From the NCBI RefSeq assembly GCF_006175995.1, contig NZ_VDMB01000004.1, positions 124,001 to 188,000 on the forward strand: 64,000 nucleotides of DNA, read 5' to 3'. The number at the start of each line of letters is the position of its first letter. Position 1 is the stretch's first letter. A program made the position numbers and the translations under genes. This document shows, in pieces, positions 1 to 64,000 of the stretch. Origin of the DNA: Desulfobotulus mexicanus (GTDB lineage: Bacteria; Desulfobacterota; Desulfobacteria; Desulfobacterales; ASO4-4). The notes below the pieces were generated by a model. It made no database searches and was not told the origin of the DNA. It worked only from the letters and a program-made list of their open reading frames with translations.

Positions 1-1
1 T

Positions 2-268
2 CCCCCCTTTGGCGAAGTCACCCGTGCCTATCTGGGGCTGGGTGTGGGCCTCATGGATGTAACAGTGAATTATAAAGGTGGCGAAGAAAAGCTGCCCGGC
101 TATGTAAGCAACCGCACCCGGGCCTGTGGCAAACTGGGCATGGGCCTTGAGCGCAGCATCAGTGAACACTGGATCCTTGAAGGAGCAGCAGGCTATGTGG
201 GCGGCCACGACGGGCTGGATGAAATTGACTATTTCACCTGGCATTTAGGGCTTAAATACAGATTTTAA
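2..268 (+). CDS. C-terminal part of an outer-membrane beta-barrel protein (5' end outside window)
   Basis: The frame is open from the window edge to a TAA stop, so this is only the last 88 codons. The sequence alternates short hydrophobic and polar stretches, is rich in Gly and aromatic residues, and ends in Tyr-Arg-Phe. A C-terminal Phe on a final beta strand is the recognition signal for outer-membrane barrel insertion in Gram-negative bacteria. It probably encodes the last strands of a small barrel (OmpA/OmpW or autotransporter-like). The family cannot be told from this fragment. A Met at position 44 is internal, not a likely start. Confidence 0.6.
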   Translation, partial: PPFGEVTRAYLGLGVGLMDVTVNYKGGEEKLPGYVSNRTRACGKLGMGLERSISEHWILEGAAGYVGGHDGLDEIDYFTWHLGLKYRF

Positions 269-372
269 TTTTATTGGCCTGTCCGTGGCCGGAGTACAAA
301 AATCCAGTACTGCGGGCAGGTCATCAAAATAATCCCAGCTTCAATGAAAATGAAGGAAAAACAATCTCCGGC

Positions 373-401
373 TTGACATACGGTGCTGTTCTTCCTAAAA
401 G
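373..401 (+). promoter_or_regulatory. Candidate sigma-70 promoter for the MarR gene
   Basis: TTGACA at 373-378 is a perfect -35 box. It is followed 17 bases later by TAAAAG at 396-401, which matches 4 of 6 bases of the -10 consensus. It lies about 85 bases upstream of the preferred MarR start. Seen directly in sequence; activity is inferred. Confidence 0.45.
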
Positions 402-486
402 TCTGCTCAGTAAAAAAGGAACTCTGCCATCCCCTTCTCCACCACCCTTATCAGCCGGATATCCGGCGGAACCGCCGGGAAATAAT

Positions 487-912
487 ATGCCAAGCTATCA
501 AAATTTCATTGTCTTTCTTCTGGCTAAAGCCAACCAGAAGGCACAGGGCGTTCTTAAACGCTATCTTAAACCCTATGGACTCACCCCTGTTCAGGGACTG
601 GTCCTTGAGGCCCTTTACAATGAATCAACCCTGACCGCAGGAGAAATCGGCAAACGTCTTCTTCTGGATAATGCAACAGTTTCAGGCGTGCTGGAACGAC
701 TTTCCGAGGCTGGCTGGATTCATAAAACCGGTGACACGGAAGACCGCCGTGTCATACGCGTATCCCTTAGTCAAATGGCCATGGATCATCAGAAAATGCT
801 CCATACGGACAGAGAAAAGGTATCCCAGGAAATTCTGGCTCCCTTTTCCCATGAGGAGCGCATCATCCTCAAGCGCCTTCTGAGGGATCTTTATCTGGAA
901 AACGACCGCTGA
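487..912 (+). CDS. MarR-family transcriptional regulator
   Basis: Predicted 141-residue winged-helix DNA-binding protein of usual MarR length. It has a helical dimerisation segment at the N terminus. The helix-turn-helix lies around residues 45-75 (TAGEIGKRLLLDNATVSGVL), followed by the beta-wing with the family-typical DRR motif (TEDRRVIRV). A longer reading from 274 would add 71 Pro-rich, non-conserved residues that run across the candidate promoter, so the ATG at 487 is preferred although its ribosome site is weak. The ligand and targets are unknown. It could regulate itself or the downstream Cys-cluster gene, which follows after about 100 bases on the same strand. Confidence 0.85.
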   Translation: MPSYQNFIVFLLAKANQKAQGVLKRYLKPYGLTPVQGLVLEALYNESTLTAGEIGKRLLLDNATVSGVLERLSEAGWIHKTGDTEDRRVIRVSLSQMAMDHQKMLHTDREKVSQEILAPFSHEERIILKRLLRDLYLENDR

Positions 913-1013
913 TTCCTTTCACCAGCCCCCGATTATCACATGATACACCGGCCATGGAAAGTAGCCGTGAGATCCTGCTTTCCCGTCCGGACATCTTATC
1001 TTAAGGATCTTCC

Positions 1014-1667
1014 ATGGCAAAAAAAAATATCTCCCTGCCCCTTGCCCATCACATTAAGCGTCTTTCTTTTCCTGAATCAGAAAATAAACACACCTGGCTA
1101 CCCATGCTTCTGGATGCCTATCATATTGCAGATCAGGGCGTTAATGCGGCCATTCGAAGGGAAGAAAAAAAAGGAAGAAAACTTGCCTGTGCCAAGGGAT
1201 GTGCAGCCTGCTGTATAACCCACAGATCCATTCCCGTATATCCCATTGAACTGGTGGGAATAACCTGGTATGTAACTGAAAAACTTGAAGAACCCATGCG
1301 AAGCGATCTTGCCGCATGCCTTGAGAAGCACACCCCGGGTGACCCTTGTGTTTTTCTTGTGAAAGGTATCTGTGCCATTCATCCCATGCGGCCCCTTGCA
1401 TGTCGGCATTTCAATGTTTTTACAACTCCCTGTGCCGAAGGAGAGGATGCCTTTTTTACAAGAAAAAAAGACGTTCTTATCCCCATCCGGGAATATATGG
1501 ATGAGGCCTTTTTCCATATGCTGCCTTTTTATGGTGTCACCAAGGCCGGAGACCGGAGAAAAATACTGAAAAAAGGTCTCCAGCATGATGCAGCCAAAGA
1601 GCTTCAGGGGCTGAGATGGGCAGAGCTTGCACGTAAAGTGGCTTCCTACGACAGATCAAAAGTCTGA
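1014..1667 (+). CDS. YkgJ-family cysteine-cluster protein (putative Zn/Fe-chelating)
   Basis: A 217-residue soluble protein carrying the cysteine cluster of the YkgJ/CxxCxxCC family. The first part is CAKGCAACC near residue 60. Further Cys residues follow in PCVFLVKGICAIHPMRPLAC and in the segment after it. The family is annotated as metal-chelating; no reaction is established. The ATG at 1014 is preceded by TAAGGAT. The TGA stop shares its last base with the recJ start, so the two genes are translationally coupled. The role of that coupling is unknown. Confidence 0.8.
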   Translation: MAKKNISLPLAHHIKRLSFPESENKHTWLPMLLDAYHIADQGVNAAIRREEKKGRKLACAKGCAACCITHRSIPVYPIELVGITWYVTEKLEEPMRSDLAACLEKHTPGDPCVFLVKGICAIHPMRPLACRHFNVFTTPCAEGEDAFFTRKKDVLIPIREYMDEAFFHMLPFYGVTKAGDRRKILKKGLQHDAAKELQGLRWAELARKVASYDRSKV

Positions 1668-3439
1668 TGATGCAAAATATTCCCCCATATCCACAAAAAA
1701 ACAGAACCGACAGCCGCCCCCCCCTGCTCTGGCACCTCAGACAGGCTCCGGAAGAAGCCTGTAATCGTATTGTCCATGCCACAGGCTGCCTGCCTGCGAC
1801 AGCAGCAGTAATGGCGGCAAGAGGCCTTACCCGCATCACGGCCTTAAGGAATTTTCTCCACCCTTCCGTAAAAAACCTGCCCCATCCTGATACCATTACC
1901 GACCTTACCAAAGCTTCAGCAAGGATAGTCCTGGCCATTTTGAACCGGGAACCCATCATGATTTTCGGAGATTACGATGCCGATGGTGTCACATCCACAG
2001 CGCTGGTCTATGGATTTCTTCTGAGGGCCACACCCGAAGTACGGTTTCATCTGCCCCACAGGGAAAAGGAAGGCTACGGCCTGAAAAGCTCCCATATTCC
2101 GGATTTTGCCCGCTCAGGCATCCGCCTGATCATTACAGTGGACTGCGGCATATCCAGCCATGATGCAGTCCTTGAGGCTGGAAAAAACGGAATGGATGTG
2201 ATCATTACGGATCATCACAGACCAGGGGATAATCTGCCTTCTGCCTCTGCCGTTGTAAACCCCCAGCGCCTTGACTGCAAATCCGGCCTCAGGGAGCTGG
2301 CCGGTGTGGGGGTGGCCTTTTACCTTGTTATGGCCATCCGGAAAAAACTGAGGGAAGCCGGTTTCTGGAAAGAAGACTTTCCTGAACCTCCCCTGCTTCA
2401 GGAAACGGATCTGGTGGCCATCGGAACTGTTGCGGATCTTGTCCCGCTATCGGGCATCAACCGCATTCTGGTTCATGCAGGAATAAATGCCATACGTAAA
2501 AATCCAAGGCCCGGTATTCAGGCCCTGTGCCGGGTTGCAGGTATCTCTTGTGAGAATCTGGACAGCGAGGCCATTGCCTTCCGTCTGGCTCCAAGAATCA
2601 ATGCCGCAGGCCGCATGGCCCATCCGGAAATTGCCGCCCACCTGCTCTGTGCTGGCTCTGTGGAAGAAGCCATGCCACTGGCCATGGAACTGGACAGGCT
2701 CAACGGAACCCGTCAGGATGAAGAAAACCGTATTCTTCTGCCCATAGAAAACAGCCTTAAAGAAAATAACGCTCTTTCCCAACAGCCGGCCCTGATTCTC
2801 CATAGTGAGGACTGGTCTCCCGGAGTCATCGGTATTGTGGCCTCAAGGCTTGTTCGGCGTCACCACAGACCCGCTATACTCATCGCTACCCGTGGGGAAA
2901 GTGGTCAGGCTTCCGGCCGCAGCATTCCTGGCATTGATCTTTATAAAAGCTTAAGCCATTGCCGTTCTCTGCTGGAACAGTTCGGAGGACACACCATGGC
3001 AGCGGGGTTCAGGATTCAGGCAAAAAATATCCTCCCGTTTCAGAAAGAATTCTGGTCTCTGATGACCAGCCACAGGGATATTATCGGTCAGCCCCCAGCC
3101 TTCATTGCCGATGCCCTGATCACCCTGGATGATCTTTCTCATGAACTGCTGGAAGAAATACAGGCCTTAGGTCCCTTTGGCATGGAAAATCCGGCTCCAC
3201 TCTTTGTGGCCCGCCATCTGGAAGTCATGGGAAGCACAATCATGGGAAGCGATGGAAAGCACCGTCGGCTTCTTCTCCGGCAGGCCACATGTATAAAAGT
3301 CCGCAGGGTTACTGCGGTGGTCTTTGGTGCAGGCAAAGAAGCCTTTTTCCCCCATCATCTGGACACCATCCTTTTCCGTATCCGAAAAGGCTGGGGAAAA
3401 AATGAAGCCGTCCAGATACAAATTGAGGCCTGGTGCTGA
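1667..3439 (+). CDS. recJ: Single-stranded-DNA-specific 5'-3' exonuclease RecJ
   Basis: A 590-residue DHH-superfamily nuclease, normal for RecJ. It degrades single-stranded DNA 5' to 3' in recombination and base-excision or mismatch repair. Visible motifs are DYDADG (about residue 102), TVDCGI (about 158), the DHH motif in ITDHHRPGD (about 181), GRMAHP, and the DHHA1-domain signature GQASGRSIPG with FGGHTMAAGF further on. An OB-like C-terminal part follows. The start overlaps the stop of the Cys-cluster gene by one base; a second ATG follows immediately. All catalytic motifs look intact. Confidence 0.95.
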   Translation: MMQNIPPYPQKNRTDSRPPLLWHLRQAPEEACNRIVHATGCLPATAAVMAARGLTRITALRNFLHPSVKNLPHPDTITDLTKASARIVLAILNREPIMIFGDYDADGVTSTALVYGFLLRATPEVRFHLPHREKEGYGLKSSHIPDFARSGIRLIITVDCGISSHDAVLEAGKNGMDVIITDHHRPGDNLPSASAVVNPQRLDCKSGLRELAGVGVAFYLVMAIRKKLREAGFWKEDFPEPPLLQETDLVAIGTVADLVPLSGINRILVHAGINAIRKNPRPGIQALCRVAGISCENLDSEAIAFRLAPRINAAGRMAHPEIAAHLLCAGSVEEAMPLAMELDRLNGTRQDEENRILLPIENSLKENNALSQQPALILHSEDWSPGVIGIVASRLVRRHHRPAILIATRGESGQASGRSIPGIDLYKSLSHCRSLLEQFGGHTMAAGFRIQAKNILPFQKEFWSLMTSHRDIIGQPPAFIADALITLDDLSHELLEEIQALGPFGMENPAPLFVARHLEVMGSTIMGSDGKHRRLLLRQATCIKVRRVTAVVFGAGKEAFFPHHLDTILFRIRKGWGKNEAVQIQIEAWC

Positions 3440-3568
3440 AAAAAACAAAGGTTTTTCTTGCTTCGGAACAAGGCTTTCCCTATGATACAGAATTACTGAC
3501 GCAGGGCGTGTTCAGGATAATTCAGGTGCCCTGTTTACATTGACACCATAAGCCGCAGAGGTCATTCA

Positions 3569-4000
3569 ATGGCAAAGGTTTTCCGCCCGAGTAACCGTGA
3601 ATCAAAAATCCTCTCCAGGATAGAATCCTCCAAAGAACGGGAGCGGGGGCAGGCCTTGCATATGGTTCGCAACCATGCCGATATGCTGAGCAATACCGTT
3701 TCCATGAAACTTGTGGAAAATGAGATCATTGAAACCACGAATAAAAACGGACTCCAGGCTCATATTGCCAAGGGGCTCGAAAAGCTGGGCAAGATGGAAG
3801 ACTTTGATCTGGATTTTAAAGTTGCTCCCTATCGTCAGGTCGTTGCCAACCCCAATGTGGTCTCCCTTTATCTCACGGCCTTTGTCATAGAGGATCTGAT
3901 CAAAAACAAAGATGTTGTCGATGTATACGGATCAGATGAAGATATTTACCACTGTATTCATCCCCAGGTGGAACGTTTTATGGCACTGGAAAAGGCCTGA
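3569..4000 (+). CDS. Uncharacterised 143-residue protein
   Basis: Not recognised. It is a soluble, highly charged protein with a basic N terminus, a central helical region and a C-terminal half that looks mixed alpha/beta. There is no signal peptide, no membrane segment and only one Cys. The ATG follows the sequence AGAGGTCATTCA, a plausible ribosome site. It stands alone 129 bases after recJ and ends 26 bases before a strong terminator hairpin. Codon use resembles its neighbours, so it is likely a real gene. Confidence 0.7.
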   Translation: MAKVFRPSNRESKILSRIESSKERERGQALHMVRNHADMLSNTVSMKLVENEIIETTNKNGLQAHIAKGLEKLGKMEDFDLDFKVAPYRQVVANPNVVSLYLTAFVIEDLIKNKDVVDVYGSDEDIYHCIHPQVERFMALEKA

Positions 4001-4026
4001 AACAAAAATCGTTTTTCATGTATTTA

Positions 4027-4060
4027 AAAGCCCCCTTTACTCTATGGTAAAGGGGGCTTT
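4027..4060. terminator. Bidirectional intrinsic terminator
   Basis: Perfect 14-bp inverted repeat (AAAGCCCCCTTTAC / GTAAAGGGGGCTTT) with a 6-base loop. It lies between the convergent 143-residue gene and the KamA-family gene. The A/T-rich ends of the stem supply a short T run on each strand, so it can terminate both. Confidence 0.85.
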
Positions 4061-4087
4061 CGGGTTGCTTATATTGCAAAACTGAAC

Positions 4088-5446
4088 TCAGGCAGCAGCA
4101 AAACCTTCCCGCCTTCGTCTGATTTCCTCCTGTATCCGGATATATTCTGCCTCATAGAAAAACTGCTGTTTTCCAAAGGCCGGTTTCAGATCATCTATCC
4201 AGTGGGCCTTGGGATCATGGGCGGCAAAGAAAATCCTATTCACCCAGTCCGGATTACGGGCCTGTATGAATTTTAAAATCATTACCTGCTCTCCGCCCAC
4301 TTCAGCCACTCCATCCATCAGAATTTTCCCCGGGCCCGCCGACATGGAAGGTCCCCGGACCGTGCGGCAGAGACCCGACACATTCCGGTAAGCTTCCGTG
4401 AAAATCCTGTGGGCTTCCACAAGGGGCACATTGAAGTATCCCCTCGGCCCGGTATCCCGCTCCATAAACATATAATAGGGCACAGCCCCCAGAGCCACCT
4501 GACGCTTCCACATGGCAGACCATACACCGGGATCATCGTTGACATGCCTGATCAGGGGAGCCTGACACCGAATCTGGGCGCCGGTGGAACGGATTCTGGC
4601 CATGGCCCTTTCCACAGCAGGTGTGGAAAGCTCCCTGTCATGACTAAAGTGGGCCATGACGGAAAGATGATATCCAGCCTCAATGATTTCTTCAAAAAGA
4701 CGTATAATATCATCTGCATCCTTATCTTCGGTGAAACGGTAAGGCCAGTAAGCAAGGCTTTTAGTGCCAAAGCGTATGCTGTTCAGATTCCCCGGTTTTT
4801 TCTCCAGAAGCGGCGACAGATATTTTCTCAAAAGCTTTGCATGCATGACCAAGGGGTCCCCCCCGGTAAACAGCACATCCGTTACTTCAGGGTGTTCAGC
4901 GATATACCGGGGAAGAAGGGTTTCATCGCTGCAGGCAAAACGAAAAGCCGTGTCCAGCCCCACAAACTGGGGCCAACGGAAGCAATAGGTACAGTAACTG
5001 TGGCAGGTCTGTCCCTGGGTTGGAAAAAACAGAACAGTTTCACCATATTTATGCTGCATTCCCGTCAACACTTCATTCCCCATAAGTGGCACATTCAGAT
5101 CCATCTGACCGGCGGGGTGGGGATTCATATCCCGATGAATCCTGCGGACAATATCCGAGGCTGCGGATTCATTACCTGAACGGACAAAACTTCGCAGACG
5201 GCAAAAATCCAGACGGGGAATCATTTCAGGCTGGGGAAAAGTCAGCTGAAAAACAGGATCTTCCGGAATACGATCCCAGTCAATGAGCTCTTCAACCACA
5301 TAATTGCTCACCCTAAAGGGCAGAGCCCGGAAGGTAAGCTTCATATCTTCAATACGTTTCGGGGAAATTTTATCGAGCTGGGGAAGGGTGTGAAAATTGT
5401 CCGGTGTATATGGACGATAGCGGGGTCTGGTGCTGGATGTTTTCAT
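4088..5446 (-). CDS. KamA-family radical SAM protein (lysine 2,3-aminomutase-like)
   Basis: A 452-residue radical SAM enzyme. The cluster-binding CxxxCxxC is at Cys148, Cys152 and Cys155 (CHSYCTYCFR), followed by the SAM-binding FTGGDPL motif. A Lys in SAGPGKILMDG near the C-terminal third sits where KamA enzymes carry the PLP-binding lysine, so aminomutase chemistry is plausible. The substrate (lysine, glutamate or other) cannot be read from sequence. The start is well supported by GGAGG 7 bases upstream. No ablB acetyltransferase or EF-P modification gene is adjacent, so the pathway is open. It is transcribed divergently from tex. Confidence 0.85.
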   Translation of the reverse strand: MKTSSTRPRYRPYTPDNFHTLPQLDKISPKRIEDMKLTFRALPFRVSNYVVEELIDWDRIPEDPVFQLTFPQPEMIPRLDFCRLRSFVRSGNESAASDIVRRIHRDMNPHPAGQMDLNVPLMGNEVLTGMQHKYGETVLFFPTQGQTCHSYCTYCFRWPQFVGLDTAFRFACSDETLLPRYIAEHPEVTDVLFTGGDPLVMHAKLLRKYLSPLLEKKPGNLNSIRFGTKSLAYWPYRFTEDKDADDIIRLFEEIIEAGYHLSVMAHFSHDRELSTPAVERAMARIRSTGAQIRCQAPLIRHVNDDPGVWSAMWKRQVALGAVPYYMFMERDTGPRGYFNVPLVEAHRIFTEAYRNVSGLCRTVRGPSMSAGPGKILMDGVAEVGGEQVMILKFIQARNPDWVNRIFFAAHDPKAHWIDDLKPAFGKQQFFYEAEYIRIQEEIRRRREGFAAA

Positions 5447-5947
5447 AGACCATCCTCCTTTCCGATTCTTGAAACCAGGGACGAGCCGCCTCCCCCTGTT
5501 TTCCCGAAAGAACCGGAAAATATGAAATTGCAGCTCGCCACCTCAAAGATACAGACCAAAAAAAAGGACCTGCTTCAGACATCATAATATTACGCACCGA
5601 TTTATGGTTCATGTTAGCAGTCAAACCTTTGAACCCATCCTTTTTTTCGACCCTGTTCATATATTCAACTTAAAATTTTAAGCTTTAATTGAACATATGT
5701 CAAGCCAGTCTTGCTAAAAGCCACAAAAAGGTCATTAAAATAATTTTTTCTCTAATTTGCTCAATTTATCTCTGATTTTCACTAAAAATTGCTTCTTAAA
5801 AAAATCATTCTTTCCATCGGACACACTTTATATCCCACCGGAAACGCATCATCCAGACCATAGCAGTGAAGCTTGCAATCCCAATGGGTATAGCGTAAAT
5901 TCCCGCCAAACATGGAAAGCCATGCGGACCTCTTTTTCGGGGAAAAA
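5447..5947. other. AT-rich divergent intergenic region between the KamA gene and tex
   Basis: Five hundred bases without a supported gene. It must hold promoters for both divergent genes, but no convincing -35/-10 pair stands out. The strongest feature is the palindromic cluster at 5654-5695, annotated separately. The flanks at 5690-5830 are very AT-rich. Short open frames here have no ribosome sites and no protein-like composition. Confidence 0.5.
5654..5695. promoter_or_regulatory. Nested inverted repeats, possible operator
   Basis: A perfect 14-base palindrome CTTAAAATTTTAAG (5669-5682) lies inside a TGTTCA (5654-5659) / TGAACA (5690-5695) inverted pair. The two centres are within one base of each other. 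This could be a regulator-binding site in the divergent promoter region. AT-rich palindromes also arise by chance, so this is tentative. Confidence 0.3.
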
Positions 5948-8074
5948 ATGAAAATCATTCAAAAAAGCATTGCAGAAATCATCGGCATCCGAATAAATCA
6001 GGTTTTTGTCATAGAAGAACTGCTTGCCGAAGGGGCAACGATTCCCTTTATGGCACGCTACAGAAAAGAAAAAACCGGGGGGCTGGACGAAGTACAGATC
6101 AGCCATATCTGTGAAGCTCTGGAAACCCATAAAAAACTTGAAACCCGCAAGGAAAGTATTCTTAATTCCCTTAAGGAACAGAATATTGAAGATAAAAAAC
6201 TCATCAATGCCATACAGCAGGCAGAAACCATGGCAGGCCTTGAGGATCTTTATCTTCCCTTCCGTCCCAAACGCCGGACCCGCGCATCCATGGCAAAGGA
6301 AAAAGGGCTGGAACCACTGGCACTTAGCATCTGGTCTCAGCCGGAGGGACTGAACCCTATGGAAGAAGCTGCCCGATATATTAGCAAAGATGTTGCGGAC
6401 GCTGAAACTGCCCTTTCAGGAGCAAGGGATATTATTGCTGAAATTATCAATGAAGATGCTGCCATCCGTGCAAAGCTGAGGGTGCTTTTCTCTAAAAAAG
6501 CCATAATCAGAAGTACGGTGATCAAAGGAAAGGAAAAGGAAGGCACTACCTTCAGGGATTATTTTGACCATGAAGAAGTGGCAGCACGGGCCGGAGGCCA
6601 CCGGATTCTTGCCATGTTCCGGGGTGAACGGGAAGGATTTCTCCGCCTCACCCTCAGGCCCGATGGTGATGAAGCCATAACCCTGATACTTCCTGAAGTC
6701 ATCCGCAAAAACAATAAGGCCTCAGGTGAAGTGAGAAAGGCCGCCGAAGATGCCTGGAAACGTCTCCTCTGTCCCAGCCTTGAAACTGAATTGCGGCAAA
6801 ACCTCAAGGAAAAGTCCGATACTGAAGCCATAGATGTTTTTGCCACCAATCTGGAAGCCCTGCTCATGGCCCCTCCCTTAGGCGCCAGACCCGTTTTGGC
6901 AGTAGATCCAGGATTCCGGACCGGCTGCAAAGTAACTGTGCTGGATGCCAGCGGAAACCTTGTAAAAGATACCCTCATCCACCCCCATGACAGGGAAGAC
7001 GAAGCCGGAAATATCATTAAAGGATTGCTGGCTGCCTTCCCGGTTTCCGCCATTGCCATTGGAAACGGCACAGCTGGCCGTGAGACGGAAAAATTCTTCC
7101 GGGATCTTAAGCTTGCCATTCCCGTCATCATGGTTAACGAAGCAGGGGCTTCCATTTATTCGGCTTCGGAAATTGCAAGGGAAGAGTTCCCGGATAAGGA
7201 TCTTACGGTCAGGGGAAGCGTATCCATAGGCCGCAGGCTCATGGATCCCCTTTCCGAACTTGTAAAAATTGATGCCAAAGCCATTGGTGTGGGCCAGTAC
7301 CAGCATGATGTAGATCAGAATCTTCTGCGCCAGCGCCTCGACGCCGTGGTATCTTCCTGCGTGAACCGTGTGGGCGTAAGCCTTAATACTGCCAGTGCCC
7401 CACTGCTTTCCTATGTGGCAGGCCTCGGCCCGAAGCTGGCAAAGGCCGTGGTGCAGTACAGGGCGGAAAACGGACCCTTTGCGGACAGAAAATCCCTTTT
7501 AAAAGTTCCGCGCTTGGGCCTAAAAACCTTTGAGCAGGCTGCGGGTTTTCTGCGGGTTCCCGAGAGCAGCAATCCTCTGGATGCCAGTGCTGTGCATCCG
7601 GAACGCTACGGCCTTGTTATGCGGATGGCAAAAGATCTCGGGTCGGGTATCGGTGATCTTATGCGCTCTGGAGACCTGCGTTCAAAAATCCATCTGGAAA
7701 ACTATATTTCTGAGGATGTGGGACTTTTCACCCTTCAGGATATTCTTAACGAACTGGAAAAACCGGGCCGGGATCCAAGACAGGGTTTTTCTGTTTTCTC
7801 CTTTGGGGATGTCCACTCCATGGAGGATCTGCAAAAAGACATGAAGCTTCCGGGAATTGTTACCAATGTCACCAATTTCGGATGTTTTGTAGATCTAGGA
7901 GTGCATCAGGACGGTCTTGTACACATAAGCCAGATGGCAGATCGCTTCGTCAAAGATCCCCACGAAGTTATGAAGGTCGGTCAGAAGGTGTCGGTGAGGG
8001 TTATGGATGTGGATATCCTTAGAAAAAGAATTTCACTTTCCATGAAGACTGAATCCAGCAGTCAGGACAGGTGA
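5948..8074 (+). CDS. tex: Tex-family S1 RNA-binding transcription accessory protein
   Basis: A 708-residue Tex homologue, a nucleic-acid-binding transcription factor of normal length. The N-terminal helical Tex domain comes first. The YqgF-like RNase H-fold domain follows (AVDPGFRTGCKVTVLD, IAIGNGTAGRETE), then two helix-hairpin-helix segments (LSYVAGLGPKLAKAVVQYR and PRLGLKTFEQAAGFLRV). A C-terminal S1 domain (GIVTNVTNFGCFVDLGVHQD to ISLSMK) completes it. The ATG at 5948 is preferred because it follows GGGGAA and begins the conserved region. An ATG at 5912 would add 12 residues without a ribosome site. Confidence 0.93.
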   Translation: MKIIQKSIAEIIGIRINQVFVIEELLAEGATIPFMARYRKEKTGGLDEVQISHICEALETHKKLETRKESILNSLKEQNIEDKKLINAIQQAETMAGLEDLYLPFRPKRRTRASMAKEKGLEPLALSIWSQPEGLNPMEEAARYISKDVADAETALSGARDIIAEIINEDAAIRAKLRVLFSKKAIIRSTVIKGKEKEGTTFRDYFDHEEVAARAGGHRILAMFRGEREGFLRLTLRPDGDEAITLILPEVIRKNNKASGEVRKAAEDAWKRLLCPSLETELRQNLKEKSDTEAIDVFATNLEALLMAPPLGARPVLAVDPGFRTGCKVTVLDASGNLVKDTLIHPHDREDEAGNIIKGLLAAFPVSAIAIGNGTAGRETEKFFRDLKLAIPVIMVNEAGASIYSASEIAREEFPDKDLTVRGSVSIGRRLMDPLSELVKIDAKAIGVGQYQHDVDQNLLRQRLDAVVSSCVNRVGVSLNTASAPLLSYVAGLGPKLAKAVVQYRAENGPFADRKSLLKVPRLGLKTFEQAAGFLRVPESSNPLDASAVHPERYGLVMRMAKDLGSGIGDLMRSGDLRSKIHLENYISEDVGLFTLQDILNELEKPGRDPRQGFSVFSFGDVHSMEDLQKDMKLPGIVTNVTNFGCFVDLGVHQDGLVHISQMADRFVKDPHEVMKVGQKVSVRVMDVDILRKRISLSMKTESSSQDR

Positions 8075-8160
8075 AAAAATATAACAGTTCATCATAATTA
8101 ATCAGGTACATAGACAATCTCAGTGGCATTTATGGGAACAACAGACAAAAGGAAAAAAAC

Positions 8161-9486
8161 ATGACAACAGGATTATATGATGTTCTGATCATCGGAGGAG
8201 GCATATCCGGAAGCTCTCTGCTCTATGAGCTGGCAAGGTATACGGATCTGAAAAATATTGCCCTGGTTGAAAAATACAGTGACCTTTCCCAGGTCAACTC
8301 CGCAGCAAGCAACAACTCCCAGACACTGCACTGCGGAGACATAGAGACCAACTATTCCCTGGAAAAGGCCATCAAGGTCAACAAAGCGGCCCACATGCTG
8401 ATCCATTATGCCAAGGCCCAGAAAAACATTAATAGTCTGATGGCAAAATATCCGAAAATGGTTCTGGGCGTTGGGCCTGATGAATGCGCCCTGCTCAGAA
8501 AAAGATTTGAAATTTTCAGCCCACACTTTCCGGACATGCGTCTTTGGGAAGCCGATGACATTGCCCGCATTGAACCAGCCCTTGTAAAGGACAGAAAAGA
8601 AGAAATTGTTGCCATTGGCGTTGAAAATCAGTACACGGCTGTGGATTACTATACCATGGCCCACTCTTTTGTGGACAATGCTAAAAAAGAGGCAGGGAAA
8701 AATGTGGAGGTACGCCTAAGTGAAGAGGTCCTCTCCATTCAGAAAAAAGACAATATTTTCAAGGTTAAAACCAGCCGTGGTATTCTGGAGGCAAAATTTA
8801 TAGTGGTTTCTGCGGGCGGCCACTCCCTTCTTTTTGCCCAGAACATGGGATATGGGCACGAATTCAGCTGCCTGCCCGTGGGAGGCTCCTACTACTTCAT
8901 TCCTGAATATCTTAACGGAAAAGTCTATACGGTTCAAAATGACAAACTTCCCTTTGCCGCCATCCACGGTGATCCTGATTTCACAGCAAAGGGCATGACC
9001 CGCATCGGGCCCACGGCTTTGCTTCTTCCCATGCTGGAGCGCTACAACCCCAAAACAATCTTTGATTTTTTTAAAGTTTTGCGCCTTGACATTGCCGTTA
9101 TCAAAGTCATGCTGAGCCTTTACAGTGTCAAAGATATTCGTAACTACATCCTTAAAAACTTTTTGTTTGAAATCCCCTATATCAACAGGCGGCTTTTTCT
9201 AAAAGACGTGAAAAAAATCATCCCGTCGGTAAGACTTGAAGATCTTACCTTTGCAAAGGGATTCGGAGGTCTCAGGCCCCAGCTCATTGACAAAAAAAAC
9301 AAGGAACTGCTGCTGGGTGAAGCAAAAATTGATACGGGCGAAGGTATCACCTTCAACATGACACCTTCTCCAGGAGGGACGGTCTGCCTTGATAATGCCC
9401 ACAAGGATTTGAAAATTATAGTGAATTATCTGGGGTGTTCCTTTGATGAAAAACGATTCAATCAGGAACTTCTGAATCAGGACTGA
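8161..9486 (+). CDS. FAD-dependent oxidoreductase related to malate:quinone oxidoreductase
   Basis: A 441-residue flavoprotein. It starts with the FAD-binding Rossmann motif IIGGGISGSSLLYEL and a following acidic strand end (ALVEK). The layout then resembles Mqo: an Asn-rich NNSQTLHCGD segment, ENQYTAVDYYTMAHSFV, a VVSAGGHSLLFAQ second nucleotide site, and TPSPGGTVCLDNA near the C terminus, where Mqo has its GASPG region. Mqo enzymes are usually about 490-500 residues, so this is a shorter relative. The substrate is likely a 2-hydroxy acid, which is inference. No signal peptide is present. The ribosome site AAGGAAAAAAAC is good. It stands alone, 86 bases after tex. Confidence 0.75.
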   Translation: MTTGLYDVLIIGGGISGSSLLYELARYTDLKNIALVEKYSDLSQVNSAASNNSQTLHCGDIETNYSLEKAIKVNKAAHMLIHYAKAQKNINSLMAKYPKMVLGVGPDECALLRKRFEIFSPHFPDMRLWEADDIARIEPALVKDRKEEIVAIGVENQYTAVDYYTMAHSFVDNAKKEAGKNVEVRLSEEVLSIQKKDNIFKVKTSRGILEAKFIVVSAGGHSLLFAQNMGYGHEFSCLPVGGSYYFIPEYLNGKVYTVQNDKLPFAAIHGDPDFTAKGMTRIGPTALLLPMLERYNPKTIFDFFKVLRLDIAVIKVMLSLYSVKDIRNYILKNFLFEIPYINRRLFLKDVKKIIPSVRLEDLTFAKGFGGLRPQLIDKKNKELLLGEAKIDTGEGITFNMTPSPGGTVCLDNAHKDLKIIVNYLGCSFDEKRFNQELLNQD

Positions 9487-9508
9487 TATTTTAAAAAAAG
9501 GACAAAAC

Positions 9509-9546
9509 ACACAGGCTGCACCCTGGGGATGGGATGCAGCCTGTGT
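9509..9546 (+). terminator. Hairpin terminator after the flavoprotein gene
   Basis: Perfect 12-bp stem (ACACAGGCTGCA / TGCAGCCTGTGT) with a 14-base loop that can extend by CCC/GGG. It starts 22 bases after the stop. No long T run follows, so termination may be weak or assisted. Confidence 0.6.
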
Positions 9547-9774
9547 ATTGGGAGGAAGTTGGGAGTAGGATGGTGGTGTATAAAAGATAAAAGCAAAGAG
9601 TACAAAAGATACCCAAATAAACACCGTTCATCTTGAGTTTGATTATTTCACAGCCGAACGCCAGTGTCAAGCACAAATCAATTTTCAGACTGAATTGGAT
9701 GATTTTTTTTGAATGTTATCACAGATTAGATTTTTTAATGATCAGAAACGATAGATATATTTAAGGAAAAAGAT

Positions 9775-10161
9775 ATGGCAAAAATTAAGGTCTCCCGATA
9801 CAGAGGCAGCAATGATGAAGCCGTAGCCAAGGCTCTCACAGAAATGGCAGGTCCCATGCTTGCTCTGTGCAGCAGAGATAATGATCTGACAGCCCCCCTT
9901 GCAGAACTCATGGTGTTTGGATGGAACCTTTCCATGGAATCCCTTGAAGATGAAGCCTGCACAGAACGTATCCGAAAAGCACTTCCCGCAATTCTGCCAC
10001 CTTCCCAGCAGAATGCCCTCACATCCTTTGTCCTGAACCTGATCCACCAGCGCCGGAAAGACTATCCGGATATCCTGCGGGGAATTACCCACCATGAGAT
10101 AAGTATGGAACCTCAGCCTGTTTTCATGGTCAAAACCCTGCCCGTCAATCCCTTAAAATAA
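9775..10161 (+). CDS. Uncharacterised 128-residue protein
   Basis: Not recognised. It is a soluble, mostly helical protein with a basic N terminus (MAKIKVSRYRGSNDEAVAK), a central hydrophobic patch around residues 25-50 and a charged C-terminal half. There is no signal peptide or clear domain motif. The start is supported by AAGGAAAAAGAT directly upstream. It stands alone between a 288-base gap that holds a terminator and the palindromic repeat at 10283. Coding probability looks good from composition and ribosome site; the function is unknown. Confidence 0.6.
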   Translation: MAKIKVSRYRGSNDEAVAKALTEMAGPMLALCSRDNDLTAPLAELMVFGWNLSMESLEDEACTERIRKALPAILPPSQQNALTSFVLNLIHQRRKDYPDILRGITHHEISMEPQPVFMVKTLPVNPLK

Positions 10162-10282
10162 GACAAAGCCTTCCTGATACTGACAAAGGTGACAGGAATG
10201 GTGCAAGGCGGACGTACACCTTGAAAAAACATATGACACCTGCCCTGTGCAGGGAGTTTTACAGAGCGAGAGAAAATAAAAG

Positions 10283-10624
10283 TGTTCAGCACAATTTTCC
10301 AAGTTCCATACCTGCCAGATAATAGATGCACAGGCACCCAAGCGATTTGCCCGTGACGCAATCTTATTCGTAGAGCTTCTTGGCCTGTGCGGAAGCGGCA
10401 AAAACTCCCCGCCACAGGCAGGATGAGCTTTTTTATTACCATAGCAGGCTTGAACACGCTGCCTTTGTGGCGGCTCAGACAGTTTGCCGCTTCTTTCGCA
10501 CAGGCCTGCAAAGCTCTGATCCGAAACGATTGCAACGTCACTTGCAAATAGCCAGGGTGCCTTGCAATCGTACGAAGCTACTACAATTACAGCGTTGAAA
10601 TTTCGGAATAAATTGTGCTGAACA
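10283..10624. repeat. Palindromic MITE-like repeat, copy A
   Basis: A 342-base element bounded by perfect 15-base terminal inverted repeats, TGTTCAGCACAATTT (10283-10297) and its complement (10610-10624). Its arms also pair along their length. GGCACCC 10333 pairs with GGGTGCC 10555. GTGACGCAATC 10353 pairs with GATTGC..CGTCAC 10528. GGCCTGTGC..AAGCGGCAAA 10382-10402 pairs with 10483-10506. CCGCCACAGGCAG 10409 pairs with 10459-10473. A second copy lies inverted at 33304 and a shortened one at 24643. It carries no transposase, so it is probably a non-autonomous mobile element. Confidence 0.85.
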
Positions 10625-10740
10625 ATTACATATTTTTTAAAATTTACAGATCTTTAAATTCAGGCATTGTTTTTGCTAATAATTGTTTCTGATATCATAT
10701 AAGAAACCTCTCACCCCTGAATCAGGAAAGGTATAAAAAA

Positions 10741-11634
10741 ATGGAAATCTTTTTTCCCGTATCAGAACTCAGCCTCAATCCCTTCTTTCCCATAGTAATC
10801 GGCTTCGTGCTGGCTTTTTTCTGCTCCATGGGTGGCATATCCGGAGCTTTTCTGCTTCTCCCCGTTCAGATGAGTTTTTTAGGCTTTACCAGCCCTTCCG
10901 TAAGTGCCACCAATCAGCTCTATAACATTGTGGCCATCCCCAGCGGTGTATGGCGGTTCTATAAAGAAGGCCGCCTGATTCCGCCCCTGGTCAAAGCTGT
11001 CGTCATCGGCACCCTGCCCGGTGTGTTCATAGGTGCCATCATCCGGGTTTATTACATGCCGGATCCTGATCTCTTCAAACTTTTTGTCGGCTGTGTCCTT
11101 CTCTATATAGGCATACGGATGCTCCGGGACCTTCTTGCTAAAAAACAGGCCTCAACGGGTGGTGGCGCACAGGGCAGCGGACGAGTGGAAGTGCTGCCCT
11201 CCGGTTTTTTTGAGGTCCGCTTCATATTCCGGGAAAAGGAATACCATGTGGGTGCTGCAGGCATAATGGCCTTAAGCGGTATTGTAGGAATCATAGGCGG
11301 AATTTACGGCATCGGCGGCGGGGCCATCATTGCACCCTTCTTTGTTTCTGTTTTTGGACTGCCCGTATATACGGTGGCAGGGGCAGCCCTCATGGGTACT
11401 TTCATAACCAGTGTTGCCGGTGTTATCTTTTACCAGATCCTTGCCCTGATGAACCCTGAACAGGCCATATCTCCGGACTGGCTTCTCGGTATTCTCTTTG
11501 GCATAGGCGGCTTCATCGGCATGTACCTTGGAGCCAGAACCCAGAAATTTGTTCCCGAGCGCTGGATCAAATGGGGGCTTTGCCTTGTTATAGCATGGAC
11601 AGCAGGGAATTATATTCTGGGCTATTTCTTCTGA
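10741..11634 (+). CDS. TauE/SafE-family sulfite/organosulfonate exporter-like membrane protein
   Basis: A 297-residue integral membrane protein. It has about eight hydrophobic segments arranged as two repeats, each beginning with a Gly-rich motif: GGISGAFLLLPVQM near residue 30 and GGIYGIGGGAIIAPFFVSV near residue 190. That two-fold pattern is typical of TauE/SafE (DUF81) permeases. Family members move sulfite, sulfoacetate or other small anions; the substrate here is not determined. A hydrophilic cytoplasmic insert lies around residues 135-170. The ribosome site is AGGAAAGG. The 3' end overlaps the convergent GTPase gene by 13 bases. Confidence 0.85.
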   Translation: MEIFFPVSELSLNPFFPIVIGFVLAFFCSMGGISGAFLLLPVQMSFLGFTSPSVSATNQLYNIVAIPSGVWRFYKEGRLIPPLVKAVVIGTLPGVFIGAIIRVYYMPDPDLFKLFVGCVLLYIGIRMLRDLLAKKQASTGGGAQGSGRVEVLPSGFFEVRFIFREKEYHVGAAGIMALSGIVGIIGGIYGIGGGAIIAPFFVSVFGLPVYTVAGAALMGTFITSVAGVIFYQILALMNPEQAISPDWLLGILFGIGGFIGMYLGARTQKFVPERWIKWGLCLVIAWTAGNYILGYFF

Positions 11635-13031
11635 TCAGGTCCCGAAGACAAACGGGTCAGCAGGGAAGCAAGGCTTTCATCCATTTCCCTGCGCTGTTCT
11701 TCCTTAACTTTATTTTTCCCGGCATCCTGAAAAAAGGCAGCCAGTTTTTTTCTTTCCTCACTGCTAAGAATCTGCAAAAGGCTCCTTTCCACCGGTCTTT
11801 TTTCCTCATCCCGGGTGGCATGGGGCCTCGTTACAAGGGTATGGAAAAGAAGAAGGCAGCGATCCAGAACCATCCATGGAATCCTTGCATCCCGCACAGG
11901 ACCTATGCAGACTTCAAAGCCGCTGACCCGTATACCCGCAATGCGGCGGGCATCACCGCTGCGGGTACCAAGGTAACTCCAGGTGGCACCGGCCAGCCCT
12001 CCTGCGGCTGTCACCAGCCCCAGGGCAGCACCGCCCAGGGCAAGATCCACACCTGCCGCCACGGCGGCTCCGGCACCACCGCTTAGGGCCGCAAGCTGCA
12101 CCCTGGAAAGCCCGAACATATGGAAGGCCTCCTTAGAAAGGAGATCCGTTTCCACCAGAGCCAGAATATCCGGAGACGGGGCAAAAAAACGGTGGCGGAA
12201 GGTATCCCTCAGGCTGTCCCAGCATATCTCTTCCTGTCTGCGAATGGACTCCTGCCACTGAAGAACCAGCCTGCGGGAAAGGTCTTCCACCTTCCCTGCA
12301 TCCGCAGCCTCCTCCTTAAGGGAAAAAGATGATACGGAATAAAGGAGATCCGAAATCTGGCAGGCGGACCGGCCAATCCTGTTTTCCCAGTCCTGCTCCA
12401 GCTCACGGATCACAGGTTGCAGTACCGGCTCCACATCCGGGTCCATGGAACGCAGGGCGGAAAGCAGCCGCATTCGTTCCTTGAATCCGGCGGTCAGGGC
12501 ATTGAATACATGGACGGCATTAAAGGTTTTACGCAGGGCTGTCTTCCAGTCTTCCAGAGCCTCGGCAGTTCCCTTGGGATTGATAATGGCCATGCGGGCA
12601 AGCCCCACAAGCCGCAGGATCTCCATTTCCGCAAGATCGCTTTTACGCACTGGCCGGGCGGCATCCACCACATAGAGAATGCCGGCACCCCTGGAAAGGG
12701 CTGAAAAAATCTGACATTCATCCTCAAAATCAGGATCATTACCATGCATGGTAAGAAAGGCTTGGGCCAGTTCCTTTCCCGTATGTTGTTTTTCATGCTC
12801 CTGAATCCAGAGAAGGGTTCGCTTAGGCGACTGAAAACCCGGAGTATCCGTAAACAGAAGCCGGACCGTATCTCCGGAACGCACAGGGTAGGCGCGGCTT
12901 TCACGGGTTTCCCCCGGCCATGGACTGATGCGTATGGTGTCATCTTCCACAAGGGTGGCCACAACCGATGACTTTCCTTCGTTGGGATGGCCCACCACGG
13001 CAAATTCCAGCTGCAGGGAATCAGGCTTCAT
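11622..13031 (-). CDS. DUF3482-domain GTPase
   Basis: A 469-residue Era/TrmE-like GTPase. It has a P-loop near the N terminus (VVGHPNEGKSSVV), a switch II DTPG (LLFTDTPGF), a later NPKG in place of the usual NKxD guanine-specificity motif, and a C-terminal DUF3482 region. That region contains a Gly/Ala-rich hydrophobic segment around residues 315-350 that may contact the membrane. The start overlaps the upstream DUF2868 gene by 11 bases, showing tight coupling. DUF2868 and DUF3482 proteins occur as neighbours in many proteobacteria. The cellular role is unknown. Confidence 0.8.
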   Translation of the reverse strand: MKPDSLQLEFAVVGHPNEGKSSVVATLVEDDTIRISPWPGETRESRAYPVRSGDTVRLLFTDTPGFQSPKRTLLWIQEHEKQHTGKELAQAFLTMHGNDPDFEDECQIFSALSRGAGILYVVDAARPVRKSDLAEMEILRLVGLARMAIINPKGTAEALEDWKTALRKTFNAVHVFNALTAGFKERMRLLSALRSMDPDVEPVLQPVIRELEQDWENRIGRSACQISDLLYSVSSFSLKEEAADAGKVEDLSRRLVLQWQESIRRQEEICWDSLRDTFRHRFFAPSPDILALVETDLLSKEAFHMFGLSRVQLAALSGGAGAAVAAGVDLALGGAALGLVTAAGGLAGATWSYLGTRSGDARRIAGIRVSGFEVCIGPVRDARIPWMVLDRCLLLFHTLVTRPHATRDEEKRPVERSLLQILSSEERKKLAAFFQDAGKNKVKEEQRREMDESLASLLTRLSSGPDQKK

Positions 13032-14523
13032 TATTCACCCCCTTATGCATCAAAGGGCGGGGCTCTGAGAGAGCTTTCAACCTCAAATCCCATATACGAA
13101 TATCATCAGGGCTTGCCTCTCCACCGTTTCTGTCAGGCCTGCCCACGGGCCAGATCCATAAGGGGCTTGTGTTTTTTTCTGCCATGCTTTTTAAAAGCTG
13201 CAAATCTTCCTTTACGGGCGGCATAAAAACCTCCAGAGCCAGTACACGGCTGCAGGATGCTTCCGCATTTTCCGGAAGATTTTCCGTATCCATACAAAGA
13301 ATGCTTCTGGGAGGCGAACCCATAACAGCGCCTGTGTTTTCAAGGATTGTTCCATGCAGGCTTTCAGGAATCTCATCATTGATCCATAAATCCCACAGCA
13401 TCCGGGGAAATCTTTCTTTTTCCTCCTGAACTGCCGGTGCTGAAGACATTTTTTCATCAAAAATCAGAGGCTCTTTTTTAATTTTATTCTGCCCCGGTGA
13501 AGCAATGGATTGCCTGAGAAAAAAACAGAGCTCATGTATACGGGAATCTTTTATTTCCGTTTCCATGACTGTCCTATGGAAGCGCCACCTTGCAAAAACA
13601 AGAAAAAAAAGCCTCGGTAAAAAACCGTAAACCAGAAGTGCCATGGACAAAAAAGACCACCATGAGCTCAGATGGCGTGCTTCCAAATGGGCGATGCCTT
13701 CCTTTAAAATCAGGCGGGAACCTTCAATATACGAGGTATCCGGAACGGCCTGTGGAAAAAACCAGCTCCAGGGCATGGCCAGCAGGGTCATCAGTCCATG
13801 AATGACTTCCGCCCCCGGATTAAGGGTGCTCTGCCAGGCAAAGGCAAGATCACTGGCTGCAACCTTGAGAAGGAAACCGGACAGAAGACCCAGTACAAGA
13901 AAAAAACCCGAAACCTGAAAAACAAAAAAAACAAAGGAGAAAATCAGTAGCCGGTATCGACCTGAAAAAGTATCCAGATTCTTTGCCCTGGCCTGAAGAA
14001 GAATTCTTATTTCAGAAGACATTCTGTTTTCAGCACCTTTTTGCATACGCAAAAAAAAACTGCGGAAACAAGACAGAAAAAGCCTGTAAGCCAGAGGCAT
14101 TTTACGATTACGGAACAAGAGTACCAGAAGGGTAAGGACAAGACTGATGAGGGGCAGTCCCACCAGCACGAAAAGTGCGTGGAAAAGATTTACAGGAGTA
14201 AGACCATCATAGCGTAAAACGCCTGCTGCTACTGAAAAACCAGCGAGAAAACCCAGCAGGCCCAGCAGGACAATGCCTGTCTTCATGAGAGAAACCACAC
14301 GATCTCCAGGCAGAATACGGCCTGAGTCCCTTCCAGCCTGCTTCCGGCGTTCGTTCAGCCAGAAATGAAGACTGGCAGCATCCACATTTTCCGGCGGTAT
14401 TAAAGCTGCAATGCGCTTATTGCGTATCCGGGCCCCTTCAGTGTCTCCGGCATCCTGGGCAAGAAACCACTCCGTATCCGCAAGATCACTAATTTTTCCA
14501 TAGGGTTTATACCTTGCTGTCAT
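13021..14523 (-). CDS. DUF2868-domain membrane protein
   Basis: A 500-residue protein with about four to five hydrophobic segments. Two lie near residues 85-145, one at about 200-230, one near 245-265 and one around 290-310. Long soluble parts at both ends complete it. The arrangement matches the DUF2868 family, whose function is not known. It is the first gene of a two-gene minus-strand operon with the DUF3482 GTPase. The pair probably acts together at the inner membrane, which is inference. It is divergent from the HD-domain gene. Confidence 0.75.
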   Translation of the reverse strand: MTARYKPYGKISDLADTEWFLAQDAGDTEGARIRNKRIAALIPPENVDAASLHFWLNERRKQAGRDSGRILPGDRVVSLMKTGIVLLGLLGFLAGFSVAAGVLRYDGLTPVNLFHALFVLVGLPLISLVLTLLVLLFRNRKMPLAYRLFLSCFRSFFLRMQKGAENRMSSEIRILLQARAKNLDTFSGRYRLLIFSFVFFVFQVSGFFLVLGLLSGFLLKVAASDLAFAWQSTLNPGAEVIHGLMTLLAMPWSWFFPQAVPDTSYIEGSRLILKEGIAHLEARHLSSWWSFLSMALLVYGFLPRLFFLVFARWRFHRTVMETEIKDSRIHELCFFLRQSIASPGQNKIKKEPLIFDEKMSSAPAVQEEKERFPRMLWDLWINDEIPESLHGTILENTGAVMGSPPRSILCMDTENLPENAEASCSRVLALEVFMPPVKEDLQLLKSMAEKNTSPLWIWPVGRPDRNGGEASPDDIRIWDLRLKALSEPRPLMHKGVNNEA

Positions 14524-14685
14524 TAGTTTTCACTTATCTCCGTTTTCGGTATGTCAGAATTTGCTTGTCCGGAAAATATGCTCAGGCTAGCCTGTATCAA
14601 GGGAAAGACTGTCGTATCCCTGATTCAGGCCCTGTACTTTAATGTTGAAATGTTCTTTCTTCAAGAACTCTTCGGGGGTAATGGA

Positions 14686-15549
14686 ATGAATGAAGAAAAA
14701 ACCGTTGCAAAAATCCTGAGACAATATCGGCTCAACCCCTTTGGGACCCATGGTCTTTCCCACTGGGCAAGGGTCATGGAAAATGGCTTGAAACTGGCTT
14801 CATACAATGGTGCCGATGAAAATGTTGTACGTTATTTTGCCCTCTTTCATGACGCAAAGCGCAGAAACGAAGGGCTTGACTTCAACCACGGCCTAAGGGG
14901 TGCCAATCTGGCTAAGCGTCTTCGCTCTGAACTCATTGATCTGCACGATGAACAGTTTGAACTCCTTATATTGGCTTGCAGAGACCATACCAAAGGAAAA
15001 ACGGAAGGCAACATCACCGTCCAGACCTGCTGGGATTCGGACCGGCTGGACCTTGCAAGGGTGGGAAAAATCCCTGACCCAAAACGCCTCTGCACCGATG
15101 CGGCAAAACAGCCTGAAATCATAGCATGGGCAACGGAAAGAGCCTCCCGTCGCATGGTCCCGGAACGCATCTGGAACATATGGGGGCTTAAATCCCTGCG
15201 CTTCAATGACCGCGGCCTGCCCTGGCTGGACAGGGAAATGGTGAATCGCATCCTCTCCCGGGTAACCTGTGGTTTCATGCCCCAGGACAGTACCACACCC
15301 TGCACGGATAAGCAGATAAGGGATTTTCTCCAGACCCTGACCACCATGCAGCATTACAATTACAGATACAGGTCCGAAGCCATCATGGAAATGAAAGATA
15401 CCATACTCCCCCTGATACCTGAAACTGCCAATACGGATGTAATAAGAATGTGGCTGGCACTGGCACTGGCCCTCAAGGATCTTTACCATATGCGCAGGGC
15501 AAAACTTGCGGAAATACTTGCCAAGGATATTCACACTGCAAGAAAGTAA
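14686..15549 (+). CDS. HD-domain phosphohydrolase-like protein
   Basis: A 287-residue protein with the metal-binding pattern of HD phosphohydrolases: THGLSHWARV near residue 21, ALFHDAKR near residue 52, NHGLRGA and a downstream CWDSDRLDLARVG. These supply His, His-Asp and distal Asp ligands. The C-terminal half has no recognised domain. The ATG at 14686 follows CGGGGGTA and begins the conserved region. An upstream in-frame ATG at 14551 would add 45 non-conserved residues. It ends 20 bases before rtcB, so the two are probably co-transcribed and may act on the same RNA ends; that is inference. Confidence 0.75.
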   Translation: MNEEKTVAKILRQYRLNPFGTHGLSHWARVMENGLKLASYNGADENVVRYFALFHDAKRRNEGLDFNHGLRGANLAKRLRSELIDLHDEQFELLILACRDHTKGKTEGNITVQTCWDSDRLDLARVGKIPDPKRLCTDAAKQPEIIAWATERASRRMVPERIWNIWGLKSLRFNDRGLPWLDREMVNRILSRVTCGFMPQDSTTPCTDKQIRDFLQTLTTMQHYNYRYRSEAIMEMKDTILPLIPETANTDVIRMWLALALALKDLYHMRRAKLAEILAKDIHTARK

Positions 15550-15569
15550 AATCATAAAGGAGACTGGCC

Positions 15570-16757
15570 ATGCCAAAAAAACAATCCGGAATTCCTCTGC
15601 GTTCCTGGTGTCAGGATCCAGAAGAACTGGCCATGGAACAGGCAGAAAATCTCTGCCGCCATCCCAGGGCATTCCATCACATTGCACTGATGCCAGACTG
15701 TCACCCCGGATACGGCATGCCCATCGGAGGGGTTGCAGCCTTTAGAAATGCTATCATCCCCAATGCAGTAGGTGTGGATATCGGCTGCGGAATGGGCGCT
15801 GTCATGTCTGATTTCACGGGAAAGCCCGAAAGAAAAACCCTGCATAAAATCACAGAAGCCATTGCCCGCTACATTCCCACCGGCTTCAGCCGCCACAAAC
15901 AGGATCAGATCTGGGAAGGTTTTGACAACTTCCTTCAGAACCTGAGCGGAAAACCCGGCTGGATGGGAAAGGATACCCTGAATATTGCACGAATGAGCCT
16001 CGGCACCCTTGGTGGAGGCAACCACTTCATTGAAATTCAAAAGGACAGTGAAAACAGAATCTGGGCCATGCTGCATTCGGGTTCCCGCAATCTCGGAAAG
16101 ACCATAGCAGAGTACCATCACAGGAAAGCCCTTGCGGAAAACCGGAAAGACGGCATTGATCTGCCATCGGAAGACCTGGCTTTTTTCGATACAGATAGTG
16201 CAAGGGGAATGGCCTATATAAGGGATATGCACTTTGCCCTTAACTTTGCAAAGGAAAACCGCAGACGCATGATGGATATTGTCAAAAATATTCTTGCGGA
16301 TATCCTTGGCTGTAATTTTCATCAGGAAATCAATATCCACCACAATTATGCCGCAGAAGAAAACCATTTTGGTTGCAGGGTCTGGGTACACCGCAAAGGT
16401 GCAACTTCTGCACAGAAGGGAGAAAAGGGCATCATCCCCGGTTCCATGGGCAGCCCCTCCTATATTGTGGAAGGACTTGGCAACCCGGAATCCTTTTGTT
16501 CATGCGCCCATGGAGCAGGCAGAATCATGGGAAGAAACGAGGCTTGCAGAAAGCTGGATGCCGCTGCTGTGGCAGCCTCCATGAAAGATGTTGTTCATGC
16601 AGATTTTCCCACCATCAAAAAAGGAAATCTCCGGGGAAAACAGGACTTCGGTGAAGCTCCCGGTGCCTACAAGGATATAGATACGGTCATGGAAGCACAG
16701 GCAGATCTTGTGAAGATCCTCGTAAAACTTCAGCCCCTGGCCGTTGTCAAAGGATAA
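15570..16757 (+). CDS. rtcB: RNA ligase RtcB
   Basis: A 395-residue RtcB ligase, which joins RNA 3'-phosphate or 2',3'-cyclic phosphate ends to 5'-OH ends using GTP and Mn2+. Visible signatures are MPDCHPGYGMPIGG, GVDIGCGMGA (metal Cys), LGGGNHFIEIQ, HSGSRNLG, HHNYA and AHGAGR, whose His is the guanylated residue in characterised RtcB. All look intact. The ribosome site is AAAGGAG. It is translated directly after the HD-domain gene. No RtcA or RtcR regulator lies nearby, and no sigma-54 promoter was seen upstream of the HD gene. Confidence 0.93.
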   Translation: MPKKQSGIPLRSWCQDPEELAMEQAENLCRHPRAFHHIALMPDCHPGYGMPIGGVAAFRNAIIPNAVGVDIGCGMGAVMSDFTGKPERKTLHKITEAIARYIPTGFSRHKQDQIWEGFDNFLQNLSGKPGWMGKDTLNIARMSLGTLGGGNHFIEIQKDSENRIWAMLHSGSRNLGKTIAEYHHRKALAENRKDGIDLPSEDLAFFDTDSARGMAYIRDMHFALNFAKENRRRMMDIVKNILADILGCNFHQEINIHHNYAAEENHFGCRVWVHRKGATSAQKGEKGIIPGSMGSPSYIVEGLGNPESFCSCAHGAGRIMGRNEACRKLDAAAVAASMKDVVHADFPTIKKGNLRGKQDFGEAPGAYKDIDTVMEAQADLVKILVKLQPLAVVKG

Positions 16758-16859
16758 AAAGTCCAGCCCTGAAAATTCCGTTGCATGATCCACTGCTGCA
16801 TGACAGTATAATTATGAATCGTCCATTTTTCAAAAAAAACCCATTTAACGGAGAAGCCC

Positions 16860-17762
16860 ATGCATGCTTTCATCACAGGCGGTGCAGGATTTGTTGGCAC
16901 CCGTATCCTTTCCTCCCTGCTTGAAAAAGGATTTAATGTTTCAGCAGTAGACCTTGCCCCCGCACACCCTTACCTTAACCATGAAAAACTCACTTATTTT
17001 CAGGCTGACACCACCCTTCCCGGCCCATGGCAGGAAACAGCAGCAAATGCGGATCTTGTCATCAATCTTGCCGGTCGCAGTATCTTCCACTACTGGACTA
17101 AGGCTTCCATGGAAACCATGCGTAATTCACGCATCCTGACCACAGAAAACCTTGTCTCCTCTCTGTCCGGTAAAAAAGATCAGACCCTGATTTCCACATC
17201 CGCCATAGGATACTATGGTTCCTGCGGAGATGAAATACTCCGTGAAGACCATGAATCAGGCGAAGATTTTCTGGCAAGACTCTGTGTGGAATGGGAAAGT
17301 GCAGCTCTGGCTGCAGAAAAAAAAGGAATCCGTACAGTATGCATGCGACTGGGAATTGTACTGGGTGACAGAGGCGGAGCACTTGCCAAAATGATACCTG
17401 CCTACCGAATGGCCCTTGGCGGCCCTCTGGGTTCAGGAAAACAATGGATGCCGTGGATTCATGTGGATGATATTCTTGCTGCCGTGGACTTTTTTGTCAG
17501 CCATCCCGAAACCTCTGGGGTTTACAATCTTGTTGGTCCTGAATCTGTCACCAATGCTGACTTTTCCCGCACCCTGGCAAAACTCTTGCGCAGACCGGAT
17601 TTTTTCCGGGTTCCGGCCTTTGTCCTGCGTCTTTTTCTTGGAGATTTCGGAGAAATCCTTCTGGCAAGCCAGCGAGGAGTACCTGAAAAGCTTGAAAAAG
17701 AAGGATTCCAGTTCAGCTTTTCCACCCTGGAATCAGCCATCAAAAATGCCATTGAAAGCTGA
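16860..17762 (+). CDS. TIGR01777-family epimerase-like SDR protein
   Basis: A 300-residue extended short-chain dehydrogenase. The N-terminal nucleotide-binding motif is ITGGAGFVGTRI. It continues with VINLAGRSIFHYWTK, ISTSAIGYYGSCGDE with a Tyr in the expected active-site region, and PWIHVDDILAAV. A C-terminal DUF1731-like segment ends at RGVPEKLEKEGFQF. The family is called epimerase-like but its substrate is unknown; it is not SulA the division inhibitor. It starts after ACGGAGAAGCCC and ends 13 bases before cysK, suggesting one transcript. Confidence 0.85.
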   Translation: MHAFITGGAGFVGTRILSSLLEKGFNVSAVDLAPAHPYLNHEKLTYFQADTTLPGPWQETAANADLVINLAGRSIFHYWTKASMETMRNSRILTTENLVSSLSGKKDQTLISTSAIGYYGSCGDEILREDHESGEDFLARLCVEWESAALAAEKKGIRTVCMRLGIVLGDRGGALAKMIPAYRMALGGPLGSGKQWMPWIHVDDILAAVDFFVSHPETSGVYNLVGPESVTNADFSRTLAKLLRRPDFFRVPAFVLRLFLGDFGEILLASQRGVPEKLEKEGFQFSFSTLESAIKNAIES

Positions 17763-17775
17763 AAAGGAGTCTTTG

Positions 17776-18708
17776 ATGAGTATTTTACCGGATATTCCAG
17801 CCACCATAGGCAAAACTCCAATGGTGGATATAACACCGGATTCCATGAAAAAAAAGAATACAAGAATACTTGCCAAGCTGGAATTTTTCAATCCTCTGGG
17901 CAGTGTCAAGGATCGCATAGCAGAATCCATGATAAGCGCTGCCGAAAAAGAAGGTAAAATCGGCCCCGGTTCTGCCATCCTTGAACCCACCAGCGGGAAT
18001 ACGGGCATTGCCCTTGCGGCCATCTGTGCAGCAAGGGGATATCGCCTCACCCTAACCATGCCCGAAAGTATGAGTCTTGAGCGTAAAAAACTGCTCCGTT
18101 ATCTCGGTGCAGAACTTATCCTGACCCCGGCGGCGGCAGGCATGGCCGGTGCAATTGAAAAAGCCCATGATGTTCTTTCAAAAGACCGGAATATTTTTAT
18201 GCCTGATCAGTTTTCCAATCCGGCAAATCCTGCCATCCATGAAAGAACAACGGCCCCGGAGATGGATAAGGCGTCAGGAGGCCATATCCATGCCCTTGTG
18301 GCCGGAGTGGGAACCGGGGGAACCCTGACCGGAATCGGCCGATATTTTAAAAAAACCAATCCGGATTTCAAGGTGATAGCAGTGGAACCGGCATCTTCCC
18401 CCGTTCTTTCAGGAGGTTCTGCCGGTGCCCATAAAATCCAGGGAATTGGTGCAGGTTTTGTACCCGCAATTCTTGATACAGGCCTTATGGACGAAGTAAT
18501 TCAGGTTACAGACAATCAAGCCATGGATATGGCAAGAATGCTGGCCCGTACACGGGGGATTCTCTGCGGTATTTCATCGGGTGCGGCTGTTTCTGCAGCC
18601 ATGACTCTTGGTGAAAGACCTGAATTTCATGGAAAAACCCTGGTAACCATTCTGCCCAGCACAGGCGAGCGTTACCTCAGCACGGCCCTTTTTGACAATG
18701 AAGCGTAA
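17776..18708 (+). CDS. cysK: Cysteine synthase A (O-acetylserine sulfhydrylase)
   Basis: A 310-residue PLP enzyme that makes cysteine from O-acetylserine and sulfide in the cytoplasm. The PLP-binding Lys lies in NPLGSVKDRIA (about residue 42). The substrate loop TSGNTGIA and the Gly-rich phosphate loop GVGTGGTLTG are present, with GISSGAA near the C terminus. The ATG at 17776 follows AAAAGGAG. A reading from 17416 would overlap the previous gene by over 340 bases and is rejected. No cysE is adjacent. Confidence 0.93.
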   Translation: MSILPDIPATIGKTPMVDITPDSMKKKNTRILAKLEFFNPLGSVKDRIAESMISAAEKEGKIGPGSAILEPTSGNTGIALAAICAARGYRLTLTMPESMSLERKKLLRYLGAELILTPAAAGMAGAIEKAHDVLSKDRNIFMPDQFSNPANPAIHERTTAPEMDKASGGHIHALVAGVGTGGTLTGIGRYFKKTNPDFKVIAVEPASSPVLSGGSAGAHKIQGIGAGFVPAILDTGLMDEVIQVTDNQAMDMARMLARTRGILCGISSGAAVSAAMTLGERPEFHGKTLVTILPSTGERYLSTALFDNEA

Positions 18709-18728
18709 TTTAAATATATGACATACCT

Positions 18729-20816
18729 TTAGATATGATTGATCATGAGGGTGAGGGGTTTATCCTTTTCTCCAGCCAACCACACGGGATCGGGCCTGCG
18801 ACAGGGGTCTTCTCCGGGACCTGCGGCAAGCCAGGCTTCTCCCATGGCCTTGAATGCCCTGAAGGCCTTGCTTTCCACATCCACCAGTTTTTTCTCCATC
18901 ACCAGCATCATTTTTCCCTTGCGTTCTTCCAGATGCATCAGTGCGGCAAGGGGAATTCCCATGGGCTCCCACTGGGAAACATCCTTTTCAAGGTTGCGGA
19001 TAACGGCCATCTGGCCAGTGGCTCCCCCGGATATCAGGGCAAAAACCGTACGCCCTAAATTATAGGTATAGTCGCAGTCAAAGGGGGTTGGATCACTTCC
19101 CCTGCCATCGTAACCGTAGAAATGGGGCTGCATGCGGAAATCAGGCTCAGACTTACGGAAAACTTTTAAAATAGCAGGCGGTACGCTTCCATCCTGAAGG
19201 AGACCTGCTTTTTCCAAAGCAAGGGTCAGGGTCTTCACGGAAATGATATGCTCTTTAAAAAGGAGAGGGGCCTCTTTTATATCCCCATTACGGAACAATA
19301 CAGATTTGAAGGTTTCCGGTTGCAGTCCTTCCCTGAGAAGGGTATTTTCATACCAGCTTCGGTCAATACCCACCTTGTAAATTCCCTTTTCCTTGAGAAT
19401 TTTCAGGTAATCCTTCACAAGACCCACAATAATTTTATCCGTTTCCACTTGTGAAAACTGAAAATTACCGTGGCTATCCCGCTCCGTAAGCAGCCCTTCC
19501 TTGAAAAAATCCGGAATATCACTGAAAAAGTCATGATCCCTCTGATTCCATACTGAGATACATGCTTTTTCCTCTGCTTCACGGGCCAAACGCCTCAGAA
19601 AATTCATTTTTTTATCAAGGTCAGGAAGATCAGAATGGAAATCCGTATCATGGGTACGGTTATACTCTGCGATCAATGTGGAGAGCTTAATAATCAGAGC
19701 CTGAATTTCATTAATGAACTCCAGAAGACCTTCAGGGATCACAAGTACTCCGTAATTTTTTCCTGCCGCAGCCCTCTGCACAATGGCATTGCATACAATA
19801 CGGGAAAGATGCCGCAGGGTCATACCATAGGCCGTATAATCCCTTTCTCCTTTTTTTTCCGCCGCAGCCAGACGCTCTTCATCCAGATACTCAGCCAGCT
19901 CTTCGCCGATAAGGGTAAGGGTGGGATGGGTCTGTAAAGCGACTTCTAAGGCAAGGTGACTGGCAACCCGGCCCATAACCTTGCAGATGTGCCAGTATTT
20001 AACATCACTGGCCGCATCGGTGCAGAGGTTGGCAATGTCTCTGGAAAAAGCAAGGGCCGCAGTATGGAAACCAAAACTCACACCACAAAGGGTCTGACCT
20101 GAGGCATCGGCAACCTGAATATCACCGTCTATGGTTTTAGGAACGCCGATCACCTGCACACCGTCCTCCAGAAAATTTTCCGCAAGAAAGGCTGCATTGG
20201 TGTTGGAATCATCCCCCCCTACAATCACAAGGGCATCAATTCCCAGCTCTTTGCAGGTTTTTCTGGAAAGGATGATTTTTTCTCTGGTATCAACCTTGGT
20301 TCTTCCTGTCCGGATCATGGAAAAACCGCCGAGATTACGATAACTGTCCACCTGATCCCGGCTCAGGGGCTGATACATGCCTTCTATGATGCCTTCCGGC
20401 CCCATGAGAAAACCCAGAATTTCACTTTCAGGATTAGCCTCCTTTGCCGCATCAAAAAGTCCTGCAATGACATTATGCCCTCCGGGTGCCGGACCTCCTG
20501 AAAAAACAATGGCAATTCTTCTTTTTTTTCTGCCCTTATCTTCTGCCTCTATGACCTTGACTGGCAGAATACGCTGTACAGGATTTTCTGCGATACCCGG
20601 AAGCTGAAGCAGGGCCTCCCTGTGAAGATCAAAGGTAACGGTATCGTCTCTTTCAAGGCGGGTATAAGCCCCTTGCAGTGCAGGACAGACAGAAGGAGAA
20701 TAGGCCAGACGGGCCTGAAGCTCACGGCTTTTATTGTTCATCATCTCTTCAGCATCCGCCAGAAAACCGTTTTCAGACCATTTTTCCAGTGCCATACTTC
20801 CCACACAACCTCCCAT
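18729..20816 (-). CDS. pfp: Pyrophosphate-dependent 6-phosphofructokinase (long type)
   Basis: A 695-residue phosphofructokinase of the long, plant-like PPi type. It interconverts fructose 6-phosphate and fructose 1,6-bisphosphate with PPi or Pi. The signatures are FSGGPAPGGHNV, VIVGGDDSNTNA (an Asp replaces the ATP-type Gly, as in PPi enzymes) and the catalytic PKTIDGD. The first ATG (20816) has a weak ribosome site. An ATG at 20795 (MALEKW) follows GGGAGG, though at wide spacing, so the true start is uncertain by seven codons. It lies 35 bases downstream of the GGDEF gene on the same strand. Confidence 0.9.
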   Translation of the reverse strand: MGGCVGSMALEKWSENGFLADAEEMMNNKSRELQARLAYSPSVCPALQGAYTRLERDDTVTFDLHREALLQLPGIAENPVQRILPVKVIEAEDKGRKKRRIAIVFSGGPAPGGHNVIAGLFDAAKEANPESEILGFLMGPEGIIEGMYQPLSRDQVDSYRNLGGFSMIRTGRTKVDTREKIILSRKTCKELGIDALVIVGGDDSNTNAAFLAENFLEDGVQVIGVPKTIDGDIQVADASGQTLCGVSFGFHTAALAFSRDIANLCTDAASDVKYWHICKVMGRVASHLALEVALQTHPTLTLIGEELAEYLDEERLAAAEKKGERDYTAYGMTLRHLSRIVCNAIVQRAAAGKNYGVLVIPEGLLEFINEIQALIIKLSTLIAEYNRTHDTDFHSDLPDLDKKMNFLRRLAREAEEKACISVWNQRDHDFFSDIPDFFKEGLLTERDSHGNFQFSQVETDKIIVGLVKDYLKILKEKGIYKVGIDRSWYENTLLREGLQPETFKSVLFRNGDIKEAPLLFKEHIISVKTLTLALEKAGLLQDGSVPPAILKVFRKSEPDFRMQPHFYGYDGRGSDPTPFDCDYTYNLGRTVFALISGGATGQMAVIRNLEKDVSQWEPMGIPLAALMHLEERKGKMMLVMEKKLVDVESKAFRAFKAMGEAWLAAGPGEDPCRRPDPVWLAGEKDKPLTLMINHI

Positions 20817-20851
20817 TACCTGTCAAATTAAGCACATTTACTGTTAATAAA

Positions 20852-22447
20852 TCAAACTTCCGCCTGAACCACCCGGTTGCGACCGCTGTTTTTTGCCTCA
20901 TAAAGGGCCTTATCCACTCTGGAAAAAAAGACATCATAGCTGCCATCTTCTTCCCTGACAGTACCGGCTCCCACGCTGACGGTAATCTGTACCTTATCCT
21001 CTTTATGATAAAATGCGATGGTTTCCACGGCCATGCGGATTTTTTCCCCGGCTTCCCTTGCCCCCTCAGGGCCGGTCTCCGGCAGAAGAACGATAAACTC
21101 CTCTCCCCCGAAACGAGCCAGAAAATCACTGCCCCTTAAAACCGGTTTCACCTTTTCTATGATGGCCTTAAGACACTTATCCCCCACGGAATGCCCATAA
21201 ATATCATTGACGTTTTTAAAACGGTCCACATCAAATATCAAAAGGGAAAACAGGCTGCCATAACGTCTGAAGCGGTCCATTTCCTCGGCCACATGCCTGT
21301 CGTAGGCCCTTCTGTTGTAGGCTCCGGTAAGGGGATCTCTAAGCAGTTCCTCTTCAAGGATTTTAGATTTTTCATTCACACGGATCATTTCATCCCGCAT
21401 TTTGAAAAGGCCCTGCTGCATGGTTCTGTAACGGTTATCCGCCTCTTCCTTACGTTTTTCATCCTCGGACTGCTTTCGGGTCAGCACCTGCTGAATAACA
21501 TTGAGGCGAGATACCACGGCATCTTTAAGTTCCTCAAGGGTTTTTGAGAAACTGGCTTTCTGATCAAGGACTTCAAGCTGTCCTGCAAGGGTGGCGGAAA
21601 ACTCCCTGTTGGATGTTACGTCCGCTGTCATCTGTTCCATGAATGCGGAAAGCACAAGTTTTTCCATCTGTTCAAGCCGACCCGCAATTTCCCGGATGAC
21701 AGCAGCAGCGGCCTCCCTTTCATCGTGCATGGCAGCCACATAGTCGGCCACAATATCGATGATATCCCTTCTGATCAAAAGAAAGTCATCGAGACTTCCG
21801 GCATCCTTGAGATCTTCATTAATCTTTCGGATACGTTCTACAGAACCCGTATCCAGATTCAGGCGAAGATTATTTGTTATTTCCTGAAAGGATTCCCTTA
21901 AGGTTTCAAAAAGAAGATTGGTATCTTTGCCACTGTCTTTGAAAAAACGGCCAAAAATTCCTTTTTTCGATTTGCCTTCATCTTCACAGCTTCCTGCGGC
22001 CCGGAACGCCGTATCTTTAAGTTCCGCAAAGGACTTTTCAAGAATGCTGATTCCTGCATTTTCACGAACAAGCTTACGGAAACGATCACTGGCAGTATTT
22101 AAGTCGGAAGAACAGACATTCTTCTGCATTTCTGCAAAAAGCAGGAGGGTTCTGCGATAAAAACGATCAGCTGCCTGTGTTTTTTCTTCCAATGCACCGT
22201 AGTCCTTCAGCAGGGTATCCTTTTGCTGACGAAGACGGTCATAGCGGGCCTGCAGTTCTTCAAGGCTTTCCTTTTCAGAAGCTACAATTTTTAAAAAAGA
22301 TTCCGAGGCCAGCAGATTCTGACTGAGCAGCATATCCCTTAAACCATCGGAGCTTAAGGATATTTTCTTTTCTGCCATTTCCCTGAGGGAAGATATGCAG
22401 GCCTTTGAAATCAGTTCTAATAGAGCCTTATATTCTCTGTTTTCCAT
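20852..22447 (-). CDS. GGDEF-domain diguanylate cyclase with long helical N-terminal region
   Basis: A 531-residue soluble protein. Residues 1-350 are strongly helical with coiled-coil character and resemble no sensor domain I know. The C-terminal 165 residues are a GGDEF domain: DPLTGAYNRRA, FDVDRFKNVND, and the active-site variant GGEEF, which is catalytically competent in known enzymes. RGSD five residues before it fits the inhibitory I-site (RxxD). It probably makes c-di-GMP with product feedback. There is no membrane segment or signal peptide. It is the promoter-proximal gene of a possible operon with pfp. Confidence 0.88.
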   Translation of the reverse strand: MENREYKALLELISKACISSLREMAEKKISLSSDGLRDMLLSQNLLASESFLKIVASEKESLEELQARYDRLRQQKDTLLKDYGALEEKTQAADRFYRRTLLLFAEMQKNVCSSDLNTASDRFRKLVRENAGISILEKSFAELKDTAFRAAGSCEDEGKSKKGIFGRFFKDSGKDTNLLFETLRESFQEITNNLRLNLDTGSVERIRKINEDLKDAGSLDDFLLIRRDIIDIVADYVAAMHDEREAAAAVIREIAGRLEQMEKLVLSAFMEQMTADVTSNREFSATLAGQLEVLDQKASFSKTLEELKDAVVSRLNVIQQVLTRKQSEDEKRKEEADNRYRTMQQGLFKMRDEMIRVNEKSKILEEELLRDPLTGAYNRRAYDRHVAEEMDRFRRYGSLFSLLIFDVDRFKNVNDIYGHSVGDKCLKAIIEKVKPVLRGSDFLARFGGEEFIVLLPETGPEGAREAGEKIRMAVETIAFYHKEDKVQITVSVGAGTVREEDGSYDVFFSRVDKALYEAKNSGRNRVVQAEV

Positions 22448-22680
22448 AGGATCTTCTTCTGTTTTTGGGATTCAATCAGGCCAGTGATTTTCCAGTTCAA
22501 TATTATTATCCGAGTTTATAAAAAAATGCCATGAAAAATGGCCGCACTTACGGCACCATTCCAACGGTGAAAAGTTTCTTCTACTTCCGGCAGAGATCTG
22601 CTAATCTCACTGGCTGTTTATATTTGTCTGAAAAAACGACAATCTCTTAACCATATACTTTAAGGAAAAACGGACACCCT

Positions 22681-23412
22681 ATGATTTCCGTAAAAAATAT
22701 TTTCAAAACCTTCCATGTACCCCATAAGGTTTATGCCCTGAAAGATGTCTCCTGTGAAATTACCGAAGGTGAAGTTTTGGTGGTTATCGGACCTTCAGGC
22801 TCCGGGAAAAGTACCTTTCTGCGCTGTTTGAATCAGTTGGAAAAGGCGGATTCAGGACATATCATGATTGACGGCGTCGATATTCTTGATCCTGCCACCA
22901 ATATAAACAAAGTCCGGGAAGAAGTGGGCATGGTTTTCCAGAGCTTCAACCTCTTTCCCCATAAAACCGTCATGGAAAATATCTGTCTGGCCCAGGAAAC
23001 GGTACGGAAACGCCCAAAGGAGGAAGCCCTTGAGAGGGCCTATAAGCTCCTGGACAAGGTGGGTATCCGGGACAAGGCAAATGTTTATCCTGAACAGCTT
23101 TCCGGCGGACAGCAGCAGCGTGTTGCCATTGCAAGGGCACTGGCCATGGATCCCAAAGTCATGCTCTTTGATGAACCCACATCAGCTCTGGACCCTGAAA
23201 TGGTGGGCGAAGTGCTGGATGTAATGAAAACCCTTGCCAGAGAGGGTATGACCATGGTGGTTGTCACCCATGAAATGGGTTTTGCAAGGGAGGTTGCGGA
23301 TCGTGTCATTTTCATGGATCTGGGCGAAATCCTTGAAGTGGGAACCCCGGAACACTTTTTCAAAAGCACACAGAATGAGAGAGCACGCCTTTTCTTAAGT
23401 CAGATTCTTTAA
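22681..23412 (+). CDS. Polar amino-acid-type ABC transporter ATP-binding protein
   Basis: A 243-residue ABC ATPase with Walker [11 protein letters not shown]-loop [11 protein letters not shown], signature [15 protein letters not shown], Walker [15 protein letters not shown] and the switch His in VVTHEMGFA. The sequence most resembles GlnQ/HisP-type subunits. No permease or binding protein lies nearby, so its partners are elsewhere. The next gene, ftsY, starts 9 bases later. The layout recalls ftsE next to ftsY in enterobacteria, but this ATPase looks like GlnQ rather than FtsE. Confidence 0.85.
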
Positions 23413-23421
23413 TAAGGACAG

Positions 23422-24552
23422 ATGAAGATGAGTTTTTCCCTTTTTGGCAAGAAAAAATCCAAAATAACCAAGAATTCTGAAACCCATATTCCCTCCAAGG
23501 AAATGCCGGATTCCATGGAGCAGGAAACACCTGAATCTGAAGCAGGTGAACCTGAAGTGGAAATCCGGTCTGATAAAGTAGCTTCTACAGAAGAAAATCC
23601 AGAAACCTCTTCCAAAAAGCAGGAAACGGGCGAACAGGATCAGGGCAGTTTTTTCAAAAGCCTCAAAAAAGGTCTTTCCAAAACCAGAGCCCTTTTAACA
23701 ACGGATGTGGATGATCTGCTTCTGGGCCGCAAGATTGATGAAAGCCTGCTGGAAGAACTGGAAGAAAAGCTCATAACTGCGGATCTCGGCGTGGAAACAT
23801 CCATGTCCATTGTGGCACGTATCCGGGAAGTCCGGGGCCGCATTCAATCCGGAGAAGACCTGAAAGCCCTTATACGTGAAGAAATTTTAAGGGAGATGGA
23901 CGAAGAAAATCAGGGTCAGACACAGGAAAGCTTCATGGGCTTTTCTCCGAAGGTGATTCTGGTAACAGGAGTAAATGGTGTGGGTAAAACCACCACCATA
24001 GGCAAGATGGCGGCCCTGTATACCCGTCAGGGGAAAAAGGTCATCCTTGCAGCTGGCGATACCTTCCGGGCCGCCGCATGTGAACAGCTGGGAATGTGGG
24101 CCGAACGCAGCGGTGCCACCCTGATCCGGCATAAAGAAAATTCCGATCCGGCATCTGTAGCCTTTGATGCCCTGGATGCAGCCATTGCCAGAAAAGCAGA
24201 CATTGTGCTTGTGGATACGGCAGGCCGTCTGCATAACAAGGTCAATCTCATGGAGGAGCTGAAAAAAATCCGTCGTACTCTGGATAAACGCATGCCCGGA
24301 GCCCCCCATGAAACCCTTTTGGTGCTGGATGCCACCACAGGACAGAATGCCCTCAGACAGGCTGAAATTTTCCATGAAGCCGTAGGACTAACCGGCCTTG
24401 TGCTGACCAAGCTGGATGGCACTGCCAGAGGTGGTATTGTGGTCTCCATTCAAAAACAGATGGGTCTTCCCATACGTTATATAGGTGTGGGTGAATCCAT
24501 GGAAGATCTGCAACCCTTTGATGCAAAAGCTTTTCTGGAGGCCATGTTTTAG
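23422..24552 (+). CDS. ftsY: Signal recognition particle receptor FtsY
   Basis: A 376-residue SRP receptor GTPase, which docks ribosome-SRP complexes at the inner membrane. The first 75 residues form an acidic A domain after a basic start (FGKKKSKITK). The helical N domain follows, then the G domain with GVNGVGKTTTIGK (P-loop), DTFRAAACEQL, DTAGRLHNK (G3) and TKLDGTARGG (G4). GVGESMEDLQPF closes the protein. The start could be the ATG at 23422 or two codons later at 23428; both are served by AAGGAC. It is probably co-transcribed with the ABC ATPase. Confidence 0.94.
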   Translation: MKMSFSLFGKKKSKITKNSETHIPSKEMPDSMEQETPESEAGEPEVEIRSDKVASTEENPETSSKKQETGEQDQGSFFKSLKKGLSKTRALLTTDVDDLLLGRKIDESLLEELEEKLITADLGVETSMSIVARIREVRGRIQSGEDLKALIREEILREMDEENQGQTQESFMGFSPKVILVTGVNGVGKTTTIGKMAALYTRQGKKVILAAGDTFRAAACEQLGMWAERSGATLIRHKENSDPASVAFDALDAAIARKADIVLVDTAGRLHNKVNLMEELKKIRRTLDKRMPGAPHETLLVLDATTGQNALRQAEIFHEAVGLTGLVLTKLDGTARGGIVVSIQKQMGLPIRYIGVGESMEDLQPFDAKAFLEAMF

Positions 24553-24599
24553 GCTCTTTTAACAAACTGCCTTTTTAAGAAATCAATAATGATAAAGCA

Positions 24600-24749
24600 A
24601 GCAGGCCTTTTGTGGGTGACATTGCAATAGTTTCGGAGTAACTGTTCAGTACAATTTTCCTTTGATAAATCGAAGACCTTTAATCAGGTGTATAGACAAC
24701 CGGACCATTTGTTCGTGACGCAATCTTTCAGGATAAAATGTGCTGAATA
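24600..24749. repeat. Shortened/rearranged copy C of the palindromic repeat
   Basis: TGTTCAGTACAATTT (24643-24657) and AAAATGTGCTGAAT (24735-24748) are diverged forms of the terminal repeats of copies A and B. They flank an interior that keeps CATTTGTTCGTGACGCAATC. The rest of the long palindrome is missing, giving an element of about 107 bases. Just upstream, 24611-24636 (GTGACATTGCAATAGTTTCGGA core) matches an internal part of copy B, so a second fragment abuts it. Confidence 0.65.
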
Positions 24750-24835
24750 ATTACGTTTCGGATTGTTTCATGAACAAAAGGCCTTTGTGCTTTCAGATCA
24801 AGAGAATCCGGCCCAACTGTAACATCCTGGTACTT

Positions 24836-24887
24836 TTGTCTCAAAAAGTTACAGCCAGCCCCTGATAATCGTAACTTTTTGAGACAA
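24836..24887. promoter_or_regulatory. Perfect 17-bp inverted repeat, candidate enhancer (UAS)
   Basis: Arm TTGTCTCAAAAAGTTAC (24836-24852) and its exact complement (24871-24887) are separated by 18 bases. The centre lies about 77-90 bases upstream of the sigma-54 site at 24938. That is where NtrC-type enhancer-binding proteins usually bind. No T run follows, so a terminator role is less likely. Binding is inferred. Confidence 0.55.
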
Positions 24888-24937
24888 GTCCTGCCCTGCC
24901 CTGTTTCCCCTCTCCCATTGTACGGCCCTTTCAAATC

Positions 24938-24953
24938 TGGCACACAAGTTGCT
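24938..24953 (+). promoter_or_regulatory. Sigma-54 (RpoN) promoter, full consensus match
   Basis: TGGCACACAAGTTGCT fits the -24/-12 consensus TGGCAC-R-N4-TTGCW at every defined position. It ends 26 bases before the ATG of the receiver-PP2C gene, leaving room for a short 5' leader with the ribosome site GAAGGAGA. Expression should need RpoN and an activator. Confidence 0.8.
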
Positions 24954-24979
24954 AACTGTCTCTGCCGAAGGAGACGGAT

Positions 24980-26143
24980 ATGGCTGCACACATTCTCATT
25001 GCAGAAGACGAAAATCATACAAGACTGGGACTTTCTCTGATTCTGCGTAAGGCAGGATACAGGGTTTCCCTTGCGGAAGACGGCCTTACAGCCCTGAATT
25101 TTCTGCGAAAGGCCGCAGATGAAGGCCCTGTTGTGGACCTTTTTCTCACGGACGTGCAGATGCCCGGCCTTACGGGGCTGGAGCTGCTGGATGCCATGAA
25201 AAGGGAAGGACTTCTTACACCCACCGTTGCCATAACCGGATACGGCGATAAGGAAATGGTGGTAAGTCTCATGCGGCGGGGATGTCAGGATTATCTGGAT
25301 AAACCCTTTACTCCCGAAGAAGTGCACAGCTGCATTGAAGGCATCCTTGCAAAGCAGGAGGAAAACAGAGATACCCTGCAAAACCGGGACATGGAACGCT
25401 TGCGTCTGGATCTTGAATCAAGGCAGCGGGAAATGTCATCGGCAAGACAGGCCCATGCCGCCCTTACCCGGCCACCAAGACCTGTTAAGAGCCTGAAAAT
25501 CTGCTTTCTTCAGCATGCCTATGCGGAAATGGGGGGGGATTTTCTGGATTTCCGGGAAACGGGCACACAATGTGACATCCTCCTTGCGGATGTTGCCGGC
25601 CATGACATGGGCGCTTCCTACCACACCGTTATGCTGAAAGCCTTTTTTGAGGATCATCCCTTAAGAAATGGTGAAAGTCTTTTCAAGGCCCTCAATACCC
25701 ATCTGGCCTCTTCCGGCAATGACCGCATGATTACAGCCCTTTTTCTTCGGGTAAACCTCGATGAAAAGCGTATGTCAATCTGCAACGCAGCCCACCCTTC
25801 CCCGATTCTTCTGGACTTGAAAACCGGTACCTCCAGCACCCTGAAGGCCACGGGAGACAGCATCGGACTCTGGCCGGATGCGGAATTTCCGGAAACAAGC
25901 CATGCCCTTATCCCGGGAAGCCGGATTCTAATGTTCACAGACGGAGTTTCCCAGACAAAACGCATTGACGGGCCTACGGGCAGACGGGAAAGCCTTGGAG
26001 AAAAAAGGATAATGGATCTTGCGGTAAAACACCGGGAAAAGGGGCTTGAAGATTTCCTTTCTGCCATATGGAAGGAGATCATGGATTTCTGCCGCAGCAA
26101 ACCTTCCGATGACATGCTTATGGTGGCCCTTGAAATTCCGTAA
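24980..26143 (+). CDS. Response regulator with PP2C/SpoIIE-type phosphatase output
   Basis: A 387-residue protein. Residues 1-125 are a receiver domain with acidic pocket AEDEN, phospho-acceptor Asp in FLTDVQMPG and Lys in DYLDKPF. A helical linker follows. Residues 175-387 are a SpoIIE/RsbU-like PP2C domain with metal ligands in MGGDFLDF, LLADVAGHDMGA, FTDGV and DDMLMVAL. Such proteins dephosphorylate STAS-domain anti-anti-sigma factors when their receiver is phosphorylated. The likely target is the STAS part of the next gene product. It is controlled by the sigma-54 promoter upstream. Confidence 0.88.
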   Translation: MAAHILIAEDENHTRLGLSLILRKAGYRVSLAEDGLTALNFLRKAADEGPVVDLFLTDVQMPGLTGLELLDAMKREGLLTPTVAITGYGDKEMVVSLMRRGCQDYLDKPFTPEEVHSCIEGILAKQEENRDTLQNRDMERLRLDLESRQREMSSARQAHAALTRPPRPVKSLKICFLQHAYAEMGGDFLDFRETGTQCDILLADVAGHDMGASYHTVMLKAFFEDHPLRNGESLFKALNTHLASSGNDRMITALFLRVNLDEKRMSICNAAHPSPILLDLKTGTSSTLKATGDSIGLWPDAEFPETSHALIPGSRILMFTDGVSQTKRIDGPTGRRESLGEKRIMDLAVKHREKGLEDFLSAIWKEIMDFCRSKPSDDMLMVALEIP

Positions 26144-26210
26144 GGCCTGTAGGAGCTATTGTTTTTTTATAATCAGAGAAATTACGTGGCCAAAGATTGC
26201 GCTGGCCAGC

Positions 26211-26231
26211 GGGCACCCGTAAAGGGTGCCC
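26211..26231. repeat. REP-like hairpin
   Basis: GGGCACCC (26211-26218) and GGGTGCCC (26224-26231) form an 8-bp stem with loop GTAAA. It is preceded by two TGGCCA palindromes (26187, 26203) and followed by CCTACAAAA. The compact GC-rich palindrome cluster resembles bacterial REP sequences. No other copy was found in the window. Confidence 0.4.
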
Positions 26232-26330
26232 CTACAAAACAGGGGCTGCACAATCCATTCGCAGGTGCAGATCCTATGCCTGCCCTACCTGCTCCGGCTG
26301 GTCGTGGGTATTGTCCTTAAGGACTTTAAA

Positions 26331-26357
26331 GTCATTAAAGTCATTAAGGTCATTAAG
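26331..26357. repeat. Three tandem 9-base repeats
   Basis: GTCATTAAA, GTCATTAAG, GTCATTAAG in a row, preceded by the related AAGGACTTTAAA. It lies in the 331-base gap between the PP2C gene and the HATPase-STAS gene. The remainder of that gap holds the hairpin at 26211 and no supported gene. Confidence 0.5.
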
Positions 26358-26474
26358 GAAGGTAAGGGAAAAAGAGCATATTCATTACCTTGCCTCAAAA
26401 AGTACCGTGTATAAAGCGTTTATTTTATAAAAATTTCTCAGCAGATTATCTAACCACTTCAGAAAGGATCTGCC

Positions 26475-27236
26475 ATGTTTGCCATCCAGGAAAACGGCAG
26501 CGAACTTAATTTTTCCATAGCTTCGGACATGGCCCTTGTGGACCGTTTTGTGGCCCTTGCCAAGGAGTTCATGGAAAGACAGGGAACCACCCGTTTTTCG
26601 GAAATAATCATTGTACTCCGTGAACTGCTCATCAATGCCGTGGAACACGGGAATGCCAAAGACCGGTCCCTCACCGTGGAAGGCACCCTTGAAGCACTGG
26701 GCCAGGACCGCTTTTGTATCCGGGTGCAGGATGAGGGAAAGGGCGTGGATGCCTCCACCCTTTCCTTTACCATGCCCGAAGACCCTTCCCAGGACCGCAG
26801 CCGGGGCTTTGCCCTGATCCATGCCTTTTCCGATGAAATCCGCTTTTCCCAGAACCCCTCCTGTATACGCGCCTGGGTGTCCGTACCAACATACAGTCTC
26901 TGCACCCACAGGATGGAAGGAGAATGCGCAGTAATTTTACCCGGCGGAGACATTACCGCAGCTTCCGCAGAAACCTTAAGACGCCTGCTCCTTAAAGTAC
27001 TGGATCAGGGAGTTTCCCATTTCTGCATTGATCTTTCAGACACCTCGGACATTGATTCCATCGGGCTGAGCCTGCTGATAGCTTTTGCCCGCATTCTAAA
27101 GGAAAACAGCGATAAGGGTATCCTTGAAATACAGAATGCGGCAGACAGCCTTGAGACCCTTTTCCGCATGACCCGACTGGACCGGATGTACACCATTGTC
27201 CGGAATCAGGAAGATAAGGATGATTCCCCATGCTGA
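26475..27236 (+). CDS. Fused anti-sigma-type serine kinase (HATPase) and STAS protein
   Basis: A 253-residue fusion. Residues 1-135 form an RsbW/SpoIIAB-like GHKL ATPase with N-box LRELLINAVEHGN, G1 QDEGKGVD and a reduced G2 region DRSRGFALI. Residues 145-250 form a STAS domain with DIDSIGLSLLIAF. Its Ser lies where RsbV carries phospho-Ser56, while the next residue (Ser58 in SpoIIAA) is Ile. These two parts are normally separate kinase and substrate proteins in partner switching. The gene overlaps cheA by 7 bases. The ribosome site is AGAAAGGAT. Confidence 0.8.
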   Translation: MFAIQENGSELNFSIASDMALVDRFVALAKEFMERQGTTRFSEIIIVLRELLINAVEHGNAKDRSLTVEGTLEALGQDRFCIRVQDEGKGVDASTLSFTMPEDPSQDRSRGFALIHAFSDEIRFSQNPSCIRAWVSVPTYSLCTHRMEGECAVILPGGDITAASAETLRRLLLKVLDQGVSHFCIDLSDTSDIDSIGLSLLIAFARILKENSDKGILEIQNAADSLETLFRMTRLDRMYTIVRNQEDKDDSPC

Positions 27237-30200
27237 ACGACAAAGCGATTCTCGATGAATTTGTTCTGGAAGCCCGGGAGCACCTTGCAAAGGTGGAAGA
27301 AGATATTCTGGGCATGGAAGGCGGAGATATTGAAAATACTGCTGAGCTTGTCAACGGGCTTTTCAGAGCCGTGCATTCCATTAAAGGGAGTGCCGGATTT
27401 CTGGGCCTCAGTGCCATAGGTTCCCTGACCCATGCCATGGAAGCCCTGCTCTCCATGGTGCGTTCCGGAGAGATTTCTGTGGACAGCATTCTGGCCGATG
27501 CCCTGCTTGCGGGCGTTGATCATGTACAGACCCTGCTCGATGACGTGGATAACAGCAATGAGGTAGACATTTCCGCCATACAGAAAAGGCTGGACAGCCT
27601 CCTTGAAGACTGTCTTCCGGATCAGGCGAAAAAGGACAGAAAAACCGAGGCCATGCTGCATACGGGAGAAAATCTTCTTCCCTTTCCCGTTTCCGCCTAT
27701 ACCCTGAACCGCATAGATAAAGCCCAGCACCTCTACCTGCTGCGCTATGACCTTGCGGCCATGGAAAAGGACGGAAAACGGCCCATGGAAATCATAGCCG
27801 GTCTTCTTTCCGCAGGTGAAATTGTGGAAGCGGAGCTTTCCCTCGATGCCTTTGACCTGCGCCAGTCCCTTCCCAAAGGCCCCTTAAGCTATCAGGTTCT
27901 CTATGCCACCATCCTTGAAGAAGATCTGGTTCCCATGATCAGCGGGCTTGCCGATGATGCAATTCAGCCCGTATCCCGAGAGCAGGCCTGTTCCCTATGC
28001 CCAGAAGAAAGACAGACAGAACAGGCTGAACGGGAAGAGCAGACGGATTCCATAGCTGAACCGAAAATATTCTTTAGCCCACCCCTTCCCGAACCCGCTG
28101 CTGAATCTGAAAAAACGAAGGAAAGGCCGCAGAAAAATCTTCAGAAGGATGAAACCGGAACCCGCAGATCTGCAGGAGATAAAAGTTCCGACAAAGGAGG
28201 CAGCATCCGCATACGTCTGGATATTCTGGACGAACTGATGACCCTTGCAGGGGAACTGGTACTGGTCCGCAATCAGCATCTTCTGGCAGCGGATCATACA
28301 GGAAATCTTGCCCAGAGACTGGATGGAGTAACCACGGAGCTGCAGCAGACCATCATGCGCACCCGCATGCAGCCCATAGGCAATGTTTTTGCAAAACTGC
28401 CCCGCATGGTAAGGGACCTTTCCCAGAAGCTTGAAAAAAACATAGAGCTTGAAATGGAAGGGCAGGATGTGGAGCTGGATAAAACCATACTTGAAGCCCT
28501 TGCCGATCCCCTGACCCATCTCATCCGCAATGCCTGCGACCATGGCATTGAATCTCCGGCAGACCGTATGGCTGCAGGAAAACCCGAAACCGGGCATATC
28601 CGTGTGACGGCCCGCCATGAAGCCGGACAGATTGTCCTTGTACTCAGCGATGACGGCAAGGGCATGGATACGGAAAGAATCCGTAAAAAAGCCCTGGATC
28701 TGGGCCTGAAAAAAGAATCGGAACTTTCCCTGATGACTGACAATGAAATCTGTCAGCTTACCATGCTTTCTGGTTTTTCCACCGCAGACAGGGTTTCAGA
28801 GGTTTCAGGCCGGGGCGTTGGCATGGATGTGGTAAAAACATCCATTGAAACTCTGGGCGGTTCTCTGCAGCTTTCTTCGGTGCAGGGTCAGGGATCAAAA
28901 TTCCGCATCGCCCTGCCCCTGACACTTGCCATAATTCCCTGCCTCACGGTACGGGTCAATGGGGAGCGCTTTGCCATTCCGCAGGTAAATCTGGATGAAC
29001 TGGTCTGCCTCTATGATGAAGATATAAAACAACGGATTTCCTGTGTTGGTTCCCATGAGGTATGCCGCCTGAGGGAAACCCTTCTGCCCATGGTGCGTAT
29101 GGCAGAGGTATTGAAAAGACCGGAACCCTTTACGGAAAAAATACAGGCTGACATTGCCAGATCACCCAGAAAACCTGAAAAAAACAGCCTTACCTTTGCC
29201 GTGGTCAAGGTGGGCAGCCACCGTTTCGGCCTTGAAGTAGACGAGGTCATAGGTACGGAAGAAATTGTTGTCAAACCCATGCATCCGGCCCTGAAATCCA
29301 TCCCCATCTATTCCGGTGCCACCATCATGGGAGACGGGGATGTGGCCCTGATTCTCGACATAGACGGCATTGCCCGGCATACGGGAGTGCCTCTGGCGGC
29401 AGGCAGCGAAGATGGGCCTGAGAAAAGTATCAGTACCCAGCCTGTCCTTCTCACCGCATCCGGCCCCCACGAGCAGTTTGCCATGGCCCTGCAACTGGTA
29501 AGGCGGGTGGAAAAAATAGCGGCAAAGGACATTGAACGCATGGGCCAGAGGGAATTCATCACCCTTGATGAAACCCCCACCCGGATTATCAGGCTTGATA
29601 ATCTTCTGCCCGTATCTGCCTGTCCCGAAAGTGAAACCTATCATCTGCTCTTACCCAAATTTTCTGAAAAACCCTTTGGCATTCTTTTCTCGGAAATAAG
29701 GGACATCGTAGATATCCCCCTGGATCTGGCCACCAAAAGCGTTCCGGGTAAAGGCATACTGGGAGCCGCCGTAATCCGGGAGAGGCTTTCCCTCTTTCTT
29801 GACCCCTTCCAGCTCATTGAAACGGCGGAGCCGGAATGGTTCGGCGACAGAATCAGGGCGCAGGAAAAAAAGCAGCAGCGAATTCTCATGGCCGAAGACA
29901 CGGTCTTTTTTACCCAGCTTGTGCGTAATTACCTGACCTCGGATGGCTACCATGTTCAGACTGCAGCCAATGGGAAGGAAGCCCTGAAAAAGCTTAAGGA
30001 AGAAAGTTTTGATCTTCTGGTCAGTGACCTTGAAATGCCGGAAATGGACGGGTGGGAACTGATACGGCAGGTACGAAAAGACCCGGATATAAGGGGAATG
30101 AAGGCCATTGCCCTCACGGCCCTTGCCACGGAAGCGGACCGCACCCGTACCCTGAATGCCGGGTTTGATGCCTTTGAAGTGAAAATTGACAGGGAAACCC

Positions 30201-30262
30201 TGCGCAGGCGTATCCGCAGCATGCTTGGGCATGATTCTTCTTTGCAAAGGAAAAGCGCATGA
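27230..30262 (+). CDS. cheA: Chemotaxis-type histidine kinase CheA with C-terminal receiver
   Basis: A 1010-residue hybrid CheA. The HPt domain has phospho-acceptor His49 in FRAVHSIKGSAG. A helical domain of unknown role spans about residues 130-250, then a charged linker. The dimerisation helices (RLDILDELMTLAGELV, about 328) and GHKL kinase (HLIRNACDHGIES, SDDGKGMD, GRGVGMDVV) follow. Two CheW-like regions lie at about 565-720 and 735-870. A receiver at about 885-1000 has Asp in LLVSDLEMPEMDG; its usual Lys region reads EVKID. Start and stop overlap both neighbours, so the operon is tightly coupled. There is no flagellar context. Confidence 0.92.
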   Translation: MLNDKAILDEFVLEAREHLAKVEEDILGMEGGDIENTAELVNGLFRAVHSIKGSAGFLGLSAIGSLTHAMEALLSMVRSGEISVDSILADALLAGVDHVQTLLDDVDNSNEVDISAIQKRLDSLLEDCLPDQAKKDRKTEAMLHTGENLLPFPVSAYTLNRIDKAQHLYLLRYDLAAMEKDGKRPMEIIAGLLSAGEIVEAELSLDAFDLRQSLPKGPLSYQVLYATILEEDLVPMISGLADDAIQPVSREQACSLCPEERQTEQAEREEQTDSIAEPKIFFSPPLPEPAAESEKTKERPQKNLQKDETGTRRSAGDKSSDKGGSIRIRLDILDELMTLAGELVLVRNQHLLAADHTGNLAQRLDGVTTELQQTIMRTRMQPIGNVFAKLPRMVRDLSQKLEKNIELEMEGQDVELDKTILEALADPLTHLIRNACDHGIESPADRMAAGKPETGHIRVTARHEAGQIVLVLSDDGKGMDTERIRKKALDLGLKKESELSLMTDNEICQLTMLSGFSTADRVSEVSGRGVGMDVVKTSIETLGGSLQLSSVQGQGSKFRIALPLTLAIIPCLTVRVNGERFAIPQVNLDELVCLYDEDIKQRISCVGSHEVCRLRETLLPMVRMAEVLKRPEPFTEKIQADIARSPRKPEKNSLTFAVVKVGSHRFGLEVDEVIGTEEIVVKPMHPALKSIPIYSGATIMGDGDVALILDIDGIARHTGVPLAAGSEDGPEKSISTQPVLLTASGPHEQFAMALQLVRRVEKIAAKDIERMGQREFITLDETPTRIIRLDNLLPVSACPESETYHLLLPKFSEKPFGILFSEIRDIVDIPLDLATKSVPGKGILGAAVIRERLSLFLDPFQLIETAEPEWFGDRIRAQEKKQQRILMAEDTVFFTQLVRNYLTSDGYHVQTAANGKEALKKLKEESFDLLVSDLEMPEMDGWELIRQVRKDPDIRGMKAIALTALATEADRTRTLNAGFDAFEVKIDRETLRRRIRSMLGHDSSLQRKSA

Positions 30263-30762
30263 ACCTTAACACAGGAAATCACCGTCAGATCTGCACCTTT
30301 ATCATTGAAGGAGAACACTACGGGCTGGATATTCTCGATGTCAAGGAAGTCCATGCCGGAAACCGTTTTACCCCCATCCACCATGCACCGGAAACTGTGC
30401 GGGGATATGTGAATATCCGGGGCCAGATTCATCTGATCGTGGACCTGAAGGTGCTGCTTGGGCATTCCCCCACTCCGGAGAAGGAAAATACCCGTATTCT
30501 GCTCTTCAAACCCGGAGCTGGAGAGGCCTTTGGCGTTATGGTGGATGCCATAGGAGATGTCTGTCCGGCTCCGGACAGCCTGATTGCGCCCATGGACAGT
30601 CAGGCAGGTTCCTCCGCCACCGGCGTTCTGCGTCAGCTGGCCACTGGAATTCTTAAAAACAGCAAGCAACTGGTGACCCTGCTTTCTGCGCAAAGCATCC
30701 TGCAGCATCTGTCACCATTATCTTCAGATAAAATATCCGGCAGCACCGGAAAATCTAAATAA
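30259..30762 (+). CDS. cheW: Chemosensory coupling protein CheW
   Basis: A 167-residue CheW that links the receptor to CheA. The family pattern is clear: ICTFIIEGEHYGLDILDVKEV at the start, ETVRGYVNIRGQIHLIVDLKVLLG in the middle, and FGVMVDAIGDVCPAPDSLIAP with VLRQLATGILKNSKQLVTLL at the end. The ATG overlaps the cheA stop by 4 bases. It ends 59 bases before the receptor gene. Confidence 0.92.
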   Translation: MNLNTGNHRQICTFIIEGEHYGLDILDVKEVHAGNRFTPIHHAPETVRGYVNIRGQIHLIVDLKVLLGHSPTPEKENTRILLFKPGAGEAFGVMVDAIGDVCPAPDSLIAPMDSQAGSSATGVLRQLATGILKNSKQLVTLLSAQSILQHLSPLSSDKISGSTGKSK

Positions 30763-30821
30763 TCCCCCACGGTCCTTAAAACCGTATGACAAAACAGTAA
30801 AGCAGCCCTAAGGAGCACAGC

Positions 30822-33287
30822 GTGAAACTCAAAGATCTTGGAATTGCAAAAAAACTGGGAATAGGTTTTGGCATTGTCTGTCTGGCCCTTCTGCTTCTCG
30901 GAGGTGCCAGCATACGGGGCATGGTCAACATCGGCAGTGACATGACACGCCTTGGCAGCTACACCCTGCCCGTGGCCAATGAAATCGCAGATCTTGAAAA
31001 CTCCACTCTGGCCGCCATTGTGGCCATGCAGAACTTTATCATGAACGGCAATGCTGATTACCTTAGCGAAGGCCGCAGGCAGATTGCCCTGTCCCATACC
31101 CATCTGGACAGGCTGGCGGAACTCCACAGGCAATATACGCAAGCCAACAGTCAGGCCAATGAAAAGGGCAGGGCTGCCATCCACAGCTTTTCCGAAAGCA
31201 TCGACTTAAGTGAAAGGCAGATTCAGGACAATCTGCGTAATGAAGCGGTTTTTGACCAGTCCGGCCAAAACACCCTTGAGACCTTTGTCAATCTCCTTCA
31301 TCGCTATGAAGCACTTCAGACTGAAGCCATGGAAGCCATGGCCCTTGGCAATGAAATGAAATACCTCATGGCCATGATGCGCCTTTCCCTCACGGCCAGC
31401 GCCCTCTTTGACAGTGAAGACAGCTTTAAGGAAATGGACCGCCATAACAGCCGCATGGCAGATATTGCAAAAAATCTGGCGGAAAAGGAATCAAATCCTG
31501 CGCTTAAAAAGGAACTGGAAGGTCTTATTCAGATCTCTGCCCGGTACAGGGAAACGGCAGATGCATGGTTGTCAGCTTTCCGTAAGAATCCTGCGCAGGC
31601 CAGAAGCGGCGATCTGGCAAGGCTTCTGCGGGATCAGGGGAATATCATTACAAACCATGTGGAAACCTTCCTTTTACACAAAACCAGCGACGTGGAGAGG
31701 ATCCTCAGAAATAATGATTTCATAGAAAGTCTCACCCGTCAGGTGGCCCATATGCGCATTCTGGAAAAAACCTATATTCTGGACCGCAATGAAACCAACC
31801 GGGACCGCTGGCTGGCCCACTATGCAGACATCAGCAAAAAACTGGAGCAGGCAGCAGAAAGTGCCACAGATGAAGAAAGCAGAGAAATTCTGGCCCAAAT
31901 CCGGACGAATCTGCAACTGTATCGCCAGAATGCTTCCATCTGGGTCAACAACCGCCTTGTCCTTGAAAACGAAACCCTGCCCGAGCTCCAGAGGCGCGGT
32001 CATGTTCTTGCTCAGCTCTGCAATCAGGCTTCGGAAAATGCATGGCAGCAGTTCCACATTGCGTCGGAGAACACCCTGAGTATCGTAAAAAGAGCCACAT
32101 GGGGACTTTCCATCGTGACCCTCCTTGGCCTTGCCTTTGCCATTGCCGCAGGCTTTACCATATCAAAAAGCATCAGCAGACCGGTACAGCGCCTTGTAAA
32201 AACCGCTGAAGCCCTTGCAAGGGGCGATATGACATCCAAAAGCCGCATCAGCCAGAAGGATGAAATCGGTCAGCTGGCCCATGCCGTTGACACTTCCATG
32301 GAGCAACTGGCCACGGTGGTACGGGATGTGAAAGGCAACGCCGATACCCTTGCAGGTGCGTCCGAAGAGCTTTCCACTGTTTCCCATCAGCTGGCGTCTG
32401 GCTCCGAAGAGGTCACCACCCAGGCCACCAACGTGGCAGGAGCCACTGAACAGATGAGTACCAACATCAGCACCATGGCTTCCGCCACCGAGGAAATGAG
32501 TGTCAATATTCAGGGTATTTCCAGCACCGCAGAACAGATGAGCACCAACATGAAGGCTGTAACCCTTTCCATGGAAGAATCCAGTGCTGGGATTTATAAA
32601 ATAGCCGAAAATGCTGAAACCAACACGGCCATAGCAGAAAAAGCCATGGATCTTGCGGGTTCTGCCACGGAAACCATGAATCTTTTAGGTAATGCAGCCA
32701 AAGAAATCGGAGATGTCACGGAAGTCATCAAGCGCATTGCGGAGCAGACCAACCTCCTGGCCCTTAACGCCACCATTGAGGCAGCCAGTGCAGGAGATGC
32801 GGGACGGGGCTTTGCCGTTGTTGCCAGTGAAATCAAGGCCCTTGCCAGCCAGAGCGCCCATGCGGCGGAAAACATAGCCGCCAGAATCCGGGGCGTTCAG
32901 GACACCACGGGAGAAGCCGTCAGGGGCATTGCCGATGTTTCTGGTATCATTGCCGATATTACAAAACGTACCAATGACACCACGGAAGCGGTAAAGAATC
33001 AGACCCGCATTGCAGAAACCATTGCCAGCAACATCGCCGAAGCCACGGCAGGCATCCAGCACATTGCAACGGGTATTGCCGAGGTGGCTCAGGGTGCCAA
33101 TGACATGAGCCGCAATGCCGGTGAGGCAGCCCAGGCAGCCCGAGACATCGCCGCCAACATTCAGGGCGTGAGTGCCGCAGCCCAGCAGTCCAGTGCAGCG
33201 GCCAGTCAGGTGAATGCCTCCGCTGTGGATCTCAGCAAACTTGCAGGAGAACTGCGGCGGCATATGGAAGGCTTTAAAACAGATTGA
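30822..33287 (+). CDS. Methyl-accepting chemotaxis protein
   Basis: An 821-residue receptor. A first membrane helix lies at about residues 13-35. A roughly 390-residue, almost entirely helical periplasmic domain follows, long enough for a helical bimodular (HBM) type sensor. A second membrane helix lies at about 424-446, then a HAMP domain. The cytoplasmic signalling coiled coil peaks at the conserved tip [21 protein letters not shown]. No CheR-binding pentapeptide is visible at the C terminus (GFKTD). The start is GTG at 30822 after AAGGAG. It probably belongs to the cheA-cheW operon. The ligand is unknown. Confidence 0.9.
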
Positions 33288-33303
33288 TTTATTTTTTTAT
33301 AAT

Positions 33304-33641
33304 TGTTCAGCACATTTTATTCAGAAATATCAAAGCTGTAATTTCAGCAACTTAGTACTATTGCAAGGCACCCTGGCTATTTGCAAGTGACGTTGCAATC
33401 GTTTCGGATCAGAGCTTTGAAGGCCTGTGCGAAAGAAGCGGCAAACTGTCTGAGCCGCCACAAAGGCAGCGTGCTCAAGCCTCCCATGGTAATAAAATAG
33501 TTCATCCTGCCTGTGGCGGGGAGTTTTTGCCGCTTCAGCACAGGGCAAGAAGCTCCCGAATAAGATTGCGTCACGGGCAAATAGCTTGGGTGTCTGTGCA
33601 TCTGTCTCACAGGTATTGTCCTTGGAAAATTGTGCTGAACG
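33304..33641. repeat. Palindromic MITE-like repeat, copy B (inverted relative to copy A)
   Basis: Terminal repeats TGTTCAGCACATTTT (33304-33318) and AAAATTGTGCTGAAC (33626-33640) bound a 338-base element. Its complement matches copy A over nearly all its length, with scattered substitutions in the outer 60 bases. It splits the chemosensory locus between the receptor and cheB. Outside the ends, TAAT and ATTACA extend the inverted repeat imperfectly. No transposase is present. A 132-residue open frame on the minus strand is a by-product of the palindrome. Bases 33642-33776 hold nothing recognised. Confidence 0.85.
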
Positions 33642-33776
33642 ATTACATTTTTTTATCAAGAATAGTATCAAAAAGGTAGACAGGGGCAGGCCTTGAGCCT
33701 GCCCCATGGCCTTCGCCCTAAGATACAAGACCGTGACTCAAAGAAAATGCTACTGAACAAAACCCGGCTTTTTTTG

Positions 33777-33805
33777 TTTACCCTGAAAGCTTCCCCGCTT
33801 ATACT
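33777..33805 (+). promoter_or_regulatory. Candidate sigma-70 promoter for cheB
   Basis: TTTACC (33777-33782) and TATACT (33800-33805) are spaced by 17 bases, with 4 of 6 and 5 of 6 consensus matches. The site lies 48 bases upstream of the cheB ATG. With repeat B separating the two halves of the locus, cheB-cheR plausibly have their own promoter. Confidence 0.4.
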
Positions 33806-33853
33806 CTTCAAAAGGATACTTCATTTCTTCCCTGACTCCCATGGAGCCTGTAC

Positions 33854-34915
33854 ATGTCTTCTCCCATAACCGTTCTTATTGTGGATGACTCTCGCATTTT
33901 CCGGAATGCTCTGGCCTTAAGCCTTTCCGAAGAAAAGGACATCAAGGTTCTGGGCTCCGTGAGAAACGGCAGAAAAGCCCTTGAGTTTCTGGAAAAGAAC
34001 CCCGTTGATATCATCACTCTGGATCTGGACATGCCGGAAATGGATGGTCTTTCAACCCTGAAAGCCATCCGCAGCCTTAAAGCCCCTGCACCTGGTGTTC
34101 TTGTCATCAGCGGACACGCGGGCAGTGCGGAGGATCTCAGGAGAGAAAGCCTTGCTGCAGGAGCCTTTGCCTATATCCCCAAACCCGTGGCTGTGGCAGG
34201 TGAACTTCCACTGGAACGGCTTAAAAATGCCGTTGCTCCCAGAATCCGGTCCTATATAAAGCGGGGCATCCCCTCTCCCCTTCCCCCTGAATGCCTGCCC
34301 TGTCCGGATTCATCCAGAAACAAAAAAAACCAGACAGAAGTTATCCTCATCGGTGTTTCCACAGGTGGCCCAAAAGCCCTGCATGCCCTGCTGCCCAAAC
34401 TCTGTAGGGATACTTCCCTGCCAATTCTGGTGGTGCAGCACATGCCCCCTGATTTCACGCTCTCCCTTGCAGAAAGCCTCAATGCCCAGTGCAGCCACAG
34501 CGTTGTGGAAGCAGAAGACGGGATGGAGGTTCTGCCTGAAAAGGTGTACATCGCCCCCGGCGGGCGGCATATGCTGGTGAGAAAATCCGGAACAAAAATT
34601 AAAATTGTGCTGAATGACGGACCAGCGGAAAAGGGCTGCCGGCCTTCGGCGGACATTCTGTTCCGTTCTGCTGCCGCAGTCTGGGAACACAGGACTCTGG
34701 CTCTGGTTCTTACGGGTATGGGCCGGGACGGAACCCAGGGCGCTGCAAGCCTGAAACGTGCGGGAGCCACAATTTTTGTTCAAGATGAAAAAAGCAGTGT
34801 GGTCTGGGGGATGCCGGGCAGTGTCGTGGCAGCGGGTCTTTCCGATGCCATTTTCCCCATTGAAACCATGGCCCGTGCCGTTCATCAATATCTTACATCC
34901 TGCTCCGGAGTCTAA
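33854..34915 (+). CDS. cheB: Chemoreceptor methylesterase CheB
   Basis: A 353-residue CheB, normal length. The receiver domain spans residues 1-125, with phospho-acceptor Asp in IITLDLDMPEMDG and Lys in YIPKP. The linker is followed by the methylesterase domain with catalytic Ser in GVSTGGPKAL, His in VVQHMPPDF and Asp in LTGMGRDGTQGA. It removes methyl groups from, or deamidates, the receptor when phosphorylated by CheA. It is followed by cheR after 7 bases, so the pair is coupled. Confidence 0.94.
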   Translation: MSSPITVLIVDDSRIFRNALALSLSEEKDIKVLGSVRNGRKALEFLEKNPVDIITLDLDMPEMDGLSTLKAIRSLKAPAPGVLVISGHAGSAEDLRRESLAAGAFAYIPKPVAVAGELPLERLKNAVAPRIRSYIKRGIPSPLPPECLPCPDSSRNKKNQTEVILIGVSTGGPKALHALLPKLCRDTSLPILVVQHMPPDFTLSLAESLNAQCSHSVVEAEDGMEVLPEKVYIAPGGRHMLVRKSGTKIKIVLNDGPAEKGCRPSADILFRSAAAVWEHRTLALVLTGMGRDGTQGAASLKRAGATIFVQDEKSSVVWGMPGSVVAAGLSDAIFPIETMARAVHQYLTSCSGV

Positions 34916-34922
34916 AAAAAAC

Positions 34923-35822
34923 ATGGAACTGTCCCAGAACGCCTTTGACCAGCTTCGTACATGGATACATGAAGCCTGTGGCATTTATCTGCATACTGGC
35001 AAGGAATATCTTGTACAGCAGCGCCTTAGCGCTATGGTTAAGGAAGAAGGTTGCAGGGATTTTCCTTCCTTTTTCCAGAAACTCAGAAACAGCAGAGACC
35101 CTTTATTAAAAAACCGCGTCATCGATGCCATGACCACCAATGAAACCTATTTTTTCAGGGATCAGCATCCCTTTGATACTTTTTTCAACTCCCTTCTGCC
35201 TGCAATGGCCCTTAAAAAAAAAGCCGGTGTCAAATCAAAGTTTCGTATCTGGAGTGCGGGATCTTCCACAGGCCAGGAAGCCTACAGCCTTGCCATGCTC
35301 ATCCATGAATTCTGTTCCTCTGCAACTCAGCCCCTTTCTTCCCATTCTTTTGAAATCATTGGCACAGATATCTCGGCACCGGTTCTGGATAAAGCCCGTG
35401 CAGGCATCTATTCAGACCTTGAAATAAGCCGGGGACTTTCTCCTGAACGCAGAAATAAATATTTTTCAAAAATCAGTGAAAACAAATGGCAGCTCAGCGA
35501 CTCCATCCGCAACCTTGTCCGTTTCCAGACCCTCAATTTTATAGACAGTTTCCCAAATATGGGTCTCTTTGATCTGATTTTATGCCGCAATGTACTGATT
35601 TATTTTGATGAAGCCACCAAACGGCGTATTTTTAATCACTTTGCCAGCATACTGGACTCCGATGGACATCTCATCCTTGGAGGCAGCGAAAATATTTATG
35701 GAATAAGCACGGCTTTCAAAAGCAAAAAAGAAGGGATGACCCTTATCTATGAAAAAATAAATGGAAGGGAACCCATTGCCGTTCAATCATCCGCCGTGGC
35801 CAGATCTTTCTTTTCTACCTGA
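34923..35822 (+). CDS. cheR: Chemoreceptor methyltransferase CheR
   Basis: A 299-residue SAM-dependent methyltransferase that methylates glutamates of the receptor. An N-terminal helical domain (residues 1-75) precedes VIDAMTTNETYFFRD. The SAM-binding IWSAGSSTGQEAYSLAM, GTDIS, the CRNVLIYFDE motif and LILGGSENI follow. The ATG at 34923 is chosen because conservation begins there; a GGAG lies 13 bases upstream. A longer reading from 34758 would lie inside cheB in another frame. Confidence 0.93.
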   Translation: MELSQNAFDQLRTWIHEACGIYLHTGKEYLVQQRLSAMVKEEGCRDFPSFFQKLRNSRDPLLKNRVIDAMTTNETYFFRDQHPFDTFFNSLLPAMALKKKAGVKSKFRIWSAGSSTGQEAYSLAMLIHEFCSSATQPLSSHSFEIIGTDISAPVLDKARAGIYSDLEISRGLSPERRNKYFSKISENKWQLSDSIRNLVRFQTLNFIDSFPNMGLFDLILCRNVLIYFDEATKRRIFNHFASILDSDGHLILGGSENIYGISTAFKSKKEGMTLIYEKINGREPIAVQSSAVARSFFST

Positions 35823-35857
35823 AACAAAATAGCTTCTGATAAAAATCGGATAAAACT

Positions 35858-37516
35858 ATGAACCCCAACACACCTTCGGATGCAGATGTTATAAAGCTGC
35901 GGGAAGAGCTTGCCCTAACAAAAAAAAAGCTTGAAGAAGAACGCATTAGGCGAAAGCGGCTGAAAGCAGGACTGCACTTCACGGACCTTGTAAGCACAGC
36001 ACTTCTGGATACCATCAGCGATGCCCTGATGCTGATCCGGCCCGATGCCCGCATCCTGCGCATCAATCAGGCCATGCGCAGATGGTATAATATCCCCGAA
36101 GACAGAGAAGCCGAAGGACAGAACCTCTGGGATCTTCTCTCTGAAACACAGCGTATTCAGAGGCAAAAACATCTGGCTTCGGTGCTGGCCACAGGAAAAC
36201 CCCTGCACTATGAAGCCCAGAACGGCTCCATGCACATGGCCCTTTCCATATGGCCGGTTTTTGATGCAAAAATGCAGATCACTGCACTTTTTGTGCTGGG
36301 AAGGGACATCTCCAGCCAAAAAGAAGCCGAAACCAGAGCCAAAAACCAGCAGGAACAACTGATTCAGGCGGCTAAAATGGTGGCTCTGGGTACTCTGGTA
36401 TCTGGCGTAGCCCACGAAATCAACAATCCCACCAACTTTATCATGCTCAACCTGCCCCTGATCGAAGATTCATGGGAGTCCGCCCGCCCCATTCTTCAGG
36501 CATATTATGAAAGCAGAGGGGAATTTGATCTGGGGGGGCTTCCCTATTCGGAAATGAAGGATTATCTGCCGGAGCTTTTTGAAGGTATCCGTGACGGCGG
36601 CCGCCGCATCCGCAATATCGTGGAAGATCTGAAAAACTTTGCCCGTCAGGACAGCCCTGATCTTTCCCGCAAAGTAGATATAAACGAGGTTGTACGCACG
36701 GGCATCAGCCTTCTGGGTACCCTGATCCGTAAAAATGCCCCCCGTTTCCGGGTACGCTACGGAGAAAACATTCCATCCATCCGGGGCAATCCCCAGAAAC
36801 TGGAACAGGTCATCATCAACCTTATCCAGAATGCCTGTCAGGCTCTGACGGACAGGGATCAGGCCATCCGGGTCCATACCCTCTATGATTCTGCTGCAAG
36901 GGAAATCCGTGTGGCAATTAAAGATGAAGGCAGGGGTATACCGGAGCATATTCTCCCCCACGTTCAGGACCCCTTTTACACCACCCGCAGGGATCAGGGC
37001 GGTACAGGCCTCGGACTTTCCATTTCAGCAAGCATCATCCGTGAACACGGCGGGCGTTTGGAAATCAGCAGCGAAGAAGGAAAAGGCTCGGTTTTCACCC
37101 TCTGCCTTCCCCTCCAGCCACCGGCCATGCGGAAAAAAATCCTTGTGGTGGATGATGAAAAGGGTATCCGCACCCTGCTTGCGGACATGCTCAGGGAAAA
37201 TGCCCTCTTTGATGTGCATGAGGCGGACTCGGGCATGGCCGCCTGCCTGAAGCTGGGTTCCCTGAAGCCGGATCTTCTGGTTCTGGATCTGAACATGCCG
37301 GACATGAATGGCGTTGAAGTCTGTGAATGGGTTAGGACTGAACCAGACCTTAAAGATCTTAAAATCATTATTGTTACAGGCTACGGAGCTGCTTCCGCCA
37401 TTGCTGAACTTGAAAAACTGGATGTCCCCGATGTGCTGGCCAAACCCGTATCCATGAAGGATCTTGAACAGTCTGCCATCAGACTCCTCGGGCTTTCCGA
37501 CGGGGAACAGTCATGA
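35858..37516 (+). CDS. PAS-domain hybrid histidine kinase with C-terminal receiver
   Basis: A 552-residue cytoplasmic kinase. It has a coiled coil at about residues 10-45, a PAS domain at about 50-155 and phospho-acceptor His in VSGVAHEINNPTNFIM (about 187). The GHKL ATPase domain has N-box NLIQNACQAL, DEGRGIP and GGTGLGLSIS. A receiver with Asp in LLVLDLNMPDMNG ends the protein (about 428-545). No membrane segment is seen, so the signal is probably cytoplasmic or comes from the chemosensory proteins upstream. Its stop overlaps the next regulator by 4 bases; the two are a likely pair. Confidence 0.9.
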   Translation: MNPNTPSDADVIKLREELALTKKKLEEERIRRKRLKAGLHFTDLVSTALLDTISDALMLIRPDARILRINQAMRRWYNIPEDREAEGQNLWDLLSETQRIQRQKHLASVLATGKPLHYEAQNGSMHMALSIWPVFDAKMQITALFVLGRDISSQKEAETRAKNQQEQLIQAAKMVALGTLVSGVAHEINNPTNFIMLNLPLIEDSWESARPILQAYYESRGEFDLGGLPYSEMKDYLPELFEGIRDGGRRIRNIVEDLKNFARQDSPDLSRKVDINEVVRTGISLLGTLIRKNAPRFRVRYGENIPSIRGNPQKLEQVIINLIQNACQALTDRDQAIRVHTLYDSAAREIRVAIKDEGRGIPEHILPHVQDPFYTTRRDQGGTGLGLSISASIIREHGGRLEISSEEGKGSVFTLCLPLQPPAMRKKILVVDDEKGIRTLLADMLRENALFDVHEADSGMAACLKLGSLKPDLLVLDLNMPDMNGVEVCEWVRTEPDLKDLKIIIVTGYGAASAIAELEKLDVPDVLAKPVSMKDLEQSAIRLLGLSDGEQS

Positions 37517-38919
37517 GCATGGAGAAAATCCATATCCTTGTGGTGGAAGATGAAGCCCACAGCCGCAACACCTACCGCATTCTTCTCCGGCAGGCTGGTT
37601 TTGAAAATATCCATCTGCTGGACAGGGGCGACGCTGTCCTTCCCTTCCTTGAAAAAAACAGCGTCGCCTGTATTCTTCTGGATCTGAACCTTCCGGGAAC
37701 CAATGGCGAGACCCTTCTACCCCGTATTCATGAAGAGTATCCCCACATTCCTGTCCTTATTCTGACGGGAGTCCATTTTGTGGAAACCGCCGTCCGGTGT
37801 ATGCAAAAGGGTGCCTTTGATTTCATGACCAAGCCTGTTGAAAGGGAGAGGCTTTTGGTGGGGGTCAGAAAAGCCCTTGAAGTCCGGGATCTGGCGGATA
37901 CGACACGCCGTTTTCAGGGTGGAAGAAGCGAAAAACTAAAATATCCTGAACTCTTTGCACCCATCATCACCCGCAGTTCTGCCATGGAAAATCTCTTTCA
38001 TTATATGGAAGCCGTAGCACCTTCTTCCCTGCCTGTACTCATCACAGGAGAAACAGGAACGGGAAAAGAATTGATCGCACAGGTTTTGCACAGGCTTTCC
38101 GGGCGAACAGGTGAGTTTGTGGGCTGCAATATTGCAGGACTGGATGAGGCACTGATTTCAGACACCCTTTTTGGCCATGAACGGGGAGCTTTCACCCATG
38201 CGGAAAAAAAACGCGAGGGACTTGTGGCTCGGGCGAAAAACGGCACCCTCTTTCTGGATGAAATCGGAGAAATGCCTTCACAGACTCAGGTGAAACTTCT
38301 GCGCTTTCTTCAGGAAGGCGATTATCTTCCCGTTGGTGCTGATAAACCAAGGCGCTCTTCCGCCCGTATCCTTGCCGCCACCAACCGGCATCCTGAAACC
38401 ATGAAAGAGGGAAAGGGCTTTCGTAAAGATCTCTTTTACCGCCTTGCTCCCCACAGTATTCATCTGCCCCCTCTAAGGGAAAGGCCGGAAGACATCCCGC
38501 TGCTGCTGGAGCATTTTTCCAGACAGGCAGCCATGGATATGAATCTGCCTTTTCCAAAAATTGAAAAAAATCTTGTTCAGGTACTGCAAAAGCATGATTT
38601 TCCCGGGAACATAAGGGAATTTCAGGGGCTGGTTCACGATGCCGTGGGCAAAAGCCGGGGCAGGCCCCTTTGTCCTGATCACTTTAATCTTCCGGAAACC
38701 CTGACAGTAAAATCAAAAAAAGACGATGATTTCAACCATGACCATGCCTTTCTTCCCCTAGACCCCTTCCCTACTCTGGCAGATGCAGAAGCGTCCCTTA
38801 TCCTTGAAGCCCTCCACAGGGAAAAGGGCAATCAGACCCGTGCGGCGGAGCTGCTGGGCATTTCAAGGCAGACTTTAAACAGAAAACTGCGGCAGGATAA
38901 AAAATCTCCCCATGGATAA
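37513..38919 (+). CDS. NtrC-family response regulator with variant GAFTHA loop
   Basis: A 468-residue regulator. The receiver spans residues 1-120 (Asp in ILLDLNLPG, Lys in FMTKPV). An AAA+ domain at about 150-385 has Walker A GETGTGKE, Walker B LFLDEIGEM and arginine-finger region FRKDLFYRL. A Fis-type helix-turn-helix ends the protein (TRAAELLGISRQTLNRKL). The loop that contacts sigma-54, normally GAFTGA, reads GAFTHA, replacing the second Gly with His. ATPase motifs are otherwise intact. It may be an activator with altered sigma-54 contact, or one that regulates without it. Confidence 0.9.
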   Translation: MSMEKIHILVVEDEAHSRNTYRILLRQAGFENIHLLDRGDAVLPFLEKNSVACILLDLNLPGTNGETLLPRIHEEYPHIPVLILTGVHFVETAVRCMQKGAFDFMTKPVERERLLVGVRKALEVRDLADTTRRFQGGRSEKLKYPELFAPIITRSSAMENLFHYMEAVAPSSLPVLITGETGTGKELIAQVLHRLSGRTGEFVGCNIAGLDEALISDTLFGHERGAFTHAEKKREGLVARAKNGTLFLDEIGEMPSQTQVKLLRFLQEGDYLPVGADKPRRSSARILAATNRHPETMKEGKGFRKDLFYRLAPHSIHLPPLRERPEDIPLLLEHFSRQAAMDMNLPFPKIEKNLVQVLQKHDFPGNIREFQGLVHDAVGKSRGRPLCPDHFNLPETLTVKSKKDDDFNHDHAFLPLDPFPTLADAEASLILEALHREKGNQTRAAELLGISRQTLNRKLRQDKKSPHG

Positions 38920-38985
38920 AGGGAATTGCCACGGAATACATCAGGGGGGAAAAAATGCGGGCAAGGGGCTTTTAAGGTCGCCTGC

Positions 38986-40540
38986 TCATGGAAGAAGTTC
39001 CCATGAAAAATTTGTAATATTTCGTTCTTCTGCGGAAAAGACCATACCCACCAGATAGATTTTTTTTCCATCGGCCCTGTATTTTTCGTGATACCCCTTG
39101 TCCTTGATCTGCTGCAGAGCGGCGGCGGCACTTTTTTCCTGTGAAGCCATTTTAAACTCAATAATATACACCTTATCATCGGTACGCAGACTTAAGTCCA
39201 TGCTGCCCCTGTTTGTTCTGTCTTCTGGCGTGACATCAATTCCCATGGATGCAAAATAGCTATAAAAAAACAGAGGCATAATGGCCTTCACAGGCCTCCA
39301 TGGTATTTTTTCTGTACCAGTCATGGGGAATGGCGGCTAAAAGGGCATGGAAATACCTGTGCAGAATATCCGGTTCCCCCTTAAGAATGCTTTCATACAA
39401 AGGCATTCTTGCGGATTCCCGCTGATGCAGGTCGTCAATGAAATAGGCAAGGAGAGAATCGTTCAGGGCGGATTTTACTTCCATGTTGGGATATCCAAGG
39501 GTGTACTGGGTCAGCGCACCGATCTGCCGCATTCCCCGAATGGTAAGGTAGCCCGTCTGAAAAAGCAGGGCTTCCGGGCTGATGCGCTCAATGTCAAAGC
39601 TGTCCAGAATGGTTCCTGTGGCCTGAACCTGCTCCATTTCAAAGGATCGGAAATTATTTTTTTTAAGTATCTGGATTAAAAATGTGGGAGTACCCGTCTC
39701 AAACCAGTAGTTGCGTATCTGGCGGCTCTGGAGGGCATTGAGGATGGCAAAGGGATTGTAAACCTTTTCTCCTAACCATGCATAGCCATTGTACCACTGC
39801 CGTATGAGATCCATGTCAAGGCCCTGAAGCCTGTCTTCAAAAACACTGTACAGCTCCCCTTCCGTATACCCGCAAAGGGTGGCGTAGGCTTCGTTCAGGG
39901 TAATGTCCTGCAGGTGATTAAGGCCGCTGAAATGGGAAACCTTGGAGAACTTGCTCACGCCCGCTATCAAAACAAACTCCAGGTGGGCATCCGCATCCTT
40001 GAGAACGGAATAGAAGTTTTTCAGTTCCTCCCGAATGCTGACGGCAAGTTCCGTATCATCAATGCGGTCCAGAATGGGCTTGTCGTACTCATCAATGAGT
40101 ACCACCACCTTTTTACCGGTTTTCCGGGCAATTTTGACAATGGCTTCCATGAAACGACCATCCACGGACTTTTTTTCATAGTCAATCCCATGCTCATTGC
40201 GGATATCAAGGAGAAAGGATTCAATCTTGACCTGAAGCTCCCCAAGGCTGCGGATGACACCGGAACCAAAGCTGATATGGATAACGGGGCTGGCATTCTC
40301 CCAGTCCCAGTTATGCTCAAGGTAAAGGCCTTTGAAAAGGTCCTTTCTGCCAGCAAAGGCCTGATGCAGGGTATCCAGAAAGAGGCTTTTTCCAAATCTG
40401 CGGGGTCTTGAAAGAAAAAAAAAGCCGCCGCCTTCATTCAGCAGTTTTTCTACAAAGGGGGTTTTATCCACATAGTAGAATTCGTCCGGATTTTTTCTGA
40501 TTTTTTCAAAGCTCTGGATACCTATGGGCAGTTTTTTCAT
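38986..40540 (-). pseudogene. AAA-ATPase/PD-(D/E)XK nuclease-family gene, frameshifted
   Basis: The N-terminal part (ATG 40540 after GAAGGAAATC) encodes an AAA-ATPase-like domain: GIQSFEKIRKNPDEFYYVDK, P-loop LSRPRRFGKSLFL and VLIDEYDKPILD. It stops at 39260. The C-terminal nuclease part, with DLSLRTDDKVYIIEFKMA (a D...ExK-type core), is in another frame down to 38986. Dropping one T from the T7 run (A7 at 39264-39270 on the plus strand) restores VFYSYFASMG and a single 517-residue protein of family length. It is either a recent mutation, a phase-variable tract, translational slippage or a sequencing error. Confidence 0.8.
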
Positions 40541-40605
40541 CTTGATTTCCTTCAAAAAAACTATGTTTCTGTAGGTCTAAGTGTTTTAGCAAAAGCTCAA
40601 GCTGG

Positions 40606-41994
40606 TCAGGCATGGTCACCTCCCTTGCCCAGCAGGGCCTTGCCCTTTGCAGTGAGGCGGTATTTTTGAGTCGGGCTTTTGGGGGAAGAGGGCTGAGTCA
40701 TTTCTATAAATCCGGCTTCAAGGGCAGGTTGTAAATAGTCGTATAGAAAAGTTGGTCGGTGAGCTAATTTTAAAACACTCATCAGTTCTTTAGTTCCTTT
40801 TATCTGCCACCCAATTGCTTCAAGCAGCCGTTTTACTTGTTCGGTTACTTGTTCGGTTACTTGTTCGGTTACTTGTTCCCCTGTTTGCCCGGCTATTTTT
40901 TGCAAATCATTTTCTTTTGGCAAGGGTTGAGCATAGGGAAAAACCACTCGCATGAAATTCCGGCTGATCTGAAAGCACTCACGACCATAGGCTTCTAAAA
41001 TACGAGGAATTCCTGAGCCAAGATGTTCGACAATTTCAAGATCCCGGAATATCCGCATAATTTCCTTATTGCGGGGGGCTGTATGGCCTGCAAAGAAATC
41101 TTCCATTTCAAGACCATAGGGTAATCCTCCGGCAGAGGTGATTTCCAGCCTGTCAGAAAAAAATTCAAATTTGGGGATACTGCCATTGGAGTAATCATTA
41201 TGAACAATGGCATTGACCACTGCTTCCCGCAGGGCAATGGGGTTGATCATCGGGCGCTCTTCCCGCAAAGGAACACCAATTCTGGTATAAATGGTATTTT
41301 CGACATTCATTCTGTCCATAACATTTTTATAGGCTTTAATCAGAGAACAGCGGCCAAAATCAATATTTTCTACAAGATCAACCCGTGTAGTGTCCGCATA
41401 TTTTGCAACCTGAACAGAAACCCCGTTTTCATCTGCTAAAAGATAAGCGGCATAATTGGGCTTTCCTTCGGGAGTCAGCAGTTCCAGATTTTTCATGAAG
41501 GAGGTATTCAGGTGCAAGCCCCTTGTTTCATAATAGATTTTAAGCTGTTCAAAGGTAAGATTGTGGCGGGTTGATTCCATTTTTCCAATGGTATTGCGGA
41601 TTCTTCTGCTGTAGAGAGAATCTATCATCTCTTGGGACATGGGTTCGCTTGAACTGCCTATCCGTATAAAACAGCCTTTTTCTGTCATACCATATTTGCG
41701 TAAATAATAGGGCTTTTCCATACCTCCGGCAACGATGATCCGGATAAGCTTTTTGTCTTCTTTTACTTCCAGAATCACATCAAAAAGCCCCATGGCGGAA
41801 GGCTGGATATTGTTTTTGATTCTGTCTTTGATAATCAGCTGAAGCTGATCACTTTTATCTACGCCAACAGCAGTGCCCTTATCATCTATGCCGATAAAAA
41901 TTACACCACCGTCACGATAATTCAGAAAGGCGACAACTTCTTTTTCCAATGAATCAGTCAGCTCTTTTTTGTATTCAATGCGATTTGATTCCAC
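40606..41994 (-). CDS. AlbA_2 (Schlafen-like) domain ATP-binding protein with winged-helix tail
   Basis: A 462-residue protein. An N-terminal AlbA_2 domain (EYKKELTDSLEKEVVAFLNYRDGGVIFIGIDD) is followed by a GHKL-type ATPase region (ALREAVVNAIVHNDYS, ITSAGGLPYG, GSGIPRI). It ends in a winged-helix-like segment. Between them sits an EQVT repeat encoded by 12-base tandem units. Such proteins are often annotated as RecG-like or transcriptional regulators; the activity is not established. The start is GTG at 41994 after GGGAGG. It lies 65 bases upstream of the frameshifted nuclease gene on the same strand, in what looks like an accessory region. Confidence 0.75.
   Translation of the reverse strand: MESNRIEYKKELTDSLEKEVVAFLNYRDGGVIFIGIDDKGTAVGVDKSDQLQLIIKDRIKNNIQPSAMGLFDVILEVKEDKKLIRIIVAGGMEKPYYLRKYGMTEKGCFIRIGSSSEPMSQEMIDSLYSRRIRNTIGKMESTRHNLTFEQLKIYYETRGLHLNTSFMKNLELLTPEGKPNYAAYLLADENGVSVQVAKYADTTRVDLVENIDFGRCSLIKAYKNVMDRMNVENTIYTRIGVPLREERPMINPIALREAVVNAIVHNDYSNGSIPKFEFFSDRLEITSAGGLPYGLEMEDFFAGHTAPRNKEIMRIFRDLEIVEHLGSGIPRILEAYGRECFQISRNFMRVVFPYAQPLPKENDLQKIAGQTGEQVTEQVTEQVTEQVKRLLEAIGWQIKGTKELMSVLKLAHRPTFLYDYLQPALEAGFIEMTQPSSPKSPTQKYRLTAKGKALLGKGGDHA
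40835..40879. repeat. 12-base minisatellite inside the AlbA_2 gene
   Basis: Three exact copies of ACTTGTTCGGTT and a fourth partial copy (ACTTGTTCC). The unit length is a multiple of three, so copy-number changes would keep frame and add or remove EQVT units in the linker of the protein. Confidence 0.85.
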
Positions 41995-42245
41995 TAAGAG
42001 CCTCCCAAAGCCTGCATCAGCTCAGTTTTCAAGGCATCACGGGTGGCATTCATCAGTCTACCCCTCTTCCCTCGTTTTTTACTTTCCGGGAGAAAGAACC
42101 TACACAAAAAATTTATCTCCATCATAATCCGGAAAAGTATCCCGTTTTCATAGGATAGCCCGACCATTATTACAAGTTCTTTTGCAGTCTCTGCTCTGCT
42201 CTTCTTCTGAAAACGCCTCAAAAGTTCCAGCACCTGAAACGGCAA
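41994..42245 (-). CDS. Doubtful 83-residue open frame upstream of the AlbA_2 gene
   Basis: A reading frame from a TTG at 42245 whose TAG stop overlaps the GTG start of the AlbA_2 gene. That hints at coupling. The translation is basic, with a hydrophobic middle and a KKRGKRGR patch, but has no recognised domain and no good ribosome site. It could be a remnant of a mobile element or chance. The bases from here to 42398 include GGGGTCAGAT, a phrase I associate with flanks of REP-associated transposases, but no transposase is present. Confidence 0.25.
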   Translation of the reverse strand: MPFQVLELLRRFQKKSRAETAKELVIMVGLSYENGILFRIMMEINFLCRFFLPESKKRGKRGRLMNATRDALKTELMQALGGS

Positions 42246-42398
42246 GGAACAATCCAGCCATGAGGCAGGTTCTCCAGCATAAAGGAGATAGAGATTGGGG
42301 ATCAGTGCCCTTGCTATGGCAATGCGCTTGTCATGGGGTCAGATTCTGGAGTATAGAGATTTGTATAATCCTTTGATAATAAAAAAGTGGGGATAACG

Positions 42399-44360
42399 AT
42401 GCAGAAAAAAACAGCCCTGATACGACAGATAAAAAGTCTTGCGGGAAAAAAAAGCCTTTCCCATCCAATTTTAATAATGTTTTTAGCTGCTTTATGCATA
42501 TGGGCCATTTCCCTGCGCCCCCCTACCCTCATTTCAGCCATGGCATCGGCCCTGAGCGATACCTATTATACCTTCAATACAAAAACGCCCTCTTCCTCCC
42601 TTGTTTTCATTGATATTGACCACGAAAGCGTTAAGGAATTTGGCAGGTGGCCATGGTCAAGGGATATTCTTGCAAAGGGTTTTTCCTCACTATCCAAGGC
42701 AAAGGTCATCGGGCTGGATATTATCTTTGCTGAACCCACTGAAGCAAAAAAAGATGCGGCACTGGCCGAAGCCCTCTCAGGGCTGCCCGTCATAGGCGGT
42801 ATCTTTTTAAATGGTCCTAGACTCTCTTCTCTGGGCGAGGATGTATATTATCATCTGCTGGACTCTTCCCTTATGCAGGCTGGAAAGGCCAGCCTTCTGG
42901 AGAGTGACAGGCTGGAAGCCCCCGTCTCACCCATACGTGAATCCATTCCCCTGCTGGCCGCCCTCAACACCCTGCCCGATGCGGATCAGCGTTTCCGTCA
43001 TTATCCTCTGGCCTTCTGGGTAGGAGATCTTGCCATTCCCAACCTTGGTGTACAGATGGCCCGCATGGCTCTGCATGAAGATCTTGTATTCACAGACAAT
43101 GGCATTTTCATGGGAGACAGAAAGATTCCTGCGGATGCAAGGGGTTCCATACGCTTAAATTTCTACAGACATGATTCCTATGCATCCATGGGTTTTACCC
43201 GCCTCATGGAAGATGATTTTGACCCGGATACCCTGAAGGATAAAATTGTCATTGTGGGTGTCAGCGAAGCCGGAGTCAGCGATCTGAGGGCCACACCCGT
43301 AGGACAGTTTCCCGGCCCCCTCATGCATCTCACCTTTGTGGCCAATCTTGAGGATGGCTCCATACCCGCAGAAATTTACGGATGGAAAATGGCAGGAGTT
43401 CTTTTTCTCTTCTGCCTTCTCTGGTGGCCATCCCTGCGCATGCAGATACCATGGCAGAGAATGTCCCTTTATACTTTGCTGTTTAGCGGTCTTTACGGAG
43501 CAGGTCTGGGGGGATACCTTTACGGAGGAGTCTGGCTGGAAATTTTTTATCCGGGACTCTGGCTTATGCTGGCCATTCTTACAGGGGAAGTGCATCTTTT
43601 CATGGAAAGCCGTGCCGGAAGCGAGGCCCTTCGTTCCGCTTTTTCCAGTTATCTGGCTCCTGAGGTAGTGGAAAGCCTGATCCGTAATCCGGAAAAACTC
43701 CGCCTTGGCGGAGAAGCCAGAGAACTTACCCTTCTCTTCACTGATCTCAGGGGCTTTACAGCCCGCTCAGAAACCATGGATGCCGAATCCATGGTTAAAC
43801 TGCTCAATGCCTATTTTGAACCCATGACCCATGCTGTTTTCACCTACAGAGGCACTCTGGATAAATATATAGGGGATGCCATCATGGCCATTTACAATGC
43901 GCCCATGGAAGATGATGATCACGCCTTCCATGCCTGTCTTTCGGCCATATGCATGCTAAGGGAGCTTGAAAAATTCAATGCCGAACACCCGGAGCATGAG
44001 CCGCTTCAAATGGGGATAGGTATCAATACCGGACCTGCGGTGGTGGGAAATCTTGGGTCTTCCTTCCGGTTCAGCTACACGGCCATCGGTGATGCGGTGA
44101 ATGTGGCTGCAAGGCTTGAAAGTGCCACCAAGGAAGTCAATCAGGAGCTTGTGGCAGAAAAAAATACAGGAAAAGATATTCCAGTGGACTATGCGGATAT
44201 TCTTCTGGGGGAGAGCACCTATCAGGCGGTCAAAGACCGTCTGCCCTGCACGCCTTTGCCTCCAAGGCCCCTTAAAGGTAAAAGCGGTTTCCTTGCCATC
44301 TACTCTTTAAGGTGGCGCGAAATAAAGGAGGCCCTGCTGGAAAAGCACAGGGCCAGATAA
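42399..44360 (+). CDS. CHASE2-domain adenylate/guanylate cyclase
   Basis: A 653-residue membrane cyclase. An N-terminal membrane helix lies at about residues 23-43. An extracytoplasmic CHASE2 sensor at about 50-310 begins VFIDIDHESVKEFGRWPW and ends DKIVIVGVSEAGVSDLRATPVG. Three membrane helices follow at about 325-400. The class III cyclase domain has metal Asp in LLFTDLRGFT, GDAIMAIY and the transition-state Asn-Arg in VNVAARLE. It makes cAMP or cGMP; base choice is not read here. The ATG at 42399 follows GGGGAT; a GTG at 42387 would add four residues. Confidence 0.9.
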   Translation: MQKKTALIRQIKSLAGKKSLSHPILIMFLAALCIWAISLRPPTLISAMASALSDTYYTFNTKTPSSSLVFIDIDHESVKEFGRWPWSRDILAKGFSSLSKAKVIGLDIIFAEPTEAKKDAALAEALSGLPVIGGIFLNGPRLSSLGEDVYYHLLDSSLMQAGKASLLESDRLEAPVSPIRESIPLLAALNTLPDADQRFRHYPLAFWVGDLAIPNLGVQMARMALHEDLVFTDNGIFMGDRKIPADARGSIRLNFYRHDSYASMGFTRLMEDDFDPDTLKDKIVIVGVSEAGVSDLRATPVGQFPGPLMHLTFVANLEDGSIPAEIYGWKMAGVLFLFCLLWWPSLRMQIPWQRMSLYTLLFSGLYGAGLGGYLYGGVWLEIFYPGLWLMLAILTGEVHLFMESRAGSEALRSAFSSYLAPEVVESLIRNPEKLRLGGEARELTLLFTDLRGFTARSETMDAESMVKLLNAYFEPMTHAVFTYRGTLDKYIGDAIMAIYNAPMEDDDHAFHACLSAICMLRELEKFNAEHPEHEPLQMGIGINTGPAVVGNLGSSFRFSYTAIGDAVNVAARLESATKEVNQELVAEKNTGKDIPVDYADILLGESTYQAVKDRLPCTPLPPRPLKGKSGFLAIYSLRWREIKEALLEKHRAR

Positions 44361-44432
44361 ATTAATTTCCCAAGAAACCTGTTTATGAGGCAGGTGCCTT
44401 ACACTGCTACGAAATAACTGAAAGTACGTCGT

Positions 44433-44942
44433 TCAGGCATGGCCGAAATGCTCAGGGTCCATTTTTTCAAGAATCTTTAACCATCTTCTGCCCTCTTCAG
44501 AGGTATCGGCAGCCTCGCTAATGATCTCAGCCTTTCCTGTTGTTTCCCCGACCAGTTCCTGACCAAAGAGCCGGGCTGCCATGAATATCGGCGCTTCAAA
44601 ACGCAGGGCCAAAGAAATGGCATCACTGGGCCTTGAATCCATGGAAAAGGCATCGCTTTCATCGGAACCAAGAAAAATTTTTGCAGAAAAACGACCTTCT
44701 TTCAGGCTTGTTACCTCTGCCCGGATCATCCTGTAACCTGTTTCACGAATAAAGGATGCAAAAAGATCATGGGTCATGGGGCTTTCAAGGTTTTCCTTGC
44801 GGATGGCTGCGGCAATGCCTGCGGCTTCCAGATGACCTATCACAAGGGGCACCGCCTGATCACTGTCGTATTTTTTCAGAATCAGCACAGGCTGACGAAT
44901 TGACGGATCCAGAGACAGACTGACTATTTCAACACGAAACAC
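44433..44942 (-). CDS. Bifunctional nuclease family protein (DUF151)
   Basis: A 169-residue protein of the BFN/DUF151 family, reported in other bacteria to have DNase and RNase activity. The pattern is typical: VPLVIGHLEAAGIAAAI, PMTHDLFASFI and MDSRPSDAISLALRFEAPIFMA. The start is GTG at 44942, six bases after AAGGAGG. A reading from 45032 would add 30 residues upstream of that ribosome site. It follows miaB by 29 bases and is the last gene of the DUF4911-miaB-BFN set. Confidence 0.82.
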   Translation of the reverse strand: MFRVEIVSLSLDPSIRQPVLILKKYDSDQAVPLVIGHLEAAGIAAAIRKENLESPMTHDLFASFIRETGYRMIRAEVTSLKEGRFSAKIFLGSDESDAFSMDSRPSDAISLALRFEAPIFMAARLFGQELVGETTGKAEIISEAADTSEEGRRWLKILEKMDPEHFGHA

Positions 44943-44971
44943 CGTGGTCCTCCTTGGGTATAAAAATACTG

Positions 44972-46321
44972 CTATATCTGACTGCCCCAGAGGGAATGCC
45001 CCAGGGCACGGTCTATACGTACAGGGATACAACGGCCCACAGGATTTTCATCACCTTCGGCCAGTACGGCATGAACAACGCGGTTACCCTCGGTTCTTCC
45101 AGCCACCCGTTCCCCTGCCGCAGGGTCAGTGATGGCAGAAGGGTCTACCTTTCTAGGGCTTTTCCCCTCCACAAGGATTTCTTCCATCCTTCCCACACAG
45201 GCTTCATTTTTTTCACGGGTAATGCCATCCTGAAGGGTCAGCAGGGCAGACAGACGGCTCTTTTTTTCTTTTTCAGGAATCTTGTCTGAGAAATCAGCAG
45301 CCTTTGCATTGGGCCTGTCTGAATAAGCAAAGGCAAAGACGCTATCATAACGGATGCTTTCCACAAGGGAAAGGGTCTCGTTAAAATCCTCTCTGCTTTC
45401 TCCTGGGAAGCCCACAATGATATCCGTGCCAAGGGCAATATCCGGACAGACATCCCGCAGACGGGCTATACGCTCCAGATAATGTTCCCTTGTATATTTT
45501 CTGTTCATACGGGAAAGAACGGCTGTAGAGCCGGACTGCACGGGCAGATGCAGATGGGAGCATAGTTTGGGGATCTGTGCAAAGGCATCGATCAGCTCAT
45601 CGGAAAGATCTTTGGGATGGGAGGTGGCAAAACGAAGGCGCTGAAGCCCGTCAATATCTGCCACCATGCGTAAAAGCTCCGGAAAATCCGGCAGGCCTTC
45701 TTTTTTTCCGTAGCTGTTCACGTTCTGACCTAAAAGGGTTATTTCTCTGGCCCCGGCAGCTACTTTTTTTATTACTTCGTCCACAATGGCTTCAGGCCTG
45801 CGGCTCATTTCCCGGCCCCGCACATAGGGAACAACGCAATAGGTACAAAAGTTGTCGCATCCCCTCATAATGGTTACAAAATCAGAAATCCCGCCCCGCA
45901 TTTCCCCGGAATCCGGTCTTTCAGGAAGCTCTTCGGCCATATCAACATCCACAATTCTGCCGGAACCGGCCAGAACGGAAGCTACAATTTCCGGAAGACG
46001 CCATATGGCATGGGTGCCAAAAACGAAATCCACATAGGGCACACGGCTGAGGATACCTGCTCCTTCCTGCTGGGCCACACAGCCAGCCACACCGATGCGG
46101 AATCCGGGTTTTGAAGCTTTAATGGCCTGAAGCCGGCCAATGAAACTAAAAGCCTTGTCTTCGGCCTTGGCCCGGATGGAACAGGTATTTACAATTACAA
46201 GGTCTGCACTTTCCGGATTGTCTGTGGGCAGATACCCCATGGGAGACAACAGGCGGTAAAAAAGATCGGCATCAGAGGAATTCATCTGGCAGCCGATGGT
46301 AAACACATAAAGAAGCTTCAT
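44972..46321 (-). CDS. miaB: tRNA-2-methylthio-N6-adenosine synthase MiaB
   Basis: A 449-residue methylthiotransferase that adds a methylthio group to isopentenyl-A37 of tRNAs. The UPF0004 domain has the three auxiliary-cluster Cys (GCQMNSSDA, NTCSIRAKAEDK, GCVAQQEG). The radical SAM domain carries CDNFCTYCVVPYVRG. A C-terminal TRAM domain (about 375-440) binds RNA. All six cluster Cys are present. The ribosome site GGGGAAA lies upstream of the ATG at 46321. Confidence 0.95.
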   Translation of the reverse strand: MKLLYVFTIGCQMNSSDADLFYRLLSPMGYLPTDNPESADLVIVNTCSIRAKAEDKAFSFIGRLQAIKASKPGFRIGVAGCVAQQEGAGILSRVPYVDFVFGTHAIWRLPEIVASVLAGSGRIVDVDMAEELPERPDSGEMRGGISDFVTIMRGCDNFCTYCVVPYVRGREMSRRPEAIVDEVIKKVAAGAREITLLGQNVNSYGKKEGLPDFPELLRMVADIDGLQRLRFATSHPKDLSDELIDAFAQIPKLCSHLHLPVQSGSTAVLSRMNRKYTREHYLERIARLRDVCPDIALGTDIIVGFPGESREDFNETLSLVESIRYDSVFAFAYSDRPNAKAADFSDKIPEKEKKSRLSALLTLQDGITREKNEACVGRMEEILVEGKSPRKVDPSAITDPAAGERVAGRTEGNRVVHAVLAEGDENPVGRCIPVRIDRALGHSLWGSQI

Positions 46322-46387
46322 TCTTTTCCCCGATATTCTCGCTTAATACATGTATATCAGTCATAAAAACAAGTTTTGGCTATATAA

Positions 46388-46648
46388 TCAACCAAGGCAG
46401 AGTTGTGTTGAAAAACCCATTTTTTCCACTTCTGCCCTGCTGAGGGGAACAAGGGAGGCTCCGTCCCCAAGGGCTGCAGCAACTTCTTCCACCAGAGCAA
46501 GACAGCCCGGTGCCACACGGACCATGACCAGCCCCCGTTCCCTGTCAAGGGTGGTAACGGCTCCCATACCTTCATAGGCTTCCAGAAGAAAACGGAAAAA
46601 GCCGATTTCACTGCGATTCATCCAGAAAAATAAAGCTTCCGTCTCCAA
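46388..46648 (-). CDS. DUF4911-domain protein
   Basis: A small protein of 86 residues if it starts at the TTG at 46648, four bases after GGGGGAA. A reading from an ATG at 46720 adds 24 residues and lacks a ribosome site. The sequence ALFFWMNRSEIGFFRFLLEAYEGMG followed by a beta-rich C-terminal half is the pattern I associate with DUF4911, found mainly in deltaproteobacteria. The function is unknown. It precedes miaB by 66 bases on the same strand. Confidence 0.65.
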   Translation of the reverse strand: METEALFFWMNRSEIGFFRFLLEAYEGMGAVTTLDRERGLVMVRVAPGCLALVEEVAAALGDGASLVPLSRAEVEKMGFSTQLCLG

Positions 46649-47049
46649 TACTTCCCCCTGTATAAACACCTTAAAAAATCTATGCTTTGACCCCGTTCCA
46701 TATATCTGCCAGAAGGACATTGAATCAAAGCCGCCTTCCGGACAGGAAGGCTATCATAACGGTCTGAAAAACCTTTGCAATATTTTTTTAGTAAAAAAGC
46801 ATCGGTACAGCATAAAAATATGATTTATTTTAAAGTTCAGATTGCTTCCCATACCATGAGTCTGGTATATTTTTCCGATAGTTTTTCCGCCCATCGGCAA
46901 TACGATTCGTACCCAGGACTTTAAAAGTAAGTTACCGACGCATAAGTCCTCTGTTCACAGCCTTTAGTAACAGACCAATCTGTTTTATTGAAAATCTCAC
47001 ATCAGACTCAGACTTAATTAAAGTATCCTGCCCAATAAGGAGGTTTTCT
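46649..47049. other. Divergent intergenic region between DUF4911 and the hemerythrin gene
   Basis: About 400 bases without a supported gene. A 7-bp hairpin GCCTTCC-GGACA-GGAAGGC (46733-46751) lies on the DUF4911 side. The middle is AT-rich. The right end has TTGAAA (46988) and CTTAAT (47013) with an over-long 19-base gap, a weak promoter candidate for the hemerythrin gene. Confidence 0.4.
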
Positions 47050-47463
47050 GTGCCCGAACAGTTTCAGTGGCAAGCAGACTATACCATCGGAGATCCGGAA
47101 ATTGATGCCCAGCACCGCATGCTTTTTGAGCTGGCCAACAAACTTTTTAACATCATGAATCCAAAACAGAATTTTGCAGAACTCAAAGCAACACTGCACT
47201 CTCTATTTGACTATATCGAAGTTCATTTTGCTGCAGAAGAACAGATGATGGAAGAATGGAATTATCCTGAGCTTACCAACCATAAAGCCATGCATGAAGG
47301 CATCAGAAAAGATATGACCCGACTTCTTAAGGAAGCAAAGGATCTTGATAAACTTAAAAAAGATCTGGATTTTCTCATGACCCACTGGGTTGTGGTACAT
47401 ATACGGGATGAAGATGCTAAAATCGGTTTGTTCCGCAGTGGACAGAAAGTTCAAAAAACTTAA
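47050..47463 (+). CDS. Bacteriohemerythrin
   Basis: A 137-residue four-helix di-iron protein that binds oxygen or serves as an iron or O2 sink. The iron ligands are visible in order: DAQHRML, FDYIEVHFAAEEQMME (HxxxE) and NHKAMHEG, with HWVVVHIRDEDAKIG at the end. The start is GTG at 47050 after an AAGGAGG site. It is a stand-alone hemerythrin without a signalling domain. In an anaerobe it is usually linked to oxygen protection; that role is inferred. Confidence 0.93.
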   Translation: MPEQFQWQADYTIGDPEIDAQHRMLFELANKLFNIMNPKQNFAELKATLHSLFDYIEVHFAAEEQMMEEWNYPELTNHKAMHEGIRKDMTRLLKEAKDLDKLKKDLDFLMTHWVVVHIRDEDAKIGLFRSGQKVQKT

Positions 47464-47491
47464 AAAACAGTCCTTTTCCAAATCCGTCTGA

Positions 47492-47508
47492 CTGGTATTT
47501 TTTACCAG
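47492..47508. terminator. Short inverted repeat between hemerythrin and pspA-like genes
   Basis: CTGGTA (47492-47497) and TACCAG (47503-47508) are separated by five T. It may terminate the hemerythrin transcript or serve as an operator for the PspA operon. Neither is certain. Confidence 0.3.
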
Positions 47509-47555
47509 CCTGCCATGCCCTTCCCCAACATATTATATGAAAACAGGAGGAAAAA

Positions 47556-48215
47556 ATGCGTGAAAGTATAGGTCGCAGGGTGGCACGCCTGCTCAGTGCC
47601 AGCATGAACAGTCTTGTCACATCCTTTGAAAACAGTGCTCCGGAAAGCCTGATGGCCGAAGCCGTAAGGGAAATGGATGCCGTAATTGAAGAGGCCAGAT
47701 CCGAACTGGGCAGATTACTGGTCCAAAAGCACATGGCCGAAAAAAGACTGGGAGAAGAAAAAAAACGCTACGACGGGCTTTCGGAACAGATCCGGGTTGC
47801 CGTTTCCCTGAGCCGGGATGATCTTGCGGAAACGGGTATTGCCGAGCAGATGGATATTGAAACGATTATTCCCGTCCTTACCGCTTCCATAAATGAATGC
47901 CTTGAAAAGGAAAAGGAACTGGAAGGTTTTATTCAGGCCCTGCAGTCCAAAAAGCGTGAAATGCGCGCAGAAATGACAGCCTTTAAAAAAAGCCAGGAAA
48001 AAGAAGGCTTTTCGGAAGCTCCTGCAAAGGCATCCCTGGATACCAAGGCTGAAAAGGCTGGCTCCCTTTTTGACCGCATCCTTGAAAATGCCTCCGGACT
48101 TCCCGGACGGGGCATGCAGACGGCTTCTGCGGCTAAACTGGCGGAGCTGGAGGAACTGTCCCGGAAAAACGCCATTTCCGAAAGACTGGCCGCCCTGAAA
48201 ACGGATAAGACCTGA
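47556..48215 (+). CDS. PspA/IM30-family protein
   Basis: A 219-residue, almost wholly helical coiled-coil protein of the PspA/Vipp1 family, which forms membrane-remodelling assemblies under envelope stress. It begins MRESIGRRVARLLSASMNSL, an amphipathic membrane-binding helix, and continues with long heptad-rich helices. The ribosome site AGGAGG is strong. Its stop codon shares a base with the next start, forming an operon with an OB-fold membrane protein and a flotillin. No PspF or PspBC gene is adjacent, so regulation differs from enterobacteria. Confidence 0.85.
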   Translation: MRESIGRRVARLLSASMNSLVTSFENSAPESLMAEAVREMDAVIEEARSELGRLLVQKHMAEKRLGEEKKRYDGLSEQIRVAVSLSRDDLAETGIAEQMDIETIIPVLTASINECLEKEKELEGFIQALQSKKREMRAEMTAFKKSQEKEGFSEAPAKASLDTKAEKAGSLFDRILENASGLPGRGMQTASAAKLAELEELSRKNAISERLAALKTDKT

Positions 48216-48868
48216 TGTGGGAACTTCTGACAGTCGGTGAAAACCTGATTTTTACCACAGCCCTTGGCATCATGCTTCTCATCGGGCTTCTGGAAGTACT
48301 GGGCATGCTTTCCGGCATGGGGGGATCTTCTGTCATAGACGGCTTGCTTCCGGAAATTGATGCGGATGCGGGCGGCTTTGACGGCAGCCTCGGCAAATTC
48401 ATGGGCTGGCTTCGCATAGGCAAGGTGCCTGTACTGATGCTGATGGTTATTTTTCTGGCCAGCTTCGGCAGCACAGGTTTAATGTTTCAGACAGGCTTCC
48501 ATTCCATTTCAGGTCATTATCTTCCGGGATGGATTCCGGGAATTTTTGTTTTTTTCATCAGTATCTGGTTAACCCGTTTATTTGGCGGTTTTCTGCACCG
48601 TATTCTCCCTAAAGATGAAAGCCTTGCCGTTGCCCGCACAAGCCTCATAGGGCAGGTGGCCGTTATTACTCTGGGTACGGCTGGTAAAGGAAGCCCTGCA
48701 GAAGCCAAAACAAAGGATGCCCACGGAAAGACCCACTATTTTCTTGTGGAGCCGGATCAGGATGATGAAATTTTCAAAACAGGAGATGCGGTTCTTCTGG
48801 TTTCCATGGAAAACCATATTTATAAAGCCATCAGCAGTCCCAGCCCCTTTCTTTCTGATTCTCCCTGA
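48215..48868 (+). CDS. YqiJ/NfeD-like OB-fold membrane protein
   Basis: A 217-residue inner-membrane protein with three hydrophobic segments (about residues 8-32, 70-95 and 108-130). A C-terminal OB-fold-like beta domain follows, about 140-210 (LIGQVAVITLGTAGKG to DAVLLVSMENHIYKAI). This is the layout of YqiJ/NfeD-type partners of flotillins. It lies between the PspA-like and flotillin genes. It likely anchors or tunes the flotillin assembly. That role is inferred from family and context. Confidence 0.78.
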   Translation: MWELLTVGENLIFTTALGIMLLIGLLEVLGMLSGMGGSSVIDGLLPEIDADAGGFDGSLGKFMGWLRIGKVPVLMLMVIFLASFGSTGLMFQTGFHSISGHYLPGWIPGIFVFFISIWLTRLFGGFLHRILPKDESLAVARTSLIGQVAVITLGTAGKGSPAEAKTKDAHGKTHYFLVEPDQDDEIFKTGDAVLLVSMENHIYKAISSPSPFLSDSP

Positions 48869-48926
48869 TTTTTAATTTTATTGTCAGCTGCATCTGATTT
48901 TCCAGCCATATGAAAGGAGTGCGTCC

Positions 48927-50648
48927 ATGAATGAACTGTTTTTCTTCGCCGGTGTTCTTGTCACCGTCTTTTTTATTCTTCTTATTATCCTTGCCCGTCT
49001 CTACAAGAGGGCCACAAAGGAAGTCTCCTTTGTACGAACAGGTTTTGGCGGAGAAAAGGTCATCATGGATGGCGGTGCCATGGTGCTGCCAGTACTCCAT
49101 GAAATTATTCCCGTAAACATGAACACCCTGCGCCTTGAAGTCCGCCGGACCGGAGAGCAGGCCCTGATAACAAGGGACAGGATGCGGGTTGACGTGGCTG
49201 CGGAATTTTATGTGCGCGTCAAACCCATTGCAGACTCCATTGCCAATGCCGCCCAGACCCTTGGTCTTAAAACCATGAACCCTTCGGAACTTAAAGAACT
49301 TGTGGAAGGCAAGTTTGTGGATGCCTTGAGGGCCGTTGCCGCAGAAATGGCCATGGAAGAGCTGCACGAAAAAAGGGTGGATTTTGTTCAGAAGGTGCAG
49401 CAGGTTGTATCCGAAGATCTTTTAAAAAACGGCCTTGAACTGGAATCCGTATCCCTTACGGGGCTGGATCAGACCGCATTTGAACATTTTAATGCCCAGA
49501 ATGCCTTTGATGCCGAAGGTCTCACCAAGCTGACCGAAGCCATAGAATCCCGCCGTAAAAAACGCAATGACATTGAACAGGAAACGGACCTTGCCATAAG
49601 GCATAAAAACCTTGAGGCAGAACGGGCCAGATTCGAAATTTCAAGGGAAGAAGAATATGCAAGACTGGAGCAGGAAAGGGAAGTCTCCATCCGTCGTGCT
49701 TCCCAGGCATCTGAAATAGCAAGGGAGCAGGCTGAAAAAGAGAGGGAAGCCCAGGAAGTACGCATTTCCTCCCAGCGTGAAATTGATCTGAAACAGATTG
49801 CTTCGGAGCGGGATACGGAGAATGAAAAAATTCAAAAAGAAAGATCCATCAAGGAGATGGAGATAGCCAAGTCCCGTGCTCTGGAACAGGCTGAGATAGA
49901 AAGACGCAAAGCCATTGAGCTGGCAGAGCAGGAAAAAGCCATTGCCGTGGCAGAAAAATCCAGAGAAGAATCCGAAGCCAGAGCCGAAGCAGACCGTGCC
50001 AGAGCCAAGGCCGTGAAGGAAGAAGAAAACGTCATCACAGTCCGGGATACGGAAAGGGCGGAAAGGGAAAAACAGGTTGAGCTGGTTCTGGCAAGACAGA
50101 AAGCTGAAAAGGATGCCATTCAGCTGACCGTTGCCGCAGAAGCCGAGAAAAAAGCAGCTACTGATCAGGCCGATGCCCTTCGCCTTGCAGCCCAGGGTAA
50201 TGCGGACAAAGAACGTCTGGAAGCCAAGGGTAAAGCCGATGCGGAAATGCTTCTGGCCGATGCCGCAGAGAGAAGGTATGCGGTGGAAGCCGAAGGTAAA
50301 AAAGCCCTTAACACGGCTGCCAATCTTCTTTCTCCGGAACAGGTGGCCATGGAAATACGCCTTGCACTCATTAACAGCCTTCCGGAAATCATTGCCCAGA
50401 GTGTCAAACCCATGGAGCAGATCAGTGATATCCGCATTCTTCAGGTAAATGGCCTTGGCGGCAGCGGTAAGGGAGGAGACTGTGCGGAAACAGGCAGTGC
50501 CTGCCTCTCGGATCAGGTGGTAAACAGCGCCCTGCGTTACCGTGCCCAGGCACCTATTCTGGATTCCTTACTTTCAGAAATTGGTATCAAGCCCGGTGAT
50601 ATAAATGGACTTACGGAAGCCTTGAAAAAACCAGATTCTGAAGTATAA
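48927..50648 (+). CDS. Flotillin-family (SPFH, YqiK-like) protein
   Basis: A 573-residue protein. A membrane helix lies at residues 3-22 (FFAGVLVTVFFILLIILARL). The SPFH/PHB domain spans about 40-200 (EVSFVRTGFGGEKVIMDGGA, ALITRDRMRVDVAAEFYVRV). A very long Glu/Ala/Arg-rich coiled coil at about 210-465 has the EA-repeat character of flotillins, followed by a short C-terminal region. It probably forms membrane scaffolds (functional microdomains). The start follows GAAAGGAGTG. It is the last gene of the PspA-like operon and is followed by strong terminators. Confidence 0.9.
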   Translation: MNELFFFAGVLVTVFFILLIILARLYKRATKEVSFVRTGFGGEKVIMDGGAMVLPVLHEIIPVNMNTLRLEVRRTGEQALITRDRMRVDVAAEFYVRVKPIADSIANAAQTLGLKTMNPSELKELVEGKFVDALRAVAAEMAMEELHEKRVDFVQKVQQVVSEDLLKNGLELESVSLTGLDQTAFEHFNAQNAFDAEGLTKLTEAIESRRKKRNDIEQETDLAIRHKNLEAERARFEISREEEYARLEQEREVSIRRASQASEIAREQAEKEREAQEVRISSQREIDLKQIASERDTENEKIQKERSIKEMEIAKSRALEQAEIERRKAIELAEQEKAIAVAEKSREESEARAEADRARAKAVKEEENVITVRDTERAEREKQVELVLARQKAEKDAIQLTVAAEAEKKAATDQADALRLAAQGNADKERLEAKGKADAEMLLADAAERRYAVEAEGKKALNTAANLLSPEQVAMEIRLALINSLPEIIAQSVKPMEQISDIRILQVNGLGGSGKGGDCAETGSACLSDQVVNSALRYRAQAPILDSLLSEIGIKPGDINGLTEALKKPDSEV

Positions 50649-50685
50649 AGAAATTTCTGATTCAGCATTATTCTTAAATTAAAGG

Positions 50686-50710
50686 GGCAGGCCCTGTGCC
50701 TGCCTTTTTT
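50686..50710 (+). terminator. Intrinsic terminator after the flotillin gene
   Basis: GGCAGGC-CCTGT-GCCTGCC followed by six T (50705-50710), 38 bases after the flotillin stop. This is a textbook Rho-independent terminator. Confidence 0.9.
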
Positions 50711-50719
50711 AAAGACAGC

Positions 50720-50750
50720 AAAGGCCGGACATAATAATTGTCCGGCCTTT
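50720..50750. terminator. Second hairpin in tandem
   Basis: Perfect 12-bp stem AAAGGCCGGACA / TGTCCGGCCTTT with a 7-base AT loop. The stem ends give a short T run on either strand. It backs up the terminator just upstream. Confidence 0.75.
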
Positions 50751-50816
50751 ACTGTTGTGAGCGGTCAAGGAGTCTTTTTTTTCAGGAACGCATGCATTCA
50801 GGTTGGATCGCAATAA

Positions 50817-50848
50817 CCTGTTTAAAACCCCCCGATGGTTTTAACAGG
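50817..50848. terminator. Third hairpin in the flotillin-trp gap
   Basis: CCTGTTTAAAACC pairs with GGTTTTAACAGG around a short CCCCGAT loop with one bulged base. No T run follows. It may be a further terminator or an element of the trp upstream region. Confidence 0.4.
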
Positions 50849-50984
50849 GCCAAGCCGTTATGCAACTTCATAATAAGCCGACAACAACAATAATTCAAGT
50901 TAATAATTCTTCTTGATTTAACAATCTGTATTAATCAATAATAAAAAAACCACGCCAGAACCTCTCACATCCATCAAAAAAAGA

Positions 50985-51016
50985 TTGACACGGATACGAG
51001 TCTGTGTTTTTCTATT
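50985..51016 (+). promoter_or_regulatory. Candidate trp operon promoter
   Basis: A perfect TTGACA lies at 50985-50990, the only such box in the gap. The best -10-like sequence, TCTATT at 51011-51016, is 20 bases away, which is long. TATAAA at 51025 is an alternative -10 without a good -35. A transcript starting around here would carry the leader peptide beginning at 51076. Confidence 0.3.
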
Positions 51017-51075
51017 TTTGTTTCTATAAACAGAAACACCGTGACCAAAGTTTAATGTTTTATAAGGGGAAAGAA

Positions 51076-51159
51076 ATGAAAAGCCTTTGCACAGAAAAAA
51101 ATATATCCATTCTCTGGTGGTGGCCCGCATCTTCCGGGCACCACGGCACAGGCTTATAA
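51076..51159 (+). CDS. trpL: trp operon leader peptide with three tandem Trp codons
   Basis: A 27-residue open frame from ATG 51076, five bases after AAGGGGA, to TAA 51157. Codons 14-16 are TGG TGG TGG (51115-51123), giving SILWWWP. Runs of Trp codons are the hallmark of leader peptides that sense charged tRNA-Trp. It lies about 190 bases upstream of trpE and is followed by competing RNA hairpins and an intrinsic terminator. The frame is too short for usual gene calling. The assignment rests on the Trp run, the ribosome site and the context. Confidence 0.88.
   Translation: MKSLCTEKNISILWWWPASSGHHGTGL
51115..51147 (+). promoter_or_regulatory. trp leader hairpin 1:2 covering the Trp codons
   Basis: The Trp-codon segment TGGTGGTGGCCCG can pair with CCGGGCACCACGG downstream (about 51133-51146). 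A ribosome stalled on the Trp codons would prevent this pairing and free CCACGG (51141-51146). That segment can instead pair with CCGTGG (51243-51248) in the terminator stem, an antiterminator. Pairings were found by eye. Confidence 0.6.
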
Positions 51160-51167
51160 AAAGCCAG

Positions 51168-51203
51168 ATGGCCAGCAGGTGTCCCATGACACCGCAGGCC
51201 ATG
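51168..51203 (+). promoter_or_regulatory. Middle hairpin of the trp leader
   Basis: ATGGCCAGCAGGTGTC pairs with GACACCGCAGGCCAT around the loop CCAT, with one mismatch and one bulge. It holds CCGCAG, which could otherwise pair with CTGCGG (51232-51237) of the terminator. It therefore offers a second switchable pairing. Confidence 0.5.
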
Positions 51204-51227
51204 ACAGGTTTTACATCAAAGATATCA

Positions 51228-51258
51228 GGGGCTGCGGATCTACCGTGGCCCCTTTTTT
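51228..51258 (+). terminator. trp attenuator (intrinsic terminator)
   Basis: GGGGCTGCGG pairs with CCGTGGCCCC (two G-U pairs) around the loop ATCTA, followed immediately by six T (51253-51258). It lies 92 bases before the trpE ATG. When leader translation proceeds normally this hairpin should stop transcription. Confidence 0.85.
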
Positions 51259-51350
51259 CGTTTAAAGGCATGGGTATGGAGTTTAAAAAATTAGTCCAGC
51301 CCCTATGCAAAAGCCTTAAATTTCAAACATTATAAAGGATAGAATACGCC

Positions 51351-52838
51351 ATGCTCCTTGAACGCTTTCCGGAAAAAATCTTTTTCAATGAAAAAGTCAG
51401 GGCTGGATGCAATGTCGTGCCTTTATGCGCCCGCATCCTTGCGGACAGTGAAACGCCCGTCTCCATGCTGCGCCGCTTTCACAATTCCCAGGATCCTATC
51501 TTCCTGTTTGAGTCCGTGGAGGGGGGGGAGCGCTGGGCAAGGTACAGCTTCCTTGGCACAAGTTTTAGGTCTGAAATCAGAATTTATCAGGACCGCATAG
51601 AAAAACACGGCCCCGGTCCAACAGAAACCCTTCCCCACAAGGGTGATTTCACCCCTGCCCTGAGGCAGATTCTCCAACGCTACAAACTGGCTGAACTGGA
51701 AGACCTGCCCCCCTTCCCCGGCGGTCTTGTGGGATATCTCAGCTATGAGGCGGTAAGCAGTTTTGAAAAAATTCCCCACAGCCTTCCCCCATCAAGGCCG
51801 CTGGGAGTATTTCTCATTCCCGATACCCTTATGGTCTTTGACAACCACCGCCACACCCTGACCTGCATCTGCCTTGCCTTTTTAGAAGACGGAGCCAGTG
51901 CGGACAGCGCCTATACCACGGCGGAAGCAAGACTGGAAACCCTGCTTGAAACCGTCAGAAAGCCTGCCCCTGAAGAAATAGTCTTGCAGGGACCTGCTAC
52001 GGTTCTCCAGCCCATGACACCGCCAGATATCTTCCGGGAGCGGGTGGAAAGGGTGAAAAATCATATCATGGAAGGCGATATCATTCAGGCCGTAATCTCC
52101 CAGTCTTTTGAAGGTCCGGCTCCGGATGATCCCGTAGCCCTGTACAGAGCTGTGCGCTACACCAATCCATCACCCTATCTTTTCTTTCTCAGGGCCGGAG
52201 GCCAGACCCTTGTGGGTTCTTCCCCGGAAACCATGGTACGCCTTGAAGAAGGCCTTGCCACACTGAGGCCCATCGCAGGCACCCGGCCAAGGGGCCTCAA
52301 TCCTTCGGAAGACCGCCGCCTTGCAGATGATCTTTTAAAGGATGAAAAGGAAAAAGCGGAACACCTCATGCTGGTGGATCTTGGCCGCAACGATCTTGGC
52401 CGGATCGCTCGAACGGGCTCGGTTCAGGTAACAGATCTTATGATGGTGGAGCGCTACTCCCATGTCATGCATCTGGTTTCCAACATTACAGCCCAGCTGA
52501 AGCCGGAACTGGATGCCCTGGATCTTGTGGCAGCCACCTTCCCCGCCGGTACCCTTTCCGGAGCACCCAAAATCCGGGCCATGGAAATAATAGCGGAAAA
52601 CGAGGACCAGCCCAGAGACGCCTATGGCGGCGCTGTGGGATATTTCAGTTTCAACGGCAACATGGATATGGCCATAGTCATCCGCACTGCCATCATCCGT
52701 GGTGAAACCCTCACCGTACGCTCAGGTGCAGGAATTGTGGCGGACTCGGACCCTGAAACCGAAAGACAGGAAACCCTGAACAAAGCAAGAGCCCTCCAGA
52801 CGGCCCTTGCCATGCTTACAGGCCCCAAGCCCCTATAA
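51351..52838 (+). CDS. trpE: Anthranilate synthase component I
   Basis: A 495-residue TrpE that makes anthranilate from chorismate with ammonia from TrpG. The N-terminal Trp-feedback motif reads IFLFESVEGG, keeping the key Ser of LLES-type motifs. The chorismate-binding half shows DIIQAVISQSF, VGSSPETMVRL, PIAGTRPRG, LVDLGRNDLGR and AGTLSGAPKIRAME. It is the first structural gene of trpEGDCFBA, 92 bases after the attenuator. AAAGGA lies 11 bases upstream of the ATG, a slightly wide spacing. Confidence 0.95.
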   Translation: MLLERFPEKIFFNEKVRAGCNVVPLCARILADSETPVSMLRRFHNSQDPIFLFESVEGGERWARYSFLGTSFRSEIRIYQDRIEKHGPGPTETLPHKGDFTPALRQILQRYKLAELEDLPPFPGGLVGYLSYEAVSSFEKIPHSLPPSRPLGVFLIPDTLMVFDNHRHTLTCICLAFLEDGASADSAYTTAEARLETLLETVRKPAPEEIVLQGPATVLQPMTPPDIFRERVERVKNHIMEGDIIQAVISQSFEGPAPDDPVALYRAVRYTNPSPYLFFLRAGGQTLVGSSPETMVRLEEGLATLRPIAGTRPRGLNPSEDRRLADDLLKDEKEKAEHLMLVDLGRNDLGRIARTGSVQVTDLMMVERYSHVMHLVSNITAQLKPELDALDLVAATFPAGTLSGAPKIRAMEIIAENEDQPRDAYGGAVGYFSFNGNMDMAIVIRTAIIRGETLTVRSGAGIVADSDPETERQETLNKARALQTALAMLTGPKPL

Positions 52839-52849
52839 GGAGAAGAATC

Positions 52850-53458
52850 ATGGAAAAAACCCGGATTCTCATGGTGGATAATTTTGATTCCTTCACCTTC
52901 AATCTGGTGCAGTATTTTGAAGAGCTTGGTGCTGAGGTTGTCACCTTCAGAAACAACAATATTACAGCCGAAGAGATTGAAAATATGGATATTGACGGCC
53001 TTGTCATTTCTCCAGGACCGGGAAGGCCTGAAAATGCAGGTGTTTCCATGGATTTTATCCGGCGTTTTTCCGGCAAAAAACCCATACTCGGCGTATGTCT
53101 GGGACATCAGAGCATTGCAAGGGTATTTGATGCGGAAGTGGTCCATGCAAAGCGGCTCATGCATGGCAAGGTTTCTGAAATCACAGCCGACGGAAAGGGT
53201 GTTTTTGCAGGTGTCACCCGGCCCTTCAAGGCCATGCGTTACCATTCATTAGCCGTCAGGGAAGAAAGTCTTCCCTTTTGCCTTGAAATCACAGCCCGCT
53301 CAGAAGACGGGGAAATCATGGGGCTGCGTCATCGGGAACACCCCACCGAAGGAATACAGTTCCATCCCGAATCCATCATGACCCCCATGGGCAAACGCTT
53401 TCTTCGTAATTTTCTGGATCAGGCCGCAGGTCATATATCAGGCCATACAAAGGAGTGA
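52850..53458 (+). CDS. trpG: Anthranilate synthase component II (glutamine amidotransferase)
   Basis: A 202-residue class I glutamine amidotransferase that supplies ammonia to TrpE. The catalytic Cys is in GVCLGHQS, and the His and Glu in GIQFHPESIM. The oxyanion Gly motif SPGPGRPENAG is present. It is a separate gene and not fused to trpD as in enterobacteria. In some bacteria such a subunit also serves p-aminobenzoate synthesis; the operon position makes tryptophan its main role. It starts 12 bases after trpE and ends 4 bases before trpD. Confidence 0.95.
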   Translation: MEKTRILMVDNFDSFTFNLVQYFEELGAEVVTFRNNNITAEEIENMDIDGLVISPGPGRPENAGVSMDFIRRFSGKKPILGVCLGHQSIARVFDAEVVHAKRLMHGKVSEITADGKGVFAGVTRPFKAMRYHSLAVREESLPFCLEITARSEDGEIMGLRHREHPTEGIQFHPESIMTPMGKRFLRNFLDQAAGHISGHTKE

Positions 53459-53461
53459 ATC

Positions 53462-54490
53462 ATGCTGTTCAGAAAGCTTATGGAAAAAATCATCCGCCAT
53501 GAAGATCTCACGGAACAGGAATGTGGTGAGGCCCTGGAGGCCATATTCACCGGTGAAACCGATCCTGCCACAGTGGCAGGTTTTCTTGCAGCCCTTGCGG
53601 TAAAGGGAGAAAGCGCCAGCGAACTGACCGGTGCGGCCCGTGTTCTGAGGCGTAACATGCAGCGCATCCAGACACCGGCCAGCCTTACGGTGGACACCTG
53701 CGGTACGGGCGGAGACGGGGCAGATACCTTCAATATTTCCACCACAGCGGCCTTTGTGGTGGCAGGCTGCGGGGCGGTGGTGGCAAAACACGGCAACCGT
53801 TCCGTTTCCAGCAAATGCGGCAGTGCCGATGTACTGGAAACACTCGGTGTTCGGCTCGACATCCCTGCGGAAGCCGTGGAGGAAGCCCTCTTTGAAATCA
53901 ATATAGGGTTTCTCTTTGCCCCAAACTTCCATGCCGCTGTCCGCCATGCAGGTCCTGCCAGAAAAGCCCTTGGCATCCGTACCCTCTTCAATGCCATCGG
54001 TCCCATGGCCAACCCTGCGGCGGCATCCTGTCAGGTGATAGGTGTGTTCAAGCCGGAGCTTACGGAAAGCATGGGACAGGCCCTGCTGGATCTTGGAACC
54101 CGCAAAGCCTTTGTTGTACACGGCCATGACGGGCTGGATGAAATTTCCGTATGCGCTCCCACAAGGGTGACTGAGGCAGCAGATGGCAGGCTGAAAACCT
54201 ATGACCTTTATCCTGAGATATATTTTGGCGAACCCGCAGATCCTGAAGACCTGAAAGGTGGGGATGCTACAGAAAATGCTGCCATTACCCGGGCTGTTCT
54301 CTCCGGTGAAAAGGGAGCAAAGCGCAACATTGTTCTCATCAACAGTGCGGCCGCCCTTGTGGCCTGTGACAAGGCAAAGGACATTAAAGATGGCATCAAA
54401 CTTGCCGGGGAAGCCATTGATTCCGGCGCTGCCATGGCAAAACTGGAGGCCCTGATCCAATTTACTCAGGAGGCCTCAGGTGGTAGATAA
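53462..54490 (+). CDS. trpD: Anthranilate phosphoribosyltransferase
   Basis: A 342-residue enzyme that joins anthranilate to PRPP. The PRPP-binding loop DTCGTGGDGADTFNIST, the anthranilate-site KHGNRSVSSKCGSADVLE and FNAIGPMANPA are all clear. Length is normal for the unfused enzyme. It is translated directly after trpG, and its last 11 bases overlap trpC. Confidence 0.95.
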   Translation: MLFRKLMEKIIRHEDLTEQECGEALEAIFTGETDPATVAGFLAALAVKGESASELTGAARVLRRNMQRIQTPASLTVDTCGTGGDGADTFNISTTAAFVVAGCGAVVAKHGNRSVSSKCGSADVLETLGVRLDIPAEAVEEALFEINIGFLFAPNFHAAVRHAGPARKALGIRTLFNAIGPMANPAAASCQVIGVFKPELTESMGQALLDLGTRKAFVVHGHDGLDEISVCAPTRVTEAADGRLKTYDLYPEIYFGEPADPEDLKGGDATENAAITRAVLSGEKGAKRNIVLINSAAALVACDKAKDIKDGIKLAGEAIDSGAAMAKLEALIQFTQEASGGR

Positions 54491-55292
54491 AATGACTTCC
54501 ATTTTGAAAAAAATCCTTGAAAAACGAAAATTCAGGATTGAACAGGCCCAAAGGGAGCGGCCTGAAAGCCTTTTATCTGACATGCTTTCCCAAAGACCCA
54601 ATATCCGGGATTTTGGGGCCGGTCTGCACCAAAGCCCCCAAAAACCCGCAGCCATTATTGCAGAAATTAAACGCAGATCCCCTTCCAAGGGGGATCTTAA
54701 TCCAGACCTTGATGCAGCATCCCTTGCAAAGGCCTATGAAAATGGCGGAGCTGTAGCCCTTTCCGTTCTAACGGAACCTGATTTTTTCGGTGGCAGCATT
54801 GAGGATATGAAGGAGGCACGAACAGCAACCCGTCTTCCCGTACTGCGCAAGGATTTTATCTTTCACCCCTATCAGGTGCTGGAATCGGCTGTTCTGGGGG
54901 CAGATGCCATTCTCCTGATCGCCCGTATTCTTGAGCCAAAGCTCCACAAGGAACTGGCGGCTCTGGCTTCTGAGCTGGGTCTCGCTGTGCTGCACGAAAT
55001 CCATGGAGAAGAAGAAATTCCCCAGACACTGGATGCAGGGGCCAGATTTATTGGCATCAACAACAGGGATCTTGCCACCTTTGAAACGGACATCCGCATT
55101 GCCCCCAGCATGGCGGCCCTCCTGCCCAAGGGAGTTATTCCCGTGGCCCTTTCCGGCATCCGGGGACCTGAGGACATAGCCGTCTCCAGACACCTTGGTG
55201 TGCACAGCTTTCTTGTGGGCGAAAGCCTTGTGCTCAGCCATGATCCGGAAAAAGACCTGAAGGCCATGGTGGAAAGCGGGGTTCTCCCATGA
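54480..55292 (+). CDS. trpC: Indole-3-glycerol phosphate synthase
   Basis: A 270-residue TIM barrel that closes the indole ring. Key motifs are AEIKRRSPSKG (catalytic Lys), SVLTEPDFFGG, VLRKDFIFHPYQ, GINNRDLATFE and GVHSFLVGESL. It is not fused to TrpF. The GTG at 54480 is preferred because AGGAGG lies six bases upstream; this overlaps trpD by 11 bases. An ATG at 54492 is the alternative. It ends in a 4-base overlap with trpF. Confidence 0.93.
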   Translation: MVDKMTSILKKILEKRKFRIEQAQRERPESLLSDMLSQRPNIRDFGAGLHQSPQKPAAIIAEIKRRSPSKGDLNPDLDAASLAKAYENGGAVALSVLTEPDFFGGSIEDMKEARTATRLPVLRKDFIFHPYQVLESAVLGADAILLIARILEPKLHKELAALASELGLAVLHEIHGEEEIPQTLDAGARFIGINNRDLATFETDIRIAPSMAALLPKGVIPVALSGIRGPEDIAVSRHLGVHSFLVGESLVLSHDPEKDLKAMVESGVLP

Positions 55293-55912
55293 CCTTCATC
55301 AAGATCTGCGGCATCACCAGCCCGGATACGGCCCGTTTCTGTGCAGACCTTAAGGTGGATGCCATAGGATGCGTCTTTTTTCCAAAAAGCCCGAGACACC
55401 TTGATGTAAAAATGGCAAAAACCATCACCGATGCCGTACCAAAAACCATGCTGAAGGTGGCTGTCATGGTCGATCCCGATTTCAAGATATCTGTGGATAC
55501 GGCAACAAAGGCAGGCTGCAATGCCATACAGCTCCATGGAAAAGAAAATCCTTTTCTGGTGGAATCCCTGCGACAGGAGGGTTTTTACGTCATTAAGGGA
55601 CTTTATCTCTTTCAGGAACCTACGGTGGCTGAGGCTTCAGCTTATCCGGCAGACCGCTTTCTTGTGGAAGCTGCCGCAGGAACCATGCCCGGCGGCAACG
55701 CCAAAAGCTGGGACTGGGCAGCGGCCAAGGATTTCTGCCAGCGTTATCCTGCCCTGCTTGCCGGTGGCCTCAATCCTGATAATGTAAAAGATGCCCTCAT
55801 CGAAGCAAAGCCCTTTGGCGTGGATGTAAGCTCCGGCGTTGAATCTTCGCCCGGTATCAAGGATCATGAAAAAATAAAGGCCTTTGTGGAGGCCGTTCGT
55901 AATTATATATGA
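55289..55912 (+). CDS. trpF: Phosphoribosylanthranilate isomerase
   Basis: A 207-residue TIM barrel. The catalytic Cys is in FIKICGITS at the N terminus and the catalytic Asp in [11 protein letters not shown] near the C terminus. [14 protein letters not shown] and AIQLHGKEN fit the family, as does [11 protein letters not shown]. The start overlaps trpC by 4 bases and trpB follows after 10 bases. Confidence 0.94.
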
Positions 55913-55922
55913 AAGGAAAACC

Positions 55923-57155
55923 ATGACTGCTTACCCGGATTTCTCTGCCCTGCCCGATGCAAAGGGCCATTTTGGAATTTTCGGCGGCCGCTATGTGGGA
56001 GAAACCCTCATGCCCGCCCTTCTGGAGCTGGAAAAAAGCTTTGAGTCCATCCGGAAGGACAAGGACTTTCAAAGGGAGCTTCTGATTCTTCTTCAGGATT
56101 ATGCAGGACGGCCAACGGCCCTCTATGCCGCAGACCGGCTTTCGGACATGGCCGGAGGAGCAAGAATTTTTCTCAAACGGGAAGATCTGACCCACACCGG
56201 TGCCCATAAAATCAATAATACCCTTGGGCAGGTGCTGCTGGCCCATCGCATGGGAAAACGCCGGGTCATTGCCGAGACCGGAGCAGGTCAGCACGGTGTG
56301 GCCACGGCCACGGCCGCAGCCCGTTTTGGCATGTCGTGTACGGTTTTCATGGGGAAAGAAGATATCCGGCGACAGGCCCCCAATGTGGCACGTATGAAAC
56401 TTCTCGGCGCAGAAGTTATTTCCGTAGAAGAAGGAACCGCTACCCTGAAGGATGCCATGAACGCAGCACTCCGTCACTGGACAGCCTGTGTGGAAGACAC
56501 CTTTTATGTGATCGGTTCCGTGGCAGGCCCCCATCCCTATCCCCTGATGGTGCGGGAATTTCAAAAAGTGATTGGTGAAGAAGCAAAGGAGCAGTTTTTG
56601 ACCAGAACCGGCGGTATGCCAGACCTTCTGGTAGCAGCCGTAGGCGGCGGCTCCAACGCCATGGGGCTTTTCTTTCCCTTTCTGGACACAAAGGTTGAAA
56701 TGCTGGGAGTGGAAGCCGCAGGCGAAGGCCTTGAAGGCCGTCATGCGGCCACCCTTCTCAAGGGGAGCGTAGGCGTTCTCCATGGCTCCAAGTCCTATGT
56801 GCTGCAAAGCGAAGACGGCCAGATTCTGGAAGCCCACAGTGTGTCCGCAGGGCTGGATTATCCCGGTGTGGGGCCGGAGCATTCCCTCTTCAAGGACTGC
56901 GGACGGGTACGATACACTGCCATTACGGACATACAGGCCCTTTCCGCCTTCAAGCTTCTGACCCTGAGCGAAGGCATTCTTCCGGCACTGGAATCCAGCC
57001 ATGCCCTGGCCGCTGCAATTCTTGAGGCAAAAAAAAGGCCGAAAACCCAGAGCATTCTTGTGAATCTTTCCGGCAGAGGCGACAAGGACATGGCCAATGC
57101 CACGAATCATCCGGAGTTTGACACCATCAACGCAGAACTTCTTCTGAATTCATAA
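55923..57155 (+). CDS. trpB: Tryptophan synthase beta chain
   Basis: A 410-residue PLP enzyme that joins indole and serine. The PLP Lys is in [14 protein letters not shown]. The phosphate loop VGGGSNAMG and the substrate loop ETGAGQHG are present, with NLSGRGDKD at the end. It is a standard TrpB1-type partner of TrpA. The ATG at 55923 follows GAAAGGAAAA; an in-frame ATG at 55884 lies inside trpF and is rejected. A 417-residue open frame on the opposite strand is a shadow. Confidence 0.95.
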
Positions 57156-57166
57156 GGAATTTGACC

Positions 57167-57970
57167 ATGAACCGCATCAGCAGGATGTTTAATCAGTGCG
57201 AAAAGCACAAAGAAGCTGCCCTCATCGGCTTTGTAACCGCAGGTGATCCGGACATGGAAACCAGCAGAAAAATTATTTTTTCCATGCTGGACAATGGTAT
57301 GGATCTCCTTGAAATCGGTATTCCCTTTTCCGATCCCACGGCAGACGGCCCTGCCATTCAACTGGCTTCCCAGAGGGCACTTAAGGCGGGAATGAGCCTT
57401 GGCCCTGCTCTGAAAATGGTCAAGGAAATCCGGGAAAAGTACCCAACCCCCATTGTACTCTTTTCCTACTTAAACCCCATCCTTGCCCATGGCCCGGAAA
57501 AATTCTGCAAAGATGCCGCAGCTGCTGGAGCAGATGGTGTGCTGGTGGTGGATATGCCCCTTGAGGAATCAAACGAGCTTCTTCCTTTTCTGAAGGTCTC
57601 AGGCCTTGTTTCCATCCCCCTTGTGGCTCCCACCACACCGGAAGACAGAATGAAGGAGATCTGCAAAAATGCTGAAGGATTTCTGTATCTTGTTTCAATG
57701 ACCGGAGTAACCGGCTCCGGTGGCCTTGATCCGGAAAAAGCAGGAGCCATGGCCCGGAAGGTCCGGAGCTTAAGCCCCGTTCCCGTGGCTTTGGGTTTTG
57801 GCATCAGCGAAGCTTCTCAGGTTGCGGCCCTGGCACCGCATACAGACGGTATTGTTATTGGCTCGGCCTTTGTCAGGACCATAGGAGAGACAAAGGATAA
57901 AGAAAAGATCCCGGAGATTCTGGGAAGGATGACAAGGGAATTCAAGCAGGCCTGCAAATATTCAGGCTGA
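57167..57970 (+). CDS. trpA: Tryptophan synthase alpha chain
   Basis: A 267-residue TIM barrel that cleaves indole-3-glycerol phosphate and passes indole to TrpB. The catalytic Glu is in LLEIGIPFSDPTADGPAIQ, which also holds the second catalytic Asp. SMTGVTGSGGL and LGFGISEASQV bind the phosphate. The ATG at 57167 sits eight bases after AAGGA; a TTG six bases earlier is possible but less likely. It is the last gene of the operon. Confidence 0.94.
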   Translation: MNRISRMFNQCEKHKEAALIGFVTAGDPDMETSRKIIFSMLDNGMDLLEIGIPFSDPTADGPAIQLASQRALKAGMSLGPALKMVKEIREKYPTPIVLFSYLNPILAHGPEKFCKDAAAAGADGVLVVDMPLEESNELLPFLKVSGLVSIPLVAPTTPEDRMKEICKNAEGFLYLVSMTGVTGSGGLDPEKAGAMARKVRSLSPVPVALGFGISEASQVAALAPHTDGIVIGSAFVRTIGETKDKEKIPEILGRMTREFKQACKYSG

Positions 57971-57980
57971 AGGAGAGATA

Positions 57981-58013
57981 TCCGGAGAAAGGCTTTCCTG
58001 TCTGTTCTCCGGA
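57981..58013. terminator. Hairpin between trpA and rsgA
   Basis: TCCGGAGAA / TTCTCCGGA, a perfect 9-bp stem with a 15-base loop, ten bases after the trpA stop and between convergent genes. No T run follows, so it may act in both directions with modest strength. Confidence 0.5.
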
Positions 58014-58029
58014 TTCACAGCAGAATCTA

Positions 58030-59109
58030 CTACCTCTCTCTCTTACTGCCACGCCGCTTCATGCTTTTACCGGCTTTTTTTATAAAAGATCCGAACAACT
58101 TATCTTTATTGCGTTTATCCAGATAAGACATTTCATGGAACTCCGACTCTTTTCTGAGTTTGACATAGGAATGAAAACGCTCCTCGCTGAGATCACCTCC
58201 TGCCATGGCCGCAATAACAGCACAGCCGGACTCCTGGGTGTGACTACAGTCACTGAAACGGCAGGTTCTGGAAAGTTCAAGGATATCATCAAACTCCCTT
58301 CTGATTCCCTCGCCCCTGTCCATCATGCCCAGTTCCCTCATGCCCGGTGTATCAATAAAGAGGATCCCGGTATCCAGCACAATCAGTTGCCGCCGTGTTG
58401 TGGTGTGGGTGCCCTCTCCCGTGGCACTGACGGCACGGGTCGCATAGGCGTCACGGCCCGCCAGGCCATTAATCAGCGTGGTTTTACCCACACCGGATGA
58501 TCCCAGCAGACAATAGGTCCGACCCGGCAGCAGGACTTCGTGAAAGGCATCCAGTCCCATACCCGTCTCATTGCTAAGGGGAATTATTCTGACTGTGATA
58601 CCGGCCTGTTTCACAGCAGCAATCTTTTCCTGGAGTTCTTCATGGGAGATCAGATCCGTTTTAGCAAGAATAACAATGGGCTCCACATTTCCGTCAGCGG
58701 CCATGACCATATAGCGGTTCAACCGGGCCGGATTAAAATCAAAATGACAGGACTGCACAATGAAAGCCACATCCACATTGGCCGCAATCATCTGATAGTC
58801 CACTTCGGATCCGGCCCGCTTTCGCCGTAAAAAACTCTTTCTGGGAAACACGCCGTGAATAATGGCATATGTATCATCACTATGATATTGCACACTGACC
58901 CAGTCGCCCACACATGGCAGTTCGCTCGGCGAACCAGCCTGAAAATACATTCTTCCTGCCAGCTCCGCGGGAATCTCACCCTGCTCATTCCTGATGGTAA
59001 AATAATGACGATCAACGGCTGCCACTCTGGCAACGCTGTAATCCGCACCGCAAATATCACCGGATTTTTCTTTAAACCAGCAATCAAATCCCAAATTTTC
59101 AATCTTCAC
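58030..59109 (-). CDS. rsgA: Small-ribosomal-subunit biogenesis GTPase RsgA
   Basis: A 359-residue circularly permuted GTPase that checks late 30S assembly. The N-terminal OB fold spans about residues 20-105. GTPase motifs come in permuted order: ILAKTDL (G4) first, then GSSGVGKTTLINGL (G1), the TTTRRQL switch and DTPGMRELG (G3). A zinc site CRFSDCSHTQESGCAV follows, and the protein ends in a basic RNA-binding tail (KSMKRRGSKRER). All motifs are intact. Confidence 0.94.
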   Translation of the reverse strand: MKIENLGFDCWFKEKSGDICGADYSVARVAAVDRHYFTIRNEQGEIPAELAGRMYFQAGSPSELPCVGDWVSVQYHSDDTYAIIHGVFPRKSFLRRKRAGSEVDYQMIAANVDVAFIVQSCHFDFNPARLNRYMVMAADGNVEPIVILAKTDLISHEELQEKIAAVKQAGITVRIIPLSNETGMGLDAFHEVLLPGRTYCLLGSSGVGKTTLINGLAGRDAYATRAVSATGEGTHTTTRRQLIVLDTGILFIDTPGMRELGMMDRGEGIRREFDDILELSRTCRFSDCSHTQESGCAVIAAMAGGDLSEERFHSYVKLRKESEFHEMSYLDKRNKDKLFGSFIKKAGKSMKRRGSKRER

Positions 59110-59183
59110 AATAAGTTCCCATCAATACATTGCATGGTTTAAACTACTATCCTGCTTTCTCCTAATGGACAGCATGGAAAGCG

Positions 59184-61883
59184 TCAAGTCCGGATTTCCT
59201 GCAAAGGAAGCCAGGCAGCAAGGGTTTCCGCCAGATCATAACCGGAAATGGGTTTTGAAAGAAAAGCGTTCATACCGGACTGAAAGCATTTTTCCTTATC
59301 CCTCCTGGTGGCATTGGCTGTCATGGCTATTATCAGAATATCCGGAGAAAGCCCCCTCACCTCACCGCTTCTGATTCTGCGGGTGACTTCAGTACCGTCC
59401 ATATCCGGCATCTGAACATCCATAAGAATCAGATCATAGGGAGACTGCCCAAGCATTTCCAGTGCTTCTGCTCCGCTCTGGGCGATATCCGCAGCCAGCC
59501 CAAGTTTTTTAAGAAAACCCCGAGCTACCTGCTGATTGGTGAGATCATCTTCAACCACAAGAATACGGGCTTTTTTCTGCTCTGAACTCAGAAGGGATTC
59601 AGGAGAACGAACCTTTGGAACAGAAGCCTTCTTTTCTTCTTCATCGCTTAGAATATCAACCTTTTTAAAGGATACGGTAAACCAGAAACAGGAACCATTA
59701 TTTTCTGAGCTCTCCAGTCCCATCTGGCCACCCATTTTTTCTGCAAGCTGTCGGGAAATTAAAAGTCCAAGCCCAGTTCCACCGTATCTGCGGGAAATGG
59801 AGCTGTCCGCCTGGGAAAAGGGCTGGAAAAGGGAAGGGATTTTTTCTTTTGAAATACCTATCCCCGTATCCTGAATCCGGAAACAAAGATAAACTCCTGG
59901 TCCATGGCTTGCTGTTTCACTTACGGCAATGGAGATACCTCCATCATGGGTAAATTTCAGGGCATTTCCCACAAGATTGGTAAGAATACGGCGCAGCTTG
60001 TCCGTATCTCCCATGAGTCTGTCCGTTACATCGTCGGCGATGTCACAGGTAAAATCCAGCCCCTTTTCCCGGGCCAGAAGGATCATGGGCGCACAGAAGA
60101 CTTCCATAAAATGACGGAGGCCAAAGGAAATAAATTCGAGACTGAATTTATCGGATTCAATTTTAGCCAAATCAAGAAGCCCGTTAATCATGCCAAGTAC
60201 TGAACCGCAACTGTCCTGCATAATGCGAAGATAACTATGCTGTTCTTCATCCAGACGGGTCTGAAACAGAAGCTCGGCCATGCCCTGTATGCCATTCATG
60301 GGAGTTCGAAGTTCATGGCTCATATGGGTTAAAAAAGCACTCTTGGCATCGTTATCGGCTTCGGCCTTTTCCTTGGCACGGGCCAGTTCCTGCTGGCTTT
60401 TCTTATACATTGCAAGGGAATCTTCCAGTCTTTTTTCCGAAACCATACGTTCAATCAAATGACCTGCAAAGGCTGCGGCCTGAGTCATGATATCCAGCAG
60501 GGCCTCATCTTTTTCTTCAAGCGAAGAGGAAAGGAAAAGGGCTTCGGCCTTAAGATGGTAGCTGTCGCAAACGGGCAGCACACAAACGTTTTTTGATAAT
60601 AAGGCAGACTCTTCTGAAAAAAGTACCGGCTTTTCAAGGGAAAAATATTTCTCAACCCCATCCTGCAGGCTTTCCAGCAGCTGTGCCCGGCATTCACTCT
60701 GCCCTGCACAACTGCACCCCGTTATAAGAGCCTCTTTTTCTTCACTCAGCTTCATCCGGAAAAAACCTGCCTCCCAGACACCGTATTCACAGATATGTTC
60801 AAGGAAAATTCTGGCCGCATCTTCAAGACCATCTGCCTGCTGAACAGCAAAGGCAAGATCCCGCATAAGACCTGTCAACTCGGCCTTTGCCTGAAGTTCA
60901 ATATTTTTTTTATCAGCTTTTTTCTGCCGGGCCACCTGCTTATGAAGAATCCATGCCATGGACCCCAGCCCCATGAAAACCAGCATAAAAATCAAAACAA
61001 GATGACGGACCTCCCTTTCCCATACTTTGAGAATATGATTTCTGTTCAGAACCGTACCCATGTGGAAGGGAAAATCCGGCAGCTGACATGTGGCAACAAT
61101 ATATTCTTTATCTGTAAAGGAACGCATACCCCCTGCGGTAAGATCATCCAAAGAAAAAGAACCGAAATAAGGCAGCTCCAAAAGCCTTGCTCCAGGCCCC
61201 TTTTGACTGCTGCTCTCCGCCGGAAACCATCCCGACAGTACACGCCCATCCGTGTTATATAAAACAATGGCATCAACGCCCGGAGCTTCATATTGCTGAT
61301 ACTGTTTTCTGAAATGGGCAAAATCCACAACCCCAACAACTACTCCTAGAAATCTGCCATCTCTGCTTTCCACCCTGCGGCTGAACCGGATATCAAAACC
61401 GCCCTTTTCATTTTCTGGCGCAGTACTGATGTCAAAATCCATCAGGGCATCTTTATGCATATCCAGAAAATAATCCTTATCCGTCTGGGTAATGTCCAGT
61501 ACCTCTCCCCTTGGATGTACGTATACAAGCTGTGCTTTTTCATCCAGAATATAAATATTTTTAAGCTGATGCAGAAAAAGAATACGACGGCGGATGACAT
61601 CTTCAACAGCAGCATTGCCCAGAACATCGCCTTCTTCCAGAAAAGGTATAAGGGACAAAAGGGTGATATCAATGGCACGGAACAGGCCTGATGCATGTTC
61701 TGCAAAAATCTGTGTCTCAATACGGGAACGCAGCTCTGCCGTTTCAAGAAGATTCTGGCGGGATTCCATCTTGGTAAAAACCACAAAAATCAGAAAGCAG
61801 AGAGTCAGCCCAGCCAGTATAAGACCAGTAAGAAAGAAAGGCTTAAAAATAAGGGAATAATGGAACTTTTTAAAACTTTTCAT
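59184..61883 (-). CDS. Membrane hybrid sensor histidine kinase with receiver
   Basis: An 899-residue kinase. Membrane helices at about residues 15-36 and 294-314 flank a periplasmic Cache-like sensor with [22 protein letters not shown]-like region at about 340-480 and a short coiled coil follow. Phospho-acceptor His about 523 lies in [15 protein letters not shown]. The ATPase domain has N-box [13 protein letters not shown] and [12 protein letters not shown]-terminal receiver has Asp in [13 protein letters not shown]. The ATG at 61883 has AAGGA five bases upstream; the ATG at 61961 lacks one. The DctP-like protein encoded upstream may feed it a ligand signal. Confidence 0.9.
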
Positions 61884-61976
61884 GGGATTCCTTTCCATAT
61901 GTAAAGGAAACGGTAGGACAGGCAAGCTGCTGAAGCATCCTTCTTCACGGAGTAATCGCATGTAAATTTTTAGTAA

Positions 61977-62050
61977 CTTCTGGGTAAATTGCAGTTACTC
62001 AGAAGCAGGTCGTCTTCGGCATTTTGTCATAAGGTAACTTTTGAAGTTAC
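61977..62050. promoter_or_regulatory. Two inverted repeats with GTAACTT half-sites upstream of the hybrid kinase
   Basis: GTAACTT-TTG-AAGTTAC (62034-62050) is a perfect palindrome. CTTCTGGGTAA (61977-61987) pairs with TTACTCAGAAG (61995-62005) with one mismatch. Both lie in the 174 bases between the DctP-like gene and the kinase start. GTAACTT also forms the inner part of the inverted repeat at 24836-24887. Confidence 0.45.
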
Positions 62051-62057
62051 TCATAAT

Positions 62058-63107
62058 TTACTCTTTTAAAAATGTCATGGTGTCAGCATAAAGTTCAGGA
62101 TTCACCCCAAGGGCTGTGGCAATTTCATCCTGATGTGCTGCAAGAAAGCTTCTGTACTCCGATAGCATTTTTTCCGTAGGAGTAAATATTTTCATTCCAT
62201 GCTGTAAAAGAAGCTTTCTGGCATTCTTTTGGGCTTCAGCGGCTTCTTTGCGGGCCTCATCCACATGCTCCTCCCAGGTTTCCATGATGATCTTCTGCAG
62301 ATCCTCGGGCAGTCTTCTCCAGAAATTCTGCCGGATAACGGGTATATACTGGGGGAAATACTGCCTGTCCTCAAACACATAGGAAAGACCTGAGTTCCAC
62401 AGTTTTGCACTGCGAAAGGTTTCATGGGTGGTCAGAACACCGTCTATATTTCCCTGCTTAAGTCTTGCGGGCAGATCCGGCCATGGAATCATCACGGCTT
62501 TTGCACCTAAGGCTTCCACACGCATGGCATTGGCAAGACCGCCAGCAACACGTATATTCAGATTTTTCAAATCACCCTTTGAAGTTACAGGCTGGTTTGT
62601 ATAAAGGTGGGCATGGCCAAGGTCCAGCCAGCGGCCGGGAACAAAAACCCTGAGACCCTTTTCAATCTTTTCTTCAACCCTTCGGCCAATTTCTCCGTCC
62701 ACAACCCTGTGCATGTCTTCGGCACTGCGACCATAAAAAGCAGGCAAAAGGAAAATCCCCACATCGGGTTCATATCTGTCAAAGTGCCAGGTTCCGGGTA
62801 CGGCCATTTCCAGACGATCCGAGGCAAGGGCACTGAGAACCTGAGCATCCCTGTAAAGCCTTGCACTGTCATAGAATTTCACATGGAGGCGTCCCTGAAC
62901 TTTGTGGCTGAGGTCTTCTGCAAAACGTCTGACAGCCTTTGTCTGTACATGGCTGGGGGAATTTTCAACGGATATGCGCATCAGAGGCAAAGACCTCTCC
63001 CCCGATGCAGGCAAAGTCAAAAGAATAAAACCAAAAGCCACAAGCACCATCAGGGAAAGGATCTTTTTAAAAAGAGAAAGTAAAAACTGAACATTGTTTT
63101 TTTGCAT
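62058..63107 (-). CDS. TRAP-type (DctP-family) periplasmic substrate-binding protein
   Basis: A 349-residue protein with a signal peptide at about residues 1-37 (hydrophobic LSLMVLVAFGFILLTLPASG). The mature part has the DctP fold pattern: a Tyr-Thr-Asn segment, then NLNIRVAGGLANAM with the conserved substrate-carboxylate Arg, GAKAVMIPWPDLPARLKQGNIDG and LPEDLQKIIMETWEEH. The ATG at 63107 follows AAAAGGAGAGG; a reading from 63143 is less likely. No DctQ or DctM permease gene is present beside it. The next gene downstream is the hybrid kinase, so it may work as a ligand sensor. Confidence 0.85.
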   Translation of the reverse strand: MQKNNVQFLLSLFKKILSLMVLVAFGFILLTLPASGERSLPLMRISVENSPSHVQTKAVRRFAEDLSHKVQGRLHVKFYDSARLYRDAQVLSALASDRLEMAVPGTWHFDRYEPDVGIFLLPAFYGRSAEDMHRVVDGEIGRRVEEKIEKGLRVFVPGRWLDLGHAHLYTNQPVTSKGDLKNLNIRVAGGLANAMRVEALGAKAVMIPWPDLPARLKQGNIDGVLTTHETFRSAKLWNSGLSYVFEDRQYFPQYIPVIRQNFWRRLPEDLQKIIMETWEEHVDEARKEAAEAQKNARKLLLQHGMKIFTPTEKMLSEYRSFLAAHQDEIATALGVNPELYADTMTFLKE

Positions 63108-63271
63108 GGGCCTCTCCTTTTGACAATCCGTCCTGTTAAGCATACCATGAACATGCAGGAAACAGTCTGATACAGGCTGCTTTCTTTAAAAATGACCATA
63201 ACTGAACACATACCCGGATAATCATAAACACAAACAATATGTTTGCTGAAAGAACCAGAGGAAGCTATCCT

Positions 63272-64000
63272 ATGCATTCTGAGATTATGCCTGCTTTTCA
63301 ACAGATCCGCAATGCTGTTTTAGGAAAAGACGAGGCCATTAAACGCTGCCTTACCTGTCTTTTAGCAGGGGGGCATCTTCTGATTGAAGATCTTCCCGGT
63401 ATAGGAAAAACCACCCTGGCGAAGGCTACGGCCAGAAGTCTGGGGCTGACATTCCGGAGAATCCAGTGTACCAGCGATATGCTGCCCGGTGATATTCTTG
63501 GTGTTTCCATATTTGAAAGCAAGGAAAGGGTATTCAGATTCCATCCCGGTCCTGTTTTTACCCAGATTCTTCTTGCCGATGAAATCAACCGGGCCGGACC
63601 TAAAACCCAGAGTGCTCTTCTGGAAGCCATGGAAGAAAATCAGGTTAGCGTTGAAGGACAGACCCATCCCCTGCCCCATCCTTTTTTTGTCATGGCTACC
63701 CAGAATCCCAGTGAACAGGCAGGAGCCTATCCACTGCCTGAATCCCAGCTGGACCGCTTTCTCATGCGTATTTCCATGGGATATCCGGACAGAGACGCAG
63801 AAAAGCGTATCCTTGCGGGTGAAGTAAAAAATACATTTTTAAATATAAGCCCCCTGCTCTCTGCCCCAAAAATAATATCCTTCAGACAAGAAGTGCAGCA
63901 GGTGGGCTTTTCCCATGCCCTCATGGATTATGTTCAGGATATTCTGGAATATACCCGCAGAGAAAGCATTTTCCATACAGGTCTTTCTCCCAGGGCTGGC
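63272..64000 (+). CDS. MoxR-family AAA+ ATPase (3' end outside window)
   Basis: The frame is open from ATG 63272 to the window edge (243 codons). Walker A lies in IEDLPGIGKTTLAKA, with QCTSDMLPGDILGVS, Walker B ILLADEINRAGPKTQSALLEAM, sensor 1 MATQNPSEQAGAYPLPESQLDRF and the start of the lid GLSPRAG. MoxR ATPases act as chaperones, usually beside DUF58 and von Willebrand A-domain genes, which would be expected downstream. The ribosome site AGAGGAAG is good. It is divergent from the DctP-like gene. Confidence 0.92.
   Translation, partial: MHSEIMPAFQQIRNAVLGKDEAIKRCLTCLLAGGHLLIEDLPGIGKTTLAKATARSLGLTFRRIQCTSDMLPGDILGVSIFESKERVFRFHPGPVFTQILLADEINRAGPKTQSALLEAMEENQVSVEGQTHPLPHPFFVMATQNPSEQAGAYPLPESQLDRFLMRISMGYPDRDAEKRILAGEVKNTFLNISPLLSAPKIISFRQEVQQVGFSHALMDYVQDILEYTRRESIFHTGLSPRAG

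Follow-up and report, generated by a model that had tools for sequence, protein, structure and literature searches.

What controls transcription of the trp operon in Desulfobotulus mexicanus, and does the sequence ahead of trpE act as a ribosome-mediated attenuator? A preliminary description of the window analysed here (64,000 nucleotides of contig NZ_VDMB01000004.1), made from the letters alone, had proposed such a switch from a tryptophan-rich reading frame, alternative hairpins and a terminator. We examined this proposal by folding, by comparison with two sister species and by a survey of trpE upstream regions from the order.

Results

The trp leader and its operon

In this Desulfobotulus, the genes downstream of the leader lie in the order trpEGDCFBA. 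In the window, trpE, the first regulated gene, runs from an ATG at 51351 to 52838 on the forward strand, followed on the same strand by trpG, trpD, trpC, trpF, trpB, and trpA (52850-57970); among named relatives, Desulfobotulus alkaliphilus is the nearest (TrpE 96%). Upstream of trpE, and as first described, a forward-strand leader peptide ORF encoding MKSLCTEKNISILWWWPASSGHHGTGL (51076-51159) comprises 27 codons and a stop codon at 51157-51159, contains three adjacent TGG control codons at 51115-51123, and is preceded on the same strand by the ribosome binding site AAGGGG (51064-51069), 6 bases 5' of its ATG at 51076. The frame, the three tryptophans and the C-terminal GHHGTG are kept in three Desulfobotulus species, and the Trp codons are conserved across the order. 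The GC-rich hairpin ending in six T that had been placed 92 bases 5' of trpE is likewise there, with its stem at 51227-51253 and the T run at 51253-51258. Further upstream, the interval that separates a flotillin-like gene from the trp region holds a candidate bidirectional terminator (50685-50704), a GC-rich palindrome flanked on each side by T runs.

Three hairpins built from six segments

Folded as a whole, the leader (51050-51264) reaches -81.6 kcal/mol (z -4.8), and none of 200 shuffles was as good. Six forward-strand segments form three successive hairpins. In the first, segment 1 (51117-51127) pairs with segment 2 (51135-51144), covering the Trp codons as the preliminary description supposed; this hairpin is not exceptional by itself (z -1.5), and its two arms covary among relatives. 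Segment 3 (51168-51183) and segment 4 (51188-51202) are the 5' and 3' arms of the middle hairpin (51168-51202; -21.9 kcal/mol, z -4.9), which bears out the earlier remark that a strong middle hairpin makes this layout unlike the four-segment enterobacterial trp form. It sits at the position of the first terminator of relatives and is without a U-tract. Segment 5 (51227-51237) and segment 6 (51243-51258, including the U-tract at 51253-51258) are the arms of the terminator, the stem of which gives z -5.1 when folded alone. In addition, 51136-51142 of segment 2 can pair in the folds with segment 3 at 51178-51184, and CCGCAG of segment 4 (51192-51197) is complementary to CTGCGG of segment 5 (51232-51237); the 4:5 fold gives z -4.7, and 4:5 covaries among relatives. 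The folds and the covariation of relatives thus give the arrangement of a his-type leader, with three successive hairpins and the coupled alternatives 2:3 and 4:5. The Rfam Trp_leader and His_leader models found no match in the window or in nine relatives, giving sub-threshold chance matches only, and a T-box model found none in the window.

Alternative pairings in three species and in growing transcripts

When the window was aligned with two sister Desulfobotulus species, segment 2 was CGGGCACCACGG in two of the three and CGGACACCACGG in the third, and the change from GGGCACC to GGACACC in the sister genome G026 keeps and strengthens the 2:3 pairing with GGTGTCC. Segment 4, CCGCAGGCC, and segment 5, GGGGCTGCGG, are invariant across the three species and mutually complementary. 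The terminator 3' arm reads CCGTGG, CCGCAG, or CCGCGG depending on the species; all three pair with the invariant 5' arm CTGCGG, such that these one-sided changes keep the stem.

Growing transcripts were folded with segment 1 masked, mimicking a stalled ribosome. In the window, 2:3 forms once the transcript extends through segment 3, before segment 4 is made, and with segment 5 complete and no segment 6 the fold consists of 2:3 and 4:5 at -40.8 kcal/mol; the same fold is obtained in all three species (-39.5 to -40.8 kcal/mol). The preliminary description had offered masked versus unmasked folding as a check on its reading, and the masked intermediate transcript folds into 2:3 and 4:5. By computed folds and covariation, therefore, a mutually exclusive antiterminator is favoured when the control codons are covered. 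With the ribosome placed on the stop codon, 3:4 is formed in the window and segment 5 is unpaired with segment 4; at intermediate length in this state, equilibrium slightly favours 4:5 in the two sister species, as it does in the window with a smaller ribosome mask. At equilibrium the full-length RNA favours the terminator 5:6 whether or not segment 1 is masked; antitermination must therefore depend on kinetics, as it does in known attenuators.

Conservation of the leader across the order

Regions upstream of trpE were collected from 146 genomes of the order and from other contigs, and the 127 distinct regions of sufficient length were counted. A leader with three adjacent Trp codons (WWW) occurs in 77 of these 127 compared with 0 of 510 shuffled regions, and one with WW or W.W in 115 compared with 58 of the 510. 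At a criterion of -7 kcal/mol, a hairpin with a U-tract stands between leader and trpE at all 116 leader loci, the matches at L020, L042, and L153 being weak or doubtful. Aligned, the relatives conserve the Trp codons and keep the terminator with compensating changes, the outcome on which the preliminary description had staked its reading. The leader in the window accordingly has features that define a ribosome-mediated attenuator, an ORF with a Trp run and ribosome site and an intrinsic terminator before trpE, and the WWW leaders, the conserved terminator and the compensating changes give the proposed mechanism strong comparative support. No Trp-rich leader was found within 600 bases of trpE in the order members at L105, L107, L147, L161, L163, L165, L176, or L182, some of which are cut by contig ends. 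In other phyla, L026 and L027 (Lentisphaeria) and L041 (a Zixibacteria MAG) have WWW leaders 5' of trpE, each followed by one terminator of unrelated sequence.

Tandem terminators and covariation in relatives

A full terminator census found at least two terminators after the Trp codons at 86 of the 116 leader loci, typically about 50-75 and 95-130 bases 3' of those codons, both sharing the core CCGTGG...CCACGG. In the set from the order, 74 of 96 leader loci and 47 of 58 families show the tandem form (e.g., L117, L131, L148), and orders elsewhere in the phylum have it too (e.g., G175, G192, G171, G158). The preliminary description lacked both these terminators and the operator-like palindrome near the promoter described below. 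A split of the loci into a short (four-segment) and a long class, which had used only the strongest terminator per locus, was rejected; the census finds tandem terminators in most of both.

Covariation was assessed in 83 aligned tandem loci, of which one per family was kept (47), a reduction that lessens but does not remove the problem of kinship; the null was obtained from 1000 shuffles of whole segments among sequences, and the statistics are not tree-aware. Changes on both sides of the six core pairs were counted in 19 cells for 3:4 (5.7 when shuffled), 19 for 5:6 (6.5), and 18 for 4:5 (5.7), values that 0 of 1000 shuffles reached in each case. For 3:6, a control of non-neighbouring segments whose complementarity has the same common origin, the count was 7 against 5.1, which 195/1000 shuffles reach; a second value for this control is reached by 303/1000. 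Covariation of 1:2 and 2:3, again with one sequence per family, exceeds all 1000 shuffles, with about 75-79% of cells paired, the 2:3 count leaving out its mostly mismatched central position. A standard covariation tool gave counts compatible with the shuffle-based result. Segments 2-4 of Desulfobotulus are too diverged for column-by-column alignment with the rest of the order, and for this reason the evidence for the window is the three-species comparison and the folds; the order-wide covariation supports the refolding chain in relatives and may be carried over to the window by analogy only. As a general score, the equilibrium sequestration probability of the terminator 5' arm was also tried. 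It exceeded 0.5 at 50/53 and 50/52 loci in the stalled state, and at 24/53 (long class, last terminator) and 6/50 (short class) with the ribosome at the stop codon; having separated the ribosome positions partly and the ribosome-free state poorly, it was dropped as evidence.

A candidate TrpR operator at the promoter

Upstream of the leader, a candidate -35 element, TTGACA (50985-50990, forward strand), is invariant in the three Desulfobotulus species; it starts 34-38 bases 5' of a palindrome, TGTTTCT-N6-AGAAACA (51019-51038), near the expected transcription start, and the -10 element is weak. The arms of this palindrome, which lies between TTGACA and the leader, are invariant in the three species. 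The one other exact copy in the genome (G000:C6:103584-103603, in L190) is 45 bases 5' of a TrpR-family gene (L190:1169-1513, reverse strand), which is followed by a second trpB (L190:1-1236, reverse strand), apparently an autoregulated trpR-trpB unit apart from the main trp operon. The protein (L190/L200) scores 56.5 bits against PF01371 (cut-off 27) and 53.6 against the NCBIfam TrpR equivalog, under the cut-off of 67.25.

PF01371 is above cut-off in 16 of the 146 genomes of the order. With at most one mismatch allowed, the palindrome was found 5' of trpE in 11 of 12 TrpR genomes, these being the ones with the trpE upstream region at hand, compared with none of 93 genomes lacking TrpR (Fisher p 5e-14), and it lies just 5' of trpR in nine TrpR genomes. 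Two elements of a TrpR regulon are thus in place, namely a TrpR-family gene in the genome and a putative operator common to trpR and the trp operon. Because the palindrome co-occurs with TrpR and is found 5' of both trpE and trpR, we predict that TrpR very probably uses it as its operator in these bacteria and that trpR is probably autoregulated. The TrpR operator of E. coli differs in sequence from the Desulfobotulus palindrome. At L091 (G076:C163:13436-13455), the palindrome is instead 17-36 bases 5' of trpE, between attenuator and trpE, and the same contig has another copy 8 kb away.

A single U-tracted terminator is present at 9 of 11 leader loci of TrpR genomes, and none or one at 13 of 85 in genomes without TrpR (p 1.6e-5; p 2e-4 when counted by family and TrpR state). 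As this association was noticed post hoc and the families are not fully independent, we offer a trade-off between TrpR and the second terminator as a hypothesis.

Discussion

We take the leader upstream of trpE to be a real ribosome-mediated trp attenuator, with a three-hairpin, his-like form in the window, chained double terminators in most relatives and a probable TrpR layer in Desulfobotulus. The best explanation, to which we give a probability of roughly 80%, is that transcription of the operon is attenuated in a ribosome-mediated manner by three hairpins of six segments, and that its initiation is probably also repressed by TrpR. The basis for the attenuator consists of sequences, folds, conservation and covariation; what we infer is that the ribosome stalls, in which order the RNA refolds in the cell, where the promoter lies and that TrpR binds. 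With ample tryptophan, the ribosome would reach the stop codon and cover segment 2, 3:4 would form, and segment 5 would be left free, such that the terminator 5:6 halts transcription before trpE. With scarce tryptophan, the ribosome would stall on the Trp codons and cover segment 1, and the freed segment 2 would pair with segment 3 (GGGCACC:GGTGTCC). Segment 4 would therefore be left free to pair with segment 5 (CCGCAG:CTGCGG), which would prevent the terminator and allow trpEGDCFBA to be transcribed. Without translation, 1:2, 3:4, and 5:6 would all form and transcription would stop. Initiation would probably be subject to additional repression by TrpR at the palindrome.

The preliminary description had envisaged a different switch, in which CCACGG of the freed segment 2 pairs directly with CCGTGG of the terminator 3' arm and the middle hairpin is a spacer. 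Both sequences are present as it said, and in the window all six positions can pair. However, among the three species segment 2 is fully complementary to the 3' arm in the window only, as both sisters keep CCACGG opposite CCGCAG or CCGCGG, which breaks this pairing and keeps the terminator stem, and the stalled-state folds give 2:3 and 4:5. These are the conserved alternatives; the role of CCACGG:CCGTGG as a conserved switch does not stand, and we regard such a mechanism as highly improbable. It is unlikely, if less so, that the middle hairpin is a pause or spacer only and that the 4:5 complementarity is a by-product of duplicated hairpins, for while the tandem hairpins share core sequence, making segments 4 and 5 complementary by descent, the covariation of 4:5, counted with one sequence per family, exceeds what common descent would give, and that of 3:6, which is shared to the same degree, does not. 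We would be very surprised if the leader and terminator were constitutive, or a small RNA, with trp controlled solely by TrpR or by a promoter 3' of 51258. A good candidate TrpR operator does lie upstream, but since operator and -35 element precede the leader, the repressed transcript includes it, and genomes that lack TrpR also conserve the Trp codons and the switch helices.

In the enterobacterial his leader the U-tract is on the last hairpin only, as here in Desulfobotulus. That leader (Rfam His_leader) also has three hairpins and the same coupled logic, the stalled ribosome leading to B:C and D:E, which prevent the terminator E:F (PMC4046918). It has seven His codons compared with three Trp codons here, the sequences are unrelated, and in most of the order to which Desulfobotulus belongs the middle hairpin is a terminator in its own right; the likeness is one of mechanism, not of descent. 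The enterobacterial trp leader (Rfam Trp_leader) shares with our predicted system its Trp codons, its trp operon and attenuation together with TrpR repression, but has four segments rather than six, and its model has no match here. Actinobacterial trp attenuators have leaders with double or triple UGG and GC-rich terminators, as here, but in another phylum and with a classical terminator/antiterminator pair (PMC1262725). Similarly, the ilvBNC attenuator of C. glutamicum is ribosome-mediated and described with three hairpins, but its overlapping terminator, antiterminator and anti-antiterminator follow a four-segment logic (PMC11857589). The gammaproteobacterial rimP leader resembles the form of the relatives in its tandem terminators and possible antiterminator, but is not a Trp leader-peptide system (PMC2965389). 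In a 2016 comparative study, TrpR was assigned to Gammaproteobacteria and reported as missing from other proteobacterial classes (PMC5343134). Our search for literature on trp attenuation in Desulfobotulus or deltaproteobacteria gave nothing on point; the 2004 survey of attenuators in proteobacteria by Vitreschak and colleagues could hold deltaproteobacterial cases.

Attenuators of this family, most of them with two coupled stop signals, are conserved throughout the order, and with them the range of ribosome-mediated trp attenuation comes to include sulfate reducers. In the chained form, one stalled ribosome would disarm two serial terminators, 2:3 blocking the first and the freed segment 4 blocking the second. 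Two serial terminators coupled by covarying antiterminators were found neither in Rfam nor in the papers searched. On balance, we lean towards a chained double-terminator trp attenuator across the Desulfobacterota, the second checkpoint of which was reduced or lost where TrpR took over part of the control, for example in Desulfobotulus. That TrpR and its operator occur together with loss of the second terminator may represent a natural experiment on replacement between DNA-level and RNA-level control.
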